DNA of 33,882 nt from Candidatus Uhrbacteria bacterium (GTDB taxonomy: Bacteria > Patescibacteriota > Patescibacteriia > UBA9934), in contig CAIKHN010000002.1 of assembly GCA_903827265.1 (NCBI GenBank), positions 1 to 33,882 on the forward strand, in the 5' to 3' direction. A model generated the notes under the pieces. The model was given only the letters and a program-made list of their open reading frames with translations, was not told the DNA's origin and ran no database searches. A program made the position numbers and the translations under genes. This document shows positions 1 to 33,882 of the stretch, in pieces (within the stretch, counting starts at the first letter, position 1; the number at the start of each line of letters is the position of its first letter).

Positions 1-873
1 AACGACGTTTTGGAGCTTTCGCAGGCGATCGGCGACTGCAGGATCAGCTGCGATATTTGGCTCGCCTTCGAACACGTCGAGCCCGGCGCCGCCAAGTTTT
101 CCGTGTTCGAGCGCATCGACAAGTGCGGATTCATCGACGATCGGTCCGCGTGCAGTATTAATCAGGAATGCGGTCGGTTTCATGAGTGCGAATTCCTTTG
201 CCCCTATGAGATGTGTGGTTGATGGGAGCAGGGGAACGTGAAGGCTCACAATATCAGATTCTGCGAGGAGCGATTCCTTTGTGCGATATTCTGCGCCAAA
301 TTCAGTCTCGAATTTTGGATTCGGTTTCAGGTCAGTATAGAGAATCCGTACGTCGAATCCGTCTTTCATTCGTCGTGCCAGGCCAGAGCCGATCGCGCCA
401 CCGCCGATGATTCCGAGAGTTTTGCCGGCAATGTCGGTTCCGAGGAGTAATTCCGGCCCCCAGCCGTGATATTTCCCCTCGCGAGTGTACCGATCGGTCT
501 CTACGATGCGGTGTGCGAGGGCGAAGATGAGGGCGATAGTGTGCTCGGCGACGGATTCATTAATTTCAGGAGTCGGCGCATTCGTGACGATGATTCCGCG
601 TTTCTTCGCTTCGGTAATGTCGACGTTATCGAATCCCACGGCATAATTCGCGACCATCTTGAGTTGTGGTCCGGCGGTATCAAAGAGTTCAGCATCGATT
701 TTGTCTGTCAGAATCGAGACGAGGATATCAACTCCAACGACGCGCTTTAGAAGTTCGTTTCGGGGAATGATCTGATCTTCGGTATACGCATCGACCTCGA
801 CGTTCGGCATTGATCGGAGTAATTCGATGCCGGGAGAGGGAATGTGACGAGTGACAAAGATTCGTGTTGCCAT
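1..873 (-). CDS. D-isomer-specific 2-hydroxyacid dehydrogenase (glyoxylate/hydroxypyruvate reductase-like), partial
   Basis: This reading frame stays open on the minus strand from an ATG at 873 to the window edge, so about 291 N-terminal residues are visible and the C-terminus is missing. The start reads MATRIFVTRHIPSPGIELL, typical of glyoxylate reductases. A Rossmann motif, GIIGGGAIGSGLARR, binds NAD(P), and it is followed by VPLLPSTTHLIG and the family signature LINTARGPIVDESALV, then AGLDVFEGEP. The family interconverts 2-oxoacids and D-2-hydroxyacids (glyoxylate, hydroxypyruvate, or 3-phosphoglycerate in SerA). The N-terminus favours the glyoxylate/hydroxypyruvate reductase branch over SerA, but the substrate cannot be read from sequence. 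The ORF track misses it because no stop codon lies inside the window. A -10-like TACAAT lies 31 nt upstream, before the hairpin that ends the preceding gene. Confidence 0.9.
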   Translation of the reverse strand, partial: MATRIFVTRHIPSPGIELLRSMPNVEVDAYTEDQIIPRNELLKRVVGVDILVSILTDKIDAELFDTAGPQLKMVANYAVGFDNVDITEAKKRGIIVTNAPTPEINESVAEHTIALIFALAHRIVETDRYTREGKYHGWGPELLLGTDIAGKTLGIIGGGAIGSGLARRMKDGFDVRILYTDLKPNPKFETEFGAEYRTKESLLAESDIVSLHVPLLPSTTHLIGAKEFALMKPTAFLINTARGPIVDESALVDALEHGKLGGAGLDVFEGEPNIAADPAVADRLRKLQNVV

Positions 874-903
874 AAACAAAAAGCAGACGATGATTCGTCT
901 GCT
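873..903 (-). terminator. Rho-independent terminator of the 917-1621 gene
   Basis: A perfect 9-bp stem (AGCAGACGA / TCGTCTGCT, 4-nt loop) is followed on the minus strand by TTTTTGTTT. It sits 13 nt after the stop of the upstream gene and runs right up to the ATG of the dehydrogenase. Confidence 0.75.
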
Positions 904-909
904 ATTGTA
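904..909 (-). promoter_or_regulatory. Possible -10 element for the dehydrogenase
   Basis: TACAAT on the minus strand between the stop of the previous gene and the terminator hairpin. A transcript from here would carry the hairpin in its leader. No good -35 is visible, so this is weak. Confidence 0.3.
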
Positions 910-916
910 CTCCTGG

Positions 917-1621
917 TTATTTGATGGATGAAAAGTCGAGGGAATTGATGATGACGGCGAGATCGGCTTTTTGTGCTTCGGATTGAATGCTTGGATCGGG
1001 AAGCGTGATTTTTACTGCTTGCGTTTGTCCGACGAAGAAAATGAACTCCTCGAGCTCTCCGGTGAAGTCGTTCATTGCTCCGGTTGTTGTTGTTGTTGTT
1101 GTTGTTGTAAGTGTTCCGTTGGAAAGTATTTTCACTGTTGTTGGTCCATTTGTAACGGTTCCATCCTTTGGGAACTCATTCATTGGAAGGTCAGTTTTTG
1201 TTCCGGCGAGGAGATAAAATGGCACGAAGGGGCCTTCGGTATCGGTTCCGGTAACAATCGGGCCACTATTTCCGTTCATAATAATCGTGTGCTTTCCGCC
1301 AACGAGGTTCTTGTTTACCGCGAATTGCCAGCCGACCGGATATGAAAATGTTGGAGCACCTTCGATCGCCATCGTTGTTGTGGCTGCAGCTGTCGCCGAG
1401 TCAGCGTTGCACGCTTCTGAGATTTTTGTGAGGCTTGATGCGATCCCACTGGTTGTGCCGTTTTGGCATGCTGCGGCGATTTCGGACGACGAGAGATTGC
1501 TTGATGAATTCCTCGTGAGAAGAATTCCTACAATAACAATGGAAAACACAGCGATCCAGGTGAGAAGAATAAGCATCCAGGTGTGCACCTTGCTTTGTGG
1601 TGCCTGCGTCATGTCGTCCAT
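917..1621 (-). CDS. Hypothetical membrane-anchored extracytoplasmic protein with poly-Thr tract
   Basis: Family not recognised. The 234-residue product has one N-terminal membrane segment (about residues 15-36, WMLILLTWIAVFSIVIVGIL) and then a Ser/Thr/Ala-rich stretch, so the bulk should lie outside the membrane. The folded part begins near FSYPVGWQFAVNK and ends with AQKADLAVIINSLDF, a layout seen in many short surface or lipoprotein-like CPR proteins. A run of nine threonines is encoded by an (ACA)8 microsatellite. Met4 (MTQAP) is an alternative start. It begins 8 nt after the stop of the PfkB kinase gene, so the two are probably co-transcribed, and it ends at a strong terminator. Confidence 0.75.
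   Translation of the reverse strand: MDDMTQAPQSKVHTWMLILLTWIAVFSIVIVGILLTRNSSSNLSSSEIAAACQNGTTSGIASSLTKISEACNADSATAAATTTMAIEGAPTFSYPVGWQFAVNKNLVGGKHTIIMNGNSGPIVTGTDTEGPFVPFYLLAGTKTDLPMNEFPKDGTVTNGPTTVKILSNGTLTTTTTTTTTGAMNDFTGELEEFIFFVGQTQAVKITLPDPSIQSEAQKADLAVIINSLDFSSIK
1083..1106. repeat. (GTT)8 trinucleotide microsatellite
   Basis: Eight uninterrupted GTT units on the plus strand, read as ACA (threonine) in the 917-1621 gene. Length changes would add or remove threonines without a frameshift. Confidence 0.9.
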
Positions 1622-1629
1622 AGATAGCG

Positions 1630-2607
1630 TTACACTTTTCGGATTCGGTAGGCACCAAGATCACGTTCCTTCGGCCATGCGCGGAGTATACCAGCCTTGG
1701 CTCCCACATGTTGCACGACACTCTCCGCATTCATCGTTCCGATGCGCAATGCGTCTTCGATGCTGAGATTATTTGCGATTGCTGCAGTGAATGCTGAACC
1801 GAATGCATCCCCGGCTCCTGTTCTTGAGATTGAGGAAATACCTGTTGTTCGACAGTGCCACGTGGATTTGTCCTTTCGTGCCCATGCGCCATTCTGGCCG
1901 TCAGTTATCACGACGATCTGACCTGGTAGCGCGAGGAGTTCGCATTGCATTTTTGGATCGGTCGACGATTTTCCGGTAAGCAGTTGTGCTTCCTGAAGAT
2001 TGACGATGAGAACGCTGACGAGTTTGCGGATCGGATCAAGTCCTCGGCCGCTTTTCAATTCCTGTCCGCCCGGATTCCATGCGAGCATCGATCCTTTTCG
2101 TTCACAGGCCTTCGCAATACTGAGCGCGAGTGCGACATTGCCGGCAAGTGATGTGAGATACACGACGTGTGCGGTAATTTTTGAAAGCTTAATATCTTTT
2201 TCCGTAAAATTTGCGCTTGCGCCACGGAATACCAGCGCCGTTCGTTCACCGCCTTCTGCGGTAAGAAGCGTGCTGTACGCGGTCATTTCTTTTTTTGCAA
2301 TCGTTACGAGCGAGGTATTGATGGTACGGCTGGCAAGATCGGTAAGAATTTCTCGTCCGTTCGCGTCGTCGCCAATGCGCGACATGATGCTCGTCATAAA
2401 TCCGAGGTTCGCAAACGTTGCCGCGGCATTGGTTGCGCCGCCGCCAGTCGCAATGGTTAGCTCATCAACATCGATTTTTGCCCCCAGCGTGACGCATTCC
2501 GCCATCACTCCCGGGCTTCCCGGCATCGGCATCACTTTGAAAAGCTTTGAAAACAGAAAGACATCACGTGTCGCAGAGCCAATGGTGAGAACGGTAGGGG
2601 AGGACAT
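1630..2607 (-). CDS. PfkB/ribokinase-family carbohydrate kinase
   Basis: A 325-residue sugar kinase of the PfkB (ribokinase) family, which moves the ATP gamma-phosphate to a hydroxyl of a sugar or nucleoside. The substrate-side glycine motif GGGATNAAATFANLG lies at about residues 55-69, NLQEAQLLTG at about 203-212, and the C-terminal signature RTGAGDAFG at about 262-270 with catalytic Asp near 267. Length is normal for the family. The substrate cannot be assigned; ribose, fructose-type sugars and nucleosides are all possible. It heads a two-gene operon with the anchored hypothetical protein. The start at 2607 is supported by a -10-like TATACT 8 nt upstream with no Shine-Dalgarno. Confidence 0.9.
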   Translation of the reverse strand: MSSPTVLTIGSATRDVFLFSKLFKVMPMPGSPGVMAECVTLGAKIDVDELTIATGGGATNAAATFANLGFMTSIMSRIGDDANGREILTDLASRTINTSLVTIAKKEMTAYSTLLTAEGGERTALVFRGASANFTEKDIKLSKITAHVVYLTSLAGNVALALSIAKACERKGSMLAWNPGGQELKSGRGLDPIRKLVSVLIVNLQEAQLLTGKSSTDPKMQCELLALPGQIVVITDGQNGAWARKDKSTWHCRTTGISSISRTGAGDAFGSAFTAAIANNLSIEDALRIGTMNAESVVQHVGAKAGILRAWPKERDLGAYRIRKV

Positions 2608-2615
2608 ATATCACA

Positions 2616-2621
2616 AGTATA
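2616..2621 (-). promoter_or_regulatory. -10 element, probable leaderless start of the PfkB gene
   Basis: TATACT on the minus strand, 8 nt before the ATG at 2607. The expected transcription start falls at or next to the start codon. The same arrangement recurs before several other genes here. Confidence 0.5.
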
Positions 2622-2644
2622 TCAGTGAATGAGAATTGAGATTC

Positions 2645-2662
2645 TTTGCTAATATTAGCAAA
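2645..2662. promoter_or_regulatory. Perfect 18-bp palindrome, putative operator
   Basis: TTTGCTAATATTAGCAAA is perfectly self-complementary and ends 6 bp before the TTGACA of the plus-strand promoter. A close relative (TTGGCTAATGTCAGCCAA) sits 5 bp before the TTGACA at 14751. The position suits a dimeric activator or repressor site. Confidence 0.6.
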
Positions 2663-2668
2663 TAAGAG

Positions 2669-2696
2669 TTGACAAAACTGACGGTTTTGCTACTAT
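2669..2696 (+). promoter_or_regulatory. Sigma-70-type promoter for the 2791 gene
   Basis: TTGACA (2669-2674), 16-bp spacer, TACTAT (2691-2696). It points toward the 85-codon gene at 2791 and predicts a leader of roughly 85-90 nt. Confidence 0.7.
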
Positions 2697-2790
2697 CGAA
2701 TCACGATCTCCCCAGATCGCAGACGAGCTATGACGTGTCCCTTGCCGCTTTGGCGAGGACTTCAGATGCTCACGGTTCCCCAGTACTCCC

Positions 2791-3048
2791 ATGATCCTGT
2801 CCTGCGAATACTTCTTCAGCACCCCGGAGCTGATCATCTCGTGGACGCTGCCTGCTAGCTTCTTCTTGTTGGCCGTCATGAACCTCGTCTATTTCCGCCG
2901 CCCTGTGACGACGTGGCAGACTATGTTGAACTGGTTAGCGGCTGCGCTGTGTGTGGTTGGAACGGTTGGCGAGATCATCGACTACGCTCGGGACAACAAT
3001 TACATCAACGTGCCCGGGTACGTCCCCGCGCATTGCGAACCGCAGTAG
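2791..3048 (+). CDS. Small hypothetical two-pass membrane protein
   Basis: Not recognised. The 85-residue product has two hydrophobic segments, about residues 14-35 (IISWTLPASFFLLAVMNLVYF) and 46-66 (LNWLAAALCVVGTVGEIIDY), joined by a short basic loop, and a Pro/Cys-containing tail. Codons are GC-rich compared with the flanking kinase and aldolase genes. It is a lone plus-strand gene between minus-strand operons, with its own TTGACA promoter, palindromic operator and hairpin terminator, which is the main argument that it is real. There is no clear Shine-Dalgarno before the ATG. Confidence 0.6.
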   Translation: MILSCEYFFSTPELIISWTLPASFFLLAVMNLVYFRRPVTTWQTMLNWLAAALCVVGTVGEIIDYARDNNYINVPGYVPAHCEPQ

Positions 3049-3051
3049 CTC

Positions 3052-3103
3052 CGCGCCTCGGTGGCACAGACACGCGTCTGGCCCCGGGGCGCGTTCTGTT
3101 TTT
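3052..3103 (+). terminator. Rho-independent terminator of the 2791 gene
   Basis: A long hairpin with an outer stem CGCGCCTCGG / CCGGGGCGCG (one wobble) and an inner CAGAC-ACGC-GTCTG stem, followed by TTTTT at 3099-3103. It starts 3 nt after the stop codon. Confidence 0.75.
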
Positions 3104-3108
3104 AAACC

Positions 3109-3936
3109 TTACTTCGTGCTTTTCTTCCAAAGCTTCACGTAATGAATATAATTTTTCGCAATCGCGTCGATGGCTTGGGTTTTGGTGAACTTCTTTTCCG
3201 TATATTTCTTGATCGGTTCAAAGAAAATCGTTCTGCCGATGGCGAACCCATCAACCGCGCCGCTTTTGGCTGCAGTAACAACCCAGCTATCAACTTCTTT
3301 TATTGACGCTCCGTGCCCAAGAAGGATCATTGGCGCTTGAGCGATTGGTGCGAGTTTTTTCCAGTCTTTCGCTGTTGGCAGCATCTCCAGTTTCCAGATT
3401 GCCGGCCGAACACCATGTTTATGCATGTCTTTAATCGCGACTGTTGCACGTTTGAGCGGGGAGGCTTTTCCATGAATCAGTGGTTCGAGCATGAGAGGAA
3501 TATTCTCCTCAATACAGAAATGTGAGAGCTCTTGAAGTCTTTCCATCTTTTCCTCGTTGAGATCTTTGTCGCCAACGTTATAGTTCACGAGCGCCTTTGC
3601 AAACGTTGGGTCGCGTTTCACGAGCGCTCGACCAAAACCGCGACCGTGAATAAACTGAAACGTTGCTCCACCGCTCTTCTCTGTGGAAACGATGTGGGTA
3701 ATGCCGAGTTTTTTCGCCTTTGCCAAAATTGCTTCGCCAAATTCTTCGTCAACCAAAATTCCGCAATCGCCATCGTCTTTGATTTCTTTGTACGCCTTCA
3801 GGAATCCATCGAAGATAATGGATTTGAGCGTGATGATCTTTTTTGCAATCGCTGGATTCGGTGGATACGGGACTCCGAAAAGTTCGTGAGTGAGACCGCC
3901 GCGATGATCGAACGGAAGAATAAAAAGTGGTTTCAT
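3109..3936 (-). CDS. IolC C-terminal-type aldolase (DUF2090 family)
   Basis: A 275-residue TIM-barrel aldolase-like protein of the DUF2090 family, the domain that forms the C-terminal half of some IolC proteins, where it is linked to 2-deoxy-5-keto-D-gluconate 6-phosphate cleavage. Visible landmarks are LPFDHRGG at residues 7-14, VDEEFG at about 62-67, STEKSGG at about 84-90, RPAIWKLE at about 177-184 and GFAIGRTIF at about 230-238. Its ATG overlaps the TGA of the upstream PfkB kinase gene (ATGA), so the two are translationally coupled and likely act in sequence: a kinase makes a phosphorylated sugar acid or ketose and the aldolase splits it. No other inositol-pathway gene is present, so the true substrate may differ. 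Confidence 0.8.
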   Translation of the reverse strand: MKPLFILPFDHRGGLTHELFGVPYPPNPAIAKKIITLKSIIFDGFLKAYKEIKDDGDCGILVDEEFGEAILAKAKKLGITHIVSTEKSGGATFQFIHGRGFGRALVKRDPTFAKALVNYNVGDKDLNEEKMERLQELSHFCIEENIPLMLEPLIHGKASPLKRATVAIKDMHKHGVRPAIWKLEMLPTAKDWKKLAPIAQAPMILLGHGASIKEVDSWVVTAAKSGAVDGFAIGRTIFFEPIKKYTEKKFTKTQAIDAIAKNYIHYVKLWKKSTK

Positions 3937-4907
3937 AGGGTTTGTGTTGCGTATGTTGGATTGTTTCCAAGTTTTTTCTTGAGCTCGGCGAATGTCTGAA
4001 GTCCTGCGGTCGGGCCAACGAATGCAATAACTGATGCCGCGTTTGCAGAGCCGAACCGAAGCGATTCGTTCAGGGGAAGTTTGTGGAGCATGGCGCCAAG
4101 GAATCCTGCGGAAAACGCGTCGCCGGCACCAGTGGCCTCAATTCGATCGCCTGGAAATATCGGGGCGAACACCAACGTTGTGCCATCGAAGGCGTATGCG
4201 CCGTTTGTGCCATCGGTGAGGACAATGATTCCTGCGCCGAGATTATGAAGTCCTGCGACAATGCCATGGACGCTCTCGCCATTTTGAATGTGGAGGAGTG
4301 ATCGCGCCTCGTTCATGTTTACAAAGAGAATGTCGGTGACGCGAAGAAGATTAAAAAGCACGGTTTTTTCTTCTGCGATCTGTACCGACCCAGGATTGAA
4401 ACTTATTTGTGTTCCATGATGCTTTTTCATGGCGATTGCGTCGGAGTACAGGGATTCATATCCTTCGCCAAGCTCGGAGATGTGAATCCACGATGCGTGT
4501 TTGGTTGTATCGGGAAGACGATACTCAACGTTTGTGTGATCGACGAACTGTGTTGATTCACCTTTGTATGTGAGAACGGTTGCAGCACTTGAGCGAGCAC
4601 CTTTTTTTGCGACAACATGCGTTGCGCTGACGCCGTGACGTTTGAGAAACGCTTTTGCATGAGCGTGAATGTCATCATTGCCCATAACGCTTACAACACC
4701 CGTCTTTTTTTGAAATTTCGCAACGCCAACGGCAACATTCGGTGCGGTTCCAGCAATTTCTGATGTCATGGCGGTCACGGGAATCTTTTTTCCGTACGCA
4801 ATGCACAATTTACAGTCTGGCATGTGAAGCGCGCACATCACGCTCGCGTCAGGCACCAAAATAAAGGTGTCCAACTTAATATCGCCAACGGTAAGCAAGT
4901 CGAGCAT
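3933..4907 (-). CDS. PfkB-family carbohydrate kinase, partner of the DUF2090 aldolase
   Basis: A 324-residue PfkB/ribokinase-family kinase. AGTAPNVAVGVAKF at about residues 52-65 is the sugar-binding glycine region, VNMNEARSLL at about 196-205 the NxxE-type metal motif, and EATGAGDAFSAGF at about 257-269 the anion-hole signature with catalytic Asp near 263. In IolC fusions a PfkB kinase precedes a DUF2090 domain, and here the same two domains appear as adjacent genes with a 4-nt overlap. The start at 4907 is preceded by TATACT at a spacing of 8 nt and by no Shine-Dalgarno. It differs clearly from the kinase at 1630, so they probably have different substrates. Confidence 0.88.
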   Translation of the reverse strand: MLDLLTVGDIKLDTFILVPDASVMCALHMPDCKLCIAYGKKIPVTAMTSEIAGTAPNVAVGVAKFQKKTGVVSVMGNDDIHAHAKAFLKRHGVSATHVVAKKGARSSAATVLTYKGESTQFVDHTNVEYRLPDTTKHASWIHISELGEGYESLYSDAIAMKKHHGTQISFNPGSVQIAEEKTVLFNLLRVTDILFVNMNEARSLLHIQNGESVHGIVAGLHNLGAGIIVLTDGTNGAYAFDGTTLVFAPIFPGDRIEATGAGDAFSAGFLGAMLHKLPLNESLRFGSANAASVIAFVGPTAGLQTFAELKKKLGNNPTYATQTL

Positions 4908-4915
4908 ACGCGGAA

Positions 4916-4921
4916 AGTATA
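4916..4921 (-). promoter_or_regulatory. -10 element, probable leaderless start of kinase-aldolase operon
   Basis: TATACT on the minus strand, 8 nt before the ATG at 4907. The spacing equals that at the other PfkB gene. Confidence 0.5.
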
Positions 4922-4936
4922 CCTCGAAACGAACGA

Positions 4937-5110
4937 ATCAACGGGTGTCACCGAGCGAGCGCCAGTGACGAGGGTGCATGTTTCGCAACGAACCGCACAG
5001 TCGTCCAGCCACAGTCGAGCAGAGCGAGACGTCGTGGCGTGACGATCGTTGCGGCGAGTGAAGAAACATGTACCCGAGTCACCAGCGAGTGAGGGGAGGG
5101 ACCCGTTGAT
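4937..5110. repeat. Long imperfect inverted repeat in an intergenic gap
   Basis: The 221-bp gap between the kinase and methyltransferase genes holds no convincing gene. It contains two arms of about 70 nt that pair imperfectly: both ends read ATCAACGGGT (10 of 10), and blocks such as GTGAC, GGGT and CATGTTTC match inside. The transcript could fold into a long interrupted hairpin. It may act as a terminator or processing structure for the methyltransferase/RluF operon side, or be a degenerate REP/MITE-like element. Confidence 0.5.
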
Positions 5111-5128
5111 GGTGGCGACATCTTTTAC

Positions 5129-5650
5129 TTACAGTCCGCGATAGATGTACCACGGCACGAGTTTCTCTCCTTTGATCGTTTTCATTGGTTCGATTCCAGG
5201 TAATGGCCAGGCTTCGATAGCGATGAGAGCAGTGGATTTCAGCTCGCGTTTGAGGGTGGCGATAAACTTTGGGTATGCCTTTTGCATGAGGAACGCGACG
5301 ACAACGTCTGCATCAGAAAAGTGCTTTGTGAAAAAGTTTCCAAATCGGAGCGAGACGTTCTTGTATTTGATCGGATGTCGAAGCTTTACGATCAGTCCAA
5401 TAAAAAGAGGGAAGAGCGCGACGTCGTAGCCGATACATTTTGCGTCCGGATAGCGATCCGCAAACTCAAATATGATTGATCCTGATCCACAACCAAGATC
5501 GTAAATCGTCGCAGCGGAGTCGATATCGAGATTATCGACCAATAACTTCCTCTGCGCCGATAGTGTTGGCACCCATGGAGCCGCAAGAAGCGAGCCCCAT
5601 GCCATGGTGCCGACGATGACGAAGAATATCGCGAACACGATCGGGTGCAT
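5129..5650 (-). CDS. Membrane-anchored class I SAM-dependent methyltransferase
   Basis: A 173-residue protein with an N-terminal hydrophobic segment (about residues 2-24) followed by a short Rossmann-fold methyltransferase domain. Motif I is YDLGCGSGS (about 50-58), the SAM-ribose-binding acidic position is probably Asp76 in CIGYDVA, and ADVVVAFLMQKAYPKF (about 114-129) is the post-II/IV region. Part of the second half is hydrophobic (PLFIGLIVKL). The family is common in CPR genomes and its substrate is unknown; a lipid or membrane substrate would suit the anchor. It starts 7 nt after the stop of the rluF-like gene, so they form an operon. Confidence 0.75.
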   Translation of the reverse strand: MHPIVFAIFFVIVGTMAWGSLLAAPWVPTLSAQRKLLVDNLDIDSAATIYDLGCGSGSIIFEFADRYPDAKCIGYDVALFPLFIGLIVKLRHPIKYKNVSLRFGNFFTKHFSDADVVVAFLMQKAYPKFIATLKRELKSTALIAIEAWPLPGIEPMKTIKGEKLVPWYIYRGL

Positions 5651-5657
5651 GGCGGGT

Positions 5658-6365
5658 TTATCGAGGTCCGAGCATGGCGAGCAGCTCTTTTTCTTCTCCT
5701 GGGGTGAGGTGACGCCACTTGCCCTGAGGGAGTCCGCCGAGTTCTACATTCATCACGCGAATACGCTCGAGTCGTTTTACATTCACGTGCATTGCTTCAC
5801 ACATGCGGCGAATCTGACGATTCTTTCCTTCCACAAGGGTAATAGCGAAGCTCATATCGCCGAGCTTTTCCACCTTCGCCGGATACGTCTTTCGTCCCAT
5901 GATTTCGATTCCAGTGGACATTTGGCGAACAAAATCTTCGGTAACAGCACGGTCGATAGTCACGACGTATTCCTTTTCGTGCTTTCCTTCGGCGCGAAGG
6001 ATCTTGTTCACAATATCGCCATCATTGGTGAGGAGAATGAGGCCGGATGACGCGACGTCGAGGCGGCCAATGTGGAAAATGCGTTCCGGATAATTTACGG
6101 CCTCAATAATGTTGTCCTTTGCTTTTGGATCCGATGTACAGATAATTCCAATAGGTTTGTGATACGCCAAATACACGTGTTTTGTTGGCGGCTGGCCGAC
6201 GCGCTTGCCGTTGACGGTGATGGATTCGGCGCCGGTGACCTTCATCCCGAGCTCAGCTTTTTTGCCGTCTACAACGATTTTCCCAGCCTCCATTAGTCGA
6301 TCTGCTTCCCGGCGAGAGCAGACTCCGGCGTCAACTAAGTACTTATTTAAGCGAATTGGTTCCAT
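5658..6365 (-). CDS. rluF: 23S rRNA pseudouridine synthase, RluF-like (RsuA/RluB family)
   Basis: Converts a specific uridine in 23S rRNA to pseudouridine. An N-terminal S4 RNA-binding domain (IRLNKYLVDAGVCSRREADR) is followed by the catalytic domain with YHKPIGIICTSD and GRLDVASSGLILLTNDGD, whose Asp is the expected nucleophile. HEKEYVVTID, EGKNRQIRRMCE and LERIRVMNVELGGLPQGKWR closely follow RluF. The ORF track starts at 6395, but the S4 domain begins at the ATG at 6365 (MEPIRLNKYL) and a TATAGT element lies between the two, so 6365 is chosen and the protein is 235 residues. The upstream ATG remains possible. It heads an operon with the anchored methyltransferase. Confidence 0.88.
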   Translation of the reverse strand: MEPIRLNKYLVDAGVCSRREADRLMEAGKIVVDGKKAELGMKVTGAESITVNGKRVGQPPTKHVYLAYHKPIGIICTSDPKAKDNIIEAVNYPERIFHIGRLDVASSGLILLTNDGDIVNKILRAEGKHEKEYVVTIDRAVTEDFVRQMSTGIEIMGRKTYPAKVEKLGDMSFAITLVEGKNRQIRRMCEAMHVNVKRLERIRVMNVELGGLPQGKWRHLTPGEEKELLAMLGPR

Positions 6366-6375
6366 AGATAGGCTG

Positions 6376-6381
6376 ACTATA
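6376..6381 (-). promoter_or_regulatory. Possible -10 element of the rluF-methyltransferase operon
   Basis: TATAGT on the minus strand, 10 nt before the ATG at 6365. If used, it rules out the longer ORF-track start. No clear -35. Confidence 0.35.
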
Positions 6382-6435
6382 GCGAGTTTTTTCATTTTTG
6401 GCTACGATACCATTGTCTCGAACCAGGGAGCGAAC

Positions 6436-6663
6436 ATGAACCGGATTCAGGACCTTATTTCTGAGCTGCAGAGCATCATCGATAGTGCCGACAATCACTT
6501 CCAGCTGCAATCGCAGACGCGGGCACTCGCGGGAGATGCTCGGGACGCGGTCGGTGTGCCCGATACCCCCGAAAAACAAGCGCTGATGAACGCGATCAAC
6601 TCGGGGGAGGCCTCGAAGGCGATCGGGATTCTCCAGCAGATGTCTGCAGAACGTGCGGCCTAG
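6436..6663 (+). CDS. Small soluble helical protein of unknown function
   Basis: Not recognised. The ORF-track entry begins at 6205 inside the opposite gene; the ATG at 6436 is preceded by CAGGGAGCGAAC, a good Shine-Dalgarno, and gives 75 residues. The product is highly helical and charged (MNRIQDLISELQSIIDSADN...), has no membrane segment or cysteine, and ends in GILQQMSAERAA. Like other GC-rich single genes in the window it is a lone plus-strand unit with a strong hairpin terminator immediately downstream. A weak -10 (TACGAT) is at 6403-6408. Confidence 0.65.
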   Translation: MNRIQDLISELQSIIDSADNHFQLQSQTRALAGDARDAVGVPDTPEKQALMNAINSGEASKAIGILQQMSAERAA

Positions 6664-6677
6664 TGCCGCAATCACGA

Positions 6678-6711
6678 AACGGCGGCCTCGCGGCCGCCGT
6701 TGTCATTTTTT
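6678..6711 (+). terminator. Rho-independent terminator of the 6436 gene
   Basis: A perfect 10-bp stem (AACGGCGGCC / GGCCGCCGTT) with a TCGC tetraloop, then TTTTTT. The T-tract is read as the C-terminal lysine codons of the convergent transketolase gene, so the two 3' ends overlap. Confidence 0.85.
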
Positions 6712-7686
6712 CTTGAGGATGTGTTTTGCCGCCTTTACTATCCACGGCGCAGTCAGGTGATAGTGCTCGAGGAGTTCATCTGGTGTGCCGGATTGTCCGA
6801 ATTCGTCTTGCATGCCGATACGGATGACTGGGGTAGGGCATTCTTCTGACAGAAGTTCACAAATTGCGCTGCCCATGCCACCGGCGATTTGTGCTTCCTC
6901 GACGGTGACGATAGCACCGCATTCCTTTGCCGCCTTCATGATCGTTTCCGTATCAAGTGGCTTTATGGAGGCGCAATTGATCACGCGTGCTTCGATTCCA
7001 GATTTCTCGAGATCGCGTGCCGCTTTGAGTGCTTCATGCACAAGCGGTCCACAGGCGATGATCGCAACATCGTTTCCTTTGGTGAGTACTTGCGCCTTGC
7101 CGATTTGGAATGGTGATTTCTCTGTGGTGAAAATTGGTGTTGATTCACGGCCAAGGCGGATGTATACGGGGCCGTTGATTTCTGCGGCGGCAATCGTTGC
7201 CTTCTCGGCCTCAATCGCGTCGCACGGCACGAGCACCGTCATGTTTGGCAACACCCGCATTAACGCGATGTCTTCTGTCATTTGATGTGTTGCGCCATCT
7301 GGGCCAACGGAAACGCCAGCATGTGCTCCGACGATTTTCAGATTTACATTTTGTAAGCATCCTGTTGTGCGGATTTGCTCCCAATTTCTGCCAGGGGAGA
7401 ACGCGGCATAGCTCGCGATGAACGGAATTTTTCCCGCAAGCGCCATGCCAGCGGCAATTGCTGCGAGTGATTGCTCAGAAACGCCCATCTGAATAAACCG
7501 ATTTGGGAACGTGTTCTTAAAATCGAGAACGCGAGTGGATTCGCTTAAATCGGCGCACAGCGCGACAACGGCATCACTTCGCTTTCCAGCCTCAATCAAG
7601 CCCTTGCCGAATCCATTACGTGTTGGTTCGGCTTTGATGGTTTTGCTGAAGAGTTCTTTGGTGAGTTTTGCACTCGGAACGACCAT
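6703..7686 (-). CDS. Transketolase, C-terminal subunit
   Basis: A 327-residue subunit that corresponds to the pyrimidine-binding and C-terminal domains of transketolase or DXS-like enzymes. With the N-terminal subunit (8649-9533) it should form a thiamine-diphosphate enzyme that moves two-carbon ketol units between sugar phosphates. GVSEQSLAAIAAGMALAG (about residues 88-105) holds the Glu that activates the cofactor, and THQMTEDIALMRVLPNMTV follows it. The C-terminal domain ends with GQSGTPDELLEHYHLTAPWI, as in split transketolases. Split enzymes of this type are common in CPR bacteria and archaea. It begins 3 nt after the stop of the DUF4349 gene, in the same operon. Confidence 0.92.
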   Translation of the reverse strand: MVVPSAKLTKELFSKTIKAEPTRNGFGKGLIEAGKRSDAVVALCADLSESTRVLDFKNTFPNRFIQMGVSEQSLAAIAAGMALAGKIPFIASYAAFSPGRNWEQIRTTGCLQNVNLKIVGAHAGVSVGPDGATHQMTEDIALMRVLPNMTVLVPCDAIEAEKATIAAAEINGPVYIRLGRESTPIFTTEKSPFQIGKAQVLTKGNDVAIIACGPLVHEALKAARDLEKSGIEARVINCASIKPLDTETIMKAAKECGAIVTVEEAQIAGGMGSAICELLSEECPTPVIRIGMQDEFGQSGTPDELLEHYHLTAPWIVKAAKHILKKK

Positions 7687-7689
7687 AAA

Positions 7690-8652
7690 TTATCGGCGAC
7701 GCTTTGCTCCAGAATCCCGGCGACGTGTGACGAGCCAGTAGAGGAGAGCGACAAAACTAACAGGGATTCCAATCGCTGCTCCAATAATTCCCGCCCAGAT
7801 GAGAACGGTGATTGCGCGCTGTCCAAGCGTGATAACGAGTGCGACTGCGGAATTTGCGTCACGAGCAGGATCGAATTTATTCTCGCTCGCAGTTTCTACC
7901 GTGGTCTCTTCAGAAACAGTTATGCTAATCGTTGCAAGATCGGTGCGATTTTCAAGGTAGTTTACTTGCCCTTGAAGCGATTCAATTTCCGATCGAACCG
8001 TTGCGAGGTGTTCTTGAACGGCAAGAACGTCGCCAACAGATGTCGCACTCTTGAGGATGACGAGATATTGCGCCTCTTGTGCTTGTGCGGCGGTTAGTCG
8101 TGCCGAGACGTCGGTGAACTGCTCGGTAACATCTTCTCCGGAGATTGACTCATTGTTAACATGAACGCCGAGCCCTTTAATGTCGGTCATTGTCGCTTCG
8201 AAATCGGCAGAAGGAACGCGGACGATTACGTACGCAGTAGCCTTTCCTTGTTCGTCCTCGCTCGTTGATGATGTTTGCACAAACCCGCCGCGTGAGGTCG
8301 TGAGCCCTGAAATGAGGCTTACCGTCGATGAAACGTCGTTCGACGTCATGTCGATTGCGCCGGACTTGATGACACGTTGAGCGGTGTCGGTGGTCGACGA
8401 AGCGTCTGTCGAGATCGCAATTTCTGGTGCGACGGAATATCCCATCATTGTTCCTCCGAAAGAGTCACTCGACGGCGCACTTCCGGATGACGTGCTCGCA
8501 ACAACGCTTGTTTTGTCTGTATTCCACCAACTCATCATGGACGGCGTGCGGGGAACGCTAGCGTATGTTGCGAGCAAAATTAGTGCGACGAGGACGAGTC
8601 CGGTCATTAACGTTATTCGTGCGATACGGGCAATGAATGATGGGGTGCTCAT
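7690..8652 (-). CDS. DUF4349 domain-containing membrane protein
   Basis: A 320-residue predicted envelope protein. Residues about 10-31 (ARITLMTGLVLVALILLATYA) form an N-terminal membrane segment, a Ser/Thr-rich linker follows, and a DUF4349 domain starts near RVIKSGAIDMTSND. It contains the typical GGFVQTSSTSED and VIVRVPSADFEATM segments and a helical, probably coiled-coil stretch (LAVQEHLATVRSEIESLQGQVNYLEN). A second membrane segment (AGIIGAAIGIPVSFVALLYWLV) is followed by a basic tail. The function of DUF4349 is unknown. It sits between the two transketolase subunit genes with a 4-nt overlap upstream and a 3-nt gap downstream, which is unexpected. Confidence 0.85.
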   Translation of the reverse strand: MSTPSFIARIARITLMTGLVLVALILLATYASVPRTPSMMSWWNTDKTSVVASTSSGSAPSSDSFGGTMMGYSVAPEIAISTDASSTTDTAQRVIKSGAIDMTSNDVSSTVSLISGLTTSRGGFVQTSSTSEDEQGKATAYVIVRVPSADFEATMTDIKGLGVHVNNESISGEDVTEQFTDVSARLTAAQAQEAQYLVILKSATSVGDVLAVQEHLATVRSEIESLQGQVNYLENRTDLATISITVSEETTVETASENKFDPARDANSAVALVITLGQRAITVLIWAGIIGAAIGIPVSFVALLYWLVTRRRDSGAKRRR

Positions 8653-9533
8653 AGGGTTTCGTTACTTATTTTTCCTCCTAAGGTTCGTAATTCTTTTAAC
8701 GCTGCGCCAAGTTCCTTTTTATCCTTCGGCGGTTTGCCGTGCCAGCTTGGTTCACATTCCATGAAGCTGACGCCTTTGCCGGGAATAGTGTGCGCGATAA
8801 TGACCGTTGGCGCTTCCCACGTACTCTCACCCCGATCGCAGGCGTTGATAATGTCGCGAATGTTATGGCCGTCGATCTCGAGAACATTCCAGCCGAACGC
8901 AGCAAATTTATCGTGTAGCGGCTCGAGTGGCATGATGTCTTCGGTGTAGCCGTCGATCTGGATATTGTTTCTATCAATAATCCATGTGAGGTTATTGAGC
9001 TGATTCCGTGCAGCAAACAGTGCCGCTTCCCACGTAATGCCGCACTCCAGCTCGCCGTCGCTCATGATGCAGTAGGTGTGCCACGGTGAACCGTCCATTT
9101 TTGCAACGTATGCGGTGCCGACGGCTTGTGATGACCCATCGCCGAGCGGGCCAGACGTATTTTCAAGTCCAGGGAGAAAGTGCATTTCTGGATGTCCTTG
9201 GAGTCGAGATCCGAATTTTCGGAGTGTTTTGAGTTCGCTTTTTGGAAAGTAGCCGGCGTGCGCCATGGTGGCATATCGAACCGGAACAATGTGGCCGTTG
9301 CTTAAAAAGAGTCTGTCGCGTTCCAGCCACTGTGGCCGTCGCGGATCGTGATGAAGAATATGAAAGTAGAGCGCGGTGAAAATATCAGCCATGCCAAGAG
9401 GGCCGGCACTATGCCCGCTTCCTGCAGCAACAAGCATCGTTAAAATATCTTCGCGAATGGTGTTCGCGATGAGCTCGAGCTTTCGTACGTCGCCATCAGT
9501 AATGGCGGAAACAGTGTGTCGACGTTGTGGCAT
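8649..9533 (-). CDS. Transketolase, N-terminal (thiamine diphosphate-binding) subunit
   Basis: The 294-residue partner of the C-terminal subunit. It contains GSGHSAGPLGMADIFTALYF (about residues 39-58), the cofactor motif SDGELECGITWEAA running to DRNN (the GDG-x-N motif with Ser in the first place), and IPGKGVSFME. The ORF-track start at 9563 adds MIFIFCYTSL, but a TATACT lies 6 nt before the ATG at 9533 (MPQRRHT), so 9533 is preferred and the message is probably leaderless. It is the first gene of the tktN-DUF4349-tktC operon and supports the pentose-phosphate role shared with rpe and rpiB just upstream. Confidence 0.92.
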   Translation of the reverse strand: MPQRRHTVSAITDGDVRKLELIANTIREDILTMLVAAGSGHSAGPLGMADIFTALYFHILHHDPRRPQWLERDRLFLSNGHIVPVRYATMAHAGYFPKSELKTLRKFGSRLQGHPEMHFLPGLENTSGPLGDGSSQAVGTAYVAKMDGSPWHTYCIMSDGELECGITWEAALFAARNQLNNLTWIIDRNNIQIDGYTEDIMPLEPLHDKFAAFGWNVLEIDGHNIRDIINACDRGESTWEAPTVIIAHTIPGKGVSFMECEPSWHGKPPKDKKELGAALKELRTLGGKISNETL

Positions 9534-9539
9534 GAGGGA

Positions 9540-9545
9540 AGTATA
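9540..9545 (-). promoter_or_regulatory. -10 element, leaderless start of the transketolase operon
   Basis: TATACT on the minus strand exactly 6 nt before the ATG at 9533. It decides the start codon against the ORF-track prediction. Confidence 0.55.
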
Positions 9546-9555
9546 GCAAAAAATA

Positions 9556-9586
9556 AAAATCACCCGCGTTGTCGCGAGTGATTTTT
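9556..9586 (-). terminator. Rho-independent terminator of the cupredoxin-like gene
   Basis: AAAAATCACTCGCG with a short loop and CGCGGGTGATTTTT form a near-perfect stem; the minus-strand 3' side continues as ATTTTTT. It lies between the 9602 stop and the transketolase promoter. Confidence 0.8.
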
Positions 9587-9601
9587 AAAGTGAAGAATGT
9601 A

Positions 9602-10402
9602 TTACTCGACGTAGATCGCTCCGGTGTTTCCACTGTCGTAGCTATCAAAGAAGGTGTACGTTCCTGCTTTGGTGAAACGATGCGTGAATGTTCCGCCAGC
9701 TTCCATGGTTCCGGTGCCCCAGGAAAGATCGTCGCTTGTTGCAGTGTGCTTTGCGGTGTCAGTATTGGTGAATGTGACGGTTTCGCCGGCGCTGATGGTG
9801 ACATCAATCGGGCTGTATCCGTTGCTTGTGATGCTAATTTTTTCCGGAGCAGTGAGGGATTTGTCGACGTTGATACTTGTTGCAGATGTCGTTTGCGTTG
9901 TTGCGGAGTAGTCACCAGCAGCCTCGATTGCATCGCCGATGGTGTAGTTGCTGAAGAATCCATCTGGTACGTCATCAATTTTTTTGTTCCATGTGCTTCC
10001 GTAGAGCGCTGTTGCGATGGATTCGCTTGTAACGTGGCGAAGAACGCCGCCCGCGCTAATCGCGTAGGTTTTTGGATCAGAGTTGATTTTGATCATTTTG
10101 CTTCCTGGCTTGTACGTCACGTTGCCGCCCATTTGAATTTTTGCGAGATCCGCATCTGAAAGGAACTTCACGCTATCGAAGTTGGTATACCAGGTGAAAT
10201 ATGTTTTATCGTTTGGAAAAACATAGCGGAAACCATCGGCGCCCATGTAATACACGGCGGAGAATGATGTACCGCGGATGAGGTCGCCTGAGGTGACTGC
10301 TGATGACGCCTGAACACGATTTGCGTGCCAGAGTCCCGTTGCGCCGACAACGGCAACAACGGCAACGAACGAACCGAGGAAAGAAAAAGCGCGTTTGGTC
10401 AT
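9602..10402 (-). CDS. Secreted two-domain protein with degenerate cupredoxin fold
   Basis: A 266-residue exported protein with a signal peptide or N-terminal anchor (residues 1-32, cleavage possible after VQA). The first domain has VYYMGADGFRYVFPNDKTYFTWY and GGNVTYKPGSKMIKINSDPK, a module I know from many CPR surface proteins. The C-terminal domain (about 175-266) is plastocyanin-like: PIDVTISAGETVTFTNTD, then AKHTATSDD with the first copper-ligand His. The usual C..H....M ligand loop is replaced by FFDSYDSGNTGAIYV, which has no Cys, His or Met, so blue-copper electron transfer is unlikely. A structural or adhesive role is the simplest inference. It is a single gene with its own terminator. 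Confidence 0.8.
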   Translation of the reverse strand: MTKRAFSFLGSFVAVVAVVGATGLWHANRVQASSAVTSGDLIRGTSFSAVYYMGADGFRYVFPNDKTYFTWYTNFDSVKFLSDADLAKIQMGGNVTYKPGSKMIKINSDPKTYAISAGGVLRHVTSESIATALYGSTWNKKIDDVPDGFFSNYTIGDAIEAAGDYSATTQTTSATSINVDKSLTAPEKISITSNGYSPIDVTISAGETVTFTNTDTAKHTATSDDLSWGTGTMEAGGTFTHRFTKAGTYTFFDSYDSGNTGAIYVE

Positions 10403-10426
10403 AATATTATTACTACAGAAATGATA

Positions 10427-11116
10427 TCAAATGTCATGAGTGTCGGGAAGCGTTGGGCTGTGTGTGAGATGTTGATAGACATCAAGCGGGCGATTTGCGG
10501 ACCAAATGGCGCTGCTTACAACAAGCGCGTTTGCGCCAGCGGAACTGACGAATTGCGTAGTCTCTGCGTTCATTCCGCCATCAACTGCAATCGTGAGTGT
10601 TGGATAGAGCGACCGCGTTCTGCGAATCTTTGCAAGTATCGGTTCGCCAAGAAACGTTTTTCCTGATGCTCCAGGCTCGACACCCATAATAAGGACGCGA
10701 TCTGGAAGTTGCGGAAGAACATTGAGAATGTCAGGCGATGTTCGCGGACACAGCGCAACGCCGGTTTCGATTCCGAGTTCGTGAATAGCATCAAGCAGCG
10801 GCGCGATTGGTCTTTCAATTTCGGCGTGAATTATCGCTCTGATCGTTTCTGGGACAACCGATTTCCATTGTTCGATGATTGGAATAGGGTTTTGAACCAT
10901 GCAATGCAATTCAATGTTCGGAATCGTAGAGACGGCACGCTGGGCCGTCTCGGATCGAACCGCCGTTGCATCACAAAAACACGTCGCACCGAACATTGTT
11001 CCGTCGAGAATGTCGATGTGCGCGGTCATTCCAGGTTGCCAAAAACCAGGGAAAAATAATTTCTCGCGAAGTTCGTCGGCGTTCTCAGCAAGGATTCCAG
11101 GGAGGACTTCGATCAT
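10427..11116 (-). CDS. rpe: Ribulose-phosphate 3-epimerase (divergent)
   Basis: A TIM-barrel enzyme that interconverts ribulose 5-phosphate and xylulose 5-phosphate. Landmarks are LPGILAENADEL at the N-terminus, HIDILDGTMFG in place of the usual DVMDGxFVPN, ELHCMVQNP, MGVEPGASGKTFLGEPILAKIRR and TIAVDGGMNAETT, the phosphate-binding region. The divergence from classical Rpe is clear, so a related epimerase acting on another ketopentose or ketohexose phosphate is possible. The ORF-track start at 11167 reads through a REP-like repeat; the ATG at 11116 (MIEVLPG) matches the family, giving 229 residues. It lies next to rpiB and near the transketolase genes. Confidence 0.85.
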   Translation of the reverse strand: MIEVLPGILAENADELREKLFFPGFWQPGMTAHIDILDGTMFGATCFCDATAVRSETAQRAVSTIPNIELHCMVQNPIPIIEQWKSVVPETIRAIIHAEIERPIAPLLDAIHELGIETGVALCPRTSPDILNVLPQLPDRVLIMGVEPGASGKTFLGEPILAKIRRTRSLYPTLTIAVDGGMNAETTQFVSSAGANALVVSSAIWSANRPLDVYQHLTHSPTLPDTHDI

Positions 11117-11124
11117 AGAGTGTC

Positions 11125-11206
11125 CGTCTTTGCGAGGCTGTAATCGGCCGAAGCAATCTAGGTTCACCTGGATTGCCGCGTCGGGATTACCCTCCTCGCA
11201 ATGACG
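11125..11206. repeat. REP-like palindromic element
   Basis: An 82-bp imperfect palindrome fills the gap between rpiB and rpe. The ends read CGTCTTTGCGAGG and CCTCGCAATGACG, with GAAGCAATCTAGGT paired to ACCTGGATTGC at the centre. Elements with CGTCATTGCGAGG ends and internal GCAATCC blocks are scattered through many bacterial and metagenomic genomes. On the minus strand it would fold as a long stem in the rpiB-rpe message. Confidence 0.75.
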
Positions 11207-11211
11207 AGTGT

Positions 11212-11673
11212 TTATTCCGCGGCCTCAATGTTTGTAATCTCCTTCACTCGTCGCTCGTGTCGTTCTTCGCCGGAAAAGTGTGTTTCGATGAATGCGTCTA
11301 CAATCGCGAGGGGGTTATCGACGGCGTCGATTCGACCAGAAAGACATAGAATATTTCCGTCATCATCGTTTCGCAAACTTCGCGCAGCAGGAATCGAGAA
11401 ACCGATGCCGGCGCGGATTTTGTCAAACTTATTGGCGGCGATACAGATTCCCTCGGCGCTGCCGCAGACAAGAATGCCAAGAGATCGGGGATTTTCGCGC
11501 ACAACACCAGCCACCCGAGCCGCATACGTCGGATAATCGTCATTCATATCCAAAACATGCGCGCCAAGGTCTTCAACATCGATTCCTTTGTCTTGCAGAT
11601 GGCGCTTTACGCTTTCCTTGAGCGCAAATCCAGCGTGATCTGCACCGATATAGATGACGGAAGGGGAGGTCAT
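11212..11673 (-). CDS. rpiB: Ribose-5-phosphate isomerase B
   Basis: Interconverts ribose 5-phosphate and ribulose 5-phosphate. The 153-residue product has the usual length and motifs: YIGADHAGFALKE at the N-terminus, the active-site cysteine in VCGSAEGICIAANKF (about residues 69-83), and NILCLSGRID. The ORF track starts at 11799, but family length and a TATACT exactly 6 nt upstream both support the ATG at 11673. The gene is upstream of rpe on the same strand, separated by a REP-like palindrome, and the pair supplies both pentose phosphates used by the transketolase encoded further along. Confidence 0.93.
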   Translation of the reverse strand: MTSPSVIYIGADHAGFALKESVKRHLQDKGIDVEDLGAHVLDMNDDYPTYAARVAGVVRENPRSLGILVCGSAEGICIAANKFDKIRAGIGFSIPAARSLRNDDDGNILCLSGRIDAVDNPLAIVDAFIETHFSGEERHERRVKEITNIEAAE

Positions 11674-11679
11674 GCGGGT

Positions 11680-11685
11680 AGTATA
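11680..11685 (-). promoter_or_regulatory. -10 element, leaderless start of rpiB
   Basis: TATACT on the minus strand, 6 nt before the ATG at 11673; no Shine-Dalgarno. Confidence 0.55.
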
Positions 11686-11715
11686 GCCCATTCCCTGGAG
11701 CTTTTTTGCTGATTT

Positions 11716-11724
11716 TGGTACTAT
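11716..11724 (+). promoter_or_regulatory. Extended -10 promoter for ileS
   Basis: TGGTACTAT on the plus strand is a TGn-TACTAT extended -10, followed by an untranslated leader of about 40 nt before the ATG at 11770. No clear -35 and no Shine-Dalgarno. Confidence 0.4.
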
Positions 11725-11769
11725 CGGTTCATTAAAACTAATCGAGCCCGAGCAATTCGGTGTCTCACT

Positions 11770-14676
11770 ATGCCTGATATGCATAAGACTCATGCGCAAG
11801 AAGAACAGGACCTTTTAGAATATTGGGCAAAGCATCGCGTTTTTGAACGATCCGTCGATCAGCGAAGTACAGACCGTCATTACACGTTTTACGATGGTCC
11901 GCCATTTGCCACCGGGTTGCCACACTACGGCCATATTGTTGGAAGCATCATGAAGGACGTGGTGCCGCGTTTTTGGACCATGAAGGGTTACCGCGTGGAA
12001 CGAAAGTGGGGTTGGGACTGTCACGGTTTGCCAATTGAGAATTTGGTTGAGAAGGAATTTGGACTGGAGTCTAAAAAGGACATTCTTGCGTACGGCATTG
12101 GAAATTTTAACGATCGCTGTGAAGCGACGGTGTTAACGTACGTTGCGGAATGGAAAAAGATGATCCGCCGTCTTGGCCGTTGGGTAGATATGGAAAATGC
12201 CTACAAAACCATGGACGTGGAGTTCATGGAATCCATTTGGTGGGTGTTCGCAGAGCTTTGGAAGAAGAACAAAATCTACGAAGGCAAGAAGGCGATGCAC
12301 GTCTGTCCGCGGTGCGAAACCACACTGAGCAACTTCGAGGTCGCGCAAGGCTATCTTGATGTTACCGACATCTCTGTGACGGTCGCGCCGATGCTTACCG
12401 GTGGCCAATTTGCTGGAAGCCGAATGCTCGTATGGACGACGACCCCATGGACGTTGCCAGGAAACGTATTGCTCGCGGTACATCCCGAAATGACGTATGT
12501 CCGCGCATCGTTTGAGAACCAGACCTACATTGTTGCAAAAACACTGGTCGAGAAAGTGTTTGCAGGGAAGGAATACTCGGTTGTCGATGAAATGACCGGC
12601 CTCGATCTCGTGGATTCAACGTACGAGCCATTGTTCCCAGTGTATGCCAATCACAAAGACGCGTTCCGTGTGGTGGCGGCAGATTTTGTGACAGATTCGG
12701 ATGGTACTGGCGTGGTGCATATTGCTCCAGCGTACGGCGAGGACGACATGAATCTCGGTGTAAAACTTGGCGTGAAGGGCATTCAGCACGTGGGCATGAA
12801 TGGGCAGCTTGCGACTGAGGTCTCGGAATATCTCGAGACCGAGGGCTACCACGTGAAAGGAATCCCGGTGAAGGCAAAGGGAGAGTACAGCCTTGTCGAC
12901 ATCGAAATCATTAAATACTTGGCGCATCACGGAACGTTGTTTGCAAAGCTGAAATTTACGCACAGCTATCCGCACTGCTGGCGTTGCGACACCCCACTGT
13001 TGAACTTCGCGACAAGTTCGTGGTTTGTGCGTGTGGCGGAGATGCGCGATCGATTGGTGGAAAACAATAAGGCGATTACGTGGGTGCCGGATAACATGAA
13101 GGAAGGGCGATTTGGAAAGTGGCTGGAAGGCGCTCGCGATTGGGCGATTTCCCGTTCCCGTTTTTGGGGTACGCCATTGCCGGTGTGGCGCTGTGAAGAT
13201 GCTGCCTGTGGAAATATCGTTGTTATCGGCAGCGTTGCTGAGCTTCGTGAGCGATCGACGAGTCCGATGCTTGAAACGCCAAACTTACACAAGCACATCG
13301 TTGATGAGCTTCATTTCACGTGTGAAAAATGTTCCGGATCGATGACGCGCATTCCTGAAGTACTCGACTGCTGGTTTGAGTCTGGATCGATGCCGTACGC
13401 GCAGCTTCACTATCCATTTGAGAACGCCGATCAGCTCGCGGGCCGGTTCCCGGCGCAGTTTATTGCTGAAGGTCAGGATCAAACTCGTGGCTGGTTCTAC
13501 ACGCTTCATGTGTTGTCGACTGCATTGTTCGACAAGCCAGCGTTTGAGAACGTCATTGTGAACGGTATTGTGCTTGCGGAAGACGGAAAGAAGATGAGCA
13601 AGCGCTTAAAGAACTATCCAGATCCAGCGGAAGTGATTGAGAAGTACAGTGCTGATGCCGTACGCTTCTACTTAATGAGCACGCCGGTGGTAAAGGCAGA
13701 GAACTTGCGATTCACGGAATCTGGAGTGGACGAGGTGAGCAAGAAGTTCATCACTATTCTGCGCAACGTGTTGTCCTTTTATCAGTTGTACCAGGAGCAC
13801 GATACGTTCGAGCCGGTGGTGCCGCGGCACGTGCTGGACCGATGGATTTTGTCGCGCTTAAACGAAACGCTTGAAAGCGAAACGCAGTCGTTGGAGCAAT
13901 ACGAACTCTCTGATGCGACGCGCGTCCTCCAATCCTTTGTGACGGACTTGAGCATCTGGTACCTTCGCCGTTCTCGCGACCGCATGAAGGACGCTGGAGA
14001 CGACCGTACCGAGGCGCTCGCGACACTTCGTACTGTGCTCGAAGCATTCTCGAAGATGATCGCGCCATTCATGCCGTTCTTGGCAGACTACGTGTACCTC
14101 GCCGTTACTCGTGGGGCAGATGATCGATCCGTGCACTTGGAGCTTTGGCCTGAAGTGCAGCCAATCGAGCAGTCGATTCTTAAGGAAATGGGGGAGGCTC
14201 GTGCGATTGTTTCCCGAGTGATGGAAGCGCGCGACAGCAGCGGTCGTGCCGTAAAACAGGCACTTGGATCGGTAACCATCGCGACTCCTTCTGGCGCGAT
14301 CGACGAGAGTATTCTCACCGTTATTCTCGATGAAGTGAACGTGCGAAAAGCGGTGGTGATGAAGGGGGAGGAGTTGATGGTGGACGTCGACACAAGCCTC
14401 ACTCCAGAACTCATCCGCGACGGTATTGCTCGCGAAGTGACTCGTCGCATTAATGGTATGCGCAAAGACGGTGGCCTCACTATCGCCGACCGCATTGCGC
14501 TTACAATCGATTCCCAGTCCGATGAAGTGAGGACGATGTTTGGAGAGTTCGGTGAAGCTATTAAGGCAGACACGCTTTCATCCGTCATCGAATTGGGACC
14601 GATTCCAGAGGACGCGACATCGATTTCGTTCCGTGTTGCAGAACAAGATATCACTATCGGGTTCGTTCGAGTGTAA
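11770..14676 (+). CDS. ileS: Isoleucyl-tRNA synthetase
   Basis: Class I synthetase that charges tRNA-Ile. The HIGH-type motif is PHYGH (about residues 51-55) after YDGPPFATGLP, and GWDCHGLPIE and the KMSKR loop (about 608-612, in DGKKMSKRLKNYPDP) are intact. The editing domain has TTTPWTLPGN and GTGVVHIAPAYGEDD. Cysteine pairs at CPRC (about 178), CWRC and CEKC suggest inserted zinc sites. At 968 residues with no C-terminal zinc finger it resembles the eukaryote-like IleS type common in CPR bacteria, slightly shorter than usual. A second in-frame Met at residue 4 is possible. It is a single gene with its own promoter and terminator. Confidence 0.97.
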   Translation: MPDMHKTHAQEEQDLLEYWAKHRVFERSVDQRSTDRHYTFYDGPPFATGLPHYGHIVGSIMKDVVPRFWTMKGYRVERKWGWDCHGLPIENLVEKEFGLESKKDILAYGIGNFNDRCEATVLTYVAEWKKMIRRLGRWVDMENAYKTMDVEFMESIWWVFAELWKKNKIYEGKKAMHVCPRCETTLSNFEVAQGYLDVTDISVTVAPMLTGGQFAGSRMLVWTTTPWTLPGNVLLAVHPEMTYVRASFENQTYIVAKTLVEKVFAGKEYSVVDEMTGLDLVDSTYEPLFPVYANHKDAFRVVAADFVTDSDGTGVVHIAPAYGEDDMNLGVKLGVKGIQHVGMNGQLATEVSEYLETEGYHVKGIPVKAKGEYSLVDIEIIKYLAHHGTLFAKLKFTHSYPHCWRCDTPLLNFATSSWFVRVAEMRDRLVENNKAITWVPDNMKEGRFGKWLEGARDWAISRSRFWGTPLPVWRCEDAACGNIVVIGSVAELRERSTSPMLETPNLHKHIVDELHFTCEKCSGSMTRIPEVLDCWFESGSMPYAQLHYPFENADQLAGRFPAQFIAEGQDQTRGWFYTLHVLSTALFDKPAFENVIVNGIVLAEDGKKMSKRLKNYPDPAEVIEKYSADAVRFYLMSTPVVKAENLRFTESGVDEVSKKFITILRNVLSFYQLYQEHDTFEPVVPRHVLDRWILSRLNETLESETQSLEQYELSDATRVLQSFVTDLSIWYLRRSRDRMKDAGDDRTEALATLRTVLEAFSKMIAPFMPFLADYVYLAVTRGADDRSVHLELWPEVQPIEQSILKEMGEARAIVSRVMEARDSSGRAVKQALGSVTIATPSGAIDESILTVILDEVNVRKAVVMKGEELMVDVDTSLTPELIRDGIAREVTRRINGMRKDGGLTIADRIALTIDSQSDEVRTMFGEFGEAIKADTLSSVIELGPIPEDATSISFRVAEQDITIGFVRV

Positions 14677-14690
14677 TATTTTACCCAACA

Positions 14691-14725
14691 CAAAATCCCC
14701 AAAATCGGGGATTTTGTTTTTTATT
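14691..14725 (+). terminator. Rho-independent terminator of ileS
   Basis: A perfect 10-bp stem CAAAATCCCC / GGGGATTTTG with a 6-nt loop, followed by a TTTTTTATT tract. Confidence 0.9.
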
Positions 14726-14727
14726 AT

Positions 14728-14745
14728 TTGGCTAATGTCAGCCAA
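14728..14745. promoter_or_regulatory. 18-bp inverted repeat, putative operator
   Basis: TTGGCTAATGTCAGCCAA: 6-bp arms TTGGCT / AGCCAA around a 6-bp centre. It matches the site at 2645 at most positions and ends 5 bp before the next TTGACA. Confidence 0.6.
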
Positions 14746-14750
14746 TATAC

Positions 14751-14779
14751 TTGACAAAACCCACTTTTTGTGGCATAGT
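14751..14779 (+). promoter_or_regulatory. Sigma-70-type promoter for the 14786 gene
   Basis: TTGACA (14751-14756), 17-bp spacer, CATAGT (14774-14779), with the ATG 6 nt further on. Transcription should start at or near the start codon. Confidence 0.7.
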
Positions 14780-14785
14780 AGACAT

Positions 14786-15172
14786 ATGGCAAGTCGTACC
14801 TCGCAAAGGTTCGACTCGAGAATTTCCTTCTTCACAGGTGACATCGTGTCCCAATCCAGTAAGTTCTTCCTCTTCGCCCTCGTGTCTTTTTTGGCGGTGA
14901 TGACGGCAATCGCGTTGTACAAACAGCATCACGACAAGAACATGATGCACGTGTGTGTCGGTTCTGCCCCTCCGATGAGCGCCGACACGCTCTGCGCGGA
15001 GGTCTCCATTCCCTCCGGCCACGTGCTGCGTCTGAACGCCGGTGTCTCCGGATCTGCCTCGTACTACGCCCCGGCGTGGGACGCTGCGAATCCGCGGCTC
15101 GGTGTCACGATCAACGGCAAGTACGTCAAGACGGAGGTGGACGGCCGCGACCTCGTGGTCACCGTTCCCTAA
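14786..15172 (+). CDS. Hypothetical single-pass exported protein
   Basis: Not recognised. The ATG at 14786 gives 128 residues; the ORF-track start at 14540 lies within ileS. A basic N-terminus leads into one membrane segment (about residues 25-45, KFFLFALVSFLAVMTAIALY), then an extracytoplasmic domain with two cysteines (MHVCVGSAP, DTLCAEVSI) and a beta-rich end, LGVTINGKYVKTEVDGRDLVVTVP. The cysteines could form a disulfide. An internal GTG (14851) with an upstream AGGTGA is an alternative start. Codons are GC-rich. It shares its promoter palindrome with the 2791 small membrane protein, so the two may be co-regulated envelope proteins. Confidence 0.65.
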   Translation: MASRTSQRFDSRISFFTGDIVSQSSKFFLFALVSFLAVMTAIALYKQHHDKNMMHVCVGSAPPMSADTLCAEVSIPSGHVLRLNAGVSGSASYYAPAWDAANPRLGVTINGKYVKTEVDGRDLVVTVP

Positions 15173-15187
15173 GTCACATCAACGCCC

Positions 15188-15230
15188 CTCCCACCCAGGC
15201 TCCTGCCTCGCGGTGGGAGTTTTGGTTTTA
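15188..15230 (+). terminator. Rho-independent terminator of the 14786 gene
   Basis: CTCCCACC pairs with GGTGGGAG around a loop that has a small AGGC/GCCT helix; then TTTTGGTTTT. Confidence 0.8.
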
Positions 15231-15253
15231 TGGAGCTTCTTCATTTGATTTGG

Positions 15254-15276
15254 TCGGCGAAGCTAAGCTTCGCCGA
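15254..15276. repeat. 23-nt perfect palindrome containing AAGCTAAGCTT
   Basis: GGCGAAGCTAAGCTTCGCC plus TC/GA ends is fully symmetrical around one A. It occupies the place expected for the -35 of the promoter at 15286. The core GGCGAAGCTAAGCTT recurs at 20694-20802. Confidence 0.75.
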
Positions 15277-15285
15277 AAGTTGCGG

Positions 15286-15291
15286 TACAAT
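15286..15291 (+). promoter_or_regulatory. -10 element, leaderless start of the 15298 operon
   Basis: TACAAT exactly 6 nt before the ATG at 15298. The palindrome at 15254-15276 covers the -35 position, so it could be an operator. Confidence 0.55.
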
Positions 15292-15297
15292 GTTCAC

Positions 15298-16149
15298 ATG
15301 TCCCTCGATCCGCTGACCAGCATTATCATTTCCCCAAAGAACGACGTGGAGTCGCTTACGATTGTTGCGCTTGCGGAAGCGTTGCATATTCCATGCATTG
15401 TTTCGGCACAGCCGCATGGGGCGACGCTCGATGCGGAGCCGAATCTCGTCGACCGCATCCGCGAAACCAATCCGGTTGCGCATGACATTGTGATTGTAGA
15501 AATGCCGAATGTTTCGACGGAGGACAAGCTGCGTGAACTTGGTTTTGATGTTCATATCGTCGATCATCATCGATACGAATCGTTAGATAGGATGAGAAAA
15601 GAAAGCTCGCTCGAGCAAATTCGGGCGTTGTTTGATATGGACGACACCACGCTTGCTGTTGCAGGATTCGATCCGGTGTTGATTCGCGGCGTTGGATTGA
15701 TCGACAAGGGCTTTGTATGGGAATTGGTAAAGGAGAACGTTCCAGAGGCAGATCGGAAGCGCATGATTACGTATTATCGCGAGCAGAATGCGTCGCTCGA
15801 TCCGAATCGCCAGCAAGAAGAAACTGCAGCAAAACAAGCGTGGAAGAATCGAAAAACAATTGAGGGTGTGATCGTAGTAACGTCAGACGAATCGAAGTTG
15901 AGCATTCGCGATGCAATTTCGTTCTTGGTTGCCGAAGAGTTTGAGACGCCACCGGTGGTGATTATTTCTCAGCCAGGGAGAATTATTTACACACAAGATA
16001 CGCCAACAGCTTTAGCACTTCAGCAGACATTTGGTGGTTTTACATTTGGTCAGAATCTTTGTTGGGGCAGGCCGATTGACGCCGACGGAACTTTACCGAC
16101 GGTGGACGAGGTAATTGCTGCACACCGCCTGGCGCTTCTCACGAACTAG
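15298..16149 (+). CDS. DHH-like phosphoesterase-related protein, function unknown
   Basis: The ATG at 15298 gives 283 residues; the ORF-track start lies in the upstream gene. The clearest motif is FDVHIVDHHRYESLDR (about residues 84-98), which resembles the DHH signature of RecJ/NrnA-type phosphoesterases. The N-terminal motif with His and Asp residues expected in active members is not evident (ISPKNDVESLT appears there), and the usual aspartate of motif II may be Glu68 (VIVEMP). The rest includes GVGLIDKGFVW, IEGVIVVTSDESKLSIRD and FGQNLCWGRP. It may be a divergent or inactive DHH protein. It leads an operon with an HD-like protein, ruvA and femAB. Confidence 0.65.
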   Translation: MSLDPLTSIIISPKNDVESLTIVALAEALHIPCIVSAQPHGATLDAEPNLVDRIRETNPVAHDIVIVEMPNVSTEDKLRELGFDVHIVDHHRYESLDRMRKESSLEQIRALFDMDDTTLAVAGFDPVLIRGVGLIDKGFVWELVKENVPEADRKRMITYYREQNASLDPNRQQEETAAKQAWKNRKTIEGVIVVTSDESKLSIRDAISFLVAEEFETPPVVIISQPGRIIYTQDTPTALALQQTFGGFTFGQNLCWGRPIDADGTLPTVDEVIAAHRLALLTN

Positions 16150-16150
16150 T

Positions 16151-17320
16151 ATGGATTTTCTTGCGAAGCCCGAACACCGATCTCCGCGATCGGCTAAGGT
16201 TCTTGTCGACGAAATGTTTACAGAGTCTCGATTGCAAAGCGCTCGAGATCGGTTTACTGCAATCGTGCAGAATATTCCATCGATCGCTGCGTTATTGACG
16301 ACACCGCAAACTGGGCCTCGTCATTGCGAGGGACCGTTTGTTGCCGATCACATTGTTCGAGTGTTCGCTGCAATCGACGCGATCGCGAACGGGGATTCGA
16401 TGCGAGATTGTGAGGACATTGCGAATGATCCAATACTTTCTCTTGCGCTTCTCGATGCCGAGGAGGCGATTCGCGATTTTCCAGACGTGTTTCGTGCGTT
16501 CGCCGTCATGCATAACATCGCGAAGCCAGACCGGCTTTTGCTGGTCGCTGAGCCTCAGTCGGTGGGGGAGAAGGAAGGATTCGTTCGATCGAATCGTCGG
16601 GTCGATGAATACAGCACGTCATCAGAGTTGCATCGATACGACAAAATGCGGCGCGCACACGGCGGCGACGGTGCAGCGTGGTTCGCGGCGTCCGGAATTA
16701 TTGCGACGTATGACGATGCCGATCGGGCTGTTATTGCTCCGCAGTATGCCGATGCTCGTGTGGCGATCATTCGTCATTTCGGTCTCGAATACGCATACGA
16801 GAAGTTTATTTCCGAGCTGTGTTGGAGTCACGATGACATCGAGGAATTTTTTATCACCCCAGGAAACGAATCGGAGTTCGGCGTGTTTGCAGCCCGCGCA
16901 GGAAAAGCCGGATTGAATGTGGGGAAGTTTTTGGATGCGCTGCTCGCGATCGCATTATTGGATCACGACATGGGTCGTATTGGTCTTATTCGACCTATTC
17001 CGTTGTTCGTATTCCGAGCATTTGCTTTTGCCGAGCATGCCACGATGCCCGAACGGTTTGCGGCTCGTGAAGCACGTCAAACGCACGCTCGAAAACTTCG
17101 AATCAAATCCATTCTTGGTGATTCCGGCCTTGCGCCGGAGGCGATCTTCGCGCTTTTTAAAACACCGATCGGCCCAGAACGCGGAGTTGTCATGGAGCAC
17201 GCGTACGAAGTGATTCGTGGTGAATCAAAAGGCGAGGTGTTCGTTGAACACGCTGATTATATCCGCGAATGTGCAGCTCGTGCACAGAAGCTGCTCGCAG
17301 CCGAAGGCCTCACCGTGTAA
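16151..17320 (+). CDS. HD-domain-like hypothetical protein
   Basis: 389 residues, starting 1 nt after the preceding stop. Several features recall HD-superfamily phosphohydrolases: EGPFVADHIVRVFAAID (about residues 60-76), AFAVMHNIAKPDRLLL (about 116-131, where HN stands in place of the HD pair), then SHDDIEEFF (about 226-234) and LLDHDMGRIG. Without a structure model it is uncertain which of these would bind metal. The C-terminal part (EARQTHARKLRIKSIL..., VMEHAYEVIRGE) is helical and charged. Operon position between a DHH-like protein and ruvA hints at nucleic acid or nucleotide metabolism, but this is only context. Confidence 0.65.
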   Translation: MDFLAKPEHRSPRSAKVLVDEMFTESRLQSARDRFTAIVQNIPSIAALLTTPQTGPRHCEGPFVADHIVRVFAAIDAIANGDSMRDCEDIANDPILSLALLDAEEAIRDFPDVFRAFAVMHNIAKPDRLLLVAEPQSVGEKEGFVRSNRRVDEYSTSSELHRYDKMRRAHGGDGAAWFAASGIIATYDDADRAVIAPQYADARVAIIRHFGLEYAYEKFISELCWSHDDIEEFFITPGNESEFGVFAARAGKAGLNVGKFLDALLAIALLDHDMGRIGLIRPIPLFVFRAFAFAEHATMPERFAAREARQTHARKLRIKSILGDSGLAPEAIFALFKTPIGPERGVVMEHAYEVIRGESKGEVFVEHADYIRECAARAQKLLAAEGLTV

Positions 17321-17323
17321 GAT
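17318..17323 (+). promoter_or_regulatory. Possible internal -10 element before ruvA
   Basis: TAAGAT overlaps the TAA stop of the preceding gene and lies exactly 6 nt before the ruvA ATG. It could give an internal leaderless message. Confidence 0.4.
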
Positions 17324-17329
17324 TGCCAC

Positions 17330-17884
17330 ATGATTGCCTATTTAGACGGAACAATTACTGGCTTAGAATCCGACGGCGTCCTTTTGGAGGTGTGCGGTGT
17401 GGGGTATCGCGTTTTTGTTGCGCGTCAGAAATCCGAGATCGGTGAAAGAATTCGTTTTTGGATTAGTGAGATTATCCGTGAAGATAAACACGACTTGTAC
17501 GGATTTGGGGATCGGTCTGATCAGGCGCTGTTTGAGCAATTCATGGGCGTGTCAGGCGTTGGGCCAAAGCTTGCACAAAAAATCCTTGCCTCAGGATCGG
17601 CGGAAGAGATTATTCGGCATATCCATACAGATGACGTGGCATTTTTTAATGCGATTTCTGGTGTTGGGAAGAAAACGGCGCAGAAAATCATTCTCGATCT
17701 GAAGGGCGTGCTTGTTCTTGAAGAAAAAACCGAGGTGGGATCGGTACAATCCGATGTTTCTGATGCCCTCGAAAGCCTCGGTTATTCAAAGGCAGATATT
17801 TCTGACATCGCTAAAGATATTACTGGTGAAACCACTGAATCTCGCGTAAAGTCTGCGTTAAAGCTTTTGTCTCGCCACGTATGA
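17330..17884 (+). CDS. ruvA: Holliday junction branch migration protein RuvA
   Basis: Binds four-way DNA junctions and loads the RuvB motor during recombination and repair. All three domains are visible in 184 residues: the OB fold (MIAYLDGTITGLESDGVLLEVCGVGYRVFV), tandem helix-hairpin-helix motifs (MGVSGVGPKLAQKIL and ISGVGKKTAQKIILDL), and the C-terminal RuvB-contact domain (VSDALESLGYSKADI). Slightly shorter than the usual 190-205 residues because of a short linker. There is no ruvB or ruvC in the window. It is preceded by the HD-like gene (9-nt gap) and overlaps femAB by 4 nt. Confidence 0.97.
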   Translation: MIAYLDGTITGLESDGVLLEVCGVGYRVFVARQKSEIGERIRFWISEIIREDKHDLYGFGDRSDQALFEQFMGVSGVGPKLAQKILASGSAEEIIRHIHTDDVAFFNAISGVGKKTAQKIILDLKGVLVLEEKTEVGSVQSDVSDALESLGYSKADISDIAKDITGETTESRVKSALKLLSRHV

Positions 17885-18852
17885 CGATGGAATATTCTCA
17901 GCAGGAATGGGATGCGACTGTTGCACGCTTTGCTCCGGCAAGTGGTGCATTTTTACAGTCGTTTGCGTGGGGGGAGTTCCAGAAGAGTCAGGGAAGGGAG
18001 GTGAAACGCATTCTCGCGATCGATGGCGATAAGGCAATGATCGCGCAGGCAGTAAAGCTTTCTGCGCCGCTCGGAATTTCATATTGGCTCGTGCCGAAGG
18101 GTCCGCTTGGGAACGCGTCGTCGGAATTTATGCGAAAGACGCTGGTTGCTGAGCTTGGATCGAGTGTTGACTACATTCGAACGGAATCGATCGACCAATT
18201 ACCAGGAACGCGTCGAGCAAAAGAGATGCATCCGCAGACGACGCGATTGCTCGATTTGTCGAAAGGATACGAAACAACGTTTAATGATTTTAATCCGAAG
18301 ACACGGTACAACACCCGGCTCGCACGGAAGAAAGGCGTCGAGACCACTTTTGTTGGACTCGAGCGCTTCGATGATTTCGTTGCCTTGATGGCGCAAACCG
18401 CGGAGCGCGACGAATTCCATATTCACGAGAATGAATATTATCGCGCCATGCTCGAAGCCCTCGGAAACGAACCGTCGTGTCTCGCAAAGCTCGCGCTTGC
18501 ATCGAAAGACGGCGTTCCACTTGCTGTTGCGCTTTCGATCGATGCATTCGGAATACGAACGTATCTTCATGGTGCGTCAGGAAATCAGATGCGTGAACTG
18601 AAGGCTCCGCAGGCGCTGCAGGATTTTGTCATTCAAGACGCGTGCGAAAAAGGATTGTCAAACTACGACTTTTGGGGCATCGCCCCACCGGGCGCAACAG
18701 AAAAGCACCCCTGGTGGGGAATTACCCGTTTCAAAGAAGGCTTCGGTGGCTACGTCTACGCCACCGCCGGCACATTCGATATTCCGGTAAATGTTGGAAA
18801 GTATGGACTGTATCGGGCTGCGAGGTTTGTGCGCAGCTTGATCGGAAAATAG
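17881..18852 (+). CDS. FemAB-family aminoacyltransferase (peptidoglycan bridge formation)
   Basis: A 323-residue member of the FemX/FemAB family, which adds amino acids from aminoacyl-tRNA to the side chain of lipid-linked peptidoglycan precursors in the cytoplasm. The N-terminal half has SFAWGEFQKSQG and SYWLVPKGPLG, the middle has PQTTRLLDLSKGYETTFNDF with PKTRYNTRLARKKGV, and the C-terminal GNAT-like half has LHGASGNQMRELKAPQAL and YDFWGIAP...HPWWGITRFKEGFGG, all typical. No long coiled-coil arm is evident. The start overlaps the ruvA stop (ATGA), so it is translationally coupled to ruvA. Confidence 0.9.
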   Translation: MTMEYSQQEWDATVARFAPASGAFLQSFAWGEFQKSQGREVKRILAIDGDKAMIAQAVKLSAPLGISYWLVPKGPLGNASSEFMRKTLVAELGSSVDYIRTESIDQLPGTRRAKEMHPQTTRLLDLSKGYETTFNDFNPKTRYNTRLARKKGVETTFVGLERFDDFVALMAQTAERDEFHIHENEYYRAMLEALGNEPSCLAKLALASKDGVPLAVALSIDAFGIRTYLHGASGNQMRELKAPQALQDFVIQDACEKGLSNYDFWGIAPPGATEKHPWWGITRFKEGFGGYVYATAGTFDIPVNVGKYGLYRAARFVRSLIGK

Positions 18853-18853
18853 T

Positions 18854-18934
18854 TTACGCGAAGAGTGCGATCGTGAAAATAAGTCCAATCGACACTCCGG
18901 CGAACACGAGAACAAGGGTGAGGGCGAATTTCAT
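18854..18934 (-). CDS. Possible 26-residue membrane microprotein
   Basis: An ATG-TAA frame of 27 codons, too short for the ORF track, encodes an almost wholly hydrophobic peptide, MKFALTLVLVFAGVSIGLIF followed by TIALFA. It would make one transmembrane helix with a lysine at position 2. It lies convergent to femAB, 1 nt beyond its stop, and next to the VOC cassette. No Shine-Dalgarno is seen. It could also be chance. Confidence 0.3.
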   Translation of the reverse strand: MKFALTLVLVFAGVSIGLIFTIALFA

Positions 18935-18957
18935 ATTAGGGGAGCATGCTGGAAGAG

Positions 18958-18979
18958 GTGATGGGGTCGTGATGGGGTC
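18958..18979. repeat. 11-bp tandem duplication at the edge of the VOC cassette
   Basis: GTGATGGGGTC occurs twice back to back; the second copy contains the first bases of the cassette's left inverted repeat. Confidence 0.8.
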
Positions 18980-19399
18980 AGGTCTTGAATCTATGCATTT
19001 TAATCATTTCCACAAACGGCTTCAATATTGTTTCCGTTAGGATCGATGACGAACGCGCCGTAGTATTTGTCGTGATACTGCGAACGAATTCCTGGTTTCC
19101 CGTTGTCTTTTGCTCCTGTCGCGATCGCGGCATTATGCCAGAGATCAACCTCAGATTTTGTTGCACAAGAGAATGCAATGTGCACATTCGATGATACCGG
19201 GTGTGCTTCATCAGAAGCGCCGACCCAGAACGTTGGCCGATCAATCCCAAAGCCGACAACTTCATTCTCAATTGTAAATAAAGGTTTTATTCCAATAACT
19301 GTCAGAGTTTTTGTGTAAAAATAAACGCTTGTTTTGAAGTCACGAACAGATATAGAAACATGGTTGAGCATAAAATGCATAGATTCAAGACCTGACCCC
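18974..19399. mobile_element. 426-bp single-gene cassette with perfect 29-bp terminal inverted repeats
   Basis: The ends 18974-19002 (GGGGTCAGGTCTTGAATCTA...) and 19371-19399 are exact reverse complements over 29 bp. The interior is only the VOC gene: its stop TAA lies in the left repeat and its start codon abuts the right repeat. There is no transposase, so it would have to move in trans. GGGTCAGGTCTTG-type ends are, to my recollection, common near Y1 (REP-associated) transposases. No target duplication is obvious apart from an 11-bp tandem repeat on the left. A 13-bp copy of the end recurs at 27182. Confidence 0.75.
19000..19371 (-). CDS. VOC-family (glyoxalase/bleomycin resistance-like) protein
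   Basis: A 123-residue single-domain VOC protein with the usual paired beta-alpha-beta-beta-beta halves. MLNHVSISVRDFKTSVYFY opens the fold with the first metal-site His, HIAFSC gives the second, and YYGAFVIDPNGNNIEAVC the glutamate near the C-terminus. Family members are metal-dependent dioxygenases, lyases or drug-binding proteins, and the specific activity is unknown. The ORF-track start (19380, MHF) comes from the inverted repeat; MLNHVS at 19371 fits the family. The whole gene is the cargo of the inverted-repeat cassette, so it was probably acquired. Confidence 0.85.
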   Translation of the reverse strand: MLNHVSISVRDFKTSVYFYTKTLTVIGIKPLFTIENEVVGFGIDRPTFWVGASDEAHPVSSNVHIAFSCATKSEVDLWHNAAIATGAKDNGKPGIRSQYHDKYYGAFVIDPNGNNIEAVCGND

Positions 19400-19400
19400 T

Positions 19401-20666
19401 TCAGGGTAGCATGGTGAATTTTTCTTGGTGAATGTGGTGGTGGGGAACATTGAGAACAAAGAGTTGATCGCGGATTGCCTTTACCATGCCACCTGGACCG
19501 CAGAGAAAGATATCGGTTTTAGCAGGATCGAGGCCGGAGAGCGCTGCGGCCGCGGTGAGGAAGCCTTTTTCTTTGCTATTCCACACAACGATACTGATGT
19601 TCGATTTACGCTTTGCGATGTCGGCGAGGTCGTCTGCAACTGCGTTTTCGGTGTCGTCGGAAATCGCGTAGTACAGCGTTGCCGTGTAGTCAGTAGGGAG
19701 CGATTCGGCAAACGCGAGGAACGGCGTAATGCCAATGCCGCCAGCAATCCAACATTGGGTTTTTCCCCCTGTTCCGTACGTAAAGTTTCCATACGGACCT
19801 TCGACCATTGCTTCATCGCCAACGACAAGGTTATGGAGCGTGTTGGTGAAGTCGCCGAGATTCTTTGTGACGAATCGAATCGAGCCGTTTGGCCCTGACC
19901 CTGCAATCGAGAACGGATGTTCCTCCGCTTTCACGCCATTGCTCATGTAGGTGACGTAGGCAAATTGTCCAGGTTTCAGATCGAACCCACGATCTTTCGG
20001 CGCCAGTGTGACGTCGACGAACTTTTCGTTTACCACATTCACGCTAGTGACGACATATGGTGTTCGATGGACGAAAATCGTTTTGAATAGCACGCGGTAC
20101 ACAATGGCGAAAACACCAAGACCAAGGAAAATAATAAACAAAAGCTTCAAAACGGGCATGAGTTGAATGCTTCCGGGGATGAGTACGCTGTGGAGTGCGC
20201 TGAGCACAAACGCGACCGCAAGGTATTGATGAACCTTTTTCCAGATGTGATACGGCAGACGAACGTAGTAGGTACAAATAATGCAGATGGTCATGATGAT
20301 GAGCCCGAACACACCAAGATTTTTTGCGAGATCACCGACGGGAAGCAAAAATGTTGCCGCGCTCGCGAACGAAAGCTCGATGTATTGCCAGGCAAGAAAA
20401 ATAGGGTGCAGAACAAGCGCCATGAGGGCGAGGGTGCCGATGGTTTGGTGAAATTGGTACGACGCACCAAGGTCACCGAAGATTTTCTCCTGCGCTGGAA
20501 TGCGAATCGCCAAAAGGAGCGCAAGGGTAAAGGCCGTAAAGCCAAATACGCCGAGAATTTTTCCAAGGTATGAAATTGATGCGACTGGCGGTTCGGCGAT
20601 GAGCCAAAGGAAAAGGGGGAGTGCAAGAAATAGCGATGTAACTAACGTACCTTTTGGAAGGGTCAT
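19401..20666 (-). CDS. Ferric reductase-like membrane flavocytochrome
   Basis: 421 residues starting at the ATG at 20666 (MTLPKGTLVTS); the longer ORF-track start runs through the repeat array at 20694-20802. Six or so membrane helices fill residues 5-215 and include the histidines expected to hold two hemes: QFHQTIG, LHPIF, KKVHQYLA and ALHSVL. The cytoplasmic part is an FNR-type oxidoreductase with an FAD-binding EHPFSIAGS motif, YGNFTYG, and an NAD(P)H-binding WIAGGIGITPFLAF and LCGPGGM. It should pass electrons from NAD(P)H across the membrane to iron, oxygen or another acceptor. The stop codon lies 1-2 nt from the VOC cassette, so the insertion appears to have hit its 3' end precisely. 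Confidence 0.9.
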   Translation of the reverse strand: MTLPKGTLVTSLFLALPLFLWLIAEPPVASISYLGKILGVFGFTAFTLALLLAIRIPAQEKIFGDLGASYQFHQTIGTLALMALVLHPIFLAWQYIELSFASAATFLLPVGDLAKNLGVFGLIIMTICIICTYYVRLPYHIWKKVHQYLAVAFVLSALHSVLIPGSIQLMPVLKLLFIIFLGLGVFAIVYRVLFKTIFVHRTPYVVTSVNVVNEKFVDVTLAPKDRGFDLKPGQFAYVTYMSNGVKAEEHPFSIAGSGPNGSIRFVTKNLGDFTNTLHNLVVGDEAMVEGPYGNFTYGTGGKTQCWIAGGIGITPFLAFAESLPTDYTATLYYAISDDTENAVADDLADIAKRKSNISIVVWNSKEKGFLTAAAALSGLDPAKTDIFLCGPGGMVKAIRDQLFVLNVPHHHIHQEKFTMLP

Positions 20667-20693
20667 AGATGCCGGAATGATAACTGATTTTTC

Positions 20694-20802
20694 TGGCGAA
20701 GCTAAGCTTAGGCATCCAGAAGTGAAAAATATAAGGTGAATATTCAGATTTATTTTTGGCGAAGCTAAGCTTAGGCATGATTGCGAAGCTAAGCTTAGGC
20801 AT
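20694..20802. repeat. Three direct copies of GCGAAGCTAAGCTTAGGCAT
   Basis: Copies at 20694-20715, 20757-20778 and 20782-20802 share TGGCGAAGCTAAGCTTAGGC with a final AT (the third lacks one G). Each contains the palindrome AAGCTAAGCTT or AAGCTTAGCTT depending on strand. Gaps are 41 and 3 nt, so this is not a CRISPR. It lies directly upstream of the flavocytochrome gene and the related palindrome at 15254 also lies at a promoter. Confidence 0.8.
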
Positions 20803-20819
20803 GATTTTTTCGTCAAAAA

Positions 20820-20852
20820 CGAGAACACCCCGGCCTGCGTGGCCGGGGGTTC
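20820..20852 (-). terminator. Rho-independent terminator of tdk
   Basis: ACCCCCGGCC with an ACGCA loop and GGCCGGGGTGTT, followed on the minus strand by CTCGTTTTTGACGAAAAAA. Confidence 0.8.
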
Positions 20853-20872
20853 GTGGGGCGCGTGAATTGATT

Positions 20873-21472
20873 TCACCATCGAGGATTGAAACAGCGGTCG
20901 CAGCGGGCCGCATAGTTTTCGGATCCGACGATGAATCGACCGCCGTCTTTTGGCGGTTCCTCGAGCAGCTGGGACCATCGCGCCTTGTGTCCGCACTCCG
21001 TGCACCAGGCATTGAGGCAGTGTCGGTTGCTTGGGTTCGCGAGTGTGATGATCCGGGCGATCGTCGCGAAGGGGGCGCCGAGGTAGTCGTTGTCCAGGCC
21101 GGCACAGACGATGTCGTGCCCGCGATCGCGTAGCTTGACGAGCAGGCGGAGCATCTCCGGATCGATCACGAAGTGCGCTTCATCGATGCCGATCGTGCTC
21201 GTTTTGGGATCGATCAGCGTCTCGAGATGGTCAACGCTGATGAACTCCGTCGAGGGGAGCTCCTGTCCCGTACGGCTGCGGCACATTCCGTCGTCGCGCG
21301 TGTTCGCGCTGGGGTGAAAGAGCTGGAAGGACTGCCTTCCGTACGTCTGGCGGTGAAGAAGGTCTTCGATGAGGCTGCGGGACTTCGCAGCGCACATCGG
21401 TCCGTAGTAGACCTCGATCTCGCCAACGCTGGGCATGTCGCGGAGGGGAAGGACGGGGCGAAAGATGTGCAC
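20873..21472 (-). CDS. tdk: Thymidine kinase (type II)
   Basis: Phosphorylates thymidine for salvage of dTMP. The P-loop is YYGPMCAAKSRSLI (about residues 22-35), the Walker B region IGIDEAHF, and a zinc-binding pair lies in CTECG and CDRCF near the C-terminus. The P-loop differs from the canonical GPMFSGKST in having Ala for the second Gly. The GTG at 21472 follows AAGGAAACTTCC, a good Shine-Dalgarno, and gives 199 residues; MPSVGEIEV at residue 13 is a family-like alternative. GC-rich codons, its own promoter and its own terminator make it one of the isolated-unit genes. Salvage fits an organism with limited nucleotide synthesis. Confidence 0.93.
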   Translation of the reverse strand: MHIFRPVLPLRDMPSVGEIEVYYGPMCAAKSRSLIEDLLHRQTYGRQSFQLFHPSANTRDDGMCRSRTGQELPSTEFISVDHLETLIDPKTSTIGIDEAHFVIDPEMLRLLVKLRDRGHDIVCAGLDNDYLGAPFATIARIITLANPSNRHCLNAWCTECGHKARWSQLLEEPPKDGGRFIVGSENYAARCDRCFNPRW

Positions 21473-21496
21473 GGAAGTTTCCTTGGTGACTGCTGC

Positions 21497-21524
21497 ATTC
21501 TAGACGATTCGGCGAGTTCAGGAA
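21497..21524 (-). promoter_or_regulatory. Promoter of tdk
   Basis: On the minus strand TTCCTG (21524-21519), 16-bp spacer, TAGAAT (21502-21497). The leader would be about 20 nt and contains the Shine-Dalgarno. Confidence 0.45.
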
Positions 21525-21595
21525 TCCCTCGTCGTGGATAACTTGTGTTGTGCACAGCGCGGCGCGCAATCGACGCACATTTTGTACAAAGCGCA

Positions 21596-21604
21596 TGGTA
21601 AAAT
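21596..21604 (+). promoter_or_regulatory. Extended -10, leaderless start of the glycosyltransferase operon
   Basis: TGGTAAAAT gives a TGn-TAAAAT extended -10 ending exactly 6 nt before the ATG at 21611. It favours ATG 21611 over the ORF-track GTG at 21605. Confidence 0.55.
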
Positions 21605-21610
21605 GTGGAT

Positions 21611-22747
21611 ATGAGAATCGGTATAGACGCAAGATTCTACGGCCCGCGTGTTGGAGGCGGCGGCCTCGGCCGTTACGTCGCAGAATTGGTGACTGCACTG
21701 CAGAGTGTCGACACAGATAACGAGTACGTGCTCTTTTTACGCAAAGAGAATTTCCACGAGTGCGTTATTACCAATACGCGATTCACCAAACGCATGGTGG
21801 ATGTTCCGTGGTATTCGTTTGCAGAACAGCGAGAGATGCCCCGCGAAATTGCGCTCGCCAAGGTGAATCTTATGCACTATCCGCATTGGAATGTGCCGAT
21901 ATTCTCTCGCGTGCCGTTCGTCGTGACAATTCACGATCTTATTCTGCTTGAGGATCCGGCGTCGGCGCGCGCAACGACTCGTAATGCATTTTTGCACGGC
22001 ATAAAGAGCATTGGACATCGTATTGCGCTCGAGACAGCGATCCATCGGAGTAAGCACATCGTTGCTATTTCTGAATACACCAAGCATTCAATCCTTGAGC
22101 ACTTCCGAGTGTCTGGAGGAAAGATTTCTGTGGTGTACAACGGAGTACGGCCACCAGTTGGTGCAGAAAAGGTGTCACTCGCGGAACTTGGCGTACAACA
22201 GCCGTATATTCTCTCTGTTGGCAACGGATATCCGCACAAAAATCTCGAGACAACACTTTCGAGTTTCCGCAAACTTTGCGATTCCGACGAGCGAACCATG
22301 CTTGTGCTCGCAGGAAAACGCGACATGTTTGTTCAAAGACTCGAGACGTTTGCACTCGAGATCGGGGTTCCGGCGTCACGAATTCGTTTCGTGAACACGC
22401 CGACAGACGCGGCGCTTGCTCGGTTATACCAGGATGCATCATTGCTCGTGATTGCTTCTCGGATTGAGGGTTTTGGGATTCCTCCGCTTGAAGCATTGGC
22501 GCTTGGGATTCCGGTTGCTGCGAGCCATACGTCATCATTACCTGAAGTGCTTGGAGATGCGGTGCGATATTTTGATCCTGATGATGACGACGCCCTTGCT
22601 CGGCTGATGTTCGAATCCGTCCATCATGCAACTGCATGGCAGAGCCTTAAAGCTTTAGGAATTCGTCAGGCTGAGAAATTTTCGTGGAAAAAGACAGCAC
22701 TTGCGATGCGTGATATTTATCGAAACTTTGCTGATCGACGACTGTGA
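21611..22747 (+). CDS. Glycosyltransferase family 4
   Basis: A 378-residue GT-B glycosyltransferase. The N-terminal domain starts MRIGIDARFYGPRVGGGGLGRYVAEL and includes TIHDLILLEDP. The C-terminal donor-binding domain has ILSVGNGYPHKNL and the E-x7-E motif SRIEGFGIPPLEALALG, followed by AASHTSSLPEVLGDAV. It probably transfers a sugar from a nucleotide donor during surface glycan assembly at the cytoplasmic face. Its TGA overlaps the GTG of the DUF4012 gene, so glycan synthesis and the membrane protein are translationally coupled. Confidence 0.9.
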   Translation: MRIGIDARFYGPRVGGGGLGRYVAELVTALQSVDTDNEYVLFLRKENFHECVITNTRFTKRMVDVPWYSFAEQREMPREIALAKVNLMHYPHWNVPIFSRVPFVVTIHDLILLEDPASARATTRNAFLHGIKSIGHRIALETAIHRSKHIVAISEYTKHSILEHFRVSGGKISVVYNGVRPPVGAEKVSLAELGVQQPYILSVGNGYPHKNLETTLSSFRKLCDSDERTMLVLAGKRDMFVQRLETFALEIGVPASRIRFVNTPTDAALARLYQDASLLVIASRIEGFGIPPLEALALGIPVAASHTSSLPEVLGDAVRYFDPDDDDALARLMFESVHHATAWQSLKALGIRQAEKFSWKKTALAMRDIYRNFADRRL

Positions 22748-25350
22748 ACGAACATCGTGAACATCTGAATCAGTTTGATGACGCTCTGCCAGAGCGGTTT
22801 TCTGATATTCATCGTTCGGATGACGAGAAAAAGTTGCGCGTACACCAGGGGAACGCAGAGCCGTCGCCGTATATTGTGAAGCTTTCCCGTGAAGATGTCG
22901 TCGCTCGACAAGTGTCGAACATTTCTGAAGAAATTGAAGCGCTCGCGAGAAGTCTTATTATCGATGGGGATGACGAACAGAACCCAATCGAATCTGCGCA
23001 GGAACATGAAGATCTTGGTATTGATTTTTCCGATATTTCCGGTCAGTTACGAGAATTCGATACTGTTATTCCGCAGGCCGAGGCTCCACGAATCAGTCGC
23101 TCTGCATCGCTCAAGCCTGCATTACCGCGCATTTCCCTTGATGACGCGCTCGCAGCATTCATTGAGGCACCGGTTTCCGTGGAAGCGTTTGTTCCAGAGG
23201 AGTCGGTCATCGACGAACGTTCGTTTGAAAGCCTTTCGCAAGAATCGCTTGTCGAAAGCGTTTCAACGACGTCGCCATGGGTGGCTGCGGCTGTTATCGA
23301 AGACGTACGGAACGATAGCGGGGAATTGTCGACGATGCGCAAAGTTTCGCGTTTTGAATGGGGATTTTTGCGTCATGCGCCAGTTCGAGCGCTTGCGGCA
23401 TTTGTGCTGCTTTCCTTTGTGATGGTTCTTCCGCTTCACGCTATGCAGACGCTGTCGGGCACGGCGCATCAGGTGGGAACAGTGAAAGATATAGGCATCG
23501 CCGCACTTGATGATGTTTCGCGGGCGACATCGGCATTGAGTGCGCAGGATTTTGGTGCCGCAGAAACAGATTTCTCTGCTGCGGCAGAAAAGTTTTCCAC
23601 TGCACAGGATTCCTTGAATGATCTGCATGCTGGAGTGGTGGCGTTGGTGAATGTTATCCCGCAAACAGATCGCACATACGAATCGGTTCGTGGCCTAATT
23701 ACTGCGGGTCAGGAATTATCGCAGACCGCATCGGTGATGGCAGAGGCTGTGGGAACGATTCCATCACAATCCGCAACCGACATTGTCACGAAATTGAATT
23801 TACTCAACGCGTATATTGAAAATGCGCTTCCGCATGTTCTCACAGCACAGGCTGCGCTTGCGAAAGTTGATGCGTCAGTTGTTCCGGCTGCGTATACGGA
23901 AAAAATCGTAAAGCTTCAGTCGGAAACACCGGCAATCGCGCAATCGATGCAGGAGTTTTTAACCTTTGTGCATACGTTAACGTTCCTGCTTGGCGGCGAC
24001 AGCACTATGCGATACCTCGCATTATTCCAAAACAATACCGAGCTTCGTCCAACGGGTGGGTTCGTTGGGAGTTTTGCGGAAATCGACATGGACAACGGGG
24101 CAATCGCGAACATGCGACTCCCTGGTGGGGGCACGTATGACGTTCAAGGTCAGCTCGATGCCTTCGTGGAAGCTCCGCAACCACTTTCGTTGATTAATCC
24201 ACGATGGGAGTTCCAGGATGGGAACTGGTTTCCAGATTTTCCAACGTCAGCAAAAAAGATGCAGTGGTTTTATGAGCATGCTGGCGGACCAACAACCGAC
24301 GGCGTCGTTGCGGTAAACGCAACATTTATTGAGAAGCTTCTTGATGTTGTTGGGCCAATTGAGATGCCAGAATACGGCATAACATTGAATGCTGAGAATT
24401 TTGTTTTTGCAACAGAAAAGGCGGTAGAAGTTGATGCGGACAAAACAAAAAATACGCCAAAGGCTATTCTTGGTGACATGGCGCCAAAGCTTATTGAAAA
24501 AATTAAAGCTGCTGATACAAAAACACTCATTGCGCTTGTCATGCTTGTAGAGAAGGGGCTTGTTGAGAAAGACATCCAGGTATATTTCCGCAACAATGAT
24601 GCCGAAAAGACAATGCAGGACTTAGGGTTCGGAGGAGCAATTGCGCAAACAAAGGGTGACTATCTCATGGTTGTCGATACGAATATTGGTGGAGGAAAGA
24701 CTGACGCGGTGATTGATCAGCATATTGATCAGCAGGTGACGATTGCCGAGAGCGGAATGGTCCAGGATGACATTACTCTTACAAAAACACATCACGGCAT
24801 GGCGAGTGCGTTGTTTAGCGGAAAGAATAACGTTGATTACGTGCGGTTCTACGTTCCAGAAGGAAGCGTCTTGTTGTCTGCTGATGGGTTTGAGGCTCCG
24901 TCAAAGGCGCTCTTTGAAGCATCAGACGTTCCATTGACCGCCGATGACGACCTTTCAATCGTTATGAGCGGACAGACTCGTGACTCGATTTCCGGAATGG
25001 ATATTTGGAACGAATTCGGAAAAACTGTCTTTGGTGGATGGGTACAGACCGCGCCAGGTGAAACGCAGGTGATTCATGTATCGTATCGTATTCCGCAGGT
25101 ATTATTTTCAGCTGATGCAGATACGTCGCTTCTTGCTCGTCTTCGTCGTCAACTTGGGTTCGATAATCATGACGGGTATTCATTGTTTGTTCAGAAACAG
25201 TCCGGTGTGGTTTCTCGTACTACGACGGTTCACGTGAAGTATCCAACGACCTTAAAAACATATTGGACAAACGGTACAGGCGAAGATACGGACACGGTGA
25301 ACACCGAAAATACACGAGATGCATTCTTTGGGTGGATTTTTGCTCGGTAA
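22744..25350 (+). CDS. DUF4012 domain-containing membrane protein
   Basis: 868 residues. An acidic, low-complexity N-terminal region of about 210 residues is probably cytoplasmic. One membrane segment follows (about 216-236, RALAAFVLLSFVMVLPLHAM), then a large extracytoplasmic part with a helical stretch and the DUF4012 core: YLALFQNNTELRPTGGFVGS, MRLPGGGTYDVQGQL and WFPDFPTSAKKMQWFYEHAG. The function is unknown; the family is widespread in CPR and Gram-positive bacteria and often lies beside glycosyltransferases, as here. The fold has been noted to resemble LytR-type envelope proteins only loosely, so no activity is assigned. The start is a GTG that overlaps the upstream stop (GTGA). Confidence 0.9.
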   Translation: MNEHREHLNQFDDALPERFSDIHRSDDEKKLRVHQGNAEPSPYIVKLSREDVVARQVSNISEEIEALARSLIIDGDDEQNPIESAQEHEDLGIDFSDISGQLREFDTVIPQAEAPRISRSASLKPALPRISLDDALAAFIEAPVSVEAFVPEESVIDERSFESLSQESLVESVSTTSPWVAAAVIEDVRNDSGELSTMRKVSRFEWGFLRHAPVRALAAFVLLSFVMVLPLHAMQTLSGTAHQVGTVKDIGIAALDDVSRATSALSAQDFGAAETDFSAAAEKFSTAQDSLNDLHAGVVALVNVIPQTDRTYESVRGLITAGQELSQTASVMAEAVGTIPSQSATDIVTKLNLLNAYIENALPHVLTAQAALAKVDASVVPAAYTEKIVKLQSETPAIAQSMQEFLTFVHTLTFLLGGDSTMRYLALFQNNTELRPTGGFVGSFAEIDMDNGAIANMRLPGGGTYDVQGQLDAFVEAPQPLSLINPRWEFQDGNWFPDFPTSAKKMQWFYEHAGGPTTDGVVAVNATFIEKLLDVVGPIEMPEYGITLNAENFVFATEKAVEVDADKTKNTPKAILGDMAPKLIEKIKAADTKTLIALVMLVEKGLVEKDIQVYFRNNDAEKTMQDLGFGGAIAQTKGDYLMVVDTNIGGGKTDAVIDQHIDQQVTIAESGMVQDDITLTKTHHGMASALFSGKNNVDYVRFYVPEGSVLLSADGFEAPSKALFEASDVPLTADDDLSIVMSGQTRDSISGMDIWNEFGKTVFGGWVQTAPGETQVIHVSYRIPQVLFSADADTSLLARLRRQLGFDNHDGYSLFVQKQSGVVSRTTTVHVKYPTTLKTYWTNGTGEDTDTVNTENTRDAFFGWIFAR

Positions 25351-25352
25351 GT

Positions 25353-27179
25353 ATGCTAACGAAGCGGAAACATCACCATCACGAAGCGAATGTCTCCGCC
25401 GAACAGACGGAAGCCGATATTGATGCGGGTCTTTCGGCGATTTATGGCGATGAACGTGACGATTTAAAGGTCGTAACACAGGGAGGGTCCTCGTTGACGC
25501 AGTTTCTTGTTCGGACGATTATTGTACTTTTGGTGTTGTGCGTTGTGGTGTTTGGAGGATACGTCGTGTACTCGCGATTTTTCGGAACAGGACAGGAAGG
25601 AAAGCCGCTTTCCATGGAATTCGTTGGGTCTGACGAACTGCAAAGCGGAGCTCGCACAACAATTGAATTCGATTACGCGAATCACACATCGTATCCATTG
25701 ACCAACGTCGAAATCGACATCAATCTCCCTGCGGGATTCGTCGTGACGTCATCAACACCAACGGCGACCAGCGCGAACGACTTGGTATTTACCCTTGGAA
25801 CGCTTGCGGGCAAAAGCGATGGAAAGATTCTTCTTGAGGGCGTGTGGAATGTTGACGTGCCGAGCACAACAGGTATTCAAGCATTAGCGTCATATAAGCC
25901 GGCAAACTTTAACGCGCAATTTCACGATATCGTCACAAAAACGATTGCGACGAATACGAGCACGACCACGGTGACAATCGATGCACCAACAACGGCGAGC
26001 GTTGGTGATACGGTGGCCTACACGGTTCACGTACAGAATGCTGGCGCGGAAACACTTGTTGCGCCGCAAGTCAGTATTGCATTGCCAGCAGGATTCTTCG
26101 TTGCGAAAAGTGTGCCGGCGCTTGCTGCTGGTGCATCGCCGACCTATACGCTTGCGGATATTCCATCGCTTGCAGAATCGACAATTGTGCTTACTGGTGC
26201 ATTTGCGTCAGATGCTTCTGGAACGGCAACGTTGACGGCAGTCAGCGGTATTGCTGGAACGCGATTTTCTCCGCAGGCCACGGCAACAGTAGCAACAGAA
26301 GTGAAGGGAAGTGCGCTTTCGCTTGCAATGGTTGGAAATGGGGCGCAAGGAACGATTGTTGCAGATCCTGGATCATTGTTCCGTATTGCGTTGCGTATTG
26401 AAAATACAAGCGACAGTGCAATAACCGATGCGACGGCGCTTCTTGATTTTACTGCAGAGGATAATTTACCGATTGACTGGAGCGGCGTGGTGCTTGCAGG
26501 CGGGAAAGTGACGGCAAGGGGCATCACCTTTGATGCAAAGACAATTGGCACACTTGCGGCCGGCGATCACAAAACGCTTGACCTCGCATTTCCCTTAAAG
26601 GTTGATCTTTCTGCGGTGAGCAGTGAATTTTCCGTTGCATTTTCTGCAACACGAGGAGCGATAACCGTTCAGGCGGCTCCACTTTCTGTGCAACTCAATT
26701 CCGACGCCGCGGTGCTGAGTTCCGTCCGATATTTCGATGACGCCGGTGCTCCGCTTGGGAGCGGTCCGTTGCCGCCAATCGTGGGCAGCGTAACGCATTA
26801 TCGGGCGCTTTGGACTATTGCAAGCGGGCTGCACGGCTTGAATACCGTCACGGTTTCTGCGACGCTCCCAGACGGTGTGCTCTGGGATGATTTTTCTACT
26901 GAAACAAGCGGATCGATAGTATATGACTCAGGAACGCGGACGGTTCGATGGACTGTGTCGAGTATTCCAGCAGGATCTGCCGCGGTCACGGCCCGATTCA
27001 GCGTATCGATCGCGCCGACGGCGGCAGATGTCAGTCTCGCAAAGACTCTGGTTGGAAAAGCCGTACTGAATGCCAAAGATGACATGACCGGAGCGTTCCT
27101 TGAGCGATCCGCTGACGCCGTTACGACGGAATGTATTGGTGACGTGCTCGTGAAAGGTAAAGGAGCCGTGAAAGCGTAA
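25353..27179 (+). CDS. Membrane-anchored surface protein with DUF11/Ig-like repeats
   Basis: 608 residues from the ATG at 25353, 2 nt after the DUF4012 stop; the ORF-track start at 25263 lies inside that gene. A His-rich N-terminus (KRKHHHHEAN) and an acidic segment precede one membrane helix (about residues 50-73, LVRTIIVLLVLCVVVFGGYVV). The rest is built of repeated beta-sandwich modules of about 110-130 residues: SGARTTIEFDYANHTSYPLTNVEIDINLPAGF..., VGDTVAYTVHVQNAGAETLV..., PGSLFRIALRIENTSD..., VTHYRALWTIASGLHGLNTV.... These resemble DUF11/CARDB-type adhesin or stalk domains. It probably works with the DUF4012 protein on the cell surface. Confidence 0.82.
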   Translation: MLTKRKHHHHEANVSAEQTEADIDAGLSAIYGDERDDLKVVTQGGSSLTQFLVRTIIVLLVLCVVVFGGYVVYSRFFGTGQEGKPLSMEFVGSDELQSGARTTIEFDYANHTSYPLTNVEIDINLPAGFVVTSSTPTATSANDLVFTLGTLAGKSDGKILLEGVWNVDVPSTTGIQALASYKPANFNAQFHDIVTKTIATNTSTTTVTIDAPTTASVGDTVAYTVHVQNAGAETLVAPQVSIALPAGFFVAKSVPALAAGASPTYTLADIPSLAESTIVLTGAFASDASGTATLTAVSGIAGTRFSPQATATVATEVKGSALSLAMVGNGAQGTIVADPGSLFRIALRIENTSDSAITDATALLDFTAEDNLPIDWSGVVLAGGKVTARGITFDAKTIGTLAAGDHKTLDLAFPLKVDLSAVSSEFSVAFSATRGAITVQAAPLSVQLNSDAAVLSSVRYFDDAGAPLGSGPLPPIVGSVTHYRALWTIASGLHGLNTVTVSATLPDGVLWDDFSTETSGSIVYDSGTRTVRWTVSSIPAGSAAVTARFSVSIAPTAADVSLAKTLVGKAVLNAKDDMTGAFLERSADAVTTECIGDVLVKGKGAVKA

Positions 27180-27181
27180 AA

Positions 27182-27194
27182 GGGTCAGGTCTTG
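27182..27194. repeat. Solo copy of the VOC-cassette end (GGGTCAGGTCTTG)
   Basis: Thirteen bases identical to the outer end of the cassette inverted repeat at 18974. It sits between two convergent genes and supplies the TGA stop of the 27185 glycosyltransferase. Confidence 0.7.
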
Positions 27195-28342
27195 CTTTTG
27201 GCGATTTCTCGTAATGTCTCAAGCACGATTGATCCGGTCCTTTTCCATGAGAATTGCTGTGCGTGTTCGATCCCTCGCACACGGAGAATGTTTTGGAGCT
27301 TTGGGCCGTGTGGTTCGTCGAGAAGCTGGTGGAGAGCCTGGACGATATCGGTGATGTTGAGTGGATCAACGTACATCGCAGCGTTGCCCGCAACGTCGGG
27401 AAGAGAGGACGTGATGCTCGTGATTACTGGAGTGCCACAGGTCATTGCTTCAAGTACTGGAAGTCCGAATCCTTCGTAGAATGATGGGAAGAGAAGTGCT
27501 GTTGCGCCGCGGATGACCGCGGATTTATGTTTTTCAGGGATGTATGCGACTTCGTGGATATCGTTCCGATATGCTGAGGCGGCAAGCGCTGCGTCAATAT
27601 GTGTTGTTTTCCATCCTTTTGTTCCGGCGAGAACGAGAGGAATCGCCTGACCGCCGTTTTTGCGGAACATGGTGTATGCCGCAATAACACTATCGAGATT
27701 TTTTCGTGGCTCCCGTGTTGCGAGCGCAAGAAGATATGGATGATTTAAGTCGTATGCGGCGCGGTAAGATTTGTCGGAGGACTGTTCTCTTGGGCAAAAG
27801 ATATCGTGATCAACGCCAAGATGTGCCACGGTGATGTGTTCGGGCAAAACACCGTAATGCGTTATAGCGTCGCGTTTACTATGTTCAGAAACGGCAATAA
27901 CACGTTTTGCACGCTGAAAGATTGCGTCTTCATTCGTGATTCGCGCCCGCAGATGGTCTTTGTACGTAAAGAAATGTGGGACTGTCCGGATCGCAGCGTC
28001 ATGAAAAATGACGGCATATGGCAGTCGGGTTTTGCACAGATGTGCATTTGGAAAAAGCCAAGCGTCGGGAGTTTCTGGAAGAAAACGCTCCATCGTTGGC
28101 CCGAACGGCAATGCCCATAGTGCGCTTGCCACTTTGTTCGGAATGGAGAACGGCGAAACGGTGACGTTGTGCTCGCGAAATGTCGGAAGATTCATGAGTG
28201 TGTCGTCTGTTCCTGTTGCGAAAAGCAAAAAATGATCATTCGGTGCCGCCGCTGCCATAGCGTGAACGAGCGACTCCGTAACAATCCCTACGCCAGTTTT
28301 GTGGGGAGCGGTGAGTGATCGAATGTCGACAGCGATCTTCAT
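27185..28342 (-). CDS. Glycosyltransferase family 4
   Basis: A 385-residue GT-B enzyme. The start MKIAVDIRSLTAPHKTGVGIVTESL matches the donor-independent N-terminal domain; FHDAAIRTVPHFF and VIAVSEHSKRDAI follow. The donor-side motifs are YLLALATREPRKNLDSVI and SFYEGFGLPVLEAMTCGTPVI, then TSSLPDVAGNAAMYVDP. It is the last of three genes in an operon (sugar phosphotransferase, GT4, GT4) and overlaps the previous gene by 4 nt. The C-terminus ends inside a copy of the cassette-end sequence, so its last residues (KSKT) may be derived from the insertion. Confidence 0.9.
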   Translation of the reverse strand: MKIAVDIRSLTAPHKTGVGIVTESLVHAMAAAAPNDHFLLFATGTDDTLMNLPTFREHNVTVSPFSIPNKVASALWALPFGPTMERFLPETPDAWLFPNAHLCKTRLPYAVIFHDAAIRTVPHFFTYKDHLRARITNEDAIFQRAKRVIAVSEHSKRDAITHYGVLPEHITVAHLGVDHDIFCPREQSSDKSYRAAYDLNHPYLLALATREPRKNLDSVIAAYTMFRKNGGQAIPLVLAGTKGWKTTHIDAALAASAYRNDIHEVAYIPEKHKSAVIRGATALLFPSFYEGFGLPVLEAMTCGTPVITSITSSLPDVAGNAAMYVDPLNITDIVQALHQLLDEPHGPKLQNILRVRGIEHAQQFSWKRTGSIVLETLREIAKSKT

Positions 28343-29430
28343 GATGCTTGCGATACGCGTTCTACGATATCATGCATCGATTGACGGAACCGTTCGACGG
28401 AGAATTGTTCGGCGTGAGCTTTGATTGTTGCTGGATTGAATTGCTTTTCGTCGAAATGAAAAATGGTGTCGGCGAGTGCTTCCCAGGTTTGTTCAGCGAA
28501 AAATGTTCCAGTGATGCCGTCGAGAACAGTTTCCTGTGCGCCGCCCTTATTGAATGCGATAACTGGTCGTCCGGCAGCCATAGATTCGACTGCGGTAATT
28601 CCAAAATCTTCTTCCTGTGGATGAATAAAAGCAATTGCATTCGCGAAAAGCCGCGCGCGCTCTTCGTCGGTGACTCGTCCAACGAATGTTACGTTTGATT
28701 TTGCCATTGCACGAAGCTTTTCTTCCTCGGGTCCGCTTCCAAAAACAACGAGCGGGACGCCGATTCGGTTGCATGCAGCAATCACGAGATCGTAGCGTTT
28801 ATATGACACTAAACGGCCGCCAATGAGGAACGCGGTTTTTGGTGCGGTGCTTATGGAGAATGCGTGAGTGTCGACTGGCGGATACACAACGGTACTGTCT
28901 TTCCCGTAATACTTTTTAATGCGTTGGCGGACCGTTTCAGAATTTGCGACGAAATAATCAACCCGCTCGGCAGCAAGACGATCCCAGCTTCGCAACACGC
29001 TTTGAATAAGCGGGAGGAGTATTTTAATAAACTTTGGCGCGCGGAGTTCGTCGACGTAACTTGTTGCGTCGCTCCAGAGGTAGCGTGTTGGAGTGTGGCA
29101 GTAGCAAACATGAACAGCATTTGCGTTTGGAATAATGCCCTTCGCAAAGCCGCTTGCGCTGGAAATGACAACATCGTATTCCTGGAGGGGATAGTGCTCA
29201 GTAGCAATGGGCATGAGGGGAAGGAGCCATCGCATTTTACGAATCGCACCAGGAATTTTTTGGAGGAACGATGTGCGGATATCTTTGTGCCCAAACACAG
29301 GATCCATGGTCTGGGGGTCGTAGAGCAGCGTAAATGTTGGAGCAAGCGGCCAAAGGCTTTGCAATACTTCGAGCACGCGCTCTGCTCCGCCAAGTTGCGT
29401 CAGGTGATCGTGGACAAGAGCGACCCGCAT
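28339..29430 (-). CDS. Glycosyltransferase family 4 (WbaZ/mannosyltransferase-like)
   Basis: 363 residues from MRVALVHDHLTQLGGAERVL, a start typical of the WbaZ-like GT4 group; the ORF-track start (29439) adds three residues (MKC). Other landmarks are CYCHTPTRYLWSD, VANSETVRQRI, TVVYPPVDTHAF, FLIGGRLVSYKRYDLVI and the donor motif EEDFGITAVESMAAGRPVIAFNKGG. Relatives transfer mannose, rhamnose or similar sugars in O-antigen or capsule-like glycans; the sugar here cannot be named. It lies 6-15 nt downstream of the initiating sugar phosphotransferase gene and would act just after it. Confidence 0.9.
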   Translation of the reverse strand: MRVALVHDHLTQLGGAERVLEVLQSLWPLAPTFTLLYDPQTMDPVFGHKDIRTSFLQKIPGAIRKMRWLLPLMPIATEHYPLQEYDVVISSASGFAKGIIPNANAVHVCYCHTPTRYLWSDATSYVDELRAPKFIKILLPLIQSVLRSWDRLAAERVDYFVANSETVRQRIKKYYGKDSTVVYPPVDTHAFSISTAPKTAFLIGGRLVSYKRYDLVIAACNRIGVPLVVFGSGPEEEKLRAMAKSNVTFVGRVTDEERARLFANAIAFIHPQEEDFGITAVESMAAGRPVIAFNKGGAQETVLDGITGTFFAEQTWEALADTIFHFDEKQFNPATIKAHAEQFSVERFRQSMHDIVERVSQAS

Positions 29431-29445
29431 ACATTTCACGATGAT

Positions 29446-30846
29446 TTAGTAGGCGCCGCTTCGGAGAAGAATCGCTAGTGGGGTTTTTACCACGATAACG
29501 AGGTCCAGCCAGGGGCTCCAGTTCTCAATATAGTACATATCTAGTCGGACTTCGTCGTCGAAGTCAAGCGACGCCCTGCCGCTGACCTGAGCCATGCCGG
29601 TAATGCCAGGCTTGATAGTGAGAACCTTTCGTTGGTGTGGCTTGTACATTGCGACTTCTTCTGGGAGGTGCGGGCGAGGTCCAACAAGGCTCATGCTGCC
29701 GATAAGAACCGAATAAAATTGTGGAATTTCGTCTAAACTCCAGTTGCGAATGAACCGTCCAACGCGAGTAACACGTGGGTCATTCTGCAATTTAAAGAGC
29801 GGCGTTCCTTCGCGTTCATTTCCGTATGTTTTGAGAAATTCAGGATCGGATCGGAGTGCATGTGCGCCACGAATCATCGATCGGAATTTGAGGAAAGCGA
29901 ATTCTTTTCCACCTTGACCAACACGAGGCCGTGAGAAAAAGATCGAGCCTGGATTTTCAAGAACAATGGAGAGCGCGATGATGATTTGCAGGGGAAGAGT
30001 AATGGTAATGAGAAATATCGCGATGACAATATCAAAAATGCGTTTATAAATTGCGCCCCAACCATCGAGCGGCGTTTTTGGAACTTCAATCACCGGCTGT
30101 TCGGCGAATGTGTGCATGATTGGCCGAAGCGTGCTTCCGGCAAAGAGGTCGGCGCTGTAGAGAAAGGTGCAATGTTCAGTATCGGTAAACACTTTAATTG
30201 CCGTGACATCGACGCGTGATGCGTCAGGATCTGCAAGGATGATCGCATCAAGTTCATCGTGGTGCTTCAACGTCAGAAGACGCTCGCGACTTTCTGGAGT
30301 GAATTGGGCGATATGCGTAACGACGCGATATCCGACGCTTGGGTGTGTTTCAAAAAACCGTTTGAGTTCATTTCCACTTTTCGTTTTCCCAACAATCGCA
30401 ACCGCATACACGCCAATGCCAAATCTTCGCAGCGATCGCTGAAGGAGCCGAAGCAAAATGCGTATGCTTACCACAAAAACAATTGCGAGAACCCATGCGG
30501 CAAGCACAATGAAACGTGATTCAAATAAGGCCCGCGAGAAGAACGCGACCGCCAAAATGAGTGCGATACTTGTAGAAACGCCGGTAATAACGCGAGTCAT
30601 TTCTGAAGCAATCCGTCGTGGATGAATGACGTAAAGCCCGGACATGGCAAAGATCGCCATGGTTAACAGCGCCATCGGAAGAATGACGCTAACGTATTCC
30701 TCGAAAGATAGCGCGAACAGTACTGGCTTAATTGAGGTAAATACTGACGTGAAGCGAAGGGAATATGCCGCCATCGCTGCAGAGACGAGGGCGAGATAAT
30801 CAAGCGGAATGAGGAGAGACGCAAATGCTAAATCTGCACGCTTCAT
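29446..30846 (-). CDS. Polyprenyl-phosphate sugar phosphotransferase (initiating glycosyltransferase)
   Basis: A 466-residue bacterial sugar transferase that moves a sugar 1-phosphate onto undecaprenyl phosphate, the first step of exported glycan synthesis. Four N-terminal membrane helices (residues about 8-135) precede a CoA-binding-like domain (AVAIVGKTKSGNELKRFF). After a further helix (FDIVIAIFLITITLPLQIII) comes the catalytic domain: FFSRPRVGQGGKEFAFLKFRSM, SLDEIPQFYSVLIGSMSLVGPRP and IKPGITGMAQVSGR. The start at 30846 (MKRADLAF) has TAAACT 8 nt upstream; the ORF-track start at 30915 runs through the rnpB terminator and is rejected. Confidence 0.93.
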   Translation of the reverse strand: MKRADLAFASLLIPLDYLALVSAAMAAYSLRFTSVFTSIKPVLFALSFEEYVSVILPMALLTMAIFAMSGLYVIHPRRIASEMTRVITGVSTSIALILAVAFFSRALFESRFIVLAAWVLAIVFVVSIRILLRLLQRSLRRFGIGVYAVAIVGKTKSGNELKRFFETHPSVGYRVVTHIAQFTPESRERLLTLKHHDELDAIILADPDASRVDVTAIKVFTDTEHCTFLYSADLFAGSTLRPIMHTFAEQPVIEVPKTPLDGWGAIYKRIFDIVIAIFLITITLPLQIIIALSIVLENPGSIFFSRPRVGQGGKEFAFLKFRSMIRGAHALRSDPEFLKTYGNEREGTPLFKLQNDPRVTRVGRFIRNWSLDEIPQFYSVLIGSMSLVGPRPHLPEEVAMYKPHQRKVLTIKPGITGMAQVSGRASLDFDDEVRLDMYYIENWSPWLDLVIVVKTPLAILLRSGAY

Positions 30847-30854
30847 ATGAAGGT

Positions 30855-30860
30855 AGTTTA
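30855..30860 (-). promoter_or_regulatory. -10 element, probable leaderless start of the glycan operon
   Basis: TAAACT on the minus strand, 8 nt before the ATG at 30846, between the rnpB terminator and the gene. Confidence 0.45.
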
Positions 30861-30869
30861 CACCAGAAA

Positions 30870-30896
30870 CGAAAATCACGACCGTCAGGCCGTGAT
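30870..30896 (-). terminator. Terminator of rnpB
   Basis: ATCACGGCC-TGAC-GGTCGTGAT (one mismatch), then TTTTC on the minus strand, about 20 nt after the end of the P1 helix. Confidence 0.65.
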
Positions 30897-30912
30897 GTTC
30901 GATAATACTTTC

Positions 30913-31330
30913 CACTGGGGGATACTGGTAAGCCGAATTTTGTCATAGCGCGAATCTTTCACCACGAAGATTCTTGCCGGGACGATCATCTCTCTGTGCG
31001 AGCGACCAATCTTGCTCTTGCACCAGCGTGGGTTTGCCATATCTCCATGTTGCCATGGGATGAAACGCGTAGCACTTTCGTACATCGCGTTACTTTTCAC
31101 GTTTCAGAGGCTTGCGCCTCCTAGTATTGTCTCTGTGGTACTTTCCCTCGACTTAGCTGTCGGCGCTCAGAGCGATGGTGCGCTTTGATCTGAGCCGTTA
31201 CGGCGTATATCGGGTCGTCGTTAACGACACACTGTTTCGTTTGCGATTGCTCACAGACGGGTGTTCGGACTTTCCTCTCTGCACAGCCCCAGTGGAGCCA
31301 TGCCGAGCGACCGCCTTATATCCCCAGCGG
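30913..31330 (-). ncRNA. rnpB: RNase P RNA
   Basis: The catalytic RNA that removes 5' leaders from pre-tRNAs. On the minus strand the hallmark GAGGAAAGTCCGAACACC (P4 5' side) appears about 55 nt from the 5' end, GAGGGAAAGTACCACAGAGA further in, GGCAAACCCACGCTGGTGCAAG, and near the 3' end ACAAAATTCGGCTTACC. The first bases CTGGGGATA pair with TATCCCCCAG at the 3' end to close helix P1, which fixes the ends at about 31330 and 30913 (about 418 nt). It appears to be a bacterial type A molecule. The ORFs listed across it are shadows. Confidence 0.93.
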
Positions 31331-31336
31331 AAGGCA

Positions 31337-31365
31337 AGAATAGCAGAAAAAGTGTGAAAAAGCAA
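31337..31365 (-). promoter_or_regulatory. Promoter of rnpB
   Basis: On the minus strand TTGCTT (31365-31360), 17-bp spacer, TATTCT (31342-31337); the start falls about 7 nt later at the P1 5' end. The -35 overlaps the T-tract of the upstream gene's terminator. Confidence 0.6.
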
Positions 31366-31391
31366 ACGCGGCGCCTTTCGTGGGCGCCGCG
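31361..31391 (-). terminator. Rho-independent terminator of the 31425 gene
   Basis: A perfect 9-bp stem CGCGGCGCC / GGCGCCGCG with a 7-nt loop, then TTTGCTTTTTC on the minus strand. Confidence 0.85.
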
Positions 31392-31424
31392 CGTGGAGCT
31401 TCCTGAGGCGTGCTCAGGAGTGCG

Positions 31425-32048
31425 TCAGTTGTCGAACGGCGGGAGCCAGTCCATTCCGTTTCGCGGGATGACAGCGAACGCCTGTGCGTTCGGTTTCTTT
31501 TCCGCGAACTTCGTCGCGTAGGCCTCGGCCTGCGCGACGTGCGTTTCGGTGAGCTGGCACTTCGAGGATATGTGGCTCATCGCGAGCCCCTTCGCCTGTC
31601 CGTCTTTCTTCACGCCGCAGATCACGAGCATCGCATTCGCCTTGCGAAGAACGATGGCGCTCGGTTCCGTGGGGAACAGACGCTCGGCGAGGCTGACGGC
31701 GGTTTTGGCGCCCTGAAGGACTTCCGTCGCCATCGAACCCGCATCGAACTTGCACCTCAGCATGTTGGCCGTCGGTTGACACGCGAGCCACATGCTGACG
31801 ACGATGAGTCCGAGACGTCGCGATTCCTCCACGCCGGTGTCTCCGGCGAGGTGCCAGAGCTCCGTGACGCCGATGGTTTCGGGGGCGACGGTCGGGGGAG
31901 AGACGACCGCCAGCGGCTTCGGAGCCTTGAGCTTCCCACCGTTTTTGGAATTGCCGTTGCGCGGAGTGGAGTCCGTTTCATTGGCCCAGCCGGGTGACTG
32001 AGACCGAAGTGCGGTGCCGCGACCATGGGGGGAGTGGGTTTCGAACAT
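31425..32048 (-). CDS. Hypothetical protein, GC-rich single gene
   Basis: Not recognised. The ATG at 32048 follows AAGGAAAGGAACCCCAAG, a strong Shine-Dalgarno, and gives 207 residues; the ORF-track start at 32150 lies at the -35 of the promoter. The first 55 residues are polar and probably disordered (MFETHSPHGRGTALRSQ...). The folded part starts near APETIGVTELWHLAGDTGVEESRRLGLIVVSMWLACQ and continues with GAKTAVSLAERLFPTEPSAIVLRKANAMLVICGV, with no signal peptide. The C-terminus (AFAVIPRNGMDWLPPFDN) is aromatic. It has its own TTGACA promoter and a strong terminator. Confidence 0.7.
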   Translation of the reverse strand: MFETHSPHGRGTALRSQSPGWANETDSTPRNGNSKNGGKLKAPKPLAVVSPPTVAPETIGVTELWHLAGDTGVEESRRLGLIVVSMWLACQPTANMLRCKFDAGSMATEVLQGAKTAVSLAERLFPTEPSAIVLRKANAMLVICGVKKDGQAKGLAMSHISSKCQLTETHVAQAEAYATKFAEKKPNAQAFAVIPRNGMDWLPPFDN

Positions 32049-32122
32049 CTTGGGGTTCCTTTCCTTCAGGTTCCATCTGTTGCTGCGTACGCCGTTCTCC
32101 CGGATCGGAGAAAAGCGTTGAG

Positions 32123-32150
32123 AGTGTAGCACTTTTTCGCGAATTGTCAA
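32123..32150 (-). promoter_or_regulatory. Strong sigma-70-type promoter of the 31425 gene
   Basis: On the minus strand TTGACA (32150-32145), 16-bp spacer, TACACT (32128-32123); leader about 68 nt. Confidence 0.75.
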
Positions 32151-32181
32151 CGAAACAGTGCAAAAAAGCGTGAAAATATTT

Positions 32182-32221
32182 GAAAAAAGAACGATGCGGC
32201 AGCCGACGTGGCTGCCGCATC
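32182..32221 (-). terminator. Rho-independent terminator of the 32234 gene
   Basis: A perfect 11-bp stem ATGCGGCAGCC / GGCTGCCGCAT with a 5-nt loop, followed by CGTTCTTTTTTC on the minus strand, 12 nt after the stop codon. Confidence 0.85.
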
Positions 32222-32233
32222 CGTTTTTCGCCC

Positions 32234-32581
32234 TCAGTTGATGCTGGCGTCGATCGAGCGCTGGTAGGCGTCAGCGATCGGATCGACGACGCCCTCCCTT
32301 CGCGGGAGAGAGGGTTCCTCCGTTTCCTTCGGGTCGAGGTCTGCGACGATGATGTCGTCGCACGATTGCGCCGAGTAGCGCCGCGGACGGCGGCCCGACA
32401 GACCCTTCCGTTTCTCGCCGTTCGCGTAGAGTTCGCGAGCACGAGCCATCAGGGTTCGGGCTTCCCCCGGCATTCCCAGGGTGACGGTTTCGGGCTGATA
32501 GAGCGCCTTGAGGATCTCCACGAGACGGATGTGATAGCGTTTCAGCTCCTTGGCCGCGTAGCCGAGCGATCGCGATTGCAT
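32234..32581 (-). CDS. Hypothetical charged helical protein (start uncertain)
   Basis: Not recognised. The frame runs to 32776 (TTG) in the ORF track, but the likely promoter at 32695 lies inside that stretch, so the first in-frame ATG at 32581 is given here (115 residues). The protein sequence upstream of it (QVHHQKLAREIKGDVTRLKT) looks real, and a GGAGG lies in that stretch without a standard start codon after it, so the true start may be further up. The visible product is basic and helical (AAKELKRYHIRLVEILKAL), then acidic (DDIIVADLDPKETEEP), and ends YQRSIDASIN. No membrane segment. A strong terminator follows. Confidence 0.5.
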   Translation of the reverse strand: MQSRSLGYAAKELKRYHIRLVEILKALYQPETVTLGMPGEARTLMARARELYANGEKRKGLSGRRPRRYSAQSCDDIIVADLDPKETEEPSLPRREGVVDPIADAYQRSIDASIN

Positions 32582-32694
32582 CGTCTTGAGCCGCGTGACG
32601 TCGCCCTTGATTTCACGAGCGAGTTTTTGGTGGTGAACCTGTCGTCCTCCGAGCTTTTCCGGGATGCGACGAAGGGGAGGGGGTTGAGAAGTCG

Positions 32695-32700
32695 TGTGTA
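32695..32700 (-). promoter_or_regulatory. Possible extended -10 for the 32234 gene
   Basis: TGCTACACA on the minus strand (TGn-TACACA) downstream of the 32797 terminator. A CTCGTCC-AGTCTC-GGACGAG hairpin lies upstream at 32739-32758. Weak -35. Confidence 0.35.
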
Positions 32701-32796
32701 GCAAACGAACTCCGTGGCTGTCTGTGGAACATTCGCGCTCGTCCGAGACTGGACGAGTTGGAGCAGCGTGCCACAAGATTTCCGTTTTGTAAACTC

Positions 32797-32839
32797 AAAA
32801 CCCCCAGGACACTCGAGAATCTCGAATGTTCTGGGGGTT
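32797..32839 (-). terminator. Rho-independent terminator of the 33456-32876 operon
   Basis: AACCCCCAG...TCGAG pairs with CTCGA...CTGGGGGTT over about 18 bp with two mismatches; TTTTGAGTTT follows on the minus strand. Confidence 0.8.
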
Positions 32840-32875
32840 GGTCGAGGTGCGTTGCGTCGCGCCTCGACCCGTTTC

Positions 32876-33334
32876 CTAGTGGTGTCCTCCGCCGCCACCG
32901 CCGTGTCCTCCGCTCGCCGGTGCTGCTTGCACTCCGCCCTTCGCGCTTGCCGCGATGAAGACGATGACGCCGATCAGCACGGTCCACGCGAACTCTGGGG
33001 TGAGAATGTGCTCCATGAACCAGTACTTCAGGCTGTTGACGATGGACACGACGATCATCGTGCCGACGCCCATGATCCAGCCGAGAGGAGCTTCGAAGAA
33101 CGGGCATCCGCCCATCTTCTCAGGGATTGTGAGAAGCTCGCCGCCGAAGTAGCAGAGGCTGTCGCGGAATCCGTCGATGGCGTTACAGGTTCCAACGAAG
33201 AGGTAGAGCAGGAAGCCGTCCATTCCCTTGTGGAAATCCATGTGGTTTGCGCGATCATGGAAGATCGCGCTCACGATGAAGATCGTGACGATGATCCCGA
33301 TCTGCTTCTGGTGTTTTTTAACGAACTCGAGCAT
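32876..33334 (-). CDS. Hypothetical multi-pass membrane protein with Gly/His-rich C-terminus
   Basis: Not recognised. The ATG at 33334 follows CGGAGTACCC (Shine-Dalgarno) and gives 152 residues. Membrane segments are likely at about 11-26 (QIGIIVTIFIVSAIF), 40-50 (FLLYLFVGTC), 86-103 (LGWIMGVGTMIVVSIV) and 117-131 (AWTVLIGVIVFIAASA). The loop between the second and third contains three cysteines (GTCNAI, SLCYFGG, GGCPFF). The tail GGHGGGGGGHH could bind metal. It follows the 33456 membrane protein in an operon, with a stable hairpin between them. GC-rich codons. Confidence 0.7.
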   Translation of the reverse strand: MLEFVKKHQKQIGIIVTIFIVSAIFHDRANHMDFHKGMDGFLLYLFVGTCNAIDGFRDSLCYFGGELLTIPEKMGGCPFFEAPLGWIMGVGTMIVVSIVNSLKYWFMEHILTPEFAWTVLIGVIVFIAASAKGGVQAAPASGGHGGGGGGHH

Positions 33335-33409
33335 GGGTACTCCGAACGGGGAAAGAGAAATGGGGTGAAGGCTCCAGATTGTGCAACAGGGTTGCGCCTT
33401 CTGGTGTCT

Positions 33410-33438
33410 GGCTGATGCTCCGCGTGGAAGCATCAGCC
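33410..33438 (-). other. Stable intercistronic hairpin without a T-tract
   Basis: GGCTGATGCT pairs with AGCATCAGCC (10 bp, 9-nt loop) between the 33456 and 32876 genes. It lacks a T-run, so RNA processing, stability control or partial attenuation is more likely than termination. Confidence 0.6.
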
Positions 33439-33455
33439 AACCGGCGTTGCTGAAC

Positions 33456-33722
33456 TCAAGCGTTGTTCTCGGCCTCGCTCTTGAGCTTCAGCCGGAAATC
33501 CTCGATTGGCTCCTGAAGGAACCACGCGGCGGCGGCGACGAATGCCGTTTGGCATCCGAAGATCATCGCGTTGTTGATGTCGAGGACGGTAAGGAGACGG
33601 ATCGCGGGGTGGCTGGTGCTGTACACCAAGATCGGAACGAGCGTGGCGAACGAGATCAGGGCCATGATGGCGGTGAAGAACCGCCATTTTCCGTCCACGA
33701 TGATCGCGAGAAGGGTGAGCAT
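33456..33722 (-). CDS. Small hypothetical membrane protein
   Basis: Not recognised. 88 residues from ATG 33722, after CGGAGCCTCTCCCTC, a Shine-Dalgarno at a slightly long distance. Hydrophobic segments lie at about residues 15-34 (FFTAIMALISFATLVPILVY) and 50-68 (NNAMIFGCQTAFVAAAAWF), with a helical charged tail (EPIEDFRLKLKSEAENNA). It is the first gene of the two-gene membrane-protein operon driven by a near-consensus promoter, which implies high expression. GC-rich codons. Confidence 0.7.
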   Translation of the reverse strand: MLTLLAIIVDGKWRFFTAIMALISFATLVPILVYSTSHPAIRLLTVLDINNAMIFGCQTAFVAAAAWFLQEPIEDFRLKLKSEAENNA

Positions 33723-33776
33723 GAGGGAGAGGCTCCGGGGGTTGGGGAGGGAACGCGGGGAACAACTTGCGTAACC

Positions 33777-33805
33777 ATCATAGCAGAAAAACGCCCTTTT
33801 GTCAA
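33777..33805 (-). promoter_or_regulatory. Near-consensus sigma-70 promoter of the 33456-32876 operon
   Basis: On the minus strand TTGACA (33805-33800), 17-bp spacer, TATGAT (33782-33777); leader about 45-50 nt. Confidence 0.8.
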
Positions 33806-33817
33806 TGCAAAAGAGCG
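33787..33817. terminator. Bidirectional terminator overlapping a promoter
   Basis: CGCCCTTTTG and CAAAAGAGCG form a 10-bp stem (one mismatch) with T-runs on both sides. The TTGACA of the operon promoter lies in its loop and arm. It would end a minus-strand gene outside the window. Confidence 0.6.
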
Positions 33818-33823
33818 CTTTTC

Positions 33824-33841
33824 TTGGCTAGCTTTAGACAA
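33824..33841. promoter_or_regulatory. Third, weaker operator-like site
   Basis: TTGGCTAGCTTTAGACAA aligns without gaps to TTGGCTAATGTCAGCCAA at 14728 (12 of 18 identical, ends conserved). It lies 10 bp before the TATAAT at 33852, a different spacing from the other two. Confidence 0.35.
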
Positions 33842-33851
33842 TTTTACTGTT

Positions 33852-33857
33852 TATAAT
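33852..33857 (+). promoter_or_regulatory. Perfect -10 element pointing out of the window
   Basis: TATAAT on the plus strand, preceded by TTTACTGT and no consensus -35. Its gene lies beyond 33882. Confidence 0.45.
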
Positions 33858-33882
33858 ACAAGTCCCATGTGAGCCTTTGCGA

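Follow-up and report, generated by a model that had tools for sequence, protein, structure and literature searches.

Organisation of the VOC locus

The window, that is the whole stretch of DNA analysed (33,882 nucleotides; G000:C2:1-33882), comes from a Candidatus Uhrbacteria genome (G000; 955 kb in 40 contigs), which was compared with four congeneric sister species (G001, G002, G003 and G004). Between a FemAB-like gene on the left and a ferric-reductase-like FAD/NAD oxidoreductase gene on the right (19401-21005, minus strand) lies a unit of 426 bp (18974-19399) bounded by inverted repeats, where the sole gene between the arms encodes a VOC/glyoxalase-fold protein and a transposase gene is absent:

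18970..18973, plus strand: flanking tetramer TGAT, 5' of the left arm
18974..19002, plus strand: left terminal repeat arm, 29 bp, GGGGTCAGGTCTTGAATCTATGCATTTTA; holds the VOC stop codon TAA (19000-19002)
19000..19380, minus strand: gene for the VOC/glyoxalase-fold protein; 126 aa if translation starts at the arm ATG, 123 aa if it starts at the inner ATG (19369-19371)
19371..19399, minus strand: 29-bp right terminal repeat arm, matching the reverse complement of the left one at every base; in-frame ATG (19378-19380) inside
19400..19403, minus strand: TGAA (bottom strand), the tetramer flanking the right arm on its 5' side; contains the oxidoreductase TGA, and is TTCA at the matching place in G002

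The initial annotation described a 426-bp unit whose 29-bp ends are exact reverse complements, and this holds, the match reaching 33 nt at 97% identity when extended (18970-19403); so does its claim that the VOC stop codon is made of left-repeat bases, all three of which lie in the arm. The start codon, said to abut the right repeat, does so in the case of the inner ATG, which shares one base with the arm; a further in-frame ATG lies within the arm, and the protein begun there opens with M-H-F-M. Insertion had also been placed exactly at the stop codon of the neighbouring gene, which is right to within one base and not strictly exact, the oxidoreductase TGA (19401-19403) being separated from the right arm by base 19400.

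The open reading frame encodes a genuine VOC protein (Pfam Glyoxalase, 31.1 bits; cut-off 20.6). The protein (19003-19371) also matches FosK, of the Fos-type glutathione transferases, at 32 bits, far under the 280-bit cut-off, and because this similarity is only weak the gene is not to be named a resistance gene. GC content is 43% in the unit versus 52% in the window, a candidate sign of foreign origin that was dropped, since a unit around a resident NUDIX gene (described below) is equally at 43% and the value thus tells little about origin. Short repeat-end remnants lie just outside the left arm (18962-18973), with TGATGGGGTCG ahead of the TGAT and arm, and likewise outside the right arm of the NUDIX unit (G000 C4, L011 4706-4745), with further copies of ACTGAG-GGGGTCA; both sets look as if they were footprints of earlier insertions or excisions.

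A Y1 transposon with the same ends

Units with related ends were sought across the genome by a DNA search of G000 and a scan for GGGGTCAGGTCTTG. An 886-bp element (C24:13965-14850) carries the same arms as the VOC unit, matching at 28/28 positions on one side and 27/28 on the other, and encodes a 282-aa Y1_Tnp protein (Pfam PF01797, 46.9 bits) with visible HYH and YIVLNP motifs, bearing out the proposal that the ends are tied to a Y1/REP-associated transposase. The protein is classed by NCBIfam as a REP-associated tyrosine transposase at 81.7 bits, barely over the cut-off of 80; its sequence match to TnpA-REP (PDB 4er8) is marginal (E 0.06), and a C-terminal match to HTH_23 (PF13384; E 5e-4) is weak, its 20.2 bits falling under the cut-off of 24.6. 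Around the second Y1_Tnp protein of the genome, on C13, neither inverted repeats nor matching arms occur.

TIRYT (terminal-inverted-repeat-associated Y1 tyrosine transposase) elements, or TIRtrons, have been described as combining Y1 transposases with a TIR motif GGGGWSAS and TIR repeat families (Di Nocera et al. 2013, PMC3733652), and as forming subclass 2.1 of class 2 TnpA-Y1, with HTH C-termini (PMC6006769); the subjects set out in these accounts include repeat families and transposase genes (PMC3733652, PMC6006769), and the words 'cargo' and 'passenger' are absent from the main text of PMC6006769. The C24 element has the Y1_Tnp domain with HUH and Y---NP motifs that membership requires, and both its ends carry GGGGTCAG, of the GGGGWSAS type, with no REP hairpin; single arms fold at -0.3 and 0 kcal/mol, which is to say without a stable hairpin. 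The repeats of the VOC unit are thus almost certainly TIRYT ends.

The C24 transposase frame stops inside the arm, at a TGA 4 nt from the end, as happens in several related elements. A gene packed so tightly into its repeats had been thought unusual, a view that does not survive, since the transposase gene of the parent transposon likewise ends in its own terminal repeat and the design is therefore not special to VOC. The C24 element is missing from G004, where its flanks nearly abut, leaving a near-clean empty site.

Repeat subtypes, distribution and target

Pairs of inverted 14-mers no more than 2 kb apart number 19 in the window versus 0.15 in shuffles. Genome-wide, G000 holds 25 exact copies of a 12-bp core, GGGTCAGGTCTT, with differing suffixes that define five subtypes:

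A: the type of the VOC unit
B: TACCTTTTACTTTT
C: GATTTTGAGCATTTT
D: GAATCTTGAATTCT
E: GCTTTTGGCGATTTT

Besides the VOC unit, subtype A bounds the C24 element, the 513-bp NUDIX unit (C4:172693-173205) and a geneless unit of 153 bp with less perfect arms (C4:170819-170971). The eight subtype-A arms of the genome all belong to facing pairs, four in number and less than 1 kb apart, an arrangement matched by 0 of 200000 random placements, and random lone insertion does not yield such a pattern; lone subtype-A arms are not found in G000, whereas those of other subtypes are common. One of the latter, a subtype-E repeat at 27181-27208 (AGGGTCAGGTCTTGCTTTTGGCGATTTC), supplies the final residues (EIAKSKT) and TGA stop of a glycosyltransferase-like gene (27185-28342, minus strand), whose 3' end it overlaps.

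Subtype A appears to be local, since a search for its TIR across 380 genomes of the phylum (up to 3 mismatches) matched its own genome only. Of 23 family genomes, 13 have the 12-bp core (reversed control, 0), as do 37 of 73 order genomes (reversed control, 2 matches), and a longer end pattern is found in more than 100 stretches from many phyla among the matches listed, one of them an archaeal MAG; viral contigs gave no match to this pattern, and a literature search for the exact 14-mer returned no paper. Facing arms among the matches listed amount to at least 83 pairs, some overlapping, mostly of 45-300 bp (hairpin- or MITE-like) or about 0.9-1.1 kb (transposase-sized), with few intermediate. 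About 20 TIR pairs of 0.9-1.1 kb among the matches listed, from CPR and other phyla, enclose the same transposase, whose stop codon often falls within the TIR. A 498-bp unit of G624, considered as a further cassette, was rejected: it has no long ORF and has only its ends in common with the transposase element of that genome.

Several further features of the arms were seen. The family member G019 has the exact core 42 times, with copies that form near-perfect palindromes of 50-65 bp or tandem double arms spaced by about 40 bp, and in G018 (L080 1437-2186) an arm has apparently been inserted in frame in a coding sequence (...RKRGQV...), which reads through. Within many suffixes a short sequence is directly repeated at a spacing of about 7-8 nt (GAATCTTGAAT, CAATGTTCAAT, CGATCGTCGAT, GCATCCTGCAT), possibly a recognition motif co-varying with the transposase. 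At several loci (C4, C19 and C2 of G000, with relatives) the suffix at one position differs by species, being A or D in G000 and E-like in G001, G002 and G004, which suggests either that one site has received insertions more than once or that newer subtypes have replaced older repeats.

The tetramer immediately 5' of GGGG fits NGAN in each of the 14 arms examined from subtypes A, C and D; it contains TGA in 10 of them, and TGAT and TGAA are the commonest forms. For the VOC unit, the C24 element and a kinase unit of G004, the right-hand WTCA is found at the matching place in a relative that lacks the unit, consistent with predicted duplication-free insertion on the 3' side of a TGAW tetramer, as IS200/IS605 relatives do. 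Because TGA doubles as a stop codon, such targets naturally fall at gene ends.

Other genes between TIRYT ends

Other genes with the same ends, proposed as a check in the initial annotation, do exist. G004 carries a 723-bp subtype-A unit around a P-loop kinase gene that is missing from G000, G001, G002 and G003; in G001 the corresponding spacer is about 27 nt versus 31 nt for the joined G004 flanks (counted by eye), a near-clean empty site. The NUDIX unit has arms as perfect as those of the VOC unit and the same start and stop geometry, and its orthologues stand at the same locus without subtype-A arms in G002 (75% identity), G001 (62%) and G003 (59%); a subtype-E arm occupies the same 5' position in G002, upstream of the ATG, and on the 3' side the G000 arm comes after a TGAT to which no repeat is attached in G002. 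A third unit (C19:42752-43733) encloses an SDR gene that is also resident: each of the four congeners has it at this locus (75-81% identity), again without these arms, and in G002 a degenerate E-like repeat lies on its 3' side.

Arms can therefore end up on both sides of a resident gene, and paired perfect arms alone do not prove a mobile cassette. Arm identity was for this reason rejected as evidence of recent unit movement, the resident NUDIX gene having equally perfect arms. Either whole units insert, with NUDIX as an exception, or nearby arms have been homogenised, possibly by template switching between inverted repeats.

The VOC locus in related genomes

VOC is absent from the four congeners and the other family genomes sampled. 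In G001, G002 and G003 the same femAB and oxidoreductase flanks are present and the VOC unit is missing; in G004 both the unit and the oxidoreductase gene are missing. Homology with G002 restarts immediately outside the right arm, at base 19400, which makes the right edge exact; the left edge is not clean, with 38 bp between the unit and the last G002-homologous base. The gap in G002 holds different sequence, apparently another gene, without these TIRs (G002:C1:153692-154394), which marks the femAB/oxidoreductase junction as a place of gene turnover, and G001 bears one lone repeat of another subtype there, giving the site a repeat history of its own.

A VOC homologue is encoded in 8 of 240 genomes of the class, G000 included, the other seven being 26-46% identical; no TIRs were found around the homologues in six other class genomes examined, nor was a second locus with the same VOC cassette found. 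The proposal of a mobile cassette stands in part: sister species offer a VOC-less locus, but the NUDIX and SDR genes occupy the same locus in relatives without arms. The fixed locus named beforehand as telling against mobility is likewise not what is seen for VOC, and is what is seen for the NUDIX and SDR units of the same genome.

Origin of the unit

The explanation judged best, and held to be reasonably probable, is that VOC arrived by insertion of a whole unit, as a non-autonomous, transposase-less TIRYT derivative in which VOC substitutes for the transposase gene. The ends of the VOC unit would be recognised by the HUH/Y1 enzyme of the intact C24 copy, which would cut beside the flanking TGAW tetramer, and the unit would have moved in trans, presumably via a single strand as in IS200/IS605 relatives, inserting without target duplication. 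From the absence of VOC in relatives and its rarity in the class, together with the exact right edge, the pairing of every subtype-A arm in G000, the NGAN flanks, the G004 kinase unit and the near-clean empty site of C24 in G004, we infer that gene and arms came in together and that VOC was not bracketed at a later time; the residency of NUDIX and SDR, the unclean left edge, the want of a second VOC cassette locus and the lone repeat in G001 weaken this reading.

Bracketing in place is a less probable account. VOC would have come by another route, or been lost in relatives, and single TIRYT arms would have inserted beside the codons where it starts and stops; recent amplification, or template-switch correction between neighbouring inverted repeats, would then have made the arms identical. 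This is apparently what happened to NUDIX and SDR, with orthologues lacking these arms in G001, G002 and G003 (for SDR also in G004); the different-subtype arm of G002 at the very NUDIX 5' position, the single arm at the NUDIX 3' end following a TGAT that is repeat-free in G002, and the commonness of lone arms of other subtypes all favour it. It fits poorly with the lack of VOC in every sampled congener and family member, the exact right edge of the unit, the absence of lone subtype-A arms from G000, and the near-clean empty site of the G004 kinase unit with the same ends. That the arms are palindromic terminators or regulatory sites fixed on either side of VOC, not transposon ends, is very improbable and largely refuted: they do sit at gene ends, and some lone repeats are orthologously placed (upstream of the same gene on G000 C6 and G001 C29), but one arm by itself forms no stable hairpin, such arms terminate a transposase element of G000 and numerous elements of this kind from other phyla, and the locus of the congeners lacks them. 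An assembly or binning artefact has nothing specific in its favour beyond the fragmented G000 assembly and is scarcely credible, the unit being contig-internal, its flanks syntenic in congeners, and the same ends recurring in an independently assembled sister species.

A broader scheme, advanced only tentatively, would join insertion of a whole VOC unit to the bracketing of resident genes as two steps of TIRYT gene capture in CPR. Arms would insert at the start and stop ends of a resident gene, as for NUDIX and SDR, making it a unit with matching ends, which a Y1 transposase could then carry to new sites, as may have happened to VOC and the G004 kinase.

Comparison with known systems

REP and REPIN sequences are short inverted doublets at gene ends, thought to be mobilised by a Y1 transposase (RAYT) encoded by one or a few genes per genome. 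The arms of the VOC unit resemble them as short inverted doublets dispersed at gene ends alongside a Y1 transposase, and differ in having no GTAG/GTGG foot, the flanks being TGAW-like, and no single-arm hairpin. The likeness to TIRYT/TIRtron elements extends to the GGGGWSAS-type TIRs, the Y1/HUH transposase of REP-associated type, the overlap of TIR and transposase gene at the 3' end of the latter, and repeat families as single, dimeric and clustered arms; the VOC unit, however, has a VOC gene and no transposase gene, and is a non-autonomous derivative at most.

The VOC unit is analogous to mobile insertion cassettes (MICs). Transposase-less MICs, among them the IS231-derived MIC231A1 and the qnrD mic, consist of two IS inverted repeats round a passenger gene, and the IS231A transposase is reported to mobilise MIC231A1 in trans (PMC3913671). 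The VOC unit shares with them a passenger gene between IS ends and the lack of a transposase; known MICs, by contrast, have the ends of other IS types and usually a target duplication, where the VOC unit has Y1 ends and none was seen. The parts are thus already known, both TIRYT ends and passenger genes between IS ends (PMC3913671). One-gene TIRYT-ended units in a CPR bacterium beside bracketed resident genes were not found in the open-licence papers searched. TIRYT/RAYT-type Y1 transposases are usually discussed as spreaders of short repeats; should TIRYT ends also transport whole genes singly, they would contribute to one-gene turnover where genomes are small and gene-dense, and bracketed resident genes beside inserted units would let the capture step be observed directly.
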